A stretch of DNA of 64,000 bases from Paenibacillus sp. R14(2021). GTDB taxonomy: Bacteria; Bacillota; Bacilli; Paenibacillales; Paenibacillaceae. The first letter of the stretch is position 1; each line of letters starts with the position of its first letter. The notes beneath the pieces were generated by a model. The model searched no databases. It saw only the letters and a list, made by a program, of their open reading frames with translations, and was not told the DNA's origin. Positions 1 to 64,000 of the stretch are shown here, piece by piece. The translations under genes and the position numbers were made by a program. The stretch is from NCBI RefSeq assembly GCF_019431355.1, contig NZ_CP080269.1, positions 4,265,001 to 4,329,000 on the forward strand, in the 5' to 3' direction.

Positions 1-2432
<2,432 letters not shown>

Positions 2433-2661
2433 ATTGAACCCTGTTAAGGGGTTCACTTCGGAAACCAACGTTAACATCTTCGTTCAGCTAAGTAATGACC
2501 TTCGCAAAGGTTCGTATCCAGTTTTCAGGGTGTAAATGAGATGTAATGACCGACAAGTTCGGACAGAGCTTCTAATTTACAGAAACGTTTGGCGACGTTT
2601 AAACCTGACCTTTATGACTGCCTCAGTCGTGATGGACAAGCAATGTATGAGGCATTTGTGT
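2433..2661. other. 23S-tRNA spacer without a 5S gene
   Basis: This 229-base stretch separates the 23S 3' end from the first tRNA. No 5S rRNA signature is present (no TTTGGTGGCGAT-like start and no conserved loop sequences). Short inverted repeats are visible, for example AACCTTTG-type pairs near 2500-2512, probably part of rRNA processing stems. I see no protein-coding gene. Confidence 0.6.
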
Positions 2662-2738
2662 GGCGGTGTAGCTCAGCTGGCTAGAGCATTCGGTTCATAC
2701 CCGGAGGGTCGGGGGTTCGAGTCCCTTCGCCGCTACCA
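2662..2738 (+). tRNA. tRNA-Met (CAT)
   Basis: 77 bases including an encoded CCA. The acceptor GGCGGTG pairs with CGCCGCT (first pair G-U), the T loop is TTCGAGT, and the anticodon CAT sits in loop TTCATAC. The acceptor, which begins with a G-U pair, resembles the elongator Met tRNA of Bacillus rather than the initiator. It is the first of six tRNAs in one transcript. Confidence 0.95.
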
Positions 2739-2751
2739 CATACCTTAATAT

Positions 2752-2827
2752 GGAGGCTTAGCTCAGCTGGGAGAGCATCTGCCTTACAAGCAGAGGGTCG
2801 GCGGTTCGATCCCGTCAGCCTCCACCA
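2752..2827 (+). tRNA. tRNA-Val (TAC)
   Basis: 76 bases with encoded CCA. Acceptor GGAGGCT pairs with AGCCTCC; the anticodon loop CTTACAA gives TAC. Only 13 bases separate it from the preceding tRNA-Met. Confidence 0.96.
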
Positions 2828-2840
2828 TATTTACAAGCGC

Positions 2841-2917
2841 GGAGCCGTGGTGTAGTGGCCCAACATGCCTGCCTGTCACGCAGGAGACCGCGGGTTCGAA
2901 TCCCGTCGGCTCCGCCA
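2841..2917 (+). tRNA. tRNA-Asp (GTC)
   Basis: 77 bases with encoded CCA and G discriminator. Acceptor GGAGCCG pairs with CGGCTCC; the anticodon loop CTGTCAC gives GTC. Confidence 0.96.
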
Positions 2918-2932
2918 TTTATTTATATGTAA

Positions 2933-3008
<76 letters not shown>

Positions 3009-3043
3009 TTTATTATCAAGGCGATGATGCCTGTTTTTTTCGT

Positions 3044-3128
3044 GGAGGGCTAGTGAAGTGGCTAAACACGGCAGACTGTAAATCTGCTCTCTCTGAGTTC
3101 GGTGGTTCGAATCCATCGCCCTCCACCA
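3044..3128 (+). tRNA. tRNA-Tyr (GTA)
   Basis: 85 bases with encoded CCA and the long variable arm expected of a bacterial tRNA-Tyr. Acceptor GGAGGGC pairs with GCCCTCC; the anticodon loop CTGTAAA gives GTA. Confidence 0.96.
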
Positions 3129-3142
3129 TTCCCTTAATGCAA

Positions 3143-3218
3143 GAGCCATTAGCTCAGTTGGTAGAGCACCTGACTTTTAATCAGGGTGTCGTAGGTTCGA
3201 GTCCTACATGGCTCACCA
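3143..3218 (+). tRNA. tRNA-Lys (TTT)
   Basis: 76 bases with encoded CCA. Acceptor GAGCCAT pairs with ATGGCTC; the anticodon loop CTTTTAA gives TTT. It is the last tRNA of the cluster and is followed by a terminator. Confidence 0.96.
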
Positions 3219-3234
3219 TTTGATTAAATATTCA

Positions 3235-3264
3235 CCTCTAGGTCGTTGACCTGGAGGTTTTTTG
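3235..3264 (+). terminator. Terminator of the rRNA/tRNA operon
   Basis: A 9-bp stem (CCTCTAGGT with ACCTGGAGG, one T-G pair) and a 4-base loop, followed directly by six T. Confidence 0.85.
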
Positions 3265-3375
3265 TTGTCTAGGATCCGTATGTAAAACGGGTCGTTGATA
3301 ATTGTTGATGCGATTGAGTAATTGAACGACAGGCGGGCAAACTGAACACAAAGGCTGTTCAGGGGGTCACAACGG

Positions 3376-4317
3376 ATGATATATGCAGGATCTGCATTGA
3401 TTTGTTTTCTAATGGTGGTGTTACTTGTCCCAATCTCACGCAGATTTGCTATTCAGTTTGGATTTGTCGATCGGCCTTCTGCCCGGAAAATCCATCGCGC
3501 TCCTGTGCCGTTAATGGGCGGAGCTGCGCTATATGCCGGAATTGTCATTACGTTATATATTTTTCAAGGCGCAACGCCCCTAAGTCTGACCATAAGTCTC
3601 GGTGGCCTTATGCTAATCATAATCGGATTGGCGGATGATGCTGCAAAGGCCGGCGGCAAAGAGTTTCCGGTATGGCCGAGGGTGCTCGTATACCTGGCTG
3701 CGGCTGTTATCCCATTATTATTTGGAATACGTATCGAAGGGCTGTCCAGCCTGAACGGAATGATTATTTTCCCCTACTGGCTAGCTATTGTCAGCTCGAT
3801 TGTTTGGGTGTTTGCTCTGATCAATATGATTAATTTTATTGATGGCGTGGATGGCTTGGCATCGGGCGTATCGACGCTCTCTTCATTAACATTGTTTGTC
3901 GCTGCGCTGCTCAAGCATCAGTATCCAACGGCATTGCTTGCTGTTATCTTGGTAGGAGCTTGCGCTGCGTTTCTCATTTATAATTTTTACCCAGCACGAA
4001 TCTTCATGGGAGATGCCGGTGCGGCGTTTCTGGGCTATGCGTTGGCAGTCACGGCAGTGGACGGCGCATTTAAGAGCGCTACGTTGGTTACGGTAGCTGT
4101 TCCGCTCCTGGCCTTAGGCGTACCTATTCTAGATACAGCGGTTGTTATGTTGCGCAGGCTTATCTCTGGCAAGGGACTGCATCGCGCGGACAAGCTGCAT
4201 ACCCATCATGTCTTAATGCGCTGGGGCCTCACTCAGATCCAAACGGTGTCATTTATCTACTTGGTCGCGGCGCTGTTCTCGTTGCTATCTATTCTCCTAC
4301 TCCTTGCCTTAAGCTGA
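3376..4317 (+). CDS. tagO: Undecaprenyl-phosphate GlcNAc-1-phosphate transferase (TagO/WecA family)
   Basis: Integral membrane enzyme that moves GlcNAc-1-phosphate from UDP-GlcNAc to undecaprenyl phosphate, the first step of wall teichoic acid or other wall glycopolymer synthesis. The 313-residue protein has about ten hydrophobic segments. It shows the family's metal and substrate motifs: LADDA near residue 90, NFIDGVDGLASG near 155, FMGDAGAAFLG near 213, and the histidine motif LHTHH near 275, which separates TagO/WecA from MraY. The start has a GGGGGT ribosome site ten bases upstream. It follows the tRNA operon but is separated by a terminator, so it has its own promoter. The exact polymer made cannot be told from this window. 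Confidence 0.9.
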   Translation: MIYAGSALICFLMVVLLVPISRRFAIQFGFVDRPSARKIHRAPVPLMGGAALYAGIVITLYIFQGATPLSLTISLGGLMLIIIGLADDAAKAGGKEFPVWPRVLVYLAAAVIPLLFGIRIEGLSSLNGMIIFPYWLAIVSSIVWVFALINMINFIDGVDGLASGVSTLSSLTLFVAALLKHQYPTALLAVILVGACAAFLIYNFYPARIFMGDAGAAFLGYALAVTAVDGAFKSATLVTVAVPLLALGVPILDTAVVMLRRLISGKGLHRADKLHTHHVLMRWGLTQIQTVSFIYLVAALFSLLSILLLLALS

Positions 4318-4388
4318 ATTATGCGTCCTACTATGTTACAATATGGTTAAAAAGCGCTTACTTTGCGCCGATGGATAGGGGCAAATCC

Positions 4389-5537
4389 ATGAGTGATGCA
4401 AAATGGATCTCGCAATTACAAGCTGTTCTGGATTGCTCGGTCCGAGAGCATCAGCTCTCTTTGCAGGATTGGACAATGTTGAGCGGCGAGCAGCATCGTA
4501 ACTTGAATATACCGCTGAATCAAAAAAAGAATACGATTACAATTGGTGATTATATCAGCGGACATGAAGGTGTAACATGGTTTGCGCTCCATCATGATGC
4601 TGAGCGCGTAGAAGTATTGGAGATTGCACGCAAGCAGCTAAGCGATACGGAATTGGCTCTTATCGGCTGGGCGGTTACTCATTTGCTGGCGGGCCGAAGC
4701 AAAACATATGAAGGAATTCCGGAATCGGAACGATACGCCAGAGAGCTTGGAGCATGGATCGACGAGCAATTGGATGTAAGCGACCCGAAACTGCTGCTTC
4801 CGGATCGATTGGTTGCCCGAGGGAGACTGTTTACCTCAATGGTTCCTTTTCTTCTCGTATGTGAGCAAGCTGAAACGGGGCGTGCCAGCTATAACGAGTT
4901 GGAAAGGCTGCTTCGGACCTTTTTATCTGAGGATGTTCTTATTATTCCGCTCAAAGAGCAGGAATGGCTTATTCTCGGACCGGCATCGCTTATACATGAT
5001 GCCCAATCCGGCGAGCGTGACGAGGAAGATGAAGAGTCTGTCGAAGAAAGCTTGTCTTCAATGGCACACGGTCTTCATGAAATGCTTTCAAGCGAGTGGA
5101 TAGGCGAATGCCATTTGGCTGTATCACATCCAATATCACCGGCGAACTCCATCGTTAGCACGACAGCCATCTTAAGGGAAACAGTTCATCTGGGAAGAGC
5201 CTTTCATTTGGGGTCCAATATTCATTTGCCATGGCTGCTGCACTTGGAGCGGTTATTAAATACAATTCCAGAGGTTCATCGCATTAAGTTCGTGGAACAA
5301 GCGTTGAAGCGAACCGACGCTTTTCTTGACCCGGAAATATTGACGACGCTCGAAACCTTCTTCGCGCTGGACTGCAATGTGAGCGAAACCGCGAAGAAGC
5401 TTTACATCCATCGCAATACGCTTCTTTACCGGCTGGACAAGCTTAAACAGGAGACTGAACTGGATGTCCGGCAGTTCCGTGACGCCGTCCTTGTCAAAAT
5501 TATTTTACTATTGTATAAAGTGACGAAAAGGGCGTAG
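4389..5537 (+). CDS. PucR/CdaR-type transcriptional regulator
   Basis: The 382-residue protein ends in a PucR C-terminal helix-turn-helix (near residues 325-355: NVSETAKKLYIHRNTLLYRL), the DNA-binding unit of PucR/CdaR-type regulators. The N-terminal 300 residues have no motif I recognise; they would carry ligand sensing. An upstream in-frame ATG at 4371 lacks a ribosome site, whereas the ATG at 4389 is preceded by GATAGGGG at the right distance, so 4389 is chosen. It sits just upstream of the MsmX-type ATPase on the same strand, 91 bases apart, which hints at a link with sugar uptake, but no target is shown by the sequence. Confidence 0.8.
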   Translation: MSDAKWISQLQAVLDCSVREHQLSLQDWTMLSGEQHRNLNIPLNQKKNTITIGDYISGHEGVTWFALHHDAERVEVLEIARKQLSDTELALIGWAVTHLLAGRSKTYEGIPESERYARELGAWIDEQLDVSDPKLLLPDRLVARGRLFTSMVPFLLVCEQAETGRASYNELERLLRTFLSEDVLIIPLKEQEWLILGPASLIHDAQSGERDEEDEESVEESLSSMAHGLHEMLSSEWIGECHLAVSHPISPANSIVSTTAILRETVHLGRAFHLGSNIHLPWLLHLERLLNTIPEVHRIKFVEQALKRTDAFLDPEILTTLETFFALDCNVSETAKKLYIHRNTLLYRLDKLKQETELDVRQFRDAVLVKIILLLYKVTKRA

Positions 5538-5628
5538 TTTTTTTGTAAAGTATGTGCATAGTCATTTGGACAGCGCTGCGATAAGATAAGGGTAATGAAA
5601 GACAATCATTCGTTAGGGGGAAATACAA

Positions 5629-6750
5629 ATGGCTGGTGTACGCTTAGAGCACGTTTACAAAAAATATGCGGGAACTGATCTCGCTTCGGTAAAAGATTTC
5701 AACCTTGACATTAAAGACAAGGAGTTCTTGGTTCTCGTTGGTCCATCGGGTTGCGGTAAATCCACAACGCTTCGTATGATCGCAGGCTTGGAAGAAATTT
5801 CCGAAGGTAAACTGTTCATTGGCGAGCGTCTTGTTAATGACGTTGCCCCTAAAGATCGTGACATCGCGATGGTATTCCAATCCTACGCCCTGTACCCGCA
5901 CATGAACGTGTACCAAAACATGGCTTTTGGTCTTAAACTTCGTAAATTCAAAAAAGCGGAAATCGACAAACGTGTTCGTGAAGCCGCTAAAATTCTAGAT
6001 ATCGAGCATTTGCTTGACCGTAAACCTAAAGCATTGTCCGGTGGTCAACGTCAACGTGTTGCACTTGGCCGTGCAATCGTTCGTGAGCCGCAAGTATTCT
6101 TGATGGATGAGCCGCTCTCCAACTTGGATGCTAAACTTCGTGGTCAAATGCGCGCGGAAATTTCCAAACTCGCTAAACGTCTGGAAACGACTGTTATCTA
6201 CGTAACGCATGACCAAATCGAAGCTATGACGATGGGTGACCGTATCGTCGTTATGAAAGACGGTATCATCCAACAAGCTGCTTCTCCTGAAGAATTGTAC
6301 AACCACCCGGTTAACATCTTCGTAGCAGGCTTTATCGGAGCACCTTCGATGAACTTTATCACAGGTACGCTTGCTGAAGCTGGCGGTGCAGTTCGCTTCA
6401 AAGCAACAAATATTGATGTTCTTGTTCCAGACGGCAAAGCACAACAGCTTCGCGAAAAAGGTCTGATCGGCAAAGAAATCATCTTGGGTATCCGTCCTGA
6501 AGATCTGCACGAAGAGCCAGTATTCCACGAAGCTTCCCCGCAAACGATCGTGACTGCTCACGTTGAAGTTGCTGAGAACCTGGGTCACGAAATGTTCCTG
6601 TACCTGAACGGTCTGGGCAAAGATTCCGTTATCGCTCGTGTTGACGGCCGCTCTGGCGTTAAAGAAGGTACGAACGTGAAGCTAGCTCTGGACATGAACA
6701 AAGTTCATGTTTTCGATAAAGAGAGCGAACTGAACGTATTTGAAGCTTAA
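5629..6750 (+). CDS. msmX: Sugar ABC transporter ATP-binding protein (MsmX/UgpC family)
   Basis: Cytoplasmic ATPase of CUT1-type carbohydrate importers. In Bacillus a single MsmX energises many sugar permeases that lack their own ATPase. Visible are Walker [10 protein letters not shown] (near 38), Q-loop FQSYALYP, signature LSGGQRQR (near 137), Walker B FLMDEP, the H-loop THDQ, and a C-terminal OB-type regulatory domain (TOBE; IRPEDL). At 373 residues it has the normal length. It stands alone, with a terminator after it and no permease beside it, fitting a shared ATPase. A possible client is the ATPase-less importer at 60445-64000. Codon choice looks biased, as in highly expressed genes. Ribosome site TAGGGGG. 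Confidence 0.93.
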
Positions 6751-6773
6751 GATTAAGCATAGTAGCTGCTGCA

Positions 6774-6808
6774 AACAACCGCCCGGTCTAATCGGGCGGT
6801 TGTTTTTT
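6774..6808 (+). terminator. Terminator after msmX
   Basis: Long perfect stem AACAACCGCCCG with CGGGCGGTTGTT, followed by a T run. Confidence 0.92.
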
Positions 6809-6948
6809 GTTGTTAGCTATATTTGGCCGTTATGATGTCTCCTGTGAGACGTTGCTTTCAGTTCTTATTTCCTATAGGATGAATACAACTGGATATATTT
6901 GAAACACCTATTAACGCAGAGCAGACGCGATTTTGAGGAGGCCAAGCA

Positions 6949-7887
6949 GTGGCTAAGAAAGTAAAAGTGTCCGATCTGGTAAGCCAATTCCAACTTGAGA
7001 TACTTGGCGGTGGAGATGGGCTGAAGCGGAGCATCACACTCGATGACTTGTCGCGTCCAGGACTCGAAATGGCCGGTTATTTCGATTACTATCCGAAGGA
7101 ACGGGTTCAGATTCTCGGCAAGACGGAAATTACGTTCATGGATACGCTGAGCAAGCAGGAGCGCATTGACAGAATTGAACGGCTGTTTGATGAAGAGACG
7201 CCGTGTTTTATCATTACGCGCGGACTTGAAGCGCCATCGGAGCTGTTGGAGCAGTCGAATGCGCGCCAAATTCCGGTGCTTCGCAGCAATTCGGCAACGA
7301 CGATCTTCCTTAGCCGGATTACGAACTTCCTTGAACGCAAGCTCGCTCCTTCCGCAACGATCCACGGCGTTCTTGTAGACGTCTACGGCGTGGGCATGTT
7401 GATTACAGGAGGCAGCGGCATCGGTAAGAGCGAGACCGCGCTTGAGCTGGTGAAGCGCAGCCACCGCCTGGTTGCGGACGATGCGGTTGAAATCCGCCAA
7501 ACGTCAGACGGACAGCTGCACGGTACGGCGCCGGAATTAATTCGTCATTTATTGGAGATTCGCGGCTTGGGCATTATCAACGTTATGACGTTATTCGGAG
7601 CTGGAGCCGTTCGAAACAATAAGCGAATCAGCGTCGTTATCAAGCTCGAAAACTGGCAGGCGGATAAGCAGTATGACCGTCTCGGCTTAGATGAAGAAAC
7701 AACCCGTATTATCGACACGGACGTCCCGATTGTAACGGTCCCGGTCCGTCCCGGCCGAAATTTGGCCGTCATTATTGAAGTGGCGGCCATGAATTTCAGG
7801 CTTAAACGGATGGGGTATAATGCAGCCCTTCAATTTACGAACAAACTGACGGAAACGATTGCGGAAGATTCGGATGATTTTGATTGA
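6949..7887 (+). CDS. hprK: HPr kinase/phosphorylase
   Basis: Bifunctional enzyme that phosphorylates Ser46 of HPr and Crh using ATP or pyrophosphate and removes the phosphate again. It is the sensor of glycolytic state for CcpA-dependent catabolite repression. The 312-residue protein has the P-loop GGSGIGKSE near residue 154 and the HprK signature [10 protein letters not shown] near 203. The start is GTG, preceded by GAGGAGG. It leads the run hprK-lgt-ppaX-yvoF as in B. subtilis; pyrophosphate made by the phosphorylase reaction is removed by the ppaX product. One substrate is encoded in this window at 26003. Confidence 0.97.
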
Positions 7888-7948
7888 ACTGCTTCATGAA
7901 ATATGAAAAGTACCGTAAAGCATATAAGAGAGAAGGAGCCGTTGACGC

Positions 7949-8932
7949 ATGTTTGATCTTCGTTTGAATCCGATTGCTTTTTCGCTTGGCCCCATTAGTG
8001 TGCATTGGTACGGCATTATTCTTGGAACTGCGGCGCTTGTCGGTTTGCTGCTGGCCGTTCGCGAAGGTAAACGTTTTGGTTTGTCGCCGGACTTTTTTAT
8101 GGATTTGCTGCTGCTAGGGGTACCTTCGGCAATTATCGGAGCACGGATTTATTTTGTTTCGTTCAAATGGTACGAGTATAAGGATAATTTCTTGGACGTA
8201 TTTAAAATTTGGAATGGCGGCATTGCCATTTATGGCGCGCTTGTCGGTGCGTTTGTGTGCGGCATTATTTATTTCCGATATAAAGGCTACAGTTTTTGGC
8301 GGATTGCCGATATCTGCGCTCCGTCCCTTATTGCAGGACAAATGATTGGCCGCTGGGGTAATTTCGTTAACCAAGAAGCTTACGGCGGACCGGTGGACGA
8401 AAGCTTCTTGCGCAATACACTCCATCTACCGAACTGGATCGTCAACCAGATGAACGTGGAAGGCGTATTCCACCATCCGACATTCCTATATGAATCGCTG
8501 TGGAACTTGGTAGGCCTTGTTATTCTGCTTGTTATTCGCCGCCGCCCATTCCTGCGCGCGGGGGAGCAGCTGTTTGCGTATTTCATCTGGTATTCCATTG
8601 GCCGATTCTATGTAGAAGGTTTGCGGACGGACAGCTTGGCATTCCAAGGTGCGGATTGGGCCGCTAAAGTGATGGATGCGATCTGGTCACCGATGACAGT
8701 CGTGTTCACGCACGGATACTTGAATCCGGCTGAGGGTAATATTCGCGTCTCCCAGCTGGTCTCTGTGCTGCTGGTCATTGCCGCTGTGGCGCTCATTATC
8801 ATTCGCCGCCGAACGGGAGCTGCTTCCACACGTTACAGCGACCTGATCGTAAACTTCAAAACAGGGCTCCCTGCAGGAGCTGAAACGAAAAAGCACCAAG
8901 CTGCTTCGGCTGAGAAGAGCACGATTGAATAA
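7949..8932 (+). CDS. lgt: Prolipoprotein diacylglyceryl transferase
   Basis: Membrane enzyme that transfers a diacylglyceryl group from phosphatidylglycerol to the lipobox cysteine of prolipoproteins. The Lgt signature GRWGNFVNQEAYGG lies near residue 133, and about seven hydrophobic segments are seen. At 327 residues it is longer than the ~270 of B. subtilis because of a polar C-terminal tail after the last membrane helix. The lipoproteins of this window (10144, 60445) would be its substrates. Ribosome site GAAGGAG. Confidence 0.96.
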   Translation: MFDLRLNPIAFSLGPISVHWYGIILGTAALVGLLLAVREGKRFGLSPDFFMDLLLLGVPSAIIGARIYFVSFKWYEYKDNFLDVFKIWNGGIAIYGALVGAFVCGIIYFRYKGYSFWRIADICAPSLIAGQMIGRWGNFVNQEAYGGPVDESFLRNTLHLPNWIVNQMNVEGVFHHPTFLYESLWNLVGLVILLVIRRRPFLRAGEQLFAYFIWYSIGRFYVEGLRTDSLAFQGADWAAKVMDAIWSPMTVVFTHGYLNPAEGNIRVSQLVSVLLVIAAVALIIIRRRTGAASTRYSDLIVNFKTGLPAGAETKKHQAASAEKSTIE

Positions 8933-8986
8933 ACGATCCGGCCTTGGACTTGGGAGCCGGTAAAATAAAGGAGCAAGCTAAAGAGG

Positions 8987-9643
8987 ATGACTGCAAAGAT
9001 TAAGGCCATATTGTTTGATTTAGACGGTACGATTATGGACACGAACGAACTGATTATCCAATCGTTTCTTGACGCACTGAAAGGCATTGTGCCAGCTGAT
9101 TTTAACCGCGAGCATATCATTCCCAGCATGGGTCTTCCGCTGTCGGCGCAGCTGCAGCTGTTCTCGGGACGCGAGCAGGTAGACGATCTGGTAGCAGCCT
9201 ATCGGGAAGTCAATCTGAGGCTGCATGACGACTATGTTTCGGCTTTCCCGTACGTAAAGGAAGTGCTCGAAAGATTGCATGCAGCAGGCATCAAAATCGG
9301 AATCGTAACGACCAAAATTCGGTTAACGACAGAACGAGGCCTGCACTTTGTCGGATTGTATGAGTACGTGGAGCCTGATGCTATCGTGACGATCGACGAC
9401 GTCGTCCAGCCCAAGCCGCATCCCGAGCCGGTTCAACGAGCGCTGGAGGCACTTGGTATAGCGCCTGGCGAGGCAATAATGGTCGGCGACAGCATTGTCG
9501 ATATACAAGCCGCCGAGGCCGCCGGCACTGTCTCCGTTGGCGTAGCTTGGTCATTGAAAGGCGAAGCAAAGCTTAAGGAAAGCGGTGCGCGTCATATCAT
9601 TCATGACATGCGCGAGTTGTACGCACTCGTGGGATTGGAGTAG
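8987..9643 (+). CDS. ppaX: Pyrophosphatase PpaX (HAD family)
   Basis: HAD-type phosphatase that in Bacillus hydrolyses the pyrophosphate released when HprK dephosphorylates HPr-Ser-P. The 218-residue protein has HAD motif I FDLDGTIMDTN, motif II near TTKIRLT (Thr), and motif III/IV GDSIVDIQAA. The position two genes after hprK is the conserved one and supports this role over a generic phosphoglycolate phosphatase. Confidence 0.92.
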   Translation: MTAKIKAILFDLDGTIMDTNELIIQSFLDALKGIVPADFNREHIIPSMGLPLSAQLQLFSGREQVDDLVAAYREVNLRLHDDYVSAFPYVKEVLERLHAAGIKIGIVTTKIRLTTERGLHFVGLYEYVEPDAIVTIDDVVQPKPHPEPVQRALEALGIAPGEAIMVGDSIVDIQAAEAAGTVSVGVAWSLKGEAKLKESGARHIIHDMRELYALVGLE

Positions 9644-9650
9644 AACTCCG

Positions 9651-10133
9651 TTGAGAAATGTGGAGCGTTATCCTGTGGAAGGGCCGAATGCGCTTTGGCA
9701 GGTCTACCGGACGGTAAGCCGCTTCAAGGCGGTGCGTAATTTTGTATTCATTCAGACGGCTCGCTACTGTCCGTCCCTGCCCGTAAAAAATTGGATTTAC
9801 CGGCGGGTGCTCGGCATGAAGGTTGGCCGCCATTCTGCGTTTGCGCTGATGGTGATGGTGGATGTGTTCTTTCCAGAGAAAATTACCGTCGGCGATAACT
9901 CTATCATTGGATACAATACTACGATTCTTACACATGAATATTTGATTCGCGAATACCGGCTTGGCGCAGTGCAAATTGGCTCCAATGTCATGATTGGCGC
10001 GAATACAACGATTCTGCCAGGCGTTGTCATCGGTGACGGTGCTGTGATCGCTGCCGGTTCGGTCGTACATCGGGATGTTCAGCCCGGGGCCTTCGTCGGT
10101 GGAAATCCCATTCAAGAGATTCGCAAGGGGTAG
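9651..10133 (+). CDS. yvoF: Hexapeptide-repeat acyltransferase (YvoF-like)
   Basis: Left-handed beta-helix acetyltransferase of the maltose/galactoside O-acetyltransferase type; the acceptor is unknown. Hexapeptide repeats run through the second half (VGDNSIIGYNTTILTHEY, IGSNVMIGANTTILPGVVIGDGAVIAAGS in pieces). An open frame continues upstream to 9585 inside ppaX, but the TTG at 9651 has a GGAG site ten bases before it and matches the N-terminus of B. subtilis YvoF (RNVERYPV), so it is taken as the start. It lies 7 bases after ppaX in the hprK operon. Confidence 0.8.
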   Translation: MRNVERYPVEGPNALWQVYRTVSRFKAVRNFVFIQTARYCPSLPVKNWIYRRVLGMKVGRHSAFALMVMVDVFFPEKITVGDNSIIGYNTTILTHEYLIREYRLGAVQIGSNVMIGANTTILPGVVIGDGAVIAAGSVVHRDVQPGAFVGGNPIQEIRKG

Positions 10134-10143
10134 GTGAACCTAC

Positions 10144-11256
10144 ATGAATCGCAAACTTACAGTAATGTCTCTTGTGTTTGTACTTGCGGTCATCTTGACA
10201 GGATGTTACGTCACCGGGATGAGATGGTCTTCGCATTCGTCTAAAAGCTCAGTAGTCACCGGGAACGGCGGAACGACCAGAAGAACGGCGGCTCCCGGGA
10301 AACAATCGCAGCATGGCGGTTACAGGAATACGCCGCTTGGCATCTATTATCGAAATCAAGTCATCGTCCTAATGTACCACGAAGTCGCGGTGAAGCCGAT
10401 GGATGATAAGGCCCTTCCCCTAGAGAAGTTTAAGCAGCAGCTGCTGCTAATGAAGCAAAACAATTTTCACTGGATTACGATGGAGCAGTACAGACAGTTT
10501 ATTTTGAAGGATGCGAAGGTGCCCGATAATGCAGTGCTGATGACGTTCGACGACGGTTATGAATCGTATTACACCGATACGTATCCGATGCTGAAGCAAT
10601 TTCATGTGCCTGCGACGAATTTTCTTATTGTAAACACGATCGGAAATCCAAGGCATATCGGCATTCCTAAGCTGACCTGGGAGCAAGTGCAGCAGATGCA
10701 CCGGGAAGGGTATGATTTCTATAACCATACCTTTGATTCGCACAGCTACGCTTCTCACGATGGTAAAGGCGGCAAACAGCTGCCTGAACTGGCTGCCCCG
10801 ATGTTCATGAAAGACAAGAATCGCCGGGAAACGACAAGAGAGTATTTGGCACGGGTGACGGACGACCTGTCGAAGGCGGATGTGGTTCTATCAAAGAAGC
10901 TCGGCAATAAGGATCATGTGCTGGCTTTTCCTTACGGAGCCTACAATAAAGCGGTTCTTCGTATATGCCATATGCTTGGCATCGATGTCACGTTCACCGT
11001 TAAGAACGGTATTAACGGCTATGGACAGCGTAACGGCTACCGTGTGAATGCAGGTGGTCTTAGCGATCAACCGACAGTACTGATCGATCTGATGAAGAAT
11101 GGTACCCGCACAAAATTACCGGGAAGCGAGTCTTCCCGGTTTTTTCTGCAGCTTAGCGTATTCAGCACAGCGATTCTGGGCATCGTCCTCATGAATTTGC
11201 TGCTAAAGGCTTGGGAGGACAAGCGTGGCGGTAGACGGTTGTTCCGGAAGCGATAG
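10144..11256 (+). CDS. Polysaccharide deacetylase, lipoprotein-like, with C-terminal membrane helix
   Basis: NodB-fold deacetylase expected to remove acetyl groups from an extracellular polysaccharide. The catalytic FDDGY is near residue 135 and the metal-binding region NHTFDSHS near 195. The N-terminus has a signal with lipobox LTGC (Cys21), so the protein is probably lipidated by the nearby Lgt. The C-terminus carries a second hydrophobic helix (FFLQLSVFSTAILGIVLM) followed by basic residues. A full intrinsic terminator lies in frame at 11118-11145, just before this helix (see findings), so a part of the transcripts may encode a form without it. It follows yvoF by 10 bases. Confidence 0.85.
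   Translation: MNRKLTVMSLVFVLAVILTGCYVTGMRWSSHSSKSSVVTGNGGTTRRTAAPGKQSQHGGYRNTPLGIYYRNQVIVLMYHEVAVKPMDDKALPLEKFKQQLLLMKQNNFHWITMEQYRQFILKDAKVPDNAVLMTFDDGYESYYTDTYPMLKQFHVPATNFLIVNTIGNPRHIGIPKLTWEQVQQMHREGYDFYNHTFDSHSYASHDGKGGKQLPELAAPMFMKDKNRRETTREYLARVTDDLSKADVVLSKKLGNKDHVLAFPYGAYNKAVLRICHMLGIDVTFTVKNGINGYGQRNGYRVNAGGLSDQPTVLIDLMKNGTRTKLPGSESSRFFLQLSVFSTAILGIVLMNLLLKAWEDKRGGRRLFRKR
11118..11145 (+). terminator. Terminator inside the deacetylase coding sequence
   Basis: Nine-pair stem ACCGGGAAG / CTTCCCGGT with a 5-base loop and six T, entirely within the open frame, 111 bases before its stop codon. It would end hprK-operon transcription before the histidine promoter. Confidence 0.75.
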
Positions 11257-11318
11257 GAATAACGGCACGGCGCTGGGATGGATTCTGGGAACAGATAGAT
11301 AAGCATTCGGCTGCTATA

Positions 11319-11347
11319 TTGACGGAACAAATAGGTCGTGGTATCAT
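11319..11347 (+). promoter_or_regulatory. Promoter of the histidine operon
   Basis: TTGACG, 17-base spacer, TATCAT; start of transcription expected near 11354, giving a leader of about 70 bases before hisZ. Confidence 0.7.
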
Positions 11348-11422
11348 TACGACTAATCTTTATTTTGGCAGTATGGTACTATGGTACCGCGTTAATAAAC
11401 TAAAGCGTTGTGGGTGAGATAA

Positions 11423-12664
11423 ATGTCTAAACCGAAGGTTTTCGAGAAACCGACCGGTGTTAAGGATTATTTGCCGCATGCGGTGACAAAGCTGAGACAA
11501 ATCGAGAATCAAGTGCTTGCTTGTATGGCCTCCTGGGGCTATGAGCAAATTATGACGCCTACGATGGAGTATTACGATACGGTTGGCGTAGCGAGCTCGA
11601 CTTCGGATCAGAAGCTGTTTAAGCTGCTCAACAGCCGTGGAACGACGCTTGTTCTTCGTTCCGATATGACGGCTCCAATCGCTCGGGTGGTTTCCTCCGT
11701 GCTGAAGGACGCTCAGTTTCCCATTCGCTTGTCCTACCATTCCAATGTATTCCGCGCCATTGAAGAGGAGGCGGGACGCGAGGCGGAGTTTTTTCAAACC
11801 GGCGTAGAGTTGGTAGGCGATGCTTCTCCCGAGGCGGATGCGGAAGTGGTCGCTCTCGCGATTGCCTCATTGAAGGCGGCAGGCGTGAAACGGTTCAAAA
11901 TTGCGATCGGCCATGTTGGCTTCTTGAACGGCCTGTTCGAGGAAGCGCTGCCTGGGCGAAGAGACGCGCAGGAAGAATTGAAGGCTTATCTGTTGGGCCG
12001 GGACTTCGTCGGGTACCGAGAAGGCCTTCGTGCCTTGAAGCTGCCTGAGAAGGTGAACAACGAGCTTGAGGGCATCATTCGGCTGCGGGGCGGCTCGGAA
12101 ATATGCAATCAAGCGCTGACGCTGAGTCTCGATAAGACGGCGCAGGATGCGATCCGCCATCTATGCGAGATGTGGGATGTGCTTGAAGCCTACGGAGTTC
12201 ACGAGCATGTAATGATTGATCTCACCATGATCGGCGATTTCAAATATTATACGGGCATGACGTTTGAAGGTTATGCTGCTGATCTGGGTTTCCCGGTGGC
12301 AAGCGGCGGCCGTTACGATAATTTGTTAAAGCAATTTGGGCGTCCGGCACCGTCTACGGGCTTCGCGCTGAAGACGACGCGCATCTTGGAGCTGGTCGGC
12401 GCCGGAGGCAGTGAAGAGACAGCTGAGCGCGTATTGATCGGCTACGATGCGGAAGGCCGCACGGCTGCGTTGGATCAGGCTCGGCAGCTTCGCAAGGCAG
12501 GCGCCGCGGCAGTTGTCACGGCGAAGATGGATGCTTCCTCGCAGCAAGCCCTGTGGGAAGCAGCTGGAGCAGCCGGCAATGGAGCCAGCATCGTGTATAA
12601 AGGCGTAACGTTCACGAAGCTGCTGACGTTCTTCAGCGGCGAACGGGGAGGCAAGGAAGCATGA
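11423..12664 (+). CDS. hisZ: ATP phosphoribosyltransferase regulatory subunit
   Basis: HisRS-like paralogue without tRNA-charging activity that forms the octameric ATP phosphoribosyltransferase with the short HisG and confers histidine feedback. The 413-residue protein keeps the class II synthetase core ([33 protein letters not shown]) but lacks the anticodon-binding context of HisS. It is the first gene of the operon, ribosome site GGGTGAG, and overlaps hisG by 4 bases. Confidence 0.95.
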
Positions 12665-13335
12665 GCATTAAGGAAATGACTGCTGCCGGCGCGGCGAATT
12701 GCGAGCTGTTAAAGGTGGCGATGCCAAAAGGCCGGATCTATAAAGTGGCATCCAGGCTGTTTCGCGAAGCGGGCGTGCCGATTCCGAGCGACTTCGATGA
12801 TACACGCAAGCTCATTATCGAGCTGCCGGAAGTGGGAATGTCATTCATCATGGCGAAGCCCGTTGACGTGCCAACCTATGTGGAGTACGGCGTAGCCGAT
12901 ATTGGTATCGTGGGCAAGGACGTCCTAATGGAAGAGAACAAAGACGTCTACGAGCTGCTGGATCTCGGCATCGCGAAGTGCCGGATGTCCGTAATCGGAC
13001 TGCCGGACTGGAAGCCGGCCATTCACCCTCGCGTTGCAACGAAGTATCCAAGCGTTGCCTCGCAGTACTTCCGTGAGCAGGGGCAGCAGGTCGAGGTGAT
13101 CAAGCTAAACGGTTCCATCGAGCTAGCGCCGCTCATTGGCCTGGCTGACCGTATTGTGGACATGGTGGAAACCGGGCAGACGCTGCGCGAGAACGGTTTG
13201 GTCGAGATGGAAACGATTTTCGGCATTACGAGCCGTTTGATCGCGAACCGCGTCAGCTATCGAATGAAGAACGGCGAAATTCAAAGCCTGTGCGATAAGC
13301 TGCAGCAAGTCATTACGGCACAAGCAAGCGTATAA
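12661..13335 (+). CDS. hisG: ATP phosphoribosyltransferase catalytic subunit, short form
   Basis: Catalyses the first step of histidine synthesis, ATP plus PRPP to phosphoribosyl-ATP. At 224 residues it is the HisG-S form lacking the C-terminal regulatory domain, which explains the need for HisZ. Motifs: MPKGRIYK near 21, [16 protein letters not shown] segment near 80, and the PRPP loop [12 protein letters not shown] near 160. ATG overlaps the hisZ stop. Confidence 0.95.
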
Positions 13336-13476
13336 GCAAAGGCGAGCTTGCGGCGGACTGGGACGGAGCTGCATTCGCTCGAAATTAGACCGCAGGCGGC
13401 GTTGCACAATATCTAGAACGTACGAAGACAAGCCTAGCCGACGGAAGAAGCTAGCGCGTGAAAGGAGCGAGGCGGC

Positions 13477-14760
13477 ATGCGGAAGCTGCGAGCGGAACAG
13501 TTTGGATTAACGCGCAAGGTGGAATACGGTTCACCTGAGCAGAACGAAACGGCGAACCGGATCGTTGAGGCGGTTCGCACCGAGGGGGACGCCGCGCTGC
13601 TGCGGTACACGGAGCAGCTGGACCGGGTGATGCTGGACGCCGCATCGCTGCGTGTCACAGCGGAAGAAATTCAGGCGGCATATGATCGCGTGGATGTGGA
13701 CTTCTTGTCGGCAATCCGGCAAGCGGCGCTGAATATACGGAGCTTCCACGAGAAGCAGCTGCGTCAGTCTTGGGTTGACGTGAAGCCTGACGGCACCATG
13801 CTGGGACAGCTGCTCCGACCCCTGAAGCGGGTCGGTGTCTATGTTCCGGGCGGTAAGGCGGCATATCCTTCCTCCGTGCTGATGAACGTGATACCGGCAC
13901 AAGTGGCCGGCGTGCCTGAGATCGTGATGGTGACACCGCCGGCGACCGGAGGCAAGGCAGGCATCGATCCTTATATTCTGGTCGCTGCAGCGGAAGCCGG
14001 TGTCAAGGAGATGTACCGCGTCGGCGGCGCGCAAGCCGTTGCGGCTCTTGCGTACGGCACGGAAACGATTCCACCCGTGGACAAAATTTGCGGTCCCGGC
14101 AATATCTATGTCGCGCTGGCTAAGCGTGCAGTCTTCGGTGTCGTAGCGATCGACAGCATTGCAGGGCCGAGCGAGATCGTTGTGCTTGCCGATGAGACGG
14201 CCGATCCGGCTTATGTCGCGGCCGACCTGCTGTCGCAGGCGGAGCATGACGAGATGGCATCCGCGATCCTCGTCACGACCTCGGAGGCGCTCGGCGATGC
14301 CGTTGCTGCCGAAGTGGAGCTACAGCTGCGTGCGCTTCCGCGGGAAGGCACGGCTAGACAATCCATCGGCGGCTACGGCGCTATTCTGTTAGCGCAGTCG
14401 ATGGAGGAAGCCATTGCGGCTGTCAACCGGATGGCGCCGGAGCACTTGGAGATTATGACGGCCGAGCCGATGGGGATTCTTGGCCGGATCGAGAACGCGG
14501 GCGCGATCTTCGTCGGCCCGTACAGTTCGGAGCCGGTGGGCGATTATTTCGCCGGGCCGAATCATATTTTGCCGACCAATGGCACAGCGAGGTTCTCGTC
14601 GCCCGTGAACGTCGACGACTTCCTGAAGAAGTCGAGCTTAATTTATTACAGCAAGGATGCGCTTATGGCAAACGGCGAGCAGATCATAACACTTGCCCGT
14701 CACGAAGGGCTGGAGGCGCATGCCAGGGCGATCGAAATTCGTTTGGAACGGGAACGGTAG
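13477..14760 (+). CDS. hisD: Histidinol dehydrogenase
   Basis: Zinc enzyme that oxidises L-histidinol to L-histidine in two NAD-dependent steps. The 427-residue protein shows [15 protein letters not shown] and [12 protein letters not shown] near 190-213 and the metal/histidine region [11 protein letters not shown] near 253. A 141-base spacer precedes it, with no recognisable gene or hairpin. Ribosome site AAAGGAG. Confidence 0.96.
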
Positions 14761-14844
14761 GGATTGCTTCATCGCGCATGTAATGAAACTGCCGGTGTCC
14801 GTGCAGTCGTTTGATCACGATAGAAATGGAAAGAAGGATGTTTC

Positions 14845-15444
14845 ATGACGGAGAACGCAATTCGCGCAGCTGAGGTGGCGCGCAAAACGAACGAAACGGA
14901 CATTACGCTGGCGTTTGGCATTGACGGCACGGGCATTTCCAAGATCGAGACGGACGTGCCGTTCCTGAACCATATGCTGGATCTCTTCACGAAGCACGGC
15001 CAGTTTGATCTGACCGTGGAAGCGCGCGGCGACGTGGATATCGACGACCATCACACGGTGGAGGATATCGGCATCTGTCTGGGGCAGACCATTCGCGAGG
15101 CGCTCGGCGACAAACGCGGGATCAAGCGCTACGCGTCGGTATTCGTGCCGATGGACGAGGCGCTCGCGCAGGTTGTGATCGATCTGAGCAACCGTCCGCA
15201 TTTCGAGTACCGTGCGCAGTATCCGTCCCATCAGGTCGGCAGCTTCTCCACGGAGCTTGTGCATGAGTTTCTTTGGAAGCTAGCGCTGGAAGCGCGAATG
15301 ACGCTGCATGTCATCGTCCACTACGGCGTGAATACGCATCACATGATCGAAGCGGTATTCAAGGCGCTTGGCCGCGCGCTTGACGAAGCGACAAGCATTG
15401 ACCCGCGCGTGCAAGGAGTGCCTTCGACGAAAGGAGTGCTGTAG
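14845..15444 (+). CDS. hisB: Imidazoleglycerol-phosphate dehydratase
   Basis: Mn-dependent dehydration of imidazole glycerol phosphate to imidazole acetol phosphate. At 199 residues it is the monofunctional form, without the HisN phosphatase domain found in enterobacteria. Metal-binding motifs are FLNHMLD, DDHHTVED near 71 and NTHHMIEA near 170. Its stop codon abuts the hisH start. Confidence 0.96.
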   Translation: MTENAIRAAEVARKTNETDITLAFGIDGTGISKIETDVPFLNHMLDLFTKHGQFDLTVEARGDVDIDDHHTVEDIGICLGQTIREALGDKRGIKRYASVFVPMDEALAQVVIDLSNRPHFEYRAQYPSHQVGSFSTELVHEFLWKLALEARMTLHVIVHYGVNTHHMIEAVFKALGRALDEATSIDPRVQGVPSTKGVL

Positions 15445-16065
15445 ATGATCGCGATCATCGATTACGGCATGGGCAACCTGCATAGCGTTAGCAAAGCGGT
15501 TGAGCGTCTGGGCTACGAGGCATTCGTAACGGCGGATGCGCAAGAAATTATGGAGGCGGATGGCGCCATTCTCCCCGGTGTCGGCGCATTCGGCGACGCG
15601 ATGCAGAATCTGCAGAATACGGGGCTGGACGAAGTGACCCGCTATTACGCCGCATCAGGCAAGCCGCTGCTCGGCATTTGCCTTGGTATGCAGCTGCTCT
15701 TCAGCGAGAGCGAGGAGTATGGAACGCATAAGGGGCTGAACCTGCTGCCGGGTAAGGTGATTCGTTTCCAAGGCGATTTCAAAGTACCGCATATGGGCTG
15801 GAACAAACTCGGGTTTCACCAGAAGAGTCCGCTGTTCGTCGGGTTGGATCAAGGGCATGTGTACTTCGTTCACTCCTATCATGCAAAGCCGGAGCGGGCA
15901 AGCGACCTGCTTGCAACGACGGATTATAACGGACAAGTGACCGCGATCGTCGGAAGCGGCAACGTATACGGCATGCAGTTCCATCCGGAGAAGAGCGGCG
16001 ATCTTGGCATGAGCCTGCTGTGCAACTTTCTGGCATTAACGGGAGCGCGTGAAGCAGTCCGCTGA
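15445..16065 (+). CDS. hisH: Imidazole glycerol phosphate synthase, glutaminase subunit
   Basis: Class I glutamine amidotransferase that supplies ammonia to HisF. The nucleophile motif GICLGMQLLF is near residue 75 and the His-Glu dyad FHPEKS near 181. 206 residues. In B. subtilis hisA follows; here only 60 bases separate it from hisF. Confidence 0.96.
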   Translation: MIAIIDYGMGNLHSVSKAVERLGYEAFVTADAQEIMEADGAILPGVGAFGDAMQNLQNTGLDEVTRYYAASGKPLLGICLGMQLLFSESEEYGTHKGLNLLPGKVIRFQGDFKVPHMGWNKLGFHQKSPLFVGLDQGHVYFVHSYHAKPERASDLLATTDYNGQVTAIVGSGNVYGMQFHPEKSGDLGMSLLCNFLALTGAREAVR

Positions 16066-16125
16066 ACGCGCGCTGCTGCCTAAATTTAGAAGCATCAAAG
16101 CCATTAGAAGGAGGCGGCATTCCGA

Positions 16126-16884
16126 ATGTTAGCCAAGCGGATTATTCCCTGTCTAGACGTAAAAGACGGACGCGTCGTCAAAGGCGTTAACTTCGTCAAC
16201 TTGCGCGATGCCGGCGATCCCGTCGAGCTGGCGGCGATTTATGACAAAGAAGGCGCGGACGAGCTGGTGTTCCTGGACATTTCGGCTTCGGTCGAAGGAA
16301 GAGCCACGATGGTTGAGGTGGTCAAACGGACAGCTGGCGAAATTACGATTCCGTTCACGGTCGGCGGAGGTATTTCACACGTCGATGACATGAAGCGCCT
16401 GCTGCGTGCAGGGGCGGATAAGATCGGCATCAACACGGCGGCCGTAAAGAATCCCTCGCTCGTGAAGGATGGGGCAAGGAAGTTCGGCTCCCAATGCATC
16501 GTTGTGGCGATCGACGCGAAGTTCAATCCCGCATGGGGCGAATGGGAAGTGTTTACGCACGGCGGCCGGACGGCAACGGGCATGAGGGCGCTGGCCTGGG
16601 CCAAGGAAGCGGAGCAGCTCGGCGCAGGCGAAATTCTGCTGACGAGCATGGACGCGGACGGCACCAAGGACGGCTTCGACTTGAAGCTGACGCAGGCGGT
16701 GTCAGATGCCATCGGCGTTCCTGTTATCGCATCGGGCGGAGCGGGGAAGGTAGAGCATTTTCACGATGTATTCCTTCAGGGGCATGCGGACGCAGGGTTG
16801 GCGGCGACGATTTTTCACTATAAAGAAATGACGATCCGCGATGTGAAGGATGATTTGCGGCTGAAGGGAGTCGAGATTCGATGA
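16126..16884 (+). CDS. hisF: Imidazole glycerol phosphate synthase, cyclase subunit
   Basis: TIM-barrel cyclase that joins ammonia from HisH to PRFAR to give imidazole glycerol phosphate and AICAR. The catalytic Asp residues are in [13 protein letters not shown] (Asp11) and TSMDADGT. 252 residues. It is clearly HisF and not HisA (RIIPCLDV start, [22 protein letters not shown]). It overlaps the next gene by 4 bases. Confidence 0.96.
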
Positions 16885-17567
16885 GTGCAGGCAAGAGAAT
16901 AGAAGCGGCGGCAGAGATCAAGTGGAATGAGGCGGGGCTGGTCCCGGCGATTGTCCAGGACGTGATCAGCAAGGAAGTGCTGATGATGGCCTACATGAAC
17001 CAGGAGTCGTTTGAACGCTCGGTGGAAACAGGCGAGACCTGGTTCTGGAGCCGTTCGCGAGGGGAACTTTGGCATAAAGGAGCTACGAGCGGCCATACGC
17101 AGCGGATCGTGACGATGCATTATGACTGCGACGGGGACACGCTGCTTGTTCGCGTTGAACAGCATGGACCAGCTTGCCATACTGGCACCTACAGCTGCTT
17201 TACGGGTGAAGTGCAGGGCATTGCAGGCACGGAAGCCGATGCGAGCTCCTTCCAGCAATCCGCTGACCGCTTTGCCATGCTGAATCAGCTGGAGGCGACC
17301 ATCGCACAGCGTTATGTCGAGCGTCCGGACGGCGCTTACACGACGTACCTGTTCGAGAAGGGCGTCGATAAAATTCTAAAGAAGGTCGGCGAAGAGACGG
17401 CTGAAGTCATCATCGCTGCCAAGAACAAGGACAATGACGAGCTCCGCTGCGAAACGAGCGACCTTCTCTTCCACTTGATGGTGCTGCTCCGCGAACGGGG
17501 CTTGTCGCTGGACGAAGTTATGGCTGAGCTGGACCGCCGTCACAATAAATCGAAGCAGTCTTCCTAG
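16881..17567 (+). CDS. hisIE: Bifunctional phosphoribosyl-AMP cyclohydrolase / phosphoribosyl-ATP diphosphatase
   Basis: Performs steps two and three of the pathway. The N-terminal HisI domain (residues ~10-115) has [16 protein letters not shown] and the metal-binding DCDGDTLL and CHTGTYSCF. The C-terminal HisE domain (~130-220) has the MazG-like helix [15 protein letters not shown]. 228 residues. Last gene of the operon; ATG overlaps the hisF stop. Confidence 0.95.
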
Positions 17568-17889
17568 ACAAGGTTAGCGAGACTGTCACTTCTAACCGAG
17601 CCTGCCTGTCAGCGCTCGGTTCTGACGCGTTATCGTCATGAAATGTTCAAACACTGGGGACAAACCGCGATAGATGCTGTAAGTCGCCGAGATTAGGCCG
17701 AATACGGGGATTAAGCGCCCTTAAACTTCAAGAAGCGTTTTTGAATTATTATTAATTCCATGTATAATGAAAGTTGTCGAAACAAACGGTAGTTTGCTAA
17801 GGGTGATTCTTGCTGCGTGCCGTGAGGCTTCGAAGGCTGTTTCACCTTGAGGTTGTAAATTTAGTGGTCTAATCGCTCAGGAGGGTATT
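17568..17889 (+). other. hisIE-prs intergenic region
   Basis: 322 bases without a gene. It holds a hairpin (ACCGAGC with GCTCGGT, near 17597-17622, no T run) that may mark the end of the histidine transcript, and the prs promoter at 17741. The roughly 115-base prs leader shows no recognised riboswitch. Confidence 0.5.
17741..17768 (+). promoter_or_regulatory. Promoter of prs
   Basis: TTGAAT, 16-base AT-rich spacer, perfect TATAAT. Confidence 0.75.
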
Positions 17890-18843
17890 ATGTTGTTTAG
17901 CGACAAGCTGCGTATTTTCTCGGGTTCCTCGAATCCTAAATTGGCTGAACAGATCAGCGAAGAGCTCGGGCTGCCGCTCGGGAAGATTAAAGTGTCCCGT
18001 TTTAAAAGCGGCGAGATTTATGTTCATTATGAGGAAACCATTCGTAACTGCGACGTGTTCCTTGTACAGTCGTTCTCGCACCCCATCAACGATCATTTTG
18101 TCGAATTGCTTGTTATGATCGATGCGGCGAAGCGTGCTTCCGCTCGTACGGTTAACATCATTGTGCCTTATTACGGTTATGCGCGTCAGGAGCGTAAGGC
18201 TGCTCCGCGCGAACCGATTTCGGCTAAGATGCTTGCTGACGTGCTGACGACCGTTGGCGCGACGCGCGTGATTACGATCGATCTCCATGCACCGGCCATT
18301 CAAGGCTTCTTCAACATTCCGGTGGATCACCTGACAGGCCTTGACCTGATCAGCGACTACCTGAAGACGAAGAATATCAAGAATCCGATTGTCGTCTCTC
18401 CGGATGCCGGCCGTGCTTCAACAGCCGAGAAGCTGGCGAACTATCTGGATGCGCCGTTTGCCATCATGATTAAGAAACGTCCGGCGCATAATGAATCGAT
18501 CATCACGCACGTTATCGGTGATGTCGAAGGACAGACGCCGATCATAATCGAGGACTTGATCGATACGGGCTCGACGATTGTCAACGTCGTAGAAGGCCTC
18601 AAAGAACGCGGGGCCGAGGACGTGTTTGTGTGTGCAACGCATCCACTCTTCTCAGGTCCTGCCCTGCAGCGATTGGACCATCCCAATATTAGAGAAGTCA
18701 TCGTGACCGACTCGATCGCGCTGCCGGAAAAACGCTCCGATCGGTTTACGGTGTTGTCGGTTGCTCCGATTCTCGCGGAAACCACGCGGATCATTATCGA
18801 AGGCGGCTCGATCAGCACACTTTTCAAAAACGCCGGCATTTAA
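17890..18843 (+). CDS. prs: Ribose-phosphate pyrophosphokinase
   Basis: Makes PRPP from ribose 5-phosphate and ATP, the co-substrate of HisG and of purine, pyrimidine and NAD synthesis. The 317-residue protein has the class I motifs: DLHAPAIQGFF near 136, VSPDAGRAST near 176 and the PRPP-binding loop IIEDLIDTGSTI near 220. In B. subtilis prs is next to gcaD; here it follows the histidine operon, with its own promoter and an AGGAGG site. A second prs elsewhere is possible. Confidence 0.95.
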   Translation: MLFSDKLRIFSGSSNPKLAEQISEELGLPLGKIKVSRFKSGEIYVHYEETIRNCDVFLVQSFSHPINDHFVELLVMIDAAKRASARTVNIIVPYYGYARQERKAAPREPISAKMLADVLTTVGATRVITIDLHAPAIQGFFNIPVDHLTGLDLISDYLKTKNIKNPIVVSPDAGRASTAEKLANYLDAPFAIMIKKRPAHNESIITHVIGDVEGQTPIIIEDLIDTGSTIVNVVEGLKERGAEDVFVCATHPLFSGPALQRLDHPNIREVIVTDSIALPEKRSDRFTVLSVAPILAETTRIIIEGGSISTLFKNAGI

Positions 18844-19170
18844 GGCGGGAAGAACGTAAACAGGCAGCCCTGTGTGCAGCATGACATTCAGAGTGAAGCA
18901 GCCCGCCGCGCCTCCAAAGCGCGGCGGAGTCGTTGCTTCTAGATGTCTGGCAGCATGACAGTAACAGCCGAATAAGGCCGTATCAACCGGCCAACAACCT
19001 AAATCGCGGGCTGATGCCCGCGATTTGCCACATATTCTTTCGTGTAAGGATAGGCCGCGCTATGGTATAATCGTAGAAACTTTGTACGGGGCTGGTCGTA
19101 CTGACGTGCATAATTTCGATTGCACATTTAAGTACTGCTCGCCTGTGCAACCGAGGAGGTGCCTTGTGTT
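18844..19170 (+). other. prs-TPR gene intergenic region
   Basis: 327 bases without a gene. Two GC-rich hairpins are visible: CCGCCGCGC with GCGCGGCGG (18902-18926) and AAATCGCGGGC with GCCCGCGATTT (19000-19026); neither has a strong T run but either could end prs transcription. A promoter with extended -10 (TGG TATAAT at 19063-19071) precedes the TPR gene. Confidence 0.5.
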
Positions 19171-20913
19171 ATGAAAGAAAAGAAAATTGCGGTAGCCAAT
19201 CACAGCACGAAAATTATTCCGATAAAATGGGACGCAACGTTCTTCTTCGAGCGTGCGGTTCGCTCGATGGATCGTTATCATTATGACAAGGCACTGAAAT
19301 ACTTCCGGCGCGCGGCAGAATACGAGCCAGACAATCCCGTCAACCACTGCAATATGGCGGGGATTTTGTCGGAAATGGGGAATTACGAGGAATCCAACCG
19401 CATTCTCCAGTCGATTGTTGACGAGCTCGATCCTGAAATGACAGAATGTCACTTTTATATGGCGAACAACTATGCCAACATGGAAATGTATGAAGCGGCC
19501 GAGGATTCGCTTGTCCGCTACTTGGAGGAAGACGCCGAGGGGCAATTTCTCGAGGAAGCGGAAGAGATGATGGAGCTGCTCCACTTCGAATTGGAGCGTC
19601 CGACCAAGCTGGCTTTCATCAAAGCACGGGAAGGCTTCTTCGAGCATGACCGTGCCAGGACGATGCTGGAAGAAGGGAAGTTTGTCGAAGCTGTGCGACT
19701 GCTTGAGAGCATCGTAGAGAAGAACGGCGAATTTCTGGCGGCACGCAATAACCTGGCTCTCGCATACTATTACATGGGCATTTTCGATAAAGCGATGACG
19801 ACGATCCAACAGGTGCTCGATATCGAACAAGGCAATTTGCACGCCCTGTGCAATCTGGCCATCTTCCATCAGCATGCAGGCGATCATGAGCAGCTGGCGC
19901 CGCTCGTCAAGCTGCTCTGCAAGACCGTTCCCTTTCACCAGGAGCATGTGTTTAAGCTGGCGACGACCATGGGTATTCTGGGAGAGCACGGCGAAGCCTA
20001 TCGGCATTTCACGCGGCTCTTGAAGGACAATGCGCTTAAATCGGATCCTTGCCTCTATCACTACGCCGCTGTCGCGGCCTGCAATATGGGGCGTTACGAA
20101 GAAGCGAAGCGGCTGTGGCTGCAAGTGAGGAAGCTGGACGGTGAGTCGCATGTGCCTGGTTATTACTTGGAACAGCTGACGTTGATGGAGAATGGCCTGC
20201 ATGCAGCGCCGACAAGCTATCATTATCATCTTCCATTCGAGGAACAATTCAAGCTGTGGGAGAAATCGACGGAATCGCTGCCGGATCATATGAAGCGGGA
20301 TCCGCTTGTGCGCTCCTCCTTCTTCTGGGCGCTGCGCCACGGCGACCGGAATACGAAGCTGCAGGTGATACAAGCACTTGGCATGATTGCCGATAACGAA
20401 GTAAAGGATTCACTGCGGGACTTCATTATGGAGCCGCAGGAGGATGACTATCTCAAGCGGATCGCAATCTTCGTGCTCCGTTCTATCGGCGTGCACGAAT
20501 CCCTGCGTGCTATGCTTGAGGGTAAAGAAACGGTCATCGAGCACAGCCGGATGCCTTCGCGTCTGCCGGTTTGGGAAGACAAGTGGCAGTCCGTCCTCGA
20601 AGCCGCACTCGTTCGGATGAACAAGCAGTACGACCTAGTGCAGCAGCATGATCTGCTTACGCTGTGGATTGAATTCTTGTCGCGGGTGTACCCGGACGTG
20701 CCGAAGCTTGGGAAAGTGGAGGGCTGGGCAGCCGCGCTTGAATATTTGACCGCCAAGATGCACCGGCGGGAGATCTCGTACCACGAGGTTGCGCAGAGAT
20801 ACGGCACCTCAATTGCAACTGTCAGTAAATGCGCGAAACGCATTGATGAAATATGCGGCATCAAAGAAAAAATGAGAATGATTCTCCCGGCACTTGCGGA
20901 GCACCGCGAGTAA
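19171..20913 (+). CDS. TPR-repeat protein with C-terminal HTH-like segment (YvcD position)
   Basis: About 580 residues of tetratricopeptide-like helical repeats (for example residues ~20-230), which mediate protein contacts. The last 60 residues contain a helix-turn-helix-like stretch (YHEVAQRYGTSIATVSKCAKRI), so DNA binding is possible. It occupies the place of B. subtilis yvcD between the his region and trxB. The first in-frame start (GTG 19159) lies inside the ribosome site GAGGAGGT; the ATG at 19171 is chosen. Function unknown. Confidence 0.75.
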   Translation: MKEKKIAVANHSTKIIPIKWDATFFFERAVRSMDRYHYDKALKYFRRAAEYEPDNPVNHCNMAGILSEMGNYEESNRILQSIVDELDPEMTECHFYMANNYANMEMYEAAEDSLVRYLEEDAEGQFLEEAEEMMELLHFELERPTKLAFIKAREGFFEHDRARTMLEEGKFVEAVRLLESIVEKNGEFLAARNNLALAYYYMGIFDKAMTTIQQVLDIEQGNLHALCNLAIFHQHAGDHEQLAPLVKLLCKTVPFHQEHVFKLATTMGILGEHGEAYRHFTRLLKDNALKSDPCLYHYAAVAACNMGRYEEAKRLWLQVRKLDGESHVPGYYLEQLTLMENGLHAAPTSYHYHLPFEEQFKLWEKSTESLPDHMKRDPLVRSSFFWALRHGDRNTKLQVIQALGMIADNEVKDSLRDFIMEPQEDDYLKRIAIFVLRSIGVHESLRAMLEGKETVIEHSRMPSRLPVWEDKWQSVLEAALVRMNKQYDLVQQHDLLTLWIEFLSRVYPDVPKLGKVEGWAAALEYLTAKMHRREISYHEVAQRYGTSIATVSKCAKRIDEICGIKEKMRMILPALAEHRE

Positions 20914-20945
20914 GGCCAGGGTCATTGGCGAAGGAGGCCATACTT

Positions 20946-21893
20946 GTGTATAAAGCAATCATTATTGGAACAGGCCCTGCAGGACTGACTGCAGCAATTT
21001 ACTTGGCTCGCGCCAACATGAACCCGCTCGTAATCGAAGGTCCGGAACCGGGCGGTCAATTGACGACGACGACCGAAGTTGAGAACTTCCCCGGTTTCCC
21101 TGAGGGCATTATGGGGCCGGATCTGATGGCCAACATGCGCAAGCAAGCGGAGCGCTTCGGCGCGGAATTCCGCACCGGCTGGGTGAATGAAGTGGATACG
21201 TCCAAGCGTCCATTCACGCTGAAGGTTGAAGGACAAGGTGAGCTTCAAGCGGAAACGCTGATCATTTCTACCGGTGCATCGGCCAAATACTTAGGTATTG
21301 CCGGCGAGCGGGAAAATGTAGGACGCGGCGTCAGCACATGCGCGACATGCGACGGCTTCTTCTTCCGCAGCAAAAAAATCATCGTTATCGGCGGCGGCGA
21401 CTCGGCGATGGAAGAAGCAAACTTCCTGACGCGGTTTGCATCCGAGGTTGTGCTCGTTCATCGCCGTCCGGAGATGCGTGCTTCGAAGATTATGCAGGAC
21501 CGCGCACGCGGCAACGCCAAGATCAGCTGGGCACTAGATCGCACGCCGCTTGAAGTCGTGGCGAATGGCATGGGCGTAACCGGTCTTAAAGTGAAGAACA
21601 ATGAAACCGGCGAAGAAGAAATCATTGAAACGAACGGCGTCTTCGTTGCGATCGGCCACACGCCGAACACGAAATTCCTGAATGGGCAGCTGGATACCGA
21701 CGAAACCGGTTATCTAGTTGTGAAGCCGGGAACTTCCGAGACCAACATTCCAGGGATCTTCGCTTGCGGCGATGTGCAGGATCATAAATACCGCCAAGCG
21801 ATTACGGCAGCGGGCAGCGGCTGCATGGCAGCGCTGGATTGCGAGAAATTCATTGAAGGCCATGCTGTGCATGATTGGAGTCAATCGGTGTAA
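20946..21893 (+). CDS. trxB: Thioredoxin reductase
   Basis: FAD- and NADPH-dependent enzyme that reduces thioredoxin. FAD motif GTGPAGLTAA at the N-terminus, redox-active CATC at residues 132-135, NADPH motif GGGDSAMEEA near 150, and the C-terminal FAD motif FACGDV. 315 residues when begun at GTG 20946, which has AAGGAGG nine bases upstream; an upstream extension in the same frame overlaps the TPR gene and lacks family similarity. Confidence 0.95.
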   Translation: MYKAIIIGTGPAGLTAAIYLARANMNPLVIEGPEPGGQLTTTTEVENFPGFPEGIMGPDLMANMRKQAERFGAEFRTGWVNEVDTSKRPFTLKVEGQGELQAETLIISTGASAKYLGIAGERENVGRGVSTCATCDGFFFRSKKIIVIGGGDSAMEEANFLTRFASEVVLVHRRPEMRASKIMQDRARGNAKISWALDRTPLEVVANGMGVTGLKVKNNETGEEEIIETNGVFVAIGHTPNTKFLNGQLDTDETGYLVVKPGTSETNIPGIFACGDVQDHKYRQAITAAGSGCMAALDCEKFIEGHAVHDWSQSV

Positions 21894-21931
21894 GTGCGGC
21901 TTGCTTAAGTTTGCTGCAAGAGAACGTTAAT

Positions 21932-21959
21932 GACGCTGTCCGGACCTACGGACAGCGTC
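21932..21959 (+). terminator. Hairpin after trxB
   Basis: Stem GACGCTGTCCG with CGGACAGCGTC; the following bases are not a T run, so termination may be weak. Confidence 0.5.
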
Positions 21960-22099
21960 GCTTCATGTAAGCGAGAATGCCTTGAAACTACAGTGTTGAC
22001 GGCGGTTTGAATCATCTTGACCAGTCGGTAGCGTTGGCTTATAGTTTTAGTTGGTACTGAAGTGACCATAGATCCCTATATTATAGAGGTGGCCCATTC

Positions 22100-23050
22100 A
22101 TGTCTGAGAAAATCGTAGTTGGTGTTGATATCGGCGGTACTTCCATTAAGGTAGGTATTTGCAATATTGAAGGCGCGCTGCTGCATACGTACGAAGGACC
22201 GACCGAAGTCGAGAAAGGCTCCGATGCCGTATGTGACAATATTGCGGCCTATGCACGTCTCATCGTAGAGCAGTCCCCGTTTGAATGGGAGCAGGTTGAA
22301 GGCGTTGGTATTGGAATTGCCGGTTTCTTGGATATTCCCCGGGGATTCGTGCACAAATCGGTCAATTTGTTCTTCGAGAACGTGCCGCTTAAAGACATTC
22401 TTGAAGAGAAGCTAGCGAAGAAGGTATTGGTCAATAATGATGCAAACGTTGCTGCACTGGGCGAAGCTTGGGCAGGCGCAGGCCGCGGTATTGCGGATTG
22501 CGTATGCTACACGCTCGGAACAGGCGTTGGCGGCGGTGTAATTATAAACGGCAAAATCGTTGAAGGCTCCAAAGGCATGGCCGGTGAGCTCGGTCATATG
22601 GCCATCGTGCCGGATCTTGAAGCCATTCAATGCGGCTGCGGCAATTTGGGCTGCTTGGAGACGGTATCTTCCGCGACGGGCATTATCCGTATGGCAAAGG
22701 ATGCCGTTGAGCGCGGGGATCGGACATCGCTCTCTTTCGTAGAGCATATCATGGCAAAAGACGTTATCGATGCGGCAAAAGCCGGGGACGAAGTGGCTGC
22801 GCGTATCGTGAACCGTGCGGCATTCTACTTGGGCAAATCCATGGCAACTGTTGCGGTTGTCCTGAACCCGCAGCGTTTCATTATCGGCGGCGGCGTGTCC
22901 AAGGCAGGAGAGTTCCTATTTGAGCAAATCCGCGAAGTATTCCGCAAAGCGACTCCTGCCATGGCGCAGGAAGGCGTTGAAATCGTACCGGCGATTCTGG
23001 GCAACGATGCAGGTGTTGTGGGCGCAGCAGGATTAATTATTCGCAGTTAG
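22100..23050 (+). CDS. glcK: Glucokinase (ROK family)
   Basis: Phosphorylates free glucose with ATP to glucose 6-phosphate, feeding the glycolytic genes found downstream. ATP-binding motif VDIGGTSIKVG at the N-terminus, the ROK zinc motif CGCGNLGCLE near residue 177, and catalytic Asp in NNDANVAALGE. 316 residues. In B. subtilis the nudix gene yvcI sits between trxB and rapZ; here glcK takes that place. Confidence 0.92.
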   Translation: MSEKIVVGVDIGGTSIKVGICNIEGALLHTYEGPTEVEKGSDAVCDNIAAYARLIVEQSPFEWEQVEGVGIGIAGFLDIPRGFVHKSVNLFFENVPLKDILEEKLAKKVLVNNDANVAALGEAWAGAGRGIADCVCYTLGTGVGGGVIINGKIVEGSKGMAGELGHMAIVPDLEAIQCGCGNLGCLETVSSATGIIRMAKDAVERGDRTSLSFVEHIMAKDVIDAAKAGDEVAARIVNRAAFYLGKSMATVAVVLNPQRFIIGGGVSKAGEFLFEQIREVFRKATPAMAQEGVEIVPAILGNDAGVVGAAGLIIRS

Positions 23051-23083
23051 TCCATAGGTTTCATGGGGTAGGAGGAATAGACG

Positions 23084-23971
23084 ATGGATGCGGGAACGGC
23101 AATGGCAAAGCTGGTCATCATTACAGGCATGTCCGGCGCGGGGAAGACGATTGCGGTGCAAAGCCTGGAAGATTTGGGCTTCTTCTGCGTCGATAACTTA
23201 CCACCGGTACTTATTCCAAAGTTTGCAGAGCTGATCGAACAATCGAATGGCAAAATCGGCAAAGTAGCGCTCGTCATCGATCTGCGCGGGCGCGAGTTTT
23301 TCACGGCATTATCGGAATCGCTTAGCTACGTGAAGGAACACTATACTATCGGGTATGAGATTTTGTTTCTGGATGCGACCGACGGCGTACTTGTGCAGCG
23401 CTATAAGGAGAGCCGCCGGCTTCACCCGCTGGCACCGGAAGGACTTCCACTCGAGGGGATCAAGCTGGAACGCCGGCTGCTCGAGGATCTGAAGGGCTGG
23501 GCGACGCAAATTATCGATACCAGCAGCTTGAAGCCGGCCCAGCTGAAAGAGCGGATCATGTCCCGCTTTACGAATGCGGATTTTAATACGATTTCGGTGA
23601 ATGTCACTTCCTTCGGATTCAAATACGGGATCCCTATTGATGCGGATTTGATTTATGACGTACGCTTTCTGCCGAATCCGCACTACATCGACCACCTGCG
23701 CCCCAATACAGGTCAGGACCCTGAAGTTTACGAGTATGTCATGAAATGGCCGGAAACGCAGGCCTTTCTCGTGAAGCTGCTGGATATGCTTCAGTTCTTG
23801 ATTCCGTTGTACCGGAAGGAAGGCAAGAGCCAAGTCGTAATTGGGATCGGCTGTACCGGCGGCAAGCACCGTTCAGTCGCAATTGCGGAATATTTGGGAC
23901 GGATGCTTGGCAGCAGTGATACGGAGCTCGTTCGCGTCAGTCATCGAGATTCAGATCGTGATCGGAGCTGA
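23084..23971 (+). CDS. rapZ: RNase adapter / nucleotide-binding protein RapZ (YvcJ)
   Basis: P-loop protein; in E. coli RapZ guides small RNAs controlling glmS, while B. subtilis YvcJ affects competence. Walker A GMSGAGKT near residue 12 and the C-terminal signature [16 protein letters not shown] near 252. 295 residues. The start at 23084 has AGGAGG ten bases upstream. First of the tight cluster rapZ-yvcK-whiA. Confidence 0.93.
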
Positions 23972-23979
23972 GGCGGGAG

Positions 23980-24963
23980 ATGGCGGAACGGAGAAATGAA
24001 CAGCAGCCTCGGATCGTCGTCATTGGCGGCGGTACAGGTCTGTCAGTCATGCTTCGAGGTTTGAAGGAGAAGCCGCTGGATATTACGGCTATCGTGACGG
24101 TAGCCGATGACGGCGGCAGCTCCGGCATTCTTAGAAGCGAGCTGCAAATGCCCCCACCGGGCGATATTCGAAGCGTGCTCATTGCGTTAGCCGATGTGGA
24201 GCCGCTGTTGTCTGATATGCTCAAGTACCGGTTTAATTCCGGTGCGGGGCTTGCGGGCCACAGTTTAGGCAATCTGATGCTGGCTGCGATGACCGATATT
24301 TCGGGCGACTTCGTCACGGGCGTTCGGATGCTAAGCAAAGTACTTGCCGTACGGGGACGCGTGCTTCCGGCGGCCGGCGAAGCAATCGTGCTTAAAGCGG
24401 AAACGGTGGATGGAACGATTATTACGGGCGAGTCCAGCATTCCGAAATCCGGCAAAGCGATCAAGCGGGTATTTATCGAACCGCCTGACGTCGAGCCGCT
24501 GGAGGAAGCGGTGGAAGCGATCAAGCAAGCGGATGCGATCCTGATTGGCCCGGGAAGCTTGTACACCAGCATTATTCCAAACTTACTCGTACCGAAACTG
24601 GCGCAAAGCATCGTGGAATCGAGCGCAGTCAAAATGTTCGTATGCAATGTCATGACGCAGCCCGGCGAGACGGATAACTACTCCGTCGGCGACCATTTGG
24701 CGGCCGTGCATGCCCATGTCGGACATCATCTGTTCGACTACGTCATTGTCAATGACGGTGAAATTCCGGAGCAGGTGCAGCAGAAATATGCGGAGATGGG
24801 AGCGAAAGCTGTTCATCTTGATTTGGAAGAGGTTAAGCAGCGCGGGTATGAAGTCATTGCAGACCGGCTCGTGTTGTTCCGCACCTATCTGAGGCATGAC
24901 GCGGTCCGGCTAAGTCATCATATTTATCAGCTTGTGGAAAACTGGATGGAACGAAAGAGGTGA
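23980..24963 (+). CDS. yvcK: Gluconeogenesis factor YvcK (CofD-like)
   Basis: Protein of the CofD/YvcK family, required in B. subtilis for normal growth on gluconeogenic carbon and for localisation of PBP1; binds UDP-sugars. The N-terminal GGGTGLSVMLRGLK, DDGGSSG and PPPGDIR motifs and the GPGSLYTSI loop near 190 are present. 327 residues; begins 8 bases after rapZ. Confidence 0.93.
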   Translation: MAERRNEQQPRIVVIGGGTGLSVMLRGLKEKPLDITAIVTVADDGGSSGILRSELQMPPPGDIRSVLIALADVEPLLSDMLKYRFNSGAGLAGHSLGNLMLAAMTDISGDFVTGVRMLSKVLAVRGRVLPAAGEAIVLKAETVDGTIITGESSIPKSGKAIKRVFIEPPDVEPLEEAVEAIKQADAILIGPGSLYTSIIPNLLVPKLAQSIVESSAVKMFVCNVMTQPGETDNYSVGDHLAAVHAHVGHHLFDYVIVNDGEIPEQVQQKYAEMGAKAVHLDLEEVKQRGYEVIADRLVLFRTYLRHDAVRLSHHIYQLVENWMERKR

Positions 24964-24969
24964 GACCAG

Positions 24970-25899
24970 ATGTCTTTTGCGGGACAAACCAAAAAAGAAT
25001 TGACGCTTGTCGAAGCGGATCCGTGCTGCGAATTAGCCGAGCTTTCTGCGCTTATTCGCATGAACGGCTCGGTCTCGCTGTCCAGCCGGAAGGTCATCCT
25101 TGATATATCGACGGAGAATGCCGCGATTGCAAGACGAATATACTCCCTTATCAAGAAGCAGTTTGCCGTGCATACGGAGCTGCTGGTACGCAAGAAGATG
25201 AGGCTGAAGAAGAACAACGTCTATATCGTACGGATTCCGACGAAAGTGCAAGAGATATTGAGCGATCTCAAAATCGTCTCGGAGGGTTTTGTATTCAATC
25301 AAGGCATCGACCGCGATATGATTCGCAAGTCATGCTGCAAACGCTCCTACTTGCGCGGTGCCTTCCTTGCGGGAGGTTCCGTCAATAATCCAGAGGGCTC
25401 GTCGTATCATTTGGAAATTGCGACGATGTATGAGGAGCACTGTCAAGCGCTTGTAGATCTGGCTAATAAGTTCGACTTGAACGCACGTTGCATCGAACGG
25501 AAGAAGGGATTCATCTTCTACATGAAAGAGGGCGAGAAAATTATCGAGCTCCTCAGCATCATCGGTGCGCATCAAGCGCTGTTTAAATTCGAGGATGTTC
25601 GAATCATGCGGGATATGCGCAACTCCGTCAACCGGATCGTCAACTGCGAAACCGCAAATTTGAATAAAACGATTGGAGCGGCTGTCCGCCAAATCGATAA
25701 TATTAAGCTGCTGGAGCGGGAGGTCGGGCTTGATACGCTGCCCGATAAGCTTCGCGAGGTGGCGCATATACGGCTTTTGCACCCTGATTTGAATCTGACC
25801 GAGGTTGGCGAGATGCTCAAAGGGAAGGTTAGCAAGTCCGGCGTGAACCACCGGCTGCGCAAAATCGACGAACTTGCGGAAAAAATCAGGAACGGTTAA
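24970..25899 (+). CDS. whiA: DNA-binding protein WhiA
   Basis: Widely conserved regulator of Gram-positive bacteria; it controls sporulation in Streptomyces and affects cell division and chromosome segregation in Bacillus. N-terminal LAGLIDADG-derived fold ([12 protein letters not shown] near 135) and C-terminal WhiA HTH ([17 protein letters not shown] near 285). 309 residues, 6 bases after yvcK. Confidence 0.94.
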
Positions 25900-26002
25900 G
25901 CTAAGGCTAGTGCAGCAAGCAAAAAAGTGGTATAATAGTGATTAAAATGACGATCGCAAGCATGTAAGCAGGGTTGAATTAAGTATAGGGGGTAAGGTTT
26001 CC

Positions 26003-26272
26003 ATGACAAGGCATCCGGTTGTCGTTCGACTGAAGACAGGTCTTCATGCAAGACCGGCCGCACTTTTTGTTCAGGAAGCGAACAAGTTTTCTTCCGAGGT
26101 CTTTGTAGAGAAAGACGATAAAAAAGTGAACGCAAAATCGATTATGGGGATTATGAGCCTTGCAATCAGTTCAGGTACTGAGGTAACGATTAGCGCGGAA
26201 GGTTCGGATGCCGACCAAGCTGTAACCGCTTTAGTCAATCTGGTCAGCAAGGAAGAGCTCGAGAACCAATAA
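26003..26272 (+). CDS. HPr-family phosphocarrier in the crh position
   Basis: Small (89 residues) regulator/phosphocarrier that HprK phosphorylates at Ser46 (NAKSIMGIMSL), so that it can act as CcpA corepressor. The body is closest to Crh (KTGL-ARPAALFVQEANKF, VNAKSIMG) and it lies right after whiA as crh does in B. subtilis. However, residue 15 is His (GLHARPAA), whereas Crh has Gln there and cannot take phosphate from enzyme I. It could therefore be a PTS-competent HPr or an ancestral Crh. TATAAT at 25931-25936 suggests a promoter of its own; terminator at 26317. Confidence 0.9.
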   Translation: MTRHPVVVRLKTGLHARPAALFVQEANKFSSEVFVEKDDKKVNAKSIMGIMSLAISSGTEVTISAEGSDADQAVTALVNLVSKEELENQ

Positions 26273-26316
26273 TACCGGTGCAGCGGTCTGTTTAAGCCGC
26301 TAGATCGATACGAGGA

Positions 26317-26340
26317 AACTCCCTAACGGGGGTTTTTTTC
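26317..26340 (+). terminator. Terminator after the HPr-family gene
   Basis: Stem AAACTCCC with GGGGGTTT (one G-T pair), loop TAAC, then seven T. Confidence 0.85.
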
Positions 26341-26429
26341 TGTTTATGCCGGCTCGCCCGCAACTTCGGGGATACAGGATGCGTCATAGTAGAAGAATGA
26401 CTAATATTAACAAAAAGGGGCGAGTGATA

Positions 26430-27197
26430 ATGATGGTGAAACCCAAGTGGCTGCTGGTACCGGTATTGGCGCTGGCTGTTGGAGCGGGAGCAATGTTCGG
26501 CGTGTCGGGGCATGGAAGCAGTGAGGTGTATGCAGTGGATAATAACGCTGTGCTTCAGAAGAGCACCATTACGGTAGCGGGTAGCGGCAAGATTCAGGCA
26601 GCGCCTGACGTAGCATATTTGACCGTAGCTGTCGAGACGCGGGCTGCCTCCGCGAAAGACGCGCAGTCGAAGAATGCTGCTCAGTTCGCGGGACTCACGA
26701 AGCTGCTCTACGATACGTACAAGGTGGCAGCAAAGGACGTGAAGACAACGGGCTTCTCCGTGCAGCCGGAATATGAATACAACAGCAAGGACGGCACGAG
26801 CAAGATCAAAGGCTATTTGGCAGTGCACAATATCCGCGTGACGACTCGGGACCTGGACGGCATTGGCAAGCTGCTGGATGATTTGTCCGCATCGGGCGCG
26901 AATCGGGTTGACGGCGTACAGTTTGATACAGAGAAGCAGGATCAATACGAGCTGCAAGCACTTGATAAAGCGATGGCGAATGCGAAAGCGAAGGCCGAAA
27001 CACTGGCGAAGGCTGCAGGTAAGCAGGTGAAGGAAGTCATCAACATTTCGCAAAATAACGTCAACAGCGGTCCGATCTTCATCGGGCAGAATGCGATGGC
27101 AGCTGCTGACGATGCGGGAAAAGCAGCCGGCACGAGCGTGCAGGTAGGCGAGATCACCGTGTCGACCGACATAACCGTCGTTTACGAAATGCAATAG
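26430..27197 (+). CDS. Secreted SIMPL-domain (DUF541) protein
   Basis: 255-residue exported protein: signal sequence (VKPKWLLVPVLALAVGAGAMF), then one SIMPL domain from about residue 40 (ITVAGSGKIQAAPDVAYLTV) to the end. The family includes periplasmic or surface proteins linked to stress resistance; its biochemical role is unclear. The first in-frame start at 26346 has no ribosome site; ATG 26430 follows AAGGGG at nine bases. Single-gene unit with a strong terminator. Confidence 0.82.
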   Translation: MMVKPKWLLVPVLALAVGAGAMFGVSGHGSSEVYAVDNNAVLQKSTITVAGSGKIQAAPDVAYLTVAVETRAASAKDAQSKNAAQFAGLTKLLYDTYKVAAKDVKTTGFSVQPEYEYNSKDGTSKIKGYLAVHNIRVTTRDLDGIGKLLDDLSASGANRVDGVQFDTEKQDQYELQALDKAMANAKAKAETLAKAAGKQVKEVINISQNNVNSGPIFIGQNAMAAADDAGKAAGTSVQVGEITVSTDITVVYEMQ

Positions 27198-27209
27198 TGG
27201 AAATAAAAG

Positions 27210-27252
27210 AAGGCAGGTCACGCTCCCATTGGTAGCGTGACCTGCCTTTATT
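27210..27252 (+). terminator. Terminator after the SIMPL gene
   Basis: Fifteen-pair stem AAGGCAGGTCACGCT with its complement, then TTATTG; it may serve the convergent minus-strand gene as well. Confidence 0.85.
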
Positions 27253-27265
27253 GTAATCAATGCCA

Positions 27266-27577
27266 TTAGGCCAATGACTTGCGTTCCTCAACTGAAAGAC
27301 CCCGCTGGATCATGGCTTGTTCAATCAAGGCGATAAACTCCTCGGAAAGGCGCATGGCTCTTGCTTCTTGATACACTTCAGTAAGATGAGTATCGCTAAG
27401 CGGACGCAGCAATAGAGACTTGTCTTGCATCGGTAAAAATAAATTATGCATATCATGCTCTGAAGAGGCAGGCTGAAAATTTGGTTCGAACGTGGGTGCG
27501 AATGGCGTGAGATGATTGCCTGAGTCGTTAGATCGAATGAAATTTCGCACGCTTGCGAATGGATTCGTAAGTTTCAT
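27266..27577 (-). CDS. Sda-domain protein with N-terminal extension
   Basis: 103 residues from ATG 27577 (GGAG ten bases before it; a TTG at 27619 would add 14). The C-terminal ~45 residues (LSDTHLTEVYQEARAM, then LSEEFIALIEQAM) follow the helical-hairpin pattern of Sda, the B. subtilis inhibitor of sporulation kinase KinA. Sda itself is about 46 residues; the first 55-60 residues here are extra, polar and Pro/Phe-rich, with no motif I know. It lies convergent to the SIMPL gene and downstream of clpP. No DnaA box is visible upstream, unlike B. subtilis sda. Identification rests on pattern, so moderate. Confidence 0.6.
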   Translation of the reverse strand: MKLTNPFASVRNFIRSNDSGNHLTPFAPTFEPNFQPASSEHDMHNLFLPMQDKSLLLRPLSDTHLTEVYQEARAMRLSEEFIALIEQAMIQRGLSVEERKSLA

Positions 27578-27762
27578 GCGTGTGCAACTCCGTTTTATAG
27601 ATTTCCAAAGCGTAGCCAAAGGGTCTGAGAGGTTAGGATCATTTAGTACATTTATATTAACATGGTTTTAATAAGCAGTCGTTAAGCATTCAGCCAGTTA
27701 AACGATTGTTGACAAAACCTAAAAAATGTGATTTACATGTAAAATTTACTTCGGTCAGCATC

Positions 27763-27800
27763 AAAAAAGCGTTAATCCCGTTAAGGATTAACGCTCTTTT
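27763..27800 (-). terminator. Terminator after clpP (bidirectional shape)
   Basis: Stem GCGTTAATCC with GGATTAACGC (27769-27794), with A and T runs on both sides; on the minus strand it closes the clpP transcript. Confidence 0.85.
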
Positions 27801-27818
27801 TCATAAAGGCAATGAATC

Positions 27819-28409
27819 TTACAGTTTCTCGATCACTTTGTCGACCAGGCCGTAAGCAGCAGCCTCGGCAGCAGACATGAAATAGTCGCGGTCCGTGTCA
27901 CGCTCGATTTTCTCAAGCGTTTGACCCGTGCGTTCAACCAGAATCCGGTTCAGCGTATCGCGGGTTTTGAGAATGTGCTTCGCGCGAATCTCAATGTCGC
28001 TGGCTTGACCTTGTGCGCCGCCAAGCGGTTGATGAATCATAACCTCGCTGTTAGGCAGCGCGTAACGTTTGCCTTTAGCGCCTGCTGCGAGCAGGAAAGC
28101 GCCCATCGAAGCGGCCATGCCGACGCAGATTGTTGAAACCTCAGGCTTAATGAAGTTCATTGTATCAAAAATAGCAAGGCCTGCCGAAACCGAACCGCCA
28201 GGGCTGTTAATGTAGAGCGAGATGTCTTTTTCCGGGTCATCGGCTGCAAGGAACAACAACTGCGCGATAATGGAGTTGGCGACCATATCGTTGACAGGCG
28301 TGCCAAGGAATACGATCCGATCCTTCAGCAAACGGGAGTAGATGTCGTAAGCGCGTTCGCCTCGGTTGCTTTGCTCAATAACCATGGGTACGAAATTCAT
28401 CGTTTCCAT
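27819..28409 (-). CDS. clpP: ATP-dependent Clp protease proteolytic subunit
   Basis: Serine peptidase that forms the two-ring chamber used by ClpX and ClpC; it degrades, among others, tmRNA-tagged peptides made by the SmpB/tmRNA pair of this window. Catalytic Ser in [10 protein letters not shown] near 98 and His in [12 protein letters not shown] near 123; Asp near 172. 196 residues. AGGAGG lies eight bases before ATG 28409. A CtsR box overlaps its promoter. Confidence 0.97.
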
Positions 28410-28465
28410 TGTAAATCCCTCCTAAAGTGCAAGTTAATAAGTAATGGTGAGCCGTTTGTAAACCC

Positions 28466-28494
28466 ATCATAACGGATAAACTTTGAAAAGTCAA
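28466..28494 (-). promoter_or_regulatory. Promoter of clpP
   Basis: On the minus strand: TTGACT (28494-28489), 17-base spacer, TATGAT (28471-28466). The -35 hexamer lies within the CtsR box. Confidence 0.8.
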
Positions 28495-28505
28495 AGAAGG
28501 TCAAA
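28489..28505. promoter_or_regulatory. CtsR operator
   Basis: Direct heptad repeat AGTCAAA-GAA-GGTCAAA, a perfect fit to the CtsR consensus RGTCAAA-N3-RGTCAAA. It overlaps the clpP -35 region, so repression under non-stress conditions is expected. Confidence 0.88.
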
Positions 28506-28599
28506 TCACGGATTGGAGAGCCCGAAACGAGGTACAGCAGCGAGGTTACTTTACTACGGATTTGGAGATGCTGATTGTGGCGGCAGGAGGTCGGGATGC

Positions 28600-28634
28600 A
28601 AAAAAGGACCATCCGAGTGAACGGATGGTCCTTC
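28600..28634 (-). terminator. Terminator after tRNA-Arg
   Basis: Twelve-pair stem AAGGACCATCCG with CGGATGGTCCTT; read on the minus strand it is followed by a T run. Confidence 0.85.
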
Positions 28635-28661
28635 ATTATGTAAGAAGCTTTCAAGTTATTA

Positions 28662-28736
28662 TGGCGCGCCCGCGAGGAATTGAACCTCGATCTCAGGCTC
28701 CGGAGGCCTACGTCATATCCATTGGACCACGGGCGC
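28662..28736 (-). tRNA. tRNA-Arg (CCG)
   Basis: 75 bases with encoded CCA. Acceptor GCGCCCG pairs with CGGGCGC; the anticodon loop CTCCGGA gives CCG; T loop TTCAATT. A lone tRNA with its own terminator. Confidence 0.94.
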
Positions 28737-28819
28737 AAAGTGACAGCATGGATTATTATATGTGATTATAAGAAGAAACGCAAGCCTGTTTTGAAAATAA
28801 ATGTTGAGTAAATTGTGAC

Positions 28820-28833
28820 AGTAAACGGTTACT
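28820..28833. promoter_or_regulatory. cre-like palindrome upstream of cggR
   Basis: AGTAA-ACGG-TTACT is a near-perfect palindrome resembling a catabolite responsive element, but it departs from the consensus at the first TG. About 30 bases upstream of the -35 region. Confidence 0.3.
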
Positions 28834-28848
28834 TAGAAGAAACGCATC

Positions 28849-28877
28849 TTGCTCCTGCCGAAGGTTTGAGTTACAAT
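28849..28877 (+). promoter_or_regulatory. Promoter of cggR-gapA
   Basis: TTGCTC, 17-base spacer, TACAAT, directly upstream of the CggR operator. Confidence 0.65.
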
Positions 28878-28882
28878 AGCTG

Positions 28883-28918
28883 TGGGACTTAAAAGGAGCA
28901 TGCGGGACATTTTAAGTC
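28883..28918 (+). promoter_or_regulatory. CggR operator
   Basis: Two direct repeats spaced exactly as in B. subtilis (GGGAC-N6-TGTC-N4, twice): TGGGAC-N6-GGAG, CATG, CGGGAC-N6-AGTC. The second half-site is close to perfect and the first is degenerate in its right part. It lies just downstream of the -10 box, so bound CggR would block transcription. Confidence 0.78.
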
Positions 28919-28973
28919 CATCTCAATAGATCGACAATGCAGTTTTAATTGCAGCAGGAGTTGATGTTGAACA

Positions 28974-30014
28974 ATGCAGTCTCTAATTGCTATACAGCAG
29001 CAGCTTCTGCCGGATTTGCTTGTCGTAATGAGGAAACGGTATCTCATTCTTCGCCAGGTGATGCTCTCGGATATGATCGGCCGGCGTTCATTGGCTGCAT
29101 CGCTTGAGATGACGGAACGGGTGCTTCGAGCAGAGACGGACTTTCTGAAAGCACAGGAGCTTCTTATTATCGATGCCGCGGGTATGCGGATCAGCGAAGC
29201 TGGGAAGCGTCTATTAGAAGAGATGGAGCCGTTTTATAAGGCGATGTTCGGCTTATCGGAGCTCGAAGAGAAGATACGCAGGCATTTTGGCCTGCAGCAG
29301 GTCATGATCGTGTCGGGTGATGCGGATGAGTCAGCGGCAACGAAGCGGGAGCTTGGACGTGCGGGCTGCAGCGTACTGGGCAAAGTCATGAAGGACAATG
29401 ATGTCATTGCCGTCACCGGCGGGTCGACGCTCGCTCAGGTGGCTAATCAATTGACCTCGCAGGTTCCGCTCAAGGGGAATCTGTTCGTCCCGGCAAGAGG
29501 CGGCCTTGGCGAAAGCGTGGACTATCAAGCCAACACGATCGTCTCTACCATGGCCAAGCGAACAGGCGCGCAGTACCGAATGCTTCACGTGCCTGATCAT
29601 TTAGGCGAGGACGCGTACACGTCGCTGATGCAGGAGCCGAACGTGAGGGAGATTGTGGAAGTGATTCGCAAATCCCGCATCGTGATCCATGGGATCGGGG
29701 ACGCTATCGTAATGGCTCGGAGAAGACGCGTGGATGCTACGGTAGTGGAAGCGATCAAAGCGGAAGGGGCGCTTGCAGAATCGTTTGGGTATTATTTTGA
29801 CCGAAACGGGGCTGTCGTTCATAAGATGCTGACTGCCGGCTTACGGCTGGAGGACATTATGGACACCGAGGTCGTCATCGCGGTTGCGGGCGGCCGAAGC
29901 AAAGGAGAAGCCATCGCTGCTGTCATGCGATTCGGACACGACGATGTGCTTGTAACGGATGAAGCAGCGGCACTTGAGATCGCGGCAATTATTGATAAAG
30001 AACCAATGATGTGA
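28974..30014 (+). CDS. cggR: Central glycolytic genes regulator
   Basis: SorC/DeoR-type repressor of the lower glycolytic genes; fructose 1,6-bisphosphate relieves it. N-terminal HTH (GRRSLAASLEMTERVLRAET near 38-57) and a C-terminal sugar-binding domain with VTGGSTLAQVA near 147, GIGDAI near 240 and AVAGGRSKG near 300. 346 residues, normal for the family. It precedes gapA as in Bacillus and has its own operator, so it is autoregulated. A stop codon just upstream in frame fixes the ATG at 28974. Confidence 0.93.
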   Translation: MQSLIAIQQQLLPDLLVVMRKRYLILRQVMLSDMIGRRSLAASLEMTERVLRAETDFLKAQELLIIDAAGMRISEAGKRLLEEMEPFYKAMFGLSELEEKIRRHFGLQQVMIVSGDADESAATKRELGRAGCSVLGKVMKDNDVIAVTGGSTLAQVANQLTSQVPLKGNLFVPARGGLGESVDYQANTIVSTMAKRTGAQYRMLHVPDHLGEDAYTSLMQEPNVREIVEVIRKSRIVIHGIGDAIVMARRRRVDATVVEAIKAEGALAESFGYYFDRNGAVVHKMLTAGLRLEDIMDTEVVIAVAGGRSKGEAIAAVMRFGHDDVLVTDEAAALEIAAIIDKEPMM

Positions 30015-30085
30015 TCTTGACGGATTGGGGACGGCTGAACGGCTGCCGCCGATTCTCGTCTTGAGATAAATGAAATTATGTCTAG

Positions 30086-31102
<1,017 letters not shown>

Positions 31103-31106
31103 GGCG

Positions 31107-31140
31107 ATCCCCCTAAGTCCCCCTTATAAAGGGGGATTCC
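31107..31140. repeat. C/G-run palindromic repeat (REP-like)
   Basis: Stem TCCCCCTT (31118-31125) with AAGGGGGA (31129-31136), preceded by a further CCCCCTAAG block. This kind of short alternating C5/G5 palindrome is scattered in intergenic regions of many bacteria; it lies directly after the gapA stop and could also act as a transcription or mRNA-decay block. Confidence 0.6.
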
Positions 31141-31170
31141 AAGGGTTCCCCTCTGGACACCCGATGTTTG

Positions 31171-31201
31171 GCGAAGGAGCTGCTTGATGCAGCTCCTTCG
31201 C
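31171..31201. repeat. Perfect 13-bp stem hairpin
   Basis: GCGAAGGAGCTGC, loop TTGAT, then the exact complement. It lacks a T run, so it is more likely a stability or processing element than a terminator. Confidence 0.7.
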
Positions 31202-31217
31202 GGTGGTTTACGGGGGC

Positions 31218-31375
31218 CCGCCATACGCCCTTTTTGTTCCGCCCTGCGGGGCTCCACGGGGCGTAAGCTCTCATTTTGGCGCTCCCTAGGGAAGGTCAAG
31301 AGATTCGAGGGTGGTCTCGCGGGAGCGGGATGGCCGCATCGGCGCTTCGCTGATGCTCGGAGGGGCGTATGGCGG
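31218..31375. repeat. 158-base segment bounded by 13-bp inverted repeats
   Basis: CCGCCATACGCCC at 31218-31230 and its exact complement at 31363-31375. The interior is GC-rich with further short palindromes. It could be a MITE-like element or a large folded RNA; no coding capacity. Confidence 0.5.
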
Positions 31376-31409
31376 TTCCCTGCTGGAACCTTTAAAGCAT
31401 GGCTCCTGC

Positions 31410-31457
31410 GGCACCACAGGGCATGACGCCTGCAGCACCACAGGGCATGACGCCTGC
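31410..31457 (+). repeat. Tandem repeat, two 24-bp units
   Basis: Two adjacent units of 24 bases (31410-31433 and 31434-31457) differing only in the first base, with core CACCACAGGGCATGACGCC. A partial third trace follows (GCGTCAC). Confidence 0.8.
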
Positions 31458-31587
31458 GGCGTCACTACACATATACGACAAAGATAGATATCCGCGGACA
31501 GCGGGATGGATAGCTTGGAGAATTTGAATATACTTTGACCTTTTTTCCGCCTCGTGGCGGCTTGGGTACCCGGGAGGATTTCTGCTT

Positions 31588-32769
31588 ATGAACAAGAAGA
31601 GTGTACGTGACGTTGAAGTCGCTGGTAAACGTGTATTTGTTCGTGTGGATTTTAACGTTCCAATGGAAAACGGTGCGATTACGGACGATACGCGGATCCG
31701 CGAGACGCTGCCTACCATCAAGTATCTGATCGAGAACGGCGCGAAAGTGATTTTGGCGAGCCACCTGGGCCGTCCGAAAGGTCAAGTCGTGGAGAGCATG
31801 CGTCTGACGCAAGCCGGCGTGCGCTTGTCCCAACTGCTTGATAAGCCTGTCGTGAAAACCGACGAAGCAATCGGCGATGCGGTGAAGGCTAAAGTTGCCG
31901 AGCTTCAAGCCGGCGACGTGCTGCTGCTTGAGAATGTTCGTTTCTATGAAGGCGAAGAGAAGAACGATCCGGAACTGGCGAAAGCTTTTGCCGAGCTGGC
32001 TGATCTGTTCGTTAACGATGCTTTCGGCGCCGCTCACCGCGCGCACGCATCGACAGAAGGCATTGCGCACTTCCTGCCAGCCGTATCCGGCTTGCTGATG
32101 GAGAAAGAGCTGGATGTCCTGGGCAAAGCGTTGTTGAACCCTGAGCGTCCGTTCACGGCGATCGTAGGCGGATCAAAGGTTAAGGACAAAATCGATGTCA
32201 TCAACAAAATGATCGAAATCGCGGACAACATCATCATCGGCGGCGGCTTGTCCTACACGTTCTTCAAGGCGCAAGGCCATGAAATCGGTCAATCGCTGTG
32301 CGATAACTCTAAGTTAGACCTGGCGCTCGAATTCATCGAGAAGGCTAAAGCGCAAGGCAAGAACTTCTACCTGCCGGTCGATATCGTGATTTCGGATGAT
32401 TTCAGCGCAAGCGCAAACACCAAAATCGTAGACGTTGACGGCATTCTGCCGGATTGGGAAGGCATCGACATCGGACCGAAGACGCGCGAGCTGTACGCGG
32501 ATGTCATCAAAAACTCCAAACTCGTTGTGTGGAATGGACCGATGGGCGTGTTCGAAATCGAGCCGTTCTCGCACGGTACGCGCGCGGTAGCGCAAGCATG
32601 CGCGGATACGTCCGCGTATACCGTCATCGGCGGCGGCGACTCCGCTGCTGCAGCGGAGAAGTTCAACTTGGCTGATAAAATGGACCACATTTCCACAGGC
32701 GGCGGCGCTTCCTTGGAATTCATGGAAGGCAAGGCGCTTCCAGGCGTTGTTGCACTGAACGATAAGTAA
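31588..32769 (+). CDS. pgk: Phosphoglycerate kinase
   Basis: Transfers phosphate from 1,3-bisphosphoglycerate to ADP. N-terminal signature [12 protein letters not shown] near 18, substrate region [11 protein letters not shown] near 54, nucleotide-binding [12 protein letters not shown] near 350. 393 residues. Ribosome site GGGAGGA. Separated from gapA by the unusual 485-base region but followed closely by tpiA. Confidence 0.97.
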
Positions 32770-32790
32770 GCTGAAGGAGCGATAAAGACG

Positions 32791-33549
32791 ATGCGTAAAC
32801 CAATTATTGCGGGTAACTGGAAAATGTTCAAAACGGTTTCCGAAGCGACGTCATTCTTTGCGGATGTAAAAGGCAAAGCCGAGGTTGCCGGTGTCGAGAC
32901 CGTCATCTGTGCGCCGTATACAACACTGCCTGCGCTTGTCGAAGCTGCGAAGGGAACAACGATCGCCATTGGCGCGCAAAATGTTCACTTCGAAGACAAC
33001 GGCGCTTACACGGGTGAAATCAGCGGCATCATGCTGAAGGATCTTGGTGTGAAATACGCCATTATCGGCCACTCCGAACGCCGCGCCTATTTCGCGGAGT
33101 CGGATGAGATCGTGAACAAGAAAGTTCACGCTGCCTTCAAGCACGGCTTGACGCCGATCGTCTGCGTAGGCGAGAAGCTCGAAGAGCGCGAAGCGGAACA
33201 AACGAAGAACGTGTGCCAAGTGCAGACAACGGCGGCGTTCCAAGGCCTGTCGGCTGGGCAAGCGGCTGAAGTGGTCGTAGCGTACGAGCCGATTTGGGCA
33301 ATCGGAACAGGCAAATCCTCGACTTCCGCAGATGCAGAAGACGTTATCGCGTTCATTCGCGGCATTATTGCAGGTTTGTACGATGCAGCGACGGCGAATG
33401 CGGTTCGCATTCAATACGGCGGCAGCGTGAAGCCGAATAACGTCAGCGAATATATGGGTCAATCCAACATCGACGGCGCCTTGGTAGGCGGAGCGAGCCT
33501 TGAGCCTGCTTCCTTCATTCAGCTTGTCGAGGGGGCATCGTCAAGATGA
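32791..33549 (+). CDS. tpiA: Triosephosphate isomerase
   Basis: Interconverts dihydroxyacetone phosphate and glyceraldehyde 3-phosphate. GNWKMFK near 8, catalytic His in IIGHSERR near 93, catalytic Glu in [11 protein letters not shown] near 166. 252 residues. It overlaps gpmI by 4 bases. Confidence 0.97.
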
Positions 33550-35090
33550 CTGCACCTGTAGCACTGATTATTTTGGACGGCTTCGGCCTTCGTAACGATG
33601 TAACGGGCAATGCGGTCGCGCAAGCGAACAAACCGAACTATGACCGTTACTGGTCGACTTATCCGCACACGACGCTCACGGCGAGCGGCGAGGCGGTAGG
33701 TTTGCCGGAAGGCCAAATGGGTAACTCTGAGGTAGGACACCTGAACATCGGCGCAGGCCGCATCGTGTATCAGGATCTGACTCGGATTAGCAAATCGATC
33801 CGCGACGGCGAATTTTTTGACAACGAGACGCTTATGGGTGCCATTCAACACGTGAAAGCAAACGGCAAGAAGCTGCATCTGTACGGGCTCCTATCGGACG
33901 GAGGCGTTCACAGCCATATCGCGCATTTGTTCGCGCTGCTCGATCTGGCGAAGAAGGCAGAGCTGACGGAAGTGTACATCCATGCATTCTTGGATGGCCG
34001 CGACGTTTCGCCTGACAGTGCGAAGGGTTACCTGGAGCAGCTGACGGCGAAGATTCAAGAGGTCGGCGTAGGTAAAATCGCGACCGTGCAAGGCCGCTAT
34101 TATGCCATGGACCGCGACAAGCGCTGGGAGCGTACCGAGAAATCGTACCGCGCCATGGTGTACGGCGATGGCCCGCAATATACCGACCCAATCAAAGCGG
34201 TTACCGAATCGTACGAGAAGTCGGTATACGACGAATTCGTGATGCCGACGGTTATCGTCAAAGAAGACGGCAGCCCAGTGGGCGTCGTGGAATCGGAAGA
34301 TGCGGTCATCTTCTTCAACTTCCGTCCTGACCGTGCCATTCAGCTGTCGCAAGTGTTTACGAACAGCGATTTCCGCGGCTTCGACCGCGGGCCGAAAGCA
34401 CCGCAAAACCTGTATTTTGTCTGCCTCACGCTGTTCAGCGAAACGGTAGGCGGGTTTGTTGCGTATAAGCCGAAGAACTTGGATAACACGCTGGGCGAGG
34501 TGCTCGTGCAGAACAACAAGCGTCAGCTGCGTATTGCCGAGACCGAGAAATACCCGCATGTAACCTTCTTCTTCAGCGGCGGACGCGATCACGAGCTGCC
34601 GGGCGAGACGCGTATTCTCATTCCATCGCCAAAGGTCGCAACCTATGACCTGAAGCCGGAAATGAGTGCATACGAAGTTGCGGCTGCTGCTGTGAACGAA
34701 ATTGAGAACGACCGTCAGGACGTCATCATCCTGAACTTCGCAAACCCTGACATGGTTGGTCACTCCGGTATGCTGGAGCCAACGATCAAGGCTGTCGAAG
34801 CAACGGATGCCTGTCTGGGCCAAGTTGTTGAAGCCGTTCTTGCCAAAGGCGGCGTCTGCTTGATTACGGCGGACCATGGCAATGCAGATATGGTCATTGA
34901 TGAGAACGGCCGTCCATTCACGGCCCATACGACCAATCCGGTTCCGTTCATCGTAACCAAACAAGTGGGTCCGCTTCGCGAAGGCGGCATCCTGGCCGAT
35001 ATCGCGCCGACGATTCTGCATTTTGCAGGACTTAAGCAGCCGGAAGAAATGACCGGCCAGTCGCTTGTCCAAGGCGAAGAGATCAAGTAA
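33546..35090 (+). CDS. gpmI: Phosphoglycerate mutase, cofactor-independent
   Basis: Mn-dependent alkaline-phosphatase-fold enzyme that interconverts 3- and 2-phosphoglycerate. Phosphoserine motif [11 protein letters not shown] near residue 60, metal ligands DGFGLR at the N-terminus, DGRDVSPDS near 150, and TADHGNADM near 442. 514 residues. In spore formers this enzyme is pH-sensitive and lets 3-phosphoglycerate build up in the forespore. ATG overlaps the tpiA stop. Confidence 0.97.
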
Positions 35091-35167
35091 AATCTATACG
35101 ATAATGTTCCGGCCTGGCTGTGCCGCTTCCGCGGTGCACCCGGTCGATACCAAACGATAACTTATGA

Positions 35168-36478
<1,311 letters not shown>

Positions 36479-36615
36479 CAACCCTCCGGCGAGGTAGGTT
36501 CGCCCGGGACGTTGGTTATAATTAGGGGAGAGACGCAGGGCGCAAGGGCCTGCTGCTCTCCTCTTTTTATTGGGGCGTGCAGGAGCGGATTAAACTCGTA
36601 TACGAGGTGGATATC

Positions 36616-37383
36616 GTGGCAAAACCAGTGGTGGGCTTACAGTTGTACACGCTTCGCGATCAGACGGAGAAGGACTTTCGGGGTACAATACGCAAAGTGG
36701 CGGAAATGGGCTATAAAGCCGTGGAGTTCGCGGGCTATTTCAATACGCCTGCGGAGGAACTGAAGGCGCTGCTGGACGAGCTTGGCTTGGAAGCGCCATC
36801 CGCGCATGTAGCGCTGAATTTCGGTGAACCGGACAAGATCAAGAAGGATCTTGCGAAGCAAATCGAATATGCCAAGGAGCTTGGGCTCAAGTATATCGTG
36901 ACGCCATGGGCACCGCTGCCGGAGAATCCGACGGAAGAGGATGTTTCGAAGCTGGCTGTGATCCTGGAGGCTGCAGGCAAGCAGGTGAAGGAAGCCGGCC
37001 TCATCTATGGCTACCATAATCATGATTTTGAATTCAAGCAGGTAAACAGCAAGCCGATTATCGATATGCTGCTGGAGATGGTTTCGGAAGAATTTATGGT
37101 TGCGGAATTTGATTTAGGCTGGGTGCATATGGGCGGACAGAGTCCGGTCGATTACGTGAGGCGGTATGCCGGCCGCGTGCCCCTGGTGCATTTTAAGGAT
37201 TTTGGTCAAGGCCGCAGCGACACGGAAGTCGGCAATGGCGTCGTAGACCTGAAGAGCGTCTTTGCCGTTGCGGAGCAGGCGGGCATTCAGTATTTCATCG
37301 TGGAGCAGGAAGAATTCGAGCGCTCCTCGCTGGAAAGCGCGAAGACCAGCTTAGCTTTCTTCTGCGATAACGGGATGCTGTGA
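36616..37383 (+). CDS. Sugar phosphate isomerase/epimerase (xylose isomerase-like TIM barrel)
   Basis: 255-residue AP-endonuclease-2/xylose-isomerase-like barrel. Metal-ligand patterns seen are YGYHNHDFEF near 132, EFDLGWVHMGG near 166, VHFKDFG near 194 and IVEQEEF near 235. The substrate cannot be assigned; relatives act on inositol or hydroxypyruvate-type sugars. The GTG at 36616 has GAGGTGG just upstream and gives the usual family N-terminus (VGLQLYTLRD); a longer frame from 36577 is less likely. Confidence 0.82.
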   Translation: MAKPVVGLQLYTLRDQTEKDFRGTIRKVAEMGYKAVEFAGYFNTPAEELKALLDELGLEAPSAHVALNFGEPDKIKKDLAKQIEYAKELGLKYIVTPWAPLPENPTEEDVSKLAVILEAAGKQVKEAGLIYGYHNHDFEFKQVNSKPIIDMLLEMVSEEFMVAEFDLGWVHMGGQSPVDYVRRYAGRVPLVHFKDFGQGRSDTEVGNGVVDLKSVFAVAEQAGIQYFIVEQEEFERSSLESAKTSLAFFCDNGML

Positions 37384-37687
37384 GACTCGGTATGAGTCCT
37401 TCAGCATCTTGACGCGCCTGCATGCAACGTAGACGGTGATCTCTAATCTAAGAAAAGATCTAGCGGTTATTCCCTGCGCATGAATGCGCACCAAGCCTTT
37501 TTGAGTAACGGCATTAAATAAATCGGCTGCTGCTGTGAATTTGCCCGGTGGCAGCAGGATAAAATCTGCTAGCTTGTATTCGCTGGGGGCCTATGCTACA
37601 ATAAGAATGCTGTTTCTAGGTCTTGTCCCCTCTATTGACAAGGCAGCGGCAAACGACAAATTTGCTCCTTGTGCAGGAGGTGGAACG
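37384..37687 (+). other. Intergenic region before secG
   Basis: 304 bases without a gene; apart from the secG promoter at 37574 I see only short imperfect inverted repeats. Confidence 0.5.
37574..37602 (+). promoter_or_regulatory. Promoter of secG
   Basis: TTGTAT, 17-base spacer, TACAAT. Confidence 0.65.
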
Positions 37688-37924
37688 ATGGCTATTACGT
37701 TTAAAATTATACTTATTATTTTCGCGCTTGCTTTGATCTGCGTGGTTCTGCTTCAAAAAGGGAAAAGCGCTGGACTTTCTGGTGCAATCTCCGGCGGTGC
37801 CGAGCATCTGTTTGGTAAAACGAAAGCGCGCGGCTTGGATCTGTTTCTGCAGCGTCTAACCGTTGCGGCAGCAGCAGGCTTCTTTATTTCGGCGCTGATT
37901 GTTGCTTACTTGGTTAAAGTTTAA
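37688..37924 (+). CDS. secG: Preprotein translocase subunit SecG
   Basis: Small membrane subunit of the SecYEG channel. 78 residues with two hydrophobic helices ([16 protein letters not shown] and [16 protein letters not shown]) joined by the family loop [18 protein letters not shown] 37688 follows GCAGGAGG; a longer frame from 37535 runs through the promoter and is not used. The order secG-rnr-smpB-ssrA is conserved in Bacillus. Confidence 0.94.
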
Positions 37925-37935
37925 TGATAAGAACG

Positions 37936-37962
37936 AAAGCGGGCTTAAGGCCCGCTTTTTTT
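37936..37962 (+). terminator. Terminator after secG
   Basis: Stem AAAGCGGGC with GCCCGCTTT, short loop, then T run. Confidence 0.9.
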
Positions 37963-38060
37963 GTTGCATATTACGCTTGGAAGATGTTTACAGGGTAATG
38001 ACGAAAGGGTAAATTTGTGATTTAACCGGGCTGACGCGGATGGTAGCGTGTCCTTTCGTG

Positions 38061-38076
38061 TATACTATATAGTATA
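38061..38076. repeat. 16-bp perfect palindrome upstream of rnr
   Basis: TATACTATATAGTATA, containing a -10-like TATACT on both strands, 75 bases before rnr. It may be an rnr promoter element or an operator. Confidence 0.4.
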
Positions 38077-38150
38077 TGGCAATCTATTAACCGACTGCTG
38101 CAAAAAATCAAGCAAGACGGCATCGCGGTATTATTATGAGGTGAAGAATT

Positions 38151-41100
38151 ATGGTAACAGAGCAGCAGCTGCTTGAATATATGCGCGAGCAAACGTACAA
38201 GCCGATGACGTATCAAGAGTTGGATAAGCAGTTTGGCGGCGCGGGCAACGCGGAATCGTTCCGCTCGTTTCTCGTTCTGCTGAATGAGCTGGAGAATGAG
38301 GGGAAGATCGTACGGAACGCAAATGACCGGTATGGTCTGCCCGAACGGATGCATCTGGTGCGCGGACGCGTTCAAGCGCATGCGAAGGGATTTGCTTTCC
38401 TCATTCCTGAGGACAAGGGACATGGCGACGTGTACATCGGCGCCAATGATCTGAAGAGCGCCATGAACGGCGATATCGTGCTCGTCCGAATTACGTCGCG
38501 CAGCGCGGCGGGCGGCCGGATGGAGGGCGAGGTTGTCCGCATCGTGGAGCGGGCGGTCACGCAAATCGTTGGTACGTTTCAGAACCACGAGTCATACGGC
38601 TTCGTGCTGCCGGATGATAAACGCATCAATCGGGATATTTTCATCCCGCAGGGCGGATTTCGCGGTGCGGTTACAGGCCAGAAGGTCGTAGCCCGCATCG
38701 TTTCCTACCCTGAAGGGCGTGCTGCCGCGGAAGGCGAGATTATTGAAGTGCTCGGACATAAGGACGATCCGGGCATCGATATTCTCTCTATTATTCGCAA
38801 GCATCAGCTGCCGGAGAGCTTCCCGGATGAAGTGATGGCGGAAGCCGAGGCTGCGCCCGACTCCATAACGGAGGACGAAATCGTGCGGCAGGGACGCCGC
38901 GATTTGCGCGGCAAGGTGATCGTCACCATCGATGGCGAGGATGCCAAAGACCTTGACGATGCAGTTAACATCGAGCGATTGGAGAACGGCAACTACGTGC
39001 TTGGCGTCCATATTGCGGACGTCGGCTATTACGTGCCGGAGAATTCTGCCCTTGATCAAGAGGCGTATCGCCGCGGTTGCAGCGTTTATCTCGTTGATCG
39101 GGTTATCCCGATGCTGCCGCACCGCTTGTCGAACGGGATTTGCTCGCTGAATCCACAAGTGGACCGTCTGACGATGTCCTGCGAAATGGAGTTTGACGCG
39201 ACGACGCTCAAGCGGGTGCGTCATGATGTATTTACGAGCGTCATTCGGACGAAAGAACGGATGACCTATACGAACGTACGCAAAATCCTCCAGAACGAGG
39301 ATGAGGAAGTGACGGCGCGTTACGCCGAGCTGGTGGATACGTTCAAGCTGATGGAGGAGCTGGCGATGCGTCTTCGCGGTATGCGCATGAAGCGCGGCGC
39401 GATCGATTTCGACTTCGTGGAAGCCAAAGTCATCGTAGACAGCGACGGCAAAGCGGTCGATATCGTTAAACGCGAGCGCTCCATTGCGGAATCCATTATT
39501 GAAGAGTTCATGCTTGCGGCCAATGAAACGGTGGCAGAGCATTTCTACTGGCTGAAGGTGCCGTTCTTATACCGGACGCATGATAATCCGGATCAAGAAA
39601 AGCTGCTGCATTTCGTGCAGTTTGCGGCGAATTTCGGTTATACGATCAAGGGTAAAGGCGGCAGCGTCATTCATCCGCGTGCCTTGCAGACGCTGCTTGA
39701 GGATGTGCGCGGCTCCAAGGAGCAGACGGTTATCTCGACGGTGATGCTGCGTTCCATGAAGCAGGCCAAATACGATGCGGAGAGCCTGGGGCATTTTGGT
39801 CTGGCGGCGGAGTTCTATTCGCACTTTACCTCGCCGATTCGGCGGTATCCGGATCTGGTCATCCACCGCGTGATGCGGGAGGTATTGGAGAACGGCGGCA
39901 CATTGTCGGATCCGCGCCAAGAGGCATTGGCCGCGCGGATGCCGGACATCGCGCAGCAATCTTCCGAGCGGGAGCGCGTGGCCGTCGATGCTGAGCGCGA
40001 TACGGAGAAGTTGAAGAAATGCGAGTTCATGTTGGATAAGGTCGGCGAGGAATTCGAAGGCATCATCAGCAGCGTAACGAGCTTTGGTATCTTCGTGGAG
40101 CTGCCGAATACGGTCGAGGGGCTGATTCGTCTGAGCGACCTCTCGGACGATTACTACCACTTCCACGAGCAGCATATGCTGCTCATCGGCGAACGTACGT
40201 CGAAGACGTTCCGGATCGGCGATGAAGTGCGCATCCGCGTAGCGCGGGTGAACATGGATGAGCATACGATCGATTTCGAGATGCTCGAGAACTTGAATGC
40301 GGACAGCGCAGACGCCGCGCGGGAGCTGGGGCTTGGCAGCCGCAGCGGATCATCGCGCAGCGGCGGTCGGGGCGGCCGAGGCGGAGCAGGCCGCGACGGC
40401 GGCTCCGCGCAGCGGAGTGCCGTGCGCGAGCCGCGCGGGGGCGCTTCGCGCGGCGAGGGCCGCGGCGGTCGGGGCGCAGCCGGCCGCGACAGCAGCGGTC
40501 CGCGGGGACGCGGGCCGCGCAGCGGCGAAGGTGCCGGCGGCGCAGCTGCGGCGGAGCGGCGCGGTGGCCGCCGGCGGGGCAGCCGCGACGAGCACGGCGG
40601 CCAGCCGGCCAGCGGCACAGCAGGCGGAGCGGCGCCAGCGCCAAGCGCGCGCGACCAGCGCGCCTGGAAGCCCGAAGACGATTATAATTTGAATCGTCTG
40701 ATCGGTAACGAAAGCGGCGGCGAGGCAGGTGCTACGCCGCTAGCAAACGGCGGCGGCGAACGTCCGCGCAAAGCCATCCGCAAGGATATGTGGGGCTTGC
40801 CGGTTCATAATGCCGGCTCTCTGAAGGACTACGGTGAAGATCCGGATGATGCATACCGTTCGCGCAATGGCCGCAGCGGCGGAGGCGGTCGAGGCCGCTC
40901 AGGCGGCGGGGATCGCGGGTTTGGCGGCGGAAGCCGAAGCGGCAGCAAGCCCTCGGGCACAGGTCGCGGAGGTGCTTCGCGCCAAGCCCAAGGTTCTGGC
41001 GGCAGCGGTGACGCGGCTGGCGGCAATGCTGGTCAGAGCGGCGGCGGTACAGGCTCGCGCCGCAAGAAGAAGTCCAGCAGCCCGGACAACGGCCAGCAGC

Positions 41101-41222
41101 TCCAAGCAGCGCCTAGCGGCAGCGCAGGATCCGCCAGCGGCAGCTCGCGTCCGCGCAAGAAGAAGAGCAGTGGCGGAGCCAATAACGCCACGGCAGTCTT
41201 CGTCCGCAAGAAACGCAAGTAG
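38151..41222 (+). CDS. rnr: Ribonuclease R with long Arg/Gly-rich C-terminal tail
   Basis: Processive 3'-5' exoribonuclease that degrades structured RNA and, with SmpB-tmRNA, nonstop mRNA. Residues 1-715 are a standard RNase R: N-terminal winged helix, cold-shock domains ([11 protein letters not shown] near 78), the RNB catalytic core with [13 protein letters not shown] near 263, and an S1 domain ([17 protein letters not shown] near 640). The remaining ~308 residues, absent from typical ~700-770 residue homologues, are low complexity: RGG/RG repeats (~724-840), a less biased linker (~845-905), more G/S/R repeats, and two PRKKKSS-type basic blocks ending in RKKRK. Its DNA is much more GC-rich than its surroundings. 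Ribosome site GAGGTGA. Confidence 0.94.
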
Positions 41223-41251
41223 GATGCGGTTTTCGAGAGCTTTTCCAAATC

Positions 41252-41280
41252 TTGATTTCACTACGCAAAGTTGTTACAAT
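41252..41280 (+). promoter_or_regulatory. Promoter upstream of smpB
   Basis: TTGATT, 17-base spacer, TACAAT. The predicted start point falls inside the rnr terminator hairpin. Confidence 0.55.
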
Positions 41281-41314
41281 GGACTTCTAGCTGCGGTTAG
41301 AAGTCCTTTTTTTT
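41281..41314 (+). terminator. Terminator after rnr
   Basis: Stem GGACTTCTA with TAGAAGTCC followed by eight T. Confidence 0.88.
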
Positions 41315-41377
41315 GCTTGGCTGCAGGCAAGAAGGACGGGCCGTAGCGGATGAACGACAATGGGAGAGGTGAACGGC

Positions 41378-41857
41378 ATGGCGAAGAAGAGCGAAGGCAA
41401 ACAGCTCGCGCAGAATAAGAAGGCTTCCCATGACTATTTCATCGAGGATACCTTTGAAGCGGGCATAGTATTGATGGGGAGCGAGATCAAGTCGCTGCGG
41501 ATGGGTAAGGCGAATATCAGTGATGCATTCGCAACGATCCGAAACGGCGAGATTTTTATCCACAACATGCATATCAGCTACTTCGAGCAAGGGAACCGTA
41601 GCAATCCCATGGACCCGACAAGGGCCCGCAAATTGCTGCTTCACAAGTCGCAGATTCATAAGCTGCTTGGTTTGTCCAAGCAAGAGGGCTATGCCATCGT
41701 TCCGCTTAAGATCTACGTGAAGAACGGTTACGCAAAACTGCTGATCGGACTTGGCAAAGGGAAGAAGCAGTACGACAAGCGCGAAACGGCCGCGAAGAAG
41801 GACGCACAACGCGACATTCAGCGCGCGCTGCGCGAGAAGCAGAAGGTTGCCCGCTAA
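41378..41857 (+). CDS. smpB: SsrA-binding protein SmpB
   Basis: RNA-binding partner that brings alanyl-tmRNA to stalled ribosomes. 159 residues with the oligonucleotide-binding barrel ([28 protein letters not shown]) and the basic C-terminal tail ([22 protein letters not shown] in pieces). ATG 41378 has GAGAGGTG six bases upstream; a frame from 41360 would add six residues. The tmRNA gene follows 218 bases later. Confidence 0.96.
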
Positions 41858-41934
41858 TTAGCGGTGCTAATGGAAACGATGGAGAACGCCGCCATGACTT
41901 CCAGCAAGACATTGACTTATTCCTGCTGCACCTG

Positions 41935-41943
41935 TGGTATACT
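41935..41943 (+). promoter_or_regulatory. Candidate extended -10 promoter for ssrA
   Basis: TGG TATACT with a TTGACT 20 bases upstream (spacing too long for a classical pair). It would give a ~125-base 5' precursor to tmRNA. Confidence 0.4.
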
Positions 41944-42075
41944 AAGTGAGCAACAGGAACGAAAGATTGTTTGACATGCTCTTGAAGCGATGAACGACCG
42001 GCTTGCCGGGCTTCATCTAGTCGTCGGAGCGTCTGACCTGCTAAACGGCGAGCAAGGTACCGTTTATGCGATATT

Positions 42076-42439
42076 GGGGGCGTTTATGGATTCGACGGGG
42101 ATAGTTCGAGCATGGGTTGCGGGTAGTGGGGAGCGTCCGCTTCATCAACGCTAAAGCCTATTAAACGGCAAACAACAACAACAACTCGCTTTCGCAGCTT
42201 AATAACCTGTGACGCGGCTTCTACCTTCCATCGCCCATGTGGCAGGATAGGGGCTAACCTTTAGTGGGATACGCTGATTGGTCTCCGCCTGGGGTCGATT
42301 AGAAGAAGATAATCAGGCTGACCCAACGCGTAGTCGGTTACGGGACGACGCTCGGGTGACATCAATACCGTGACTACACCCGTAGAAGCCTGTGTGGCGT
42401 TGTCTTCGGACAGGGGTTCAAATCCCCTCGCCTCCACCA
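42076..42439 (+). ncRNA. ssrA: Transfer-messenger RNA (tmRNA)
   Basis: 364 bases. The 5' end GGGGGCG pairs with CGCCTCC before A-CCA, the conserved start CGTTTATGGATTCGACGGGG is present, and the T arm GGGGTTCAAATCCCC precedes the acceptor. The reading frame at 42167-42199, followed by two TAA stops, encodes the tag GKQQQQLAFAA; the four CAA codons form a small microsatellite. Tag ends in LAFAA rather than the common LAA-type ALAA. Adjacent to smpB. The last 90 bases are duplicated downstream. Confidence 0.96.
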
Positions 42440-42443
42440 TGAA
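42354..42443 (+). repeat. Direct repeat copy A: 3' end of tmRNA
   Basis: 90 bases, from inside the last part of tmRNA to four bases past the CCA, identical to 43016-43105. Probable attachment-site repeat (left end) of a small inserted segment. Confidence 0.92.
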
Positions 42444-42444
42444 G

Positions 42445-42474
42445 AAAGCCGACCGCATGAGGTCGGCTTTTTTG
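42445..42474 (+). terminator. Terminator after tmRNA
   Basis: Stem AAAGCCGACC with GGTCGGCTTT, loop GCATGA, then T run. Confidence 0.92.
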
Positions 42475-42499
42475 TGTGGTTCCGAGATGAATGAGGGAT

Positions 42500-42922
42500 T
42501 TACGATTTGATTTGGCCGCGAATTTCTCCATTTGGATTTTTTATGGTGTGTACATTAGCATATGCGTTGCCGCTTTCGATTTGAAGAACTAGATCACGAA
42601 TCGTCTTTCCGCTTAGAGGGCCGACTAAATCATTTTGAGTCAGGGTTCCCCGAATAACTCCTCGTTTTACGGAAATGCCAAATTTCGAGGGCCCGCATAG
42701 AAAGGCTACTACGGGACCGTTTTCGCCTCTTCGCCCAAGATGAATATGGGCTTGGGTTACTTTCTTTATATTTTGAATAACTAACCGAAAAAATAACTTA
42801 TCACCAGCACTGTTAAGCCGAAAAACAGCATTTCCTGTAGAATTTGTCCTTACAGGAGGTACTTCGTTTCTTCCTTTTAAGCTTGCCTTAAACGTTTTGA
42901 TATCCCTCACCCCTCTTTTCAT
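42500..42922 (-). CDS. CHRD-domain protein
   Basis: 140 residues that are almost entirely one CHRD domain, a beta-sandwich unit found in chordin and in many bacterial proteins: F-ASLKGRNEVPPVRTNSTGNA at the N-terminus, AHIHLGRRGENGPVVAFL near 78, and ANVHTIKNPNGEIRGQI at the end. No signal peptide is seen, although bacterial CHRD proteins are often exported. Biochemical function unknown. It is the only gene between the two copies of the tmRNA 3' end and is more AT-rich than the core genes, which fits recent acquisition. The start is uncertain because ATG 42922 lacks a good ribosome site. Confidence 0.8.
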   Translation of the reverse strand: MKRGVRDIKTFKASLKGRNEVPPVRTNSTGNAVFRLNSAGDKLFFRLVIQNIKKVTQAHIHLGRRGENGPVVAFLCGPSKFGISVKRGVIRGTLTQNDLVGPLSGKTIRDLVLQIESGNAYANVHTIKNPNGEIRGQIKS

Positions 42923-43015
42923 TAATAAGGTATATTATTCAGTGAGGAACGGTGAGGTTTGTACATCTGTCTTAACGCTTGGAGATTCTTCATGTGAATG
43001 AAGATGGAGTTTAAA

Positions 43016-43105
43016 GGGTGACATCAATACCGTGACTACACCCGTAGAAGCCTGTGTGGCGTTGTCTTCGGACAGGGGTTCAAATCCCCTCGCCTCCACC
43101 ATGAA
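43016..43105 (+). repeat. Direct repeat copy B: 3' end of tmRNA
   Basis: Second, perfect 90-bp copy of the tmRNA 3' terminal region including T arm, acceptor and CCA, with no 5' half in front of it. It can be read as the right-hand attachment site of the CHRD segment. Confidence 0.92.
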
Positions 43106-43133
43106 AGCCCCGTCCTCATGAGGACGGGGCTTT
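43103..43133 (+). terminator. Terminator after tmRNA copy B
   Basis: Stem GAAAGCCCCGTCC with GGACGGGGCTTTC, loop TCATGA; same architecture but different stem sequence from the terminator at 42445. Confidence 0.85.
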
Positions 43134-43185
43134 CTTTAAACCATAAGTTTGCCGTCGCGGCAAACATTTGCTTTAATTGTTTTTT

Positions 43186-43375
43186 ACGTTTATGGATTCG
43201 ATAGTAGCTGGGAGCGTCCGCTTCATCAACGCCAAAGCCTATTAAACGGCAAACATCAACAAAACTACGCTTTAGTAGCTTAATAACCTGTTAGCGTGCT
43301 CCTACCTAATATCGCCCATGTGACTAGACTAGGGGCTAACAGATAGTGGGATACACGGTTCGGTCTCCGCCTGTC
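43186..43375 (+). pseudogene. Decayed 5' half of a second tmRNA gene
   Basis: Starts with CGTTTATGGATTCGA like tmRNA, then lacks about 25 bases present at the start of the intact gene, then matches it closely (GAGCGTCCGCTTCATCAACG, AAAGCCTATTAAACGGC). A tag frame at 43248-43280 encodes GKHQQNYALVA followed by two TAA stops. Similarity continues through GGGGCTAAC and GTGGGATAC to TCTCCGCCTG and then stops; the 3' third, including the acceptor, is absent, and the 5' acceptor strand (GGGGG) is lost. It cannot fold into a working tmRNA. Confidence 0.88.
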
Positions 43376-43418
43376 ACAAGGGACTCTGAGCGAGATTGAG
43401 ATAGGAAGGGCCAAGCCG

Positions 43419-43667
43419 TTGTTTGAAGTGCTGGTGAATCTTGCTAACTTTTTAATCGATTTAAACTGGCTAGTTATCGATCGAAATGCCAAATTGTATC
43501 ATGGCCTAGCTAGTGAGCAAGATCTAATCGAAAATTATCGTCACCTTCAAGATATCACACAAGAAGAGGTTATTGATTTTATTAACTTTAAGTATGGAGA
43601 GCATAATTTATTCAGTGTAAGAAGCACCATTTTGGTGCTTTTTTTTGTACGCGGGAAGATTGGATAA
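43419..43667 (+). CDS. Small hypothetical protein, open frame runs through a terminator
   Basis: 82 residues from TTG 43419, preceded by AGGAAGG at nine bases. The sequence is rich in Leu, Ile, Asn and Asp (FEVLVNLANFLIDLNWLVI, then QDITQEEVIDFINFKYGE). I do not recognise it. A perfect terminator at 43622-43646 lies before the stop codon, so a terminated mRNA would have no stop; a TAA in the +1 frame sits just before the hairpin, so a recent frameshift is an equally good explanation. Lies next to the tmRNA remnant. Confidence 0.4.
   Translation: MFEVLVNLANFLIDLNWLVIDRNAKLYHGLASEQDLIENYRHLQDITQEEVIDFINFKYGEHNLFSVRSTILVLFFVRGKIG
43622..43646 (+). terminator. Terminator inside the small open frame
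   Basis: Eight-pair stem AAGCACCA / TGGTGCTT with 3-base loop and eight T. Confidence 0.88.
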
Positions 43668-43888
43668 CGGAAGTCTAGAACGGTTATTCAAGCCCATGGT
43701 TGCTGTTTTACGTAATTTAAAAGCAAGAATTTTACACAGTAAATAATAATGTCGTAATTTACAATATTACATGAAATTTTTAACGCAACACGCGATCTAC
43801 TTTCGAGTTTAGTTAATGTTTCATAGATAAAGTTGAGAAAAGGATGATTTGTAGAAAGCAATCATTTATTCAAAATAAGAGGAGAGAC

Positions 43889-46800
43889 ATGATGAGAAGG
43901 TTTATTAGAAACAAAAGATTGTCGTCGATGATGCTGGCACTCGCGATGGTACTGAATGTATCAAGCATTGGCGCTTTGACGGCCAATGCAGATGCAGATC
44001 CGACGCTGGGCGAAGCAAACGTCCTGAAGAGCGAGAATATTTCCTCGGGCGTCAGCTTTACCTCGGAGGAATACAATAACTACTATAAACCGAACAATCG
44101 AGTCGTCGTTAACCGTCTGAATATTAATCCAGCTGACTCGAATACGAGGATCATCACCGCCAAGGCGTACGATACCATCAGCGCCGTGGAAACGGTCGGC
44201 GATCAGGCAAACCGGGAAATTTTGAAAGGCAATCAAGTCATTGCCGGAATCGACGGCGATTTTTACGATATCGATCCTGCATCCGGAAATCCACTTGGGT
44301 TAATGATGAAGGACGGCGAGCTGATTATCAGCCAGGCACCAGACGAAAATGCAACTAATTATCGCACCAGCTTTTATATGGATAACGCGAATAAGCCGGG
44401 AATTAACCAAGTTCATGCTGAAGGTAAAATCTCGGCTGCGGGGGCCGTCTACGACGTAAACCTGCTTAACCGAAACCAAAAGATTACGAACGGTTTGGTC
44501 ATCCACACGAGCAAAATTACGAAAACACGAAAAATGACGCATAACTACGCTGCCGACAGGGACAAATCCGCTTTCGCGTTGATCCGCGTGGGCAACAAAT
44601 TCGACGGCGTTCATCCGGGGCAAACTTACACGGGTACCGTCGTTAATGTAACGTCCACGGAAGGCTTCGATATTCCCGACGACTCCGTCGTTCTGGAAGG
44701 CGTAGGCACATCGAAATCGATCGTCGAGGCGTTGCAGACTAACGCCGAGGTTAGCTTTAAATACGATTTGTACGCAGGCAAAGATGCGAACAACATCGAT
44801 ATTATGAACAACGATATCGTGACGTCGATCACCTTTAACACTTGGCTTGTACGTGACGGCATAGCGCTGTCGACCGGAGATACGGCTCCTAACGCCCATA
44901 CGGCATTGGGCATGAAGGCCGACGGAAGCTTAATCGCGGTTACCGTGGACAAACCAAGTTCTAGTTATACCGGCAGCATTGGAACAAGTCTTGACGATCT
45001 TGCGAAATATTTGCAAGACGCGGGAGCCATCAACGCGCTTAATCTGGACGGCGGCGGTTCAACGGAGATGATCGCACGCCCGGCCGGCAGCGATCGTCCG
45101 GTAACCGTAAGCCATCCTAGCGATGTCAATGGATCCAGACTCGTTTCCAGCTCACTGCTATTCGTTAGCACGGCAACGAAAGGGGCAACGGTCGGCAACG
45201 TAGTCGTCGATAAGAACATTACGCTTTATAACGGATCGAAATACGACTTCTCCTATCGGTTGGCGGACGAATACGGCAATCCGATCTCCAGCGGCAACGG
45301 TCCCGCAACGTGGGCATCGACGGTCGGAAGCATCAACCAGAGCGGCCATTTTATTGCGGATTCCGGAGCCGGAGCGGGAGAAGTATCGGCAACGATAGAC
45401 GGCGTGACGGGAAGCGCGAAGGTAACGGTCGTGGATACCGTGGCTACCCTTGCTTTAGCGAGCACCAACGTGGTTATGAACAATAACGCGAAAAAGCAGT
45501 TCGGACTTGTCGCTACCGATGCAACCGGGGGGCAGGTTTACATCGACCCGTCCGTGGCAACGTGGAGTCTTTCCGGCAGTATCGGTACCGTGAACGAGAG
45601 CGGTTTGGTCACTTCCAACGATAGTAACGGCACGGCAACGCTTACGGTAACGGTTGCAGGTAAGACGTTAACAACACAAGTCACGGTCGGTATCAAAGAG
45701 CAGGTCATCGACAATTTCGAGACGTACCCGATCGAAGGTTACCATCTAAGCGGAATCGGTTTTGGTAGTGTTTCTCAATATGCGGGAAGCGCAGGAACAA
45801 GCACGTACTTGAGCATCTCGACGGCGGTTAAGCATTCGGGAAGCAATAGCTTTAAATTCGATTATGACCTTAGCAAGTGGACAAACAAAAATTCGAACGG
45901 AACGCTGAACTGGATCCCGCACTGGTATAAGGGCGCGAAATGGCCCGATTCTCTTGCGGATCAAATGCTTTCCACGTATAAGACCGATGTTTATCCGAAA
46001 AAATTCGGAATTTGGGTATACGGGGACGGCAAGGCTCCTTGGTTAAGGGCGATATTTAGAGATTCATCCGGCGGCGCGGATAAAACGCTCGACCTGACAA
46101 CGGAAACGGACGACATCAACTGGGTTGGTTGGAAATATCTAGAGGTCCCTGTCCCTGACGGCTGGAAGCTGCCGATTACGCTTAACTATGTGTACATGGT
46201 TGAGACGACGAAATCGAAGCCGGCCTATTCCGGTACGGTCTATTTCGATGATATGAAATATATTTATACGGACGATGTAACGGATACTAGCGGTCCGGAG
46301 TTTACGGACACAAGTCCTTCGTCGGATGGCTTGTTCAGCGATACCCTTGATTTCTCGACAACGATTACCGATAGTCTCTCCGGGGTAGACGTGAACAAAA
46401 TAACGGTAAAAATCAATGACGTGGATTATAAGGATTACACGTACGATAAAGTCACGGGTCGCCTCAGCTTCAAGCTGGAAAATCTAACCCAAGGGGATTA
46501 CAGCGTATTCATAGACGCCTACGACAAAGCGTTAACCCCCAACGAATCCGTTCCCTATATCGACAAAACGTACCATGTGGATTTGACTCCGGACGAGGAA
46601 GCTCCGACGATGACGGACGTAACGCCTACGAAGGACGTCAAAGTTAAAATCCCTACGCCGAGGATCACGTTCAAGCTATTGGACAGCAAATCGCAAGTGG
46701 ATCCGGCGAGCATTTCCGTTCGGATGAATAATATCGAGATGCCTGTTTATTACGACGCCGACACGGGTTGGGGATATGCCGAACCGACAAGCGACTTGGC

Positions 46801-49234
46801 GAATGGCGAGTATAGCCTAAGAATCAATGCTCGGGATAAAGCCGGGAACGCCATGCCGACTTATAAGGATCAATTGTCTCTGGCCTCGATCTCGCAACCG
46901 CAAGATGGAGATAACTTCAAAATCTCGCTTATTCCGGATACGCAAGGCAACGCGTTTACCGATAAATTGTTCGCTAAGGTTGCAGCGGATGATTCTTCGT
47001 TAGTCCTGCACATGGGCGACATCGTGGATGACGGATCGCAGAAGCAGTATGACGACGCTTCGAATTTCGTCAACAAGTATTTCGGGGACCCTGGGTCTAA
47101 GCCGTTCTTCGTATTGGCGGGTAATCATGAAGCGTTCCAGAACACCTTGGATATCTACTATAAGAAATTCGGTTCTCCGACGATGCATTTCGACTATGGG
47201 GATACGCTGATCATCATGTTGAACTCGGCATACATCCAAAGTCTTACCTTATCGGATTCTACCCAATTCCATTGGTTGGAAGAAGTCTTGAAGAAGAATA
47301 CGAAGAAAAACATTATCGTTCTTGACCATGTGATTACGCGCGACGCATTCGGCACCAAGCATGAAATGGATCCGAAGGACGCCGCGAGATACGAGTCTAT
47401 TCTGAGCGATTATAAGCTCGAGCATCCGGACACGGATATCTACAGCATTTTCGGACATTTGCATTCTCTTCAAAATTGGGAAGTCGGCGGAGTCAAATAC
47501 ATCATTACGGGTAACGGTGCCGACAAGACGTACCTCCCGCATAGCGATGGAGATTTGCTCGGCACCGGCAAGATGACGGTTTCGGGCGGCAAGATGAAGT
47601 ACACCTTCGACCCTCTCTTGACGAAGGTTTATATTCATAACGACGCGATTATCTCGGGCAAAATGAACACTGTAATCGGATCCCAAGTCCAAATGGATTT
47701 GTTCGGGGACTTCAGAGAGTATCCTGCTAATTACTTGACTCAAATCAATAACCGCAAATTGGTTGGGATTGACTGGAAATCCAGCAATGAAGACGTAGCT
47801 TCGGTGGATGAAAATGGAGTTGTAACTTCAAAGTCTTCCGGTACGGCAATCATTACGTCAACATCTGGAGGAAAGAGCAACTCTATTTCGGTCGAGACGG
47901 TTAAGCCGGCGGACGTCAAGCCGGTCAAGCTCGATTTGTCCGTTCCTGCGGAACCTGAAGTCGGGGGTACGTTCATCCCGACGATTAAAGCGACCAACGC
48001 TTACGGCGCGGTTTACGCCCTTGACGCGAAGGACGTTACCTACAGCTTCAAGAACGGAAAGGCACACATGCAAGATGATGGAGTTATCATCGCAGATGCC
48101 GAAGGCGACGAAGAAATTACGGTTACGTTTAGCGGTTTGAAGGCGACGGCCATCACGAAAATCGTTGCTAAGCCGACTACGCCTTCCGGTCCGATCGTGA
48201 TCGCGCCTCCGACTAAACCGGACGTCGATCTTACCAAGGACAGCGTCGTGAAATCCGACGTCTTCGCGGAACTCGCGAAAGACAAGAACGCGACGATGAC
48301 GTTCGTGGGCAACGGCTACAAATGGAAAGTCAATGGCTCGGACATCACGAATCCTAACGCTGACGTAGACTTGGGCGTTAACATCACAAATCAAGCTCCC
48401 GCAGGGAAAATTTCGACCCCAGTTCAAGTCAATAAAAAGAAGGTCGTTCTGGGCTTTTCTCTCAACCAAAACGGAGCTCTTCCGGGGAAGATGACGCTTG
48501 AAATCCCGACGAGCAAAGAACAAGCGGGCAAAAAGCTGTTCTTCTACGCGGTAAATTCCGCCGATCAAGCTCCTGTACTCGTATCCGAGCTTACCGTGTA
48601 CGAAAACGGAAACGTAGCGGTTCCTTTCGCTTCCTCGACGTCGGCCGAATACATGCTAACGACGCAAAAGATCTTGGATTTCAAAGACGCCGACGTTCAC
48701 TGGGCGAAAGCGGACATCTATTATCTGGTGGGTAAGGACATTATCGGCGGCGTTAACGACAGCCAGTTCTTGCCGAATAACGCGATCACGCGCGGCGAAT
48801 TCGTCAAGTTGATCGCCAGAGCCGCCGGAGCGGACGTGTCCGCCTTCACGAACAGCTCGTTCGCCGACGTCAAGCAAGGCGACTGGTACTCGCCTTACGT
48901 AGAATGGGCAAAGAAGAATAACATTGTGCTTGGGGTTAAGCCGAATGCCTTTGCTCCTAACGAGAAAATTTCAAGGGAACAAATGGCGGTTATCCTCGTA
49001 AGACTGTCCGACTTGCTCGGATACACCTTGGAGGACAGTGCGCCGCCGGTTCATTTCAAGGACGAAGCCAACATTTCCGCCTACGCGCGCGAAGCTGTGA
49101 AAAAGGCGCAGCAAGCCGAGATTATAAGCGGCATGCCGGGTAATCAGTTCTCGCCAGCAAAGAGCGCAACTAGAGGAGAAGCGGCCAAGATGCTAGCGAC
49201 TTTGCTCAAAGCCATGGAAAAGAAAAATCAATAA
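43889..49234 (+). CDS. SLH-anchored phosphodiester glycosidase / metallophosphoesterase multidomain protein
   Basis: Exported protein of 1781 residues from ATG 43889 (AAGAGGAG upstream). Order: signal peptide (1-36); phosphodiester glycosidase (NAGPA/DUF2233) domain ~60-425 with VIAGIDGDFYD near 118 and LNLDGGGSTEMI near 385; Ig-like/BIG2 repeats ~425-600; a jelly-roll, carbohydrate-binding-like module ~606-800; two Ig-like repeats to ~1000; a calcineurin-type metallophosphoesterase ~1010-1200 (PDTQG, HMGDIVDDG, LAGNHEAF, DHVITRD, FGHLHS); another BIG2 domain; and three SLH repeats (~1594-1781) for attachment to wall polymer. The pairing suggests removal of a sugar-1-phosphodiester and then the phosphate from a surface polymer; that is inference. 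Terminator at 49265. Confidence 0.9.
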   Translation: MMRRFIRNKRLSSMMLALAMVLNVSSIGALTANADADPTLGEANVLKSENISSGVSFTSEEYNNYYKPNNRVVVNRLNINPADSNTRIITAKAYDTISAVETVGDQANREILKGNQVIAGIDGDFYDIDPASGNPLGLMMKDGELIISQAPDENATNYRTSFYMDNANKPGINQVHAEGKISAAGAVYDVNLLNRNQKITNGLVIHTSKITKTRKMTHNYAADRDKSAFALIRVGNKFDGVHPGQTYTGTVVNVTSTEGFDIPDDSVVLEGVGTSKSIVEALQTNAEVSFKYDLYAGKDANNIDIMNNDIVTSITFNTWLVRDGIALSTGDTAPNAHTALGMKADGSLIAVTVDKPSSSYTGSIGTSLDDLAKYLQDAGAINALNLDGGGSTEMIARPAGSDRPVTVSHPSDVNGSRLVSSSLLFVSTATKGATVGNVVVDKNITLYNGSKYDFSYRLADEYGNPISSGNGPATWASTVGSINQSGHFIADSGAGAGEVSATIDGVTGSAKVTVVDTVATLALASTNVVMNNNAKKQFGLVATDATGGQVYIDPSVATWSLSGSIGTVNESGLVTSNDSNGTATLTVTVAGKTLTTQVTVGIKEQVIDNFETYPIEGYHLSGIGFGSVSQYAGSAGTSTYLSISTAVKHSGSNSFKFDYDLSKWTNKNSNGTLNWIPHWYKGAKWPDSLADQMLSTYKTDVYPKKFGIWVYGDGKAPWLRAIFRDSSGGADKTLDLTTETDDINWVGWKYLEVPVPDGWKLPITLNYVYMVETTKSKPAYSGTVYFDDMKYIYTDDVTDTSGPEFTDTSPSSDGLFSDTLDFSTTITDSLSGVDVNKITVKINDVDYKDYTYDKVTGRLSFKLENLTQGDYSVFIDAYDKALTPNESVPYIDKTYHVDLTPDEEAPTMTDVTPTKDVKVKIPTPRITFKLLDSKSQVDPASISVRMNNIEMPVYYDADTGWGYAEPTSDLANGEYSLRINARDKAGNAMPTYKDQLSLASISQPQDGDNFKISLIPDTQGNAFTDKLFAKVAADDSSLVLHMGDIVDDGSQKQYDDASNFVNKYFGDPGSKPFFVLAGNHEAFQNTLDIYYKKFGSPTMHFDYGDTLIIMLNSAYIQSLTLSDSTQFHWLEEVLKKNTKKNIIVLDHVITRDAFGTKHEMDPKDAARYESILSDYKLEHPDTDIYSIFGHLHSLQNWEVGGVKYIITGNGADKTYLPHSDGDLLGTGKMTVSGGKMKYTFDPLLTKVYIHNDAIISGKMNTVIGSQVQMDLFGDFREYPANYLTQINNRKLVGIDWKSSNEDVASVDENGVVTSKSSGTAIITSTSGGKSNSISVETVKPADVKPVKLDLSVPAEPEVGGTFIPTIKATNAYGAVYALDAKDVTYSFKNGKAHMQDDGVIIADAEGDEEITVTFSGLKATAITKIVAKPTTPSGPIVIAPPTKPDVDLTKDSVVKSDVFAELAKDKNATMTFVGNGYKWKVNGSDITNPNADVDLGVNITNQAPAGKISTPVQVNKKKVVLGFSLNQNGALPGKMTLEIPTSKEQAGKKLFFYAVNSADQAPVLVSELTVYENGNVAVPFASSTSAEYMLTTQKILDFKDADVHWAKADIYYLVGKDIIGGVNDSQFLPNNAITRGEFVKLIARAAGADVSAFTNSSFADVKQGDWYSPYVEWAKKNNIVLGVKPNAFAPNEKISREQMAVILVRLSDLLGYTLEDSAPPVHFKDEANISAYAREAVKKAQQAEIISGMPGNQFSPAKSATRGEAAKMLATLLKAMEKKNQ

Positions 49235-49264
49235 AGTCGTTGCAAGTTCATGCGATGATTAAAC

Positions 49265-49313
49265 AAAACGATCGCTTTCCGGCATTTTGGATGCCGGGGA
49301 GTGATCGTTTTTG
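49265..49313 (+). terminator. Terminator after the SLH protein gene
   Basis: Long imperfect stem AAAACGATC...TCCGGCA with TGCCGGG...GATCGTTTT, then T run. Confidence 0.82.
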
Positions 49314-49432
49314 GCTTTTACAAATCGACTAATCTATGGAGTATTCGTTCAGATGAGGCAAGTATGTGGTTTTGCTTTGTATTTCAGCTTATCCATGGAG
49401 TGCTCTATGAAATGGGCTGCATGCCCTCACGG

Positions 49433-50377
49433 TCAAGCTGCAACATCCCTCTTCGTAAATACGAGGTAAGAGACCAGATTAAAGAATATGAAGTATACGC
49501 TCAATACAGTAACGGAAAAAGTAAGGGTCATCCCTTCTTGAAATGGGTGGCTTGATAAATAGGGGGTCAGATCGATATTCGCAAACAAAATGTACTTGCT
49601 CCAGACATAGGGTCGGAGGAATTCCGTAGCGATATTACCCGCAAACATAGCAAAGAGGGAGAACCCTATGGCCATCACACTGCTGCGAAACGCGGTTGAA
49701 ATCATGAAGGCAATTGTAACAAACATAATCGTCGATACCCCTTTAAACAAGTACGTTTGCAACAGGTTCGCAACCATGTTCTGTTCCATAACATCTCCGT
49801 CAGCATTTACACCTAACAACGGCAAGTTGATGTGCCCAAATCCAAACAGCGTTCCGTTGATCAAGATAGATACGATAAACAGGATGATCAGGAGCGTGAT
49901 CCCGAACAGAATCATGGACACATATTTAGACAGAAGAATTTTTAGCCGGCTGTTTGGTCGTATCAGCAGCAGCTTAATCGTGCCGGAGGAGAATTCACCC
50001 GCCATGCTGTCCCCTGCGACAATAACGGTAAATAGCGTAATCAATAGCACAAAGTTCGTTGATACATGGATCCCCATCCACATCGTGCCCTCGGCCGGCC
50101 GAATATCGTGCTCAAGCTGATAATCGTATATGGCGACCGTCTCTTCATCTAAACTTCGACTTTCCTTGTTCAGGTCCGGCTTTTGCAGAGCTTGCAGTCG
50201 GGATTGTTTCTTCGCGGCAACATGCTCCTGCCAAGTACCGCTCTGCGCATCATTACTGTAGTCATACCATACCGAGAAGTTCACAAAGCCAAGAATAACG
50301 ATCATCACTCCGATCATGATCCACGTCCGGATCCGGCGGTACAGCTTCATATTTTCGTTCAACAACAGACTAACCAA
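49433..50377 (-). CDS. ABC-2 type transporter permease
   Basis: 314-residue membrane protein with six hydrophobic segments (for example WIMIGVMIVILGFVNF, NFVLLITLFTVIVAG, YVSMILFGITLLIILF). It has the ABC-2 family hallmark GEFSSGTIKLLLIRPNSR near residue 130, typical of exporters for bacitracin-like peptides or of unknown substrate. Start TTG 50377, with GGAGG nine bases upstream, overlapping the ATPase gene by 8 bases, so the two are co-translated. Confidence 0.87.
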   Translation of the reverse strand: MVSLLLNENMKLYRRIRTWIMIGVMIVILGFVNFSVWYDYSNDAQSGTWQEHVAAKKQSRLQALQKPDLNKESRSLDEETVAIYDYQLEHDIRPAEGTMWMGIHVSTNFVLLITLFTVIVAGDSMAGEFSSGTIKLLLIRPNSRLKILLSKYVSMILFGITLLIILFIVSILINGTLFGFGHINLPLLGVNADGDVMEQNMVANLLQTYLFKGVSTIMFVTIAFMISTAFRSSVMAIGFSLFAMFAGNIATEFLRPYVWSKYILFANIDLTPYLSSHPFQEGMTLTFSVTVLSVYFIFFNLVSYLVFTKRDVAA

Positions 50378-51299
50378 TTCGTCCGCCTCCAGTTATCTCT
50401 AAAAATCGATCCTCCAAGGATTGACGTTGTGCTTGAACACCGTAGATTCTGACATCTAATCTCATCAGATCCATCAGGATATCTGGAATCCGCTCCTTCT
50501 CAGCCATAAACTGCAGCCCTTCAGGAAGAGCCTTTACTTCCTTCACATACTCAATCGCCTTCATTGCATTTAGTGCGCGTTCGACCGGCTTTGCCTCAAT
50601 GGCGTAGGTTTGCATCTGGTCTGCCGTCTGAACAAACTCATGAATCGGTTTCACATCGACCAGCTTGCCCTGTTGGAGAATGGCAACTCGATCGCACATC
50701 AGCTCCATCTCGGACAATAAATGGCTGGAGACAATAACGGTAATGCCTTCCGTGCGGGTCAACAGGCGTAAATAATCGCGAAGCTCGCGAATGCCTGCCG
50801 GATCAAGCCCATTGGTCGGCTCGTCCAGAATGAGCAGTGACGGACGATGCAGCAGCGCCTGCGCTACGCCCAATCGCTGACGCATCCCCAGAGAATACTT
50901 CTTAACCTTGTCACGGATCCGATTGTCCAGCTTAACGAGGTTGACTACCTCATCGATGCGTTCCTTGGTCACGCCAGGCACCATCCTCGCGTAATGAACG
51001 AGATTATGGTAGCCGCTCAAATACTTGTACATTTCCGGATTTTCCACGATGGCTCCGACATGACGGATCGCTTGCTCGAACTCGCTTTTAATATTTTTCC
51101 CTTTGATGAAGATTTCGCCTTCGGTAATGGACATTAAGCCAACCATCATGCGAATGGTGGTCGTCTTGCCGGCACCGTTGGGCCCCAGAAATCCGAAAAT
51201 TTCGCCCTGCGGAACATCGAACGTTAGGTTATCAATGACCGTGGAACGGCCGATTCGTTTTGTTACTTGACGCAAGCTGATGACAGGTTCATTGCTCAT
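50370..51299 (-). CDS. ABC transporter ATP-binding protein (BcrA/DrrA-like)
   Basis: 309-residue ATPase partner of the adjacent permease. Walker A GPNGAGKTTT near 40, signature YSLGMRQRLG near 138, Walker B LLILDEPTNGLDP near 160, H-loop SSHLL. The ~90-residue C-terminal region is typical of this exporter class. The substrate is unknown; related pairs give self-resistance to peptide antibiotics. No regulator or sensor kinase is adjacent. Ribosome site GGAGG. Confidence 0.92.
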   Translation of the reverse strand: MSNEPVISLRQVTKRIGRSTVIDNLTFDVPQGEIFGFLGPNGAGKTTTIRMMVGLMSITEGEIFIKGKNIKSEFEQAIRHVGAIVENPEMYKYLSGYHNLVHYARMVPGVTKERIDEVVNLVKLDNRIRDKVKKYSLGMRQRLGVAQALLHRPSLLILDEPTNGLDPAGIRELRDYLRLLTRTEGITVIVSSHLLSEMELMCDRVAILQQGKLVDVKPIHEFVQTADQMQTYAIEAKPVERALNAMKAIEYVKEVKALPEGLQFMAEKERIPDILMDLMRLDVRIYGVQAQRQSLEDRFLEITGGGRIG

Positions 51300-51686
51300 G
51301 ATAGACCTCCTTCTATATGGTGATGTCTGAAGCTTGTGAGTACTTCACTGATTAATTAGATTCTAATACAATGTTTATTGTTTTACAATAAATTTTTGTT
51401 ATATAAAGATGTATTATTGTTGTTAGTAGGTGCCTATTCAGGCGCTGTTGACTTTATAGAGCTAGACAATTAACCTCATAATTATTGTCCAGTTTCCTGC
51501 TGGTGGGAGCGAGCACTCTCGGGTCCCACTATTTTTTCTTTACAACCATTCTCCTTCATATATGAAGAAACAAATCGGTATCTGAACTCATGAATACCTC
51601 ACCTTGCAAAGGGGAATTGTAATTGTTGTAAACGGGGGAAAAAACTAGATGTTGTAGCAACCAAAATATTTTTATTGGAGGATATT
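51300..51686. other. AT-rich divergent intergenic region
   Basis: 387 bases between the ABC pair (minus) and the hydrolase (plus). Very AT-rich from 51340 to 51430, where promoters for both directions are probable (TTGTTT-N16-TATATA on the plus strand near 51380-51407). A terminator-like hairpin at 51504 lies between this and the hydrolase gene. No gene seen. Confidence 0.5.
51504..51538 (+). terminator. Terminator-like hairpin in the hydrolase leader
   Basis: GTGGGA pairs with TCCCAC and CGAG with CTCG inside, followed by a TATTTTTT run. No plus-strand gene lies before it, so it may be an attenuator. Confidence 0.6.
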
Positions 51687-52721
51687 ATGTCAAAAGGAAC
51701 AGCGAGAAGGTATGCCAAATTTGGTGCATTTTTTCTGTCGTTAGCGCTTGTGTCAGCCCTTATTACAGCTTTCACAACAAACAAGAACCAGAATAATGAT
51801 GCACCCGCAAACAGGGCTTATTCTGATAAGGAACTCGTCAAAACAGTTCCAGGATTCAAAAACGGATACAAAATAGTAAATGGAATTAAGCTTCACTATG
51901 TTGAAGGGGGTAAGGGTGAACCGCTATTCCTTCTTCCAGGCTGGCCGCAAACATGGTATGCGTATCACAAAATTATGCCGGAACTAGCAAAGAAATATCA
52001 TGTTTATGTCGTTGAATATCGTGGAATGGGCAGCTCTGACAAGCCTGCATCAGGCTATGACAAGAAAACAATGGCGTCGGATGTCTATGCCTTGGTCAAA
52101 GAGCTAGGCTATTCGAAAGTTAATATGGCAGGACATGACATTGGGGCATTTGTTGCTTATGCTTACGCAGCCAATTACCCTCAAGCTACGACAAAACTAG
52201 CTGTGTTGGATGTTGTTCATCCATCTGAACGCTATCTGGAACTCCCTCTCTTGCCGCCGCCGGGGGTGTACGATACAAGCGTTAAAGACCATCCTATTTA
52301 CCCTTGGTGGTTTGGACTGAATTCTGTTCCAGAATTGCCTGAGAAATTGCTGCAAGGGAATGGAATGCGTATTTATCAAGATTGGCTCTTTGACTATTTG
52401 GCCTATGGCAACAAGCCTCCTATGACCAAAGAGGTCAAAGAAGCCTACTATGCGGCATATTCAAGTGCTGAAGCCATTCGCGCAAGCAACGGGTGGTATA
52501 AAACATTCAGGCAAGATATTGAAGATTTCAAAACTTATCCAAAATTATCAATGCCAGTTCTCGGTATTGCAGGTTTTGATTCCACTTTCCGTAATCTTGA
52601 TGCACATTTGCGTCAATATGCGACTGATGTAAAAACGGTGAAATTAGAAGGAGCAGGACACTGGATCGCAGAGCAGAAACCGCAGGAAACCATTCAACTA
52701 TTTAATGAGTTTTTCCAGTAA
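51687..52721 (+). CDS. Exported alpha/beta hydrolase, epoxide hydrolase-like
   Basis: 344-residue protein with an N-terminal hydrophobic signal or anchor (FGAFFLSLALVSALITAF), then an alpha/beta hydrolase fold. The nucleophile elbow AGHDIGAF near 152 has Asp, as in epoxide hydrolases and haloalkane dehalogenases. LPGWPQTW near 88 is the oxyanion region, and GAGHWIAEQKP near 324 carries the catalytic His. A cap region rich in Tyr and Pro lies between. Substrate unknown. ATG 51687 follows GGAGGA. Lower GC than core genes. Confidence 0.85.
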   Translation: MSKGTARRYAKFGAFFLSLALVSALITAFTTNKNQNNDAPANRAYSDKELVKTVPGFKNGYKIVNGIKLHYVEGGKGEPLFLLPGWPQTWYAYHKIMPELAKKYHVYVVEYRGMGSSDKPASGYDKKTMASDVYALVKELGYSKVNMAGHDIGAFVAYAYAANYPQATTKLAVLDVVHPSERYLELPLLPPPGVYDTSVKDHPIYPWWFGLNSVPELPEKLLQGNGMRIYQDWLFDYLAYGNKPPMTKEVKEAYYAAYSSAEAIRASNGWYKTFRQDIEDFKTYPKLSMPVLGIAGFDSTFRNLDAHLRQYATDVKTVKLEGAGHWIAEQKPQETIQLFNEFFQ

Positions 52722-52750
52722 AGCGAATTGTAATTTTGCGTAGCCGCGTT

Positions 52751-52764
52751 TCGCCTCCGCCATG
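52751..52764 (+). repeat. Short match to the tmRNA 3' terminus
   Basis: TCGCCTCCGCCATG matches the tmRNA end TCGCCTCCACCATG in 13 of 14 bases and is followed within 3 bases by a terminator, as at the real gene. The T-arm sequence is not present, so this may be chance. Confidence 0.35.
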
Positions 52765-52766
52765 TA

Positions 52767-52796
52767 AAACCACATCCGAATGAGGATGTGGTTTTT
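52767..52796 (+). terminator. Terminator after the hydrolase gene
   Basis: Stem AAACCACATCC with GGATGTGGTTT, loop GAATGA, then T run. Confidence 0.9.
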
Positions 52797-52882
52797 GGCT
52801 TTTGCTGGCTTGTAATCGGAGAATGACCTCAAGCTTCATAGACTTTCGGCGCAGAACCAAATTGTCTAATACTGCCATGCCC

Positions 52883-52911
52883 TTCAATTACGAGCTGGGT
52901 TAGGGTACAAT
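52883..52911 (+). promoter_or_regulatory. Promoter of the SEC-C gene
   Basis: TTCAAT, 17-base spacer, TACAAT. Confidence 0.55.
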
Positions 52912-52945
52912 TTATATATGGGTTGACTTGTAAAGGAGTTTTGGA

Positions 52946-54094
52946 ATGGATTTGGATTTGGAAAAAGAGATGCTGCAGCTGAACGTGAACAATGCGATCA
53001 AAGGAACAGTCGTGACGAGTTTAAAGGGTATCCTTGCACGGCTGACAAAAGATCGGTTGAATTTCATTGCTGCAAATTGCGCGCTTGCGGGACGCTCCAA
53101 GCTGAAGAAGCAGGAGCTCGCGGATGCGCTTTACGAGCGAATTACGAATGCAGTTCAAGTACGGTCGACTTTCCTTACGGCCGAGACGCAGGAGTGGGAG
53201 TTTGTGAACCGGCTTCTCCAAGCTCCGTATATTCAGGATAATGCTGTATTTGCCGATGCCTACTTGTTTTTGATGGATAAAGGCTTGGTGTTCAGCTTCC
53301 TGGAACAGGACAAGCTGTTCTTTGTCATGCCGGAGGAAGTCAAGGCTGCGTACAAGCAGCTGGATCAGAAATCGTTCCGTGAAGAACGCGGTGTAAGCCA
53401 GCTGGTGCTGCGATATACAGAAGCAGCGGCTAATCTGTACGGTATCTGCCCTGTGCAGAAGCTTATTGAGATTATCAACGATCAGAATGGCAGCAGCTTG
53501 ACGGAGGAGCAGTTCAATCGGATCCGCCTATCCGTCACGGATAAGGTGCTGACCTGGGATGTTCAGCGCGGGTTTCTATTTAGCGATGGCTTAGATGGAG
53601 AAAGCCTGGACGACTACGAGGCGTTCTTAGAGAGCGTAAAGGACAAGCCGTACTACATTCCGCCTAAGGAAGAGCTGCTGCGGTATGCGGAGATCGATTA
53701 TTTCGAGATGACGCCTCAGCTCGAGGCATTGAAGGGCTATATCATGCAGCAGTTGGGCAAAGGAGAGCGGTTAGCTGAAGCGATCGTGGATGATATCCAG
53801 CTTGTATGCTCGATGGAAGAGCCGCTTAGCGTCATCATGGAAGAGTTTGAGAACCGCAAGATTCGCTTGAGCAAGAAGCAGCTGCAAGATATTATGCCGC
53901 TCATTATTAATGTGAACAACACGACGAGAATGTGGTCCAATCGCGGCTTTACGCCTGCTGAGCTAAGGCCGGCGCCGAGTCCGAGTACGAATACTGGCAA
54001 CGTCGTTCAATTCCCGTCGGCATCCTCGAAAATCGGTAGAAACGAACCGTGCCCATGCGGGAGCGGGAAAAAGCACAAAAAGTGCTGCCTGTAG
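52946..54094 (+). CDS. SEC-C motif protein
   Basis: 382 residues, mostly helical and without a family I can name, ending in a SEC-C zinc motif (GRNEPCPCGSGKKHKKCC). That motif binds zinc and, in SecA, contacts SecB or ribosomes. The N-terminal part (KGILARLTKDRLNFIAANC, then GRSKLKKQELADALYERI) resembles the Rho-N/SAP-like helical start found in several Bacillus SEC-C proteins. A short Pro/Ser/Thr linker precedes the zinc motif. Function unknown. Ribosome site AAAGGAG. Confidence 0.82.
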   Translation: MDLDLEKEMLQLNVNNAIKGTVVTSLKGILARLTKDRLNFIAANCALAGRSKLKKQELADALYERITNAVQVRSTFLTAETQEWEFVNRLLQAPYIQDNAVFADAYLFLMDKGLVFSFLEQDKLFFVMPEEVKAAYKQLDQKSFREERGVSQLVLRYTEAAANLYGICPVQKLIEIINDQNGSSLTEEQFNRIRLSVTDKVLTWDVQRGFLFSDGLDGESLDDYEAFLESVKDKPYYIPPKEELLRYAEIDYFEMTPQLEALKGYIMQQLGKGERLAEAIVDDIQLVCSMEEPLSVIMEEFENRKIRLSKKQLQDIMPLIINVNNTTRMWSNRGFTPAELRPAPSPSTNTGNVVQFPSASSKIGRNEPCPCGSGKKHKKCCL

Positions 54095-54130
54095 CAGCGG
54101 ACCGAATAGTTGATCGTCTCTGCCAACGAT

Positions 54131-54158
54131 AAAACCCGACCGCATGAGGTCGGGTTTT
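54131..54158 (+). terminator. Terminator after the SEC-C gene
   Basis: Stem AAACCCGACC with GGTCGGGTTT, loop GCATGA, then T run; the loop and half of the stem match the tmRNA terminator at 42445. Confidence 0.9.
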
Positions 54159-54280
54159 TGCTTTTCCTTGATTTTTCTTTCTCCGCTCCGATTAGAAATC
54201 CAATATCCATGTAATTGAGAATTCGTCATCATCCGAATAAGCAGCAATCGCAAGGTTTTTAATCACACTAAATATATGCA

Positions 54281-54310
54281 TTGACGCTATCGCGGGACAT
54301 TAACTATACT
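54281..54310 (+). promoter_or_regulatory. Promoter of the beta-propeller gene
   Basis: TTGACG, 18-base spacer, TATACT. Confidence 0.6.
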
Positions 54311-54350
54311 TGCAAGGTAGTTCTATTATTTTCCAAATAGGCGGGGTTAG

Positions 54351-55940
54351 ATGAGAAACGGAAGAGTAAAGAGAAGCGTTAAGCAAGGGCTGCTTATTGC
54401 TGCATGCGCATTATCCGTATGGACTGTAACGGCAGGTACGACCAGTGCGAAGGCTGACGCCAACACAGCTTCGATCGCCATGAAGTGGAAGCAGTCGATT
54501 GGGCCTTTCATCCCGACGACCCCCGTTAAGGGTCAGAATGGCCAACTTTACATGACAGGCTTGAGCGCCCCGTATCTGGATGGCCGGAGCGACAACCTGA
54601 CCGCATGGAATGAAGATGGCAGCCGGCTGTGGACGGTCCCTTTGGAGGACGCGTTATTTCCTCCGACTATCGGAAACGACGGCACGCTGTATGCTGCAGA
54701 CGGAGGATTGCTGGCCATCGATGCTGAACGAGGAACACTAAAATGGGAGTTTTCCTTGCCGGGCATCCGCTTGTCAGGACAGCCCGTGCTGCATGAAGGC
54801 AACCTTTATGTGACGGACCTTGAGGGGGGAAGGCTATATGTGATCGATGCCCAAGGCCATAGGCTATGGGACGTGACAATTGCGAAGCCTTCTAACCGGC
54901 TGTCGCCGATTGCTTTAGATGCAGATGGGAATTCCTATGTCGTGAGCACGGACCTGACCATGGATGACATTCAGCCGGGTTCGGGCGCTGTACCTCCCGT
55001 TCCGCCAATGTTCCATTCGATCCTTCATGCCTTCGACAAGGAAGGCGCGCCTCTCTGGCAATTGAAGCTGGACGGTCTGGAGCCGATAAATGAAGCGCCG
55101 TCGATTACACCGGACAATGATATTATTGTCGGCAAGAATTCATTATTCGTCGTCTCGCGGGAAGGTAAGCTGAAATGGAGCTCGTCGCTGCATATGGTAT
55201 CGAGCCCAAGCGATTTAACGATATGGAATCGTTCGATTTATTACACGTACTATGACACTGTCCACGTGCTGAGCTTTGCGGGGCGAGAGCAGCAGTCCTT
55301 CCGTGCAGGCGGGAACGTACAGGGACGATTACTGATATCTCCCAGAAACGGTGCTGCTTATGGCTGGCTGGAAAAGGGCGAGCTTGGTGCTTGGAGCATG
55401 ACCGGGACCCAGCGGCTTTTGTATAAGCCATCGTCTTCGGGGAGAGTCGTTACGAAAGCGTCGGTTATTGCGGATGAAGCGGGTATGCTCTATACCGGAT
55501 ATGCGGCTGTTCAGAAGGACGGGACAACGGAAGGATTCATCATAGCATTCGAGGAGCGGATGTCCGATAAGGCTGCAAGCAGCGCAGACATTGCCATTTA
55601 TTTGGACCAGGACAAACTGGCACTGCAAGCGAAGCCGGAACAATTTCAAGGCAGATTATTTGTGCCGATGCGCGAGATTTTCACCGGTCTAGGGGCAACG
55701 TTGAACTATGATGCACGAACGAAGATCATCCAGGCTGCGAAAGGCAAGACGCGTTTGACCTACAAAATTGGGGAGCTCCGTGCGGACATTAACGGCCGGA
55801 CAGTCCAATTAGATGTGCCAGGAAAGGTGATCGGCAGCCGAACGCTGGTGCCGCTGCGCTTCGTTAGCGAAGCATTCGGTTATGCCGTCATCTGGGATGC
55901 ACCGTCGAATGCGATCAAGATTGTCACGCAAAGCCAGTGA
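54351..55940 (+). CDS. Secreted PQQ-like beta-propeller protein with C-terminal stalk domain
   Basis: 529 residues. Signal peptide (GLLIAACALSVWTVTAGTTSAKA) and then repeated Trp-containing blades of a PQQ-like propeller (NGQLYMTG, DGTLYAADGGLLAID, GNLYVTDLEGGRLYVID, GKLKWSSSL). Residues ~420-529 form a copper amine oxidase N-type stalk domain (GRLFVPMREIFTGLGATL, then TLVPLRFVSEAFGYAVIWD), common in Paenibacillus exported proteins. Such proteins act as surface scaffolds or ligand binders; no enzyme motif is visible. Ribosome site AGGCGGGG. Confidence 0.82.
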   Translation: MRNGRVKRSVKQGLLIAACALSVWTVTAGTTSAKADANTASIAMKWKQSIGPFIPTTPVKGQNGQLYMTGLSAPYLDGRSDNLTAWNEDGSRLWTVPLEDALFPPTIGNDGTLYAADGGLLAIDAERGTLKWEFSLPGIRLSGQPVLHEGNLYVTDLEGGRLYVIDAQGHRLWDVTIAKPSNRLSPIALDADGNSYVVSTDLTMDDIQPGSGAVPPVPPMFHSILHAFDKEGAPLWQLKLDGLEPINEAPSITPDNDIIVGKNSLFVVSREGKLKWSSSLHMVSSPSDLTIWNRSIYYTYYDTVHVLSFAGREQQSFRAGGNVQGRLLISPRNGAAYGWLEKGELGAWSMTGTQRLLYKPSSSGRVVTKASVIADEAGMLYTGYAAVQKDGTTEGFIIAFEERMSDKAASSADIAIYLDQDKLALQAKPEQFQGRLFVPMREIFTGLGATLNYDARTKIIQAAKGKTRLTYKIGELRADINGRTVQLDVPGKVIGSRTLVPLRFVSEAFGYAVIWDAPSNAIKIVTQSQ

Positions 55941-56184
55941 GGCGACTTGGGAGTCTTAGAGGTGAAAAATTTGCATTTGAACATGAAAAAAACCGATTAA
56001 TTGAAGCAGGACGTATCAATTTAGCCCAAGATGTAAAATACGTAAGTTGTATGATAGTGGTGCAGGGTATTATCGTATGAAATTGATGGGCACCCAAGTC
56101 ATTTGGTATATCAGAAGCGACAGTAATATCAGTAATTATGGAAGTCTATCAATTATCGCTTTGATTCAAGCGGGAGGTTAGTTC

Positions 56185-57267
56185 ATGAATGAAGGTAGAG
56201 GCAGCATCATATTTCGTAGAGTAGGAATAACTGTACTAGTCATAGTGGGTCTGACTCTCGCGGCAGGCGCAGGAGCCTACGCCGCAACGAAAATGACCTT
56301 GATAGTAGATGGTCAGAAGTCGAATGCAGAACCTGTATCAAAAAAAGGTGTTACCTACGTATCTCTACGTGCTGTCGCCGAGATGTTCGGTGCAAACGTC
56401 AGCTACAATTCCTCATCGCATTCGGTCGTTGTTACTAGCAAATCAATAAAGCCTCCACTCGGCGATGACGGCAATGAAGTTGTGGGTTCGGTTAATGGCG
56501 TGTTCATTATGAAAAACCAGCTGTATGAGGCAATGGCTGCAGCTGGCGGGGAGCAAATGATGAACAACCTGATTCAAGAAGAGCTTGTTAAGCAAGAGGC
56601 ACAAAAGAAAGGGATTGTTATCACCGACAAAGAGGTGGACGCGGAAATCACGAAAATCAAGAAGCGGTTCCCGTCTGAAGCAGATTTTGAAGCAGCTTTG
56701 CAGCAATCGGGCATAACACTTGAAGATTTGAAGAAACAGATCCCGATGCAGCTTCGCATTTTCAAACTCTTGGAGCCGCGCGTGAAAGTGACTGACGAAG
56801 AAGTTAAAAAATATTTCGAGCAAAATAAAGAAACCTTCGGTCAGCCTGAGCAGGTGAGAGCTTCGCATATTTTGGTTTCGACGAAAGTAGAAGCTGACGA
56901 TATTATGAAGCAGCTAAAGGCAGGTGCGGATTTTGCGAAGCTGGCGAAAGAAAGATCAATTGATGTGGGCAGTAAGAATGCCGGCGGCGACCTTGGTTTC
57001 TTCGGCAAGGGGGAAATGGTCCCTGAGTTTGAGAAAGCAGCGTTCTCTCTTAAAGTCGGCGAACTGAGTGAACCGATAAAGACGGAGTATGGCTACCACA
57101 TCATTAAAGTGACAGGTCACAAGGAAGCGAAAATAGCGACCCTTGAAGAGAAGAAAGCAGAAATCCGGGACCTGATTCTTCAACAGAAGGTTACTGAGCT
57201 TTCTGCTGCGTGGCTGGAAGAATTGAAGTCCAAGGCTCAAATTACAAATACGCTTAAAGTAAAGTAA
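56185..57267 (+). CDS. Exported peptidyl-prolyl isomerase (PpiC/PrsA-like) with N-terminal stalk domain
   Basis: 360 residues. Signal or anchor helix ([21 protein letters not shown]), one short stalk (copper amine oxidase N-like) domain at ~33-90 ([20 protein letters not shown]), SurA-N-like helices ~95-215 and a parvulin domain ~220-315 ([40 protein letters not shown]). No lipobox cysteine, unlike PrsA lipoproteins. Predicted to fold secreted proteins outside the membrane. It shares the stalk domain with the upstream neighbour. Start ATG 56185 with GGGAGG. Confidence 0.87.
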
Positions 57268-57329
57268 GTAACAAAGACGTTATCGCGCGAATTCATCACC
57301 ATTCCGTTAATTGTGGTTTAGCACATGCT

Positions 57330-57342
57330 TCGCCTCCACTAT
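57330..57342 (+). repeat. Short match to the tmRNA 3' terminus
   Basis: TCGCCTCCACTAT matches the tmRNA end in all but one of 13 bases, again a few bases before a terminator. Possibly a decayed attachment site marking the right edge of the accessory region; chance cannot be excluded. Confidence 0.3.
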
Positions 57343-57346
57343 CACG

Positions 57347-57375
57347 AACCACATCCGCATAAGGATGTGGTTTTT
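57347..57375 (+). terminator. Terminator after the PpiC gene
   Basis: Stem AACCACATCC with GGATGTGGTT, loop GCATAA, then T run; nearly the same stem as at 52767. Confidence 0.9.
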
Positions 57376-57441
57376 CCTTTTCCTCCCCAATAGGAAGGAT
57401 AAACGCGACACATAGCGAATATTGTTCCATGCTGTTATGAA

Positions 57442-59244
57442 GTGGTGGAGGTGCGCGGCATTCGCTCTATAAAGTCTGCCAGAACGGTTCAGAGGAAGAT
57501 AAGCTTCTTGCAAATGCTGCGTAATCAATTTGGTTTTTCTTCGCTCCGCAAACGAATTATGGTGTTTCTGACCGTTGGCTTAGTGGGATGCGCCATCTTA
57601 ATGGCATCGGTCTCCTACAATGCGATCTACACGATGCAGCACGATAAAATCAAGACCTCGATGGCGTTTGATCTGTACCAGCAAACGACAAAGCTCAATC
57701 AAATGTACAATAACCTGCTTCAGGTTACACAGCAGATGACGCCGGAGGGCACGGTGGGGAACCTGATGGAGTCCTATATCTCTGCCAAGGACGCCTATAG
57801 TCAGCGGCTTCTCTCTCGCGATATTGCTTACAATATTGGATTAATTACGTTTTCGAACCCGGCTATGGAGCTGGTGATGTATTATCATACCGCAAGCGCA
57901 CAGGCTTCTTATTCGAATTTACCGCTGCGCGGAGACTTCACGCTGCCATCTTTGCCGGATGTCGCCGGTATGGGGGAGCTGAAATACCAGTCCCCGCATA
58001 AATCGTTATGCCGATTCAGCGATGATCAGGTGGTGTCGGTGACGCGGGAAGTTAAATTTTCGGACGGAACGCAGCTGGTCGTTTATGTCGAAGCTAAGTC
58101 CGACATTTCCTCAGATATGAATTCGCTTACAGAGAGCTTAAACATGCCCTATGCGCTTGTTTTCACCGATACGGCGGGCTTGGTGACCTATAGCAGCAAT
58201 TCTTCGGCTTTCGCTGCCGGCCAACGACTCGAGCTAAGCGGGCAATCGGGCGTGACGGACGGTTATGTTTGGAACCGAATGACAGGCGATTACGGCTACG
58301 GCATCACGCTGCTTCTTCCCGTCTCCTACTACAATCACGAGCTCTATACATGGAAGAACCATATGTATTGGATTCTCGCCATTGCCCTCCTGATGATGTT
58401 TATGCTCACGCTGCTCTTGAGGCGGCTCATTAACGGGCCATTTCTATTGATTGAGCGGGAAATGAGGACGTTTGGCAAGGGATACATGGGCACCAGCCAA
58501 TATCGTACGGGGATCGATGAGTTTGACCGGATATTCGATCAGTTCAATATTATGAAACGGCAAATTCAGCAGCTGATTTTGGATGTGGAGCAGAAGGAAA
58601 AGCGCCGGCATCAGCTGGAGATCGAGAAGCTTGCCTACCAGATCAACCCGCATTTTCTGATGAATACACTCAATTCGGTACGCTGGCTGGCGGTTATGCA
58701 TAAGCAGGCGGAGATTGAGAAATTCGTATCGTCATTAATTATTTTACTTAACTATAATTTGGGCAAATCAGAGGAAACGTCTACCTTCAGGTCGGAAATA
58801 GAGGTCATGCGAACGTATCTGGAGCTGCAGCAGATGCGGCATGATTTTGAGGTGCAGCTGGACGTGAAGGAAGGGGCCTATCTGGATAGCCCGGTCGCGA
58901 GGTTCATTCTGCAGCCCATCGTGGAGAATGCCGTCTGTCACGGTCTTGACGATAACGGCAAGCTGGAAATACGCATTTCTTCGGATGAAACGGCGCAGAT
59001 GGTGCGCATCATCATCCGCGACGATGGCAAAGGGCTGAGTCACGAGACGCTGGCCTTGCTGCAGCGCGACACGCCGGACCAGCAGCAGACGGGATGGGGA
59101 ATCGGGCTTCGTTATGTTCGATCCATGCTGGAATCATTTTATGGCCATAAAGCCCGTATGGGTATAGAGAGCACGCCGAATCAAGGCACAACGGTTACGT
59201 TAGACCTTCCTTTTCTTCAGCATCGAAAGGAGAGAACGATTTGA
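57442..59244 (+). CDS. Sensor histidine kinase, YesM type
   Basis: About 600 residues. One transmembrane helix near residue 40 (IMVFLTVGLVGCAILM), a ~250-residue extracellular sensor region, a second helix near 315 (YWILAIALLMMFMLTLLL), a HAMP-like linker, a His_kinase domain with the phospho-accepting His in YQINPHFLMNTLNSVRW near 397, and a HATPase with PIVENAVCHGL near 493 and DDGKGLS. Typical of Paenibacillus kinases that sense sugars through a binding protein. The start is uncertain: GTG 57442 lacks a clear site and TTG 57508 (AGAGGA upstream) is possible. Overlaps the regulator by 4 bases. Confidence 0.9.
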   Translation: MVEVRGIRSIKSARTVQRKISFLQMLRNQFGFSSLRKRIMVFLTVGLVGCAILMASVSYNAIYTMQHDKIKTSMAFDLYQQTTKLNQMYNNLLQVTQQMTPEGTVGNLMESYISAKDAYSQRLLSRDIAYNIGLITFSNPAMELVMYYHTASAQASYSNLPLRGDFTLPSLPDVAGMGELKYQSPHKSLCRFSDDQVVSVTREVKFSDGTQLVVYVEAKSDISSDMNSLTESLNMPYALVFTDTAGLVTYSSNSSAFAAGQRLELSGQSGVTDGYVWNRMTGDYGYGITLLLPVSYYNHELYTWKNHMYWILAIALLMMFMLTLLLRRLINGPFLLIEREMRTFGKGYMGTSQYRTGIDEFDRIFDQFNIMKRQIQQLILDVEQKEKRRHQLEIEKLAYQINPHFLMNTLNSVRWLAVMHKQAEIEKFVSSLIILLNYNLGKSEETSTFRSEIEVMRTYLELQQMRHDFEVQLDVKEGAYLDSPVARFILQPIVENAVCHGLDDNGKLEIRISSDETAQMVRIIIRDDGKGLSHETLALLQRDTPDQQQTGWGIGLRYVRSMLESFYGHKARMGIESTPNQGTTVTLDLPFLQHRKERTI

Positions 59245-60317
59245 TTCGCGTATTAATTGTTGACGATGACAAGCTTGCGCGCAAAGGCTTGATCTCGATT
59301 ATGCCCTGGTCGAGCCACGATATGATTGTTGTTGGAGAAGCGGCGAACGGCGCGAAGGCGCTCGAGTTTATGGAAAGGCATGAGGTGGATCTCATGTTCG
59401 TGGATCTCTCGATGCCCGTCATGTCGGGAATGGAGCTGCTTCAAGTCACGAGACAACGTTTTCCGAGGCTGCGCTCCGTTATCTTATCGTTTCACGAAGA
59501 GTTTGAGAATGTGCAGACGGCTTATCGCATGGGGGTTCTCGATTATATATCCAAGGTGCGGCTGGAATCCGAGGATGACGAGCAAATATTGAAACGAATC
59601 CAGCAGCAGATGACTGGCGAAATGCCGCATCGTAGTGCAGCCAAGACTCCTGCGTCAGCGCCGGCTTCTCCTGCCCCCGAGCCGAATATCCGCTCACAGG
59701 AGGAAGAAGAGTGGTTAAGGCTGGAGCAAGAGTGGCGCGCTCACTACTGGCTGTATAATGAATCGGTCTTCCAGCGCTTATGCAAACAAACCGTAGAAGC
59801 TAAGGTTTCCTTTCGCCGTCTGGAAGGGCTGTTTATGCGCGTGCTTTCGCAAATGGAGACGGTGATCGCCCTGGATGCCGAGCTCCGGTCAGATGCAGAT
59901 AACGTTCGATCGGCGGTTGAATGGCTGCGCGATTACAGGAAACGCGTGTATACGCAGGTTGCGGCATCCACCGATTTCACCAATACGACGACAAGTATTC
60001 TAAAGGCGGTATTGTTCATTCGCGAGCAGGCTTCGAATACGCTGCATGCCGAGGAAGTCGCTGATCATGTGCACATGAGCCGAAGCTATTTTAGCCAATG
60101 CTTTAAGAAGCTGACAGGTTCGACGTTTAATGATTACTTAAGGCAAGAGCGGATGAGAGCCGCCGAGCGTCTGCTTTGCGAGACCAATCAGTCGATCGCA
60201 TGGGTGGCTCATGCTGTCGGGTACAATGATTCCAAGTATTTCTCTCAGCTCTTCTATGAACAGACCCGTCTCTTGCCCTCCGAATTCCGTGCCCAATTCC
60301 ATAAGGGGGATGAATGA
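59241..60317 (+). CDS. AraC-type response regulator, YesN type
   Basis: 358 residues from TTG 59241 (AAAGGAG upstream). Receiver domain 1-120 with the acidic pocket VDDDK, phospho-acceptor Asp in LMFVDLSMPVMSG near 55, and Lys in DYISK. An Ala/Pro-rich linker (~130-150), a middle region without known motif, and two AraC helix-turn-helices at ~255-355 (HAEEVADHVHMSRSYFSQCFKK, in part, and IAWVAHAVGYNDSKYFSQLF). Paired with the kinase; the likely target is the transporter operon that starts 128 bases downstream. Confidence 0.92.
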   Translation: MIRVLIVDDDKLARKGLISIMPWSSHDMIVVGEAANGAKALEFMERHEVDLMFVDLSMPVMSGMELLQVTRQRFPRLRSVILSFHEEFENVQTAYRMGVLDYISKVRLESEDDEQILKRIQQQMTGEMPHRSAAKTPASAPASPAPEPNIRSQEEEEWLRLEQEWRAHYWLYNESVFQRLCKQTVEAKVSFRRLEGLFMRVLSQMETVIALDAELRSDADNVRSAVEWLRDYRKRVYTQVAASTDFTNTTTSILKAVLFIREQASNTLHAEEVADHVHMSRSYFSQCFKKLTGSTFNDYLRQERMRAAERLLCETNQSIAWVAHAVGYNDSKYFSQLFYEQTRLLPSEFRAQFHKGDE

Positions 60318-60444
60318 TTGCAGCCGATCGAACAAATATCTACCTTCACCCCATATTCACCGCAAAACACGGCACATCCGTCTGACTTTTTTTGTCCGCT
60401 TCCCATGTACAATGAGAAGGCAGGAAACCAAGGGGAGGGTTAAG

Positions 60445-62163
60445 ATGAAAAAGAATGTCGCAACGCTGCTTTCCGTCGTATTGCTTGGTCTAAGTTTGAC
60501 AGCATGTTCTTCTAACAATAATTCATCGAATAATGTGAAAGCGTCTTCAAATTCAGGATCGAACGCCACAACCCCGGCACTATCGGGAGATGATCTGGCT
60601 TTCTCCAAATTTCCGAAGCCTGTCGATGTTCACATCGGCATGGTGGTGGATCCGACGGACAAAACGCTGCCGGAAGGCGACAGCGTAGGCAACAACCCGT
60701 ACACGCGTTATCTCAAGGACAAGTACAACATCAACGTAATTGTCGATTGGACCGCGGCTACCGGTAACGATTTCAAGCAGAAGGTCAGCTTGACGATCGC
60801 ATCGGGCAAGCTGCCTGACGGTATGGTCGTCGACGACCGTTCCTTCATGACCAAAGCGGCCAGCTCGGGCTTGTTGTACGATATCACCGATATTTTCAAT
60901 CAATATCAATCCTCGCAGGTGAAGGACATTATGGCGAGCACCGACGGCCGTGCGTTGGAGAATGCCAGCTACAAAGGTAAAATGGTCGCGCTTCCAAACA
61001 TTACGGTGGATACCGACGGCGTTCACGTCCTATGGATTCGCAAGGATTGGCTGGATAAGTTGAAGCTGCCTGTACCGAAGACGGTGTCGGATATCGAGAA
61101 GACGGCGAGAGCGTTTATTGATAACAAGCTTGGCGGGGACAAAACGATCGGTATCGCCGGTCCTTCCAAAAACTCGTTCCCTTATTCGACCTTCCTCGTT
61201 TCCTCCAACAATATGGGAGGCTTTGATCCGATTTTTGGCGCAGAGGATGCATACCCGGGCTACTGGCTCGACAATGGCGACGGATCGGTATCGTACGGAA
61301 CGACGTCGGACAATACGAAGAAAACGTTGGCTTTGCTCGCTGACTGGTACAAGAAAGGACTTATTGACCCAGAGGTGGGCACCCGTGACAACGTAGGGGA
61401 TCCGATCAATGCGAATCAAACGGGGATTTTCTTCGGTCCATGGTGGAATGGCGGCTACGGCAACGGGGACTCCTTCAAGAACGATCCGACTGCGAACTGG
61501 CAGGCCTATCCGGTCTATTCCGACGATAACAAGTGGAATTCGCATATGAAGACAACTGGCAGCACCTACACCGTTATTAGCAAGAACGCTAAGCCGGATG
61601 TCGTCAAGGCCATCATGATTATGAATAACGCGCTTGTGCGCGATGAAGCGACCTTTGATTTGTCGGTTAATGTGGGCTGGTATCCGCTTCGCAACGTTAT
61701 GGCCGCGGCCAACGAGACGGAATACGAGTATACGGAGCTTCTGAAAGTCTTGAAGGGCGAGACCAAGCCTGAGGATTACAATAAGCCGAACAGCTTATAC
61801 AAGCTGATGTATGCAGATGCGAAAAAGGTGAAGGACGTCGTTAAACCTCCATACGACGAATTGAATGTCGGCAACTTCAGCACGGCTAACTTCGGCGACT
61901 TCCAGCGCCTATATTCACTCCTGATTGGCGATCGTCCGTTCACGACGATTCCAATTGATAAGAAGGTCTTCAGCGTCACCTACAACCAGACCGCGACCAT
62001 GGAGACGAAATGGGCGAACCTGAAGAAGATGGAGGATGAGACCGTTATGAAAATCATCCTGGGTCAAGCGCCGATCGACTCCTTCGACCAATTCGTGAAG
62101 GACTGGAAATCGCAAGGCGGAGATGAGATCACGGCGGAAGTCGCAGAACTCTTGAAGAAGTAA
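60445..62163 (+). CDS. Extracellular solute-binding lipoprotein of a sugar ABC importer
   Basis: 572 residues. Signal peptide with lipobox LTAC (Cys20), an Asn/Ser-rich linker, then a large family 1-type binding protein (FPKPVDVHIGMVVDPTD, KMVALPNITVDTDGVHVLWIRKDWL in part, NQTGIFFGPWWNGG). Size and motifs fit the LipO/YtcQ class that in Paenibacillus imports oligosaccharides. ATG 60445 has GGGGAGGG upstream; the longer frame from 60211 runs inside the regulator gene. First gene of the transporter operon. Confidence 0.9.
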   Translation: MKKNVATLLSVVLLGLSLTACSSNNNSSNNVKASSNSGSNATTPALSGDDLAFSKFPKPVDVHIGMVVDPTDKTLPEGDSVGNNPYTRYLKDKYNINVIVDWTAATGNDFKQKVSLTIASGKLPDGMVVDDRSFMTKAASSGLLYDITDIFNQYQSSQVKDIMASTDGRALENASYKGKMVALPNITVDTDGVHVLWIRKDWLDKLKLPVPKTVSDIEKTARAFIDNKLGGDKTIGIAGPSKNSFPYSTFLVSSNNMGGFDPIFGAEDAYPGYWLDNGDGSVSYGTTSDNTKKTLALLADWYKKGLIDPEVGTRDNVGDPINANQTGIFFGPWWNGGYGNGDSFKNDPTANWQAYPVYSDDNKWNSHMKTTGSTYTVISKNAKPDVVKAIMIMNNALVRDEATFDLSVNVGWYPLRNVMAAANETEYEYTELLKVLKGETKPEDYNKPNSLYKLMYADAKKVKDVVKPPYDELNVGNFSTANFGDFQRLYSLLIGDRPFTTIPIDKKVFSVTYNQTATMETKWANLKKMEDETVMKIILGQAPIDSFDQFVKDWKSQGGDEITAEVAELLKK

Positions 62164-62171
62164 TCAGGCAG

Positions 62172-62216
62172 AAGCTTGCGGAAGGCACTGGCAGTTTCGG
62201 TGCTTTTCGCAAGCTT
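62172..62216 (+). other. Intercistronic hairpin
   Basis: A 17-pair stem (AAGCTTGCG with CGCAAGCTT plus an inner GAAGGCAC/GTGCTTTT) with an 11-base loop, directly after the binding-protein gene and without a T run. Likely stabilises the upstream mRNA so that binding protein exceeds permease. Confidence 0.7.
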
Positions 62217-62250
62217 TACTATCCTGCTAGGGAGAGGGAGGTTAGCCGTA

Positions 62251-63141
62251 ATGAGAAAATTGGGCCATCAGAAGCATTATTATTTGATGCTGCTGCCGGG
62301 TATGGTCTGGCTTGTGATGTTCAGTATTGTGCCTATGTTCGGAATTCTGATGGCATTTCAGAATTATAATCCAGGAACGGGACTGTTCAAGTCCGAGTGG
62401 GTCGGGCTGGAAAACTTCAAGTATATGTTTCAGCTGAATGACAGCAAGACGGTTATCATCAATACCTTTATCATCGCTGTCGGCAAAATCGTGTTTAATT
62501 TGATCGTGCCGCTCATATTTGCCATTCTGCTCAACGAGCTTCGCAGCTTGCGCTACAAGAAGCTGGTACAGACCGTTGTATACCTGCCGCACTTTCTGTC
62601 GTGGGTTATTATGTCGACGATTGTAATCGGAATTTTCGGCTATTATGGCGTTGTGAATACGGTTATTGGTATGTTTGGCTTCGATCCCAAACTATTTATG
62701 GCGGATGCCGGTATATTCCGGCAATTGATTATCGGCAGCGACGTGTGGAAGGAGTTCGGCTATAACGCAATTATCTATCTTGCGGCGCTGACAGGCATCA
62801 ATCTTAATCTGTATGAGGCGGCCGCCATTGACGGCGCTAACCGCTGGCAGCTGATCAGGCACGTCACGATGCCTGCGCTGACAACTACGGTTGTTTTGCT
62901 TGGCGTCTTGAGTCTAGGCAACGTGCTGAACGCCGGATTCGACCAAGTGTATAACCTGTATAACCCGCTTGTGTATTCAACCGGAGATATTTTGGATACA
63001 TGGGTATACCGGCTGGGCTTGCAAAATCTTCAGTTCTCGCTGGCGACGGCTGCTGGGTTGTTCAAGTCGGTCATTAGCTTTGTGCTGATTTTCATATCCT
63101 ATCGTCTGGCGTATCGCTATGCCGATTACACGGTATTCTGA
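62251..63141 (+). CDS. Sugar ABC transporter permease, LplB-like
   Basis: 296 residues, six hydrophobic helices, and the binding-protein-dependent permease EAA loop YEAAAIDGANRWQLIRHVTMP near 190, which contacts the ATPase. ATG 62251 follows GGAGGT; a frame from 62176 runs through the hairpin and is not used. No ATPase gene is adjacent in the window; the MsmX homologue at 5629 could supply it. Confidence 0.92.
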   Translation: MRKLGHQKHYYLMLLPGMVWLVMFSIVPMFGILMAFQNYNPGTGLFKSEWVGLENFKYMFQLNDSKTVIINTFIIAVGKIVFNLIVPLIFAILLNELRSLRYKKLVQTVVYLPHFLSWVIMSTIVIGIFGYYGVVNTVIGMFGFDPKLFMADAGIFRQLIIGSDVWKEFGYNAIIYLAALTGINLNLYEAAAIDGANRWQLIRHVTMPALTTTVVLLGVLSLGNVLNAGFDQVYNLYNPLVYSTGDILDTWVYRLGLQNLQFSLATAAGLFKSVISFVLIFISYRLAYRYADYTVF

Positions 63142-63155
63142 AGGAGGACGCTGCA

Positions 63156-64000
63156 TTGGTCAGAAATACAACGTTAGGCTCACGGACGTTTGAAATTGCC
63201 AATATCATCGTCCTCGGCCTCCTGCTTATTAGCTGTATCTACCCGCTGTGGTACACGTTCTGTGTATCGATCTCCGACAAGTCCGCCGCTAATGCAGGCT
63301 TGGTTACCATTTATCCCATCGGCTTCTCCCTGACGCCGTATAAGGAAATTATCAACGACAGCTTATTCTTTAACGCGTTCTGGATTTCCATCCAGCGCAC
63401 CGTGCTCGGCACATCATTCTCCTTGCTGATGACGGTATTAATGGCTTACCCGCTGGCAAGGCCTAAGAAAGATTTCAAAATGCGCAATACGTTCATGTGG
63501 ATCCTTGTCTTCTGTATGCTGTTTAACGGGGGATTGATCCCGTGGTACCTCACCATTCAAAACTATCATCTGATCAATACGATCTGGGCGTTAGTGCTCG
63601 GCGGAGGCGTACCGGTATTCGACGTGATCCTGATCATGAACTTCTTCCGCAATCTGCCGAAGGAGCTGAATGAGGCGGCAGTAGTCGACGGTGCCGGTCC
63701 TTGGTCGATCTTGTTCCGGGTGTATATCCCATGTTCCATCCCGGTGCTTGCTGCAGTGGCGTTGTTCCTTAGCGTATATCACTGGAACGAGTTCTTTAAC
63801 GGATTGGTGCTGATGAACACAGCGGATAAATATCCGCTCCAAACCTATATCCAGCAGCTTGTCGTCAACATTCCGGTCGGAACCAGTCTGACTCCCGAAC
63901 AATATAAGAAGCTGTCGGAGCTGTCTAACCGGACACTGAATTCGGCCAAGGTGTTTATCGCAATGGTGCCGATGCTGATGGTATACCCTTTTCTGCAAAG
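63156..64000 (+). CDS. Sugar ABC transporter permease, YtcP-like (truncated by window end)
   Basis: About 281 codons read open to the last base. TTG 63156 is preceded by AAGGAGGA at seven bases. Hydrophobic helices (IANIIVLGLLLISCIYPLWY and others) and the EAA loop LNEAAVVDGAGPWSILFRVYIP near 170 mark it as the second CUT1 permease. The missing end should be short, since family members have ~295 residues. Confidence 0.92.
   Translation, partial: MVRNTTLGSRTFEIANIIVLGLLLISCIYPLWYTFCVSISDKSAANAGLVTIYPIGFSLTPYKEIINDSLFFNAFWISIQRTVLGTSFSLLMTVLMAYPLARPKKDFKMRNTFMWILVFCMLFNGGLIPWYLTIQNYHLINTIWALVLGGGVPVFDVILIMNFFRNLPKELNEAAVVDGAGPWSILFRVYIPCSIPVLAAVALFLSVYHWNEFFNGLVLMNTADKYPLQTYIQQLVVNIPVGTSLTPEQYKKLSELSNRTLNSAKVFIAMVPMLMVYPFLQ

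Follow-up and report, generated by a model that had tools for sequence, protein, structure and literature searches.

A one-gene CHRD unit bounded by copies of the tmRNA 3' end belongs to a widespread class of ssrA-bounded units

Integrons consist of one-gene cassettes that carry one site each, enter at a proximal site and form arrays. Islands that integrate at tmRNA genes leave tmRNA fragments behind, as PMC4131195 mentions in general terms. In Dehalococcoides, the published description (PMC3146451) reports 31 ssrA islands arranged in tandem with 20-bp ssrA repeats, 15 of the 31 without an integration module, and a serine integrase, DsiB, whose 3' end always overlaps attL. The same source names cis-mobilizable elements (CIMEs), which have att-like repeats on both sides and no recombinase or transfer genes. 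Acinetobacter dif modules are small, often toxin-antitoxin units that are shuffled by a recombinase encoded elsewhere (PMC13141974), and the ends of Islander islands are marked by a regenerated target gene and a displaced fragment (PMC4383910). Among open-licence papers searched by title and the start of the abstract, we found none on such units in the order to which the present genome belongs.

We analysed a 64-kb stretch of DNA, here called the window (G000:C1:4265001-4329000), from a one-contig genome of 5.98 Mb whose gene content suggests a member of the Paenibacillales; its features are collected in Table 1. The exact 90-bp duplication of the tmRNA 3' end described in the initial annotation is present: the two identical 90-mers lie on the same strand, 662 bp from start to start and 572 bp apart, with no third occurrence in the window, and chance is excluded as the source of an exact repeat of this length. 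It is not made up of the last 90 bases of ssrA, as had been stated. Since the gene ends at 42439, the repeat comprises its last 86 nt, starting at nt 279, plus 4 nt past its end. The insert of about 570 bases is as first described, with CHRD as the sole gene between the copies, on the opposite strand, and no integrase; it is AT-richer than the window (41.6% against 51.5% GC). PADLOC made no call for CHRD.

Table 1. Features of the window, and recombinase genes at ssrA in relatives (locus coordinates)
Feature	Position	Strand	Basis
smpB (named after its family), usual ssrA neighbour	41360..41857	+	ORF; product aligns 81-98% with smpB of relatives
ssrA (tmRNA), intact, entry site	42076..42439	+	ARAGORN; RF00023 (E 7e-79)
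Left copy of 90-bp block (ssrA 3' end)	42354..42443	+	exact repeat
Terminator-like hairpin after ssrA, left unit edge	42442..42473	+	inverted repeat then T run
CHRD-domain gene, 140 aa, the unit's only gene	42500..42922	-	PF07452 (E 1.2e-29)
Right block copy, taken as former ssrA 3' end	43016..43105	+	repeat; collinearity with relatives
Terminator-like hairpin past right copy	43103..43134	+	inverted repeat
Degenerate second ssrA, minus part of 5' end and 3' third	43190..43373	+	similarity; RF00023; collinearity
SEC-C gene in 14.9-kb segment	52946..54094	+	PF02810
Proposed outer edge	57330..57375	+	13-nt piece of ssrA 3' terminus and near copy of G005 ssrA terminator
Chromosome directly after ssrA (245 bp on) in G005	57484..64000	+	82% identity
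Recombinase gene at ssrA	L168 1148-2719	-	
Recombinase gene at ssrA	L190 941-2488	-	
Recombinase gene at ssrA	L191 1219-2778	-	

The locus shares with the Dehalococcoides islands (PMC3146451) an insertion at the 3' end of ssrA that is flanked by direct repeats of that end. Relatives add tandem units after ssrA that are bounded by 3'-end copies, units without an integrase and, in 3 of 11 genomes, a large serine recombinase lying antisense at the left edge with its 3' end overlapping attL/ssrA; the likeness of the latter to DsiB is one of arrangement. Neither the window nor the surroundings of ssrA in this genome hold such a recombinase, and Dehalococcoides too has units that lack it. The window itself has one clear unit downstream of ssrA and then about 14 kb up to the proposed outer edge. 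The repeats are 20 bp in Dehalococcoides and 82-90 bp here, and the insertion is in the T-loop there (nt 333/334) but upstream of the T-loop here, where a 90-bp repeat from nt 279 is found instead of a 20-bp one. One-gene or one-operon units are frequent here, and the cargo of the two systems is not alike. As in CIMEs, att-like repeats flank the CHRD gene with no recombination or transfer genes between them, but at 0.66 kb the unit is far smaller than the CIMEs of that source, and we only infer that it would be mobilised in trans. The dif modules differ from it in being plasmid-borne with Xer sites, in place of a chromosomal ssrA 3' end, and Islander islands in containing, and being catalysed by, tyrosine integrases. 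With integrons it shares, in the features compared, one-gene units with a single site, a proximal entry site and arrays; the site here is instead the ssrA 3' end, units stand on either strand with terminator-like hairpins of their own, and no tyrosine integrase lies next to the array in this genome or in 10 relatives.

The initial annotation overlooked the remnant of a second tmRNA gene at about 43190-43373. Positions 43204-43373 are 84-85% identical to parts of the intact ssrA and match RF00023 at E 2.9e-8, a score under the gathering threshold. Uninterrupted sites occur in relatives: a genome from another genus of the family (G031) has two full tandem ssrA genes separated by a short spacer, and one from the same genus (G011) has two uninterrupted tandem genes, with the contig end falling within the second. 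After removal of 662 bp, the insert plus one block, our locus aligns with both genomes across ssrA, spacer and second ssrA. This collinearity leads us to read the right copy as the original 3' end of the first ssrA, and it argues for insertion over tandem duplication of a longer segment. The empty site that the initial annotation proposed to seek is thus found in G011, G031 and a further relative, G005, and the uninterrupted sites support its view of the ssrA 3' end as an attachment site. Judged by sequence comparison, the CHRD unit is real and inserted. The order of 3' part, spacer and 5' part at 43016-43373 had also suggested a circularly permuted tmRNA, which we rejected because the permuted Rfam model gave only E 0.1 and 0.32 and G011 and G031 have ordinary tandem genes. 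Read by eye, the degenerate second ssrA keeps an open tag-like frame. Near-full ssrA copies lie 10.5 kb apart in G008 (L038; the loci of G031 and G011 are L037 and L009).

We surveyed the order with R1, a sequence model built from 27 sequences and covering the final 82 nt of ssrA. R1 matches 386 of 392 genomes of the order; among the matches listed, at least two copies occur in 35 of 54 genomes, and the maximum among them is 10. Outside the order, at least two copies occur in 6 of 78 genomes of the phylum, a contrast that is overstated because R1 is tuned to this order. Neighbouring copies at 54 loci are separated by 98 gaps, of which 38 are no longer than 1 kb, 59 no longer than 2 kb and 73 no longer than 3 kb, and 13 measure 841-875 bp; as the loci were picked for having copies, 59 of 98 is no population rate. 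The gap count leaves out L107 557-583 (E 0.036), L185 5233-5270 (E 0.00059), L112 (part of L047), matches in L034, L035, L091, L092 and the window's tRNA genes, and most single-match loci. The search for other cassettes bounded by the same block, which the initial annotation had recommended, thus returned many in relatives, and its presentation of the CHRD element as a stand-alone case does not survive the comparison: the CHRD unit is one member of a widespread class of ssrA-bounded units.

The start points of the copies are scattered over ssrA from nt 122 to nt 348. Starts at nt 262-284 account for 24 of the 53 copies listed, including the window copy; L112, the main ssrA genes and the second ssrA genes of G031 and the window are not in this count. 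Pfam assigns the cargo to Fic/Doc, a MazE-like partner, a zeta-like kinase, PIN_12, Abi_2, HNH, NACHT, YdjM, SEC-C, RCC1 and glyoxalase-like families, with no match for 5 of 20 cargo proteins. PADLOC identifies the Abi protein as AbiD and places two Fic proteins with Fic-type models. Among phage and plasmid records, 29 phages and 5 plasmids match 28-60% of a 114-nt query, and none is named from this order.

The same units recur in different company. The zeta-like unit was clustered in 9 genomes and further read in G064 and G078, and the Doc-type gene was clustered in 8. Among 51 pairs of homologous units, which are not independent (mostly zeta or Doc, the shared left side often being ssrA itself), both neighbours differ in 33, only the left is shared in 10, only the right in 5 and both in 3. 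One unit is common to G342 and G396 from end to end (1-864 of 864, 98.6% identity) while the neighbours differ on both sides. Identity of the unit exceeds that of the smpB side by at least 6 points in 7 of 11 pairs: G199/G226 (94.3 vs 78.8), G281/G309 (95.4 vs 78.5), G330/G303 (92.2 vs 80.9, HNH unit), G214/G223 (87.6 vs 77.8), G148/G099 (96.6 vs 87.6), G148/G067 (95.3 vs 86.9) and G067/G099 (94.4 vs 87.8). It is not higher in the remaining 4: G342/G396 (98.6 vs 98.0), G067/G374 (94.0 vs 94.5), G062/G002 (76.5 vs 77.4) and G342/G303 (76.9 vs 79.6). G303 carries the zeta unit followed by the HNH unit, and G330 carries them in reverse order. Between ssrA and the same downstream chromosome, the five genomes G067, G099, G374, G096 and G376 hold four different contents. 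The switch between unit and neighbour sequence falls inside the block in two comparisons, too few to fix a crossover.

A tyrosine recombinase, the agent anticipated in the initial annotation, is not indicated near ssrA. None of the 15 PF00589 matches in this genome lies between ssrA and 4361456, 10 relatives have none closer to ssrA than 200 kb, and a home-made tyrosine recombinase profile run over the collected loci reached a best E of 0.017. Some relatives carry a large serine recombinase against ssrA instead. Of 11 genomes from the order, three (G342, G135 and G083) encode, antisense and directly after ssrA, a full-length protein of 515-523 aa with Resolvase, Recombinase and zinc-ribbon domains, its last codons lying inside the ssrA 3' end, and across 172 blocks in 74 loci an abutting frame of at least 500 aa occurs in these three only. 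The right-hand copies in G135, and in G083 if these are its ends, start at ssrA nt 262-274; the copy that follows the recombinase in G342 starts at nt 91. Against its ssrA, G272 retains only a 71-aa C-terminal piece of a serine recombinase, and other loci hold more distant or broken ones, including G253 and G345, where they follow soon after ssrA. PF00239 matches this genome in three places, none of them close to ssrA, and one of these serine recombinases, compared with the kind found at ssrA, is 24% identical; the window holds neither such a recombinase nor a remnant of one. In L168, L190 and L191 the C-terminal codons of the recombinase gene correspond to the antisense strand of the tmRNA 3' end; its stop codon may thus be set by integration, a point also made for DsiB. 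Elsewhere in this genome, three consecutive tyrosine recombinase matches (G000:C1:5764250-5767041) may be a recombinase trio.

Relative to G005, whose smpB is 88% identical in nucleotides to that of this genome, about 14.9 kb is extra at ssrA, and the CHRD unit is the part nearest to ssrA. In G005, ssrA leads after 245 bp into the chromosome that matches the window from 57484. A deletion in G005 instead of a gain here is the other formal option to accumulation of the 14.9 kb. Shuffled sequence scores as well as the 13-nt match at 57330 alone, and the proposed outer edge therefore rests on the terminator and collinearity. A gene with PF02810, as in the window's SEC-C gene, fills a block-bounded unit in G058 (L041); no ssrA block adjoins the SEC-C gene of the window. 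An ssrA-like match at G000 4361351 (71%; R1 E 0.0019) and a hairpin-like match at 54132 were too weak for use.

Within the genus, 5 of 22 genomes carry a relative of the CHRD gene (E 1e-20 or better), as do 56 of 392 in the order (E 1e-35 or better), and a scan of named genomes returned two, in Caldalkalibacillus and Brevibacillus. Those most similar to the window gene belong to other genera (G380, G277 and G223). In G380 the CHRD gene is 85% identical in nucleotides while smpB is 75% identical, and 15 exact ssrA nucleotides stand at the collinear place beside CHRD; in G047, CHRD stands at the distal end of a 6.1-kb segment, with a decayed copy of the ssrA 3' end about 100 bp away. The initial annotation suggested a recent event. 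The identical copies, its main basis, speak for this, but in G019, of the same genus, CHRD also directly follows ssrA, without a right copy, and its nucleotide identity (82%, against 80% for smpB) is at about background divergence. CHRD may therefore have stood next to ssrA in the genus for longer than the identical copies suggest. A hairpin similar to that at 42442..42473 also follows ssrA in G019. Across 60 CHRD genomes, CHRD lies within about 200 kb of ssrA on one contig in 24, farther off on the ssrA contig in 16 and on another contig in 20. No ssrA block was found at 48 other CHRD loci, where the single match is the ssrA of G143 itself (L129), nor at the CHRD locus L098; the CHRD genomes covered are the 60 less G295, G306, G326, G361 and G411. 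We therefore rejected the idea that CHRD is usually a block-bounded cassette. Wherever the two genes lie no more than about 200 kb apart on one contig (24 of 24 genomes), CHRD stands downstream of and antisense to ssrA, a bias that, at distances up to 200 kb, is fully covered by none of the explanations offered below.

We think it somewhat probable, a little above an even chance, that the CHRD element belongs, as a unit with no integrase of its own, to a serine-integrase ssrA-island system and was moved by a recombinase acting in trans. The 662-bp unit would consist of a hairpin, the CHRD gene and one 90-bp ssrA 3' copy, and would have inserted at the ssrA 3' end and rebuilt the gene, whose former 3' end became the right copy. 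A serine recombinase from larger ssrA islands of the order would join ssrA 3' copies in trans, with an integron-like logic in which ssrA serves for entry and the copies of its 3' end act as cassette sites. This reading is favoured by the collinearity with G031 and G011 once 662 bp are removed, the lack of the 14.9 kb in G005, the closeness of CHRD to genes of other genera (G380, above the smpB level), CHRD joined to ssrA 3' sequence in two further loci (G047 and G380), the small gaps, the pairs with both neighbours different, the seven unit pairs above the smpB side, and the abutting serine recombinases, two of which (G135 and G083) have copies in the start class of the window copy. Against it stand the recombinase-free surroundings of this genome's own ssrA, the 48 CHRD loci that are not block-bounded, the four unit pairs not above background, the nt 91 start in G342 and the shorter Dehalococcoides repeats; given starts scattered over nt 122-348, one fixed crossover is no sufficient explanation. 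The initial annotation had left a choice between movement in trans and the remnant of a larger island. We favour the former, which we infer, and keep the latter as a rival that is unlikely yet to be reckoned with: a larger recombinase-bearing island at ssrA, internally deleted until CHRD, its distal gene, and the right copy were all that was left, so that the unit itself was never mobile. The position of CHRD in G047, as last gene of a segment closed by a decayed ssrA copy, the C-terminal stub in G272 and broken serine recombinases in other arrays would all fit such a history, but the window holds no recombinase remnant, one-gene or one-operon units are frequent in the sample (of loci chosen for copies), and the same unit recurs end to end among different neighbours.

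Near identity over 80-100 bp is in principle enough for homologous exchange. The ssrA 3' copies could accordingly be mere homology for RecA, with no dedicated recombinase, as the wide variation in start points and the presence of an abutting recombinase in only 3 of 11 genomes would allow. We nevertheless judge this improbable: nearly half of the listed copies start in one narrow stretch, the first acquisition of a copy by a gene is left unexplained, and the two switches inside the block are too few to decide. That CHRD has long been resident beside ssrA, with the right copy arising from a local accident, seems very improbable to us, even though CHRD is downstream and antisense wherever both genes are close and G019 has the ssrA-CHRD arrangement with no right copy. 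Empty sites in relatives (G011 and G031) already disfavour long residence, CHRD is absent from G005 and from most genomes of the genus, its closest relatives are in other genera, and in 36 genomes it lies farther off or on another contig.

The trans-acting serine recombinase we favour for the CHRD unit invites a broader proposition, to which we give somewhat less than an even chance: that the order has an integron-like cassette system on Gram-positive chromosomes, with tmRNA as entry site, 3'-end copies of it as cassette sites, ssrA-specific large serine recombinases acting in trans, and cargo, frequently of the toxin-antitoxin or defence-like sort, that passes between genera one gene or one operon at a time. 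If so, a ribosome-rescue gene would double as the docking site of a platform for small-gene exchange, driven by a serine and not a tyrosine recombinase. Because the unit boundary is the end of a known RNA gene, units can be found in any genome, and the system would readily yield a catalogue of exchanged small genes and allow the origin and movement of one-gene units to be tested. Two adjacent serine-recombinase-like stretches in ssrA arrays (L173 10880-13359 and L043 12519-13693, oriented) recall the DsiA/DsiB pair. Large surface-type proteins are encoded downstream of ssrA in the window (43844-49234, with SLH domains) and also between ssrA and CHRD in G047 (L039 3217-7893).
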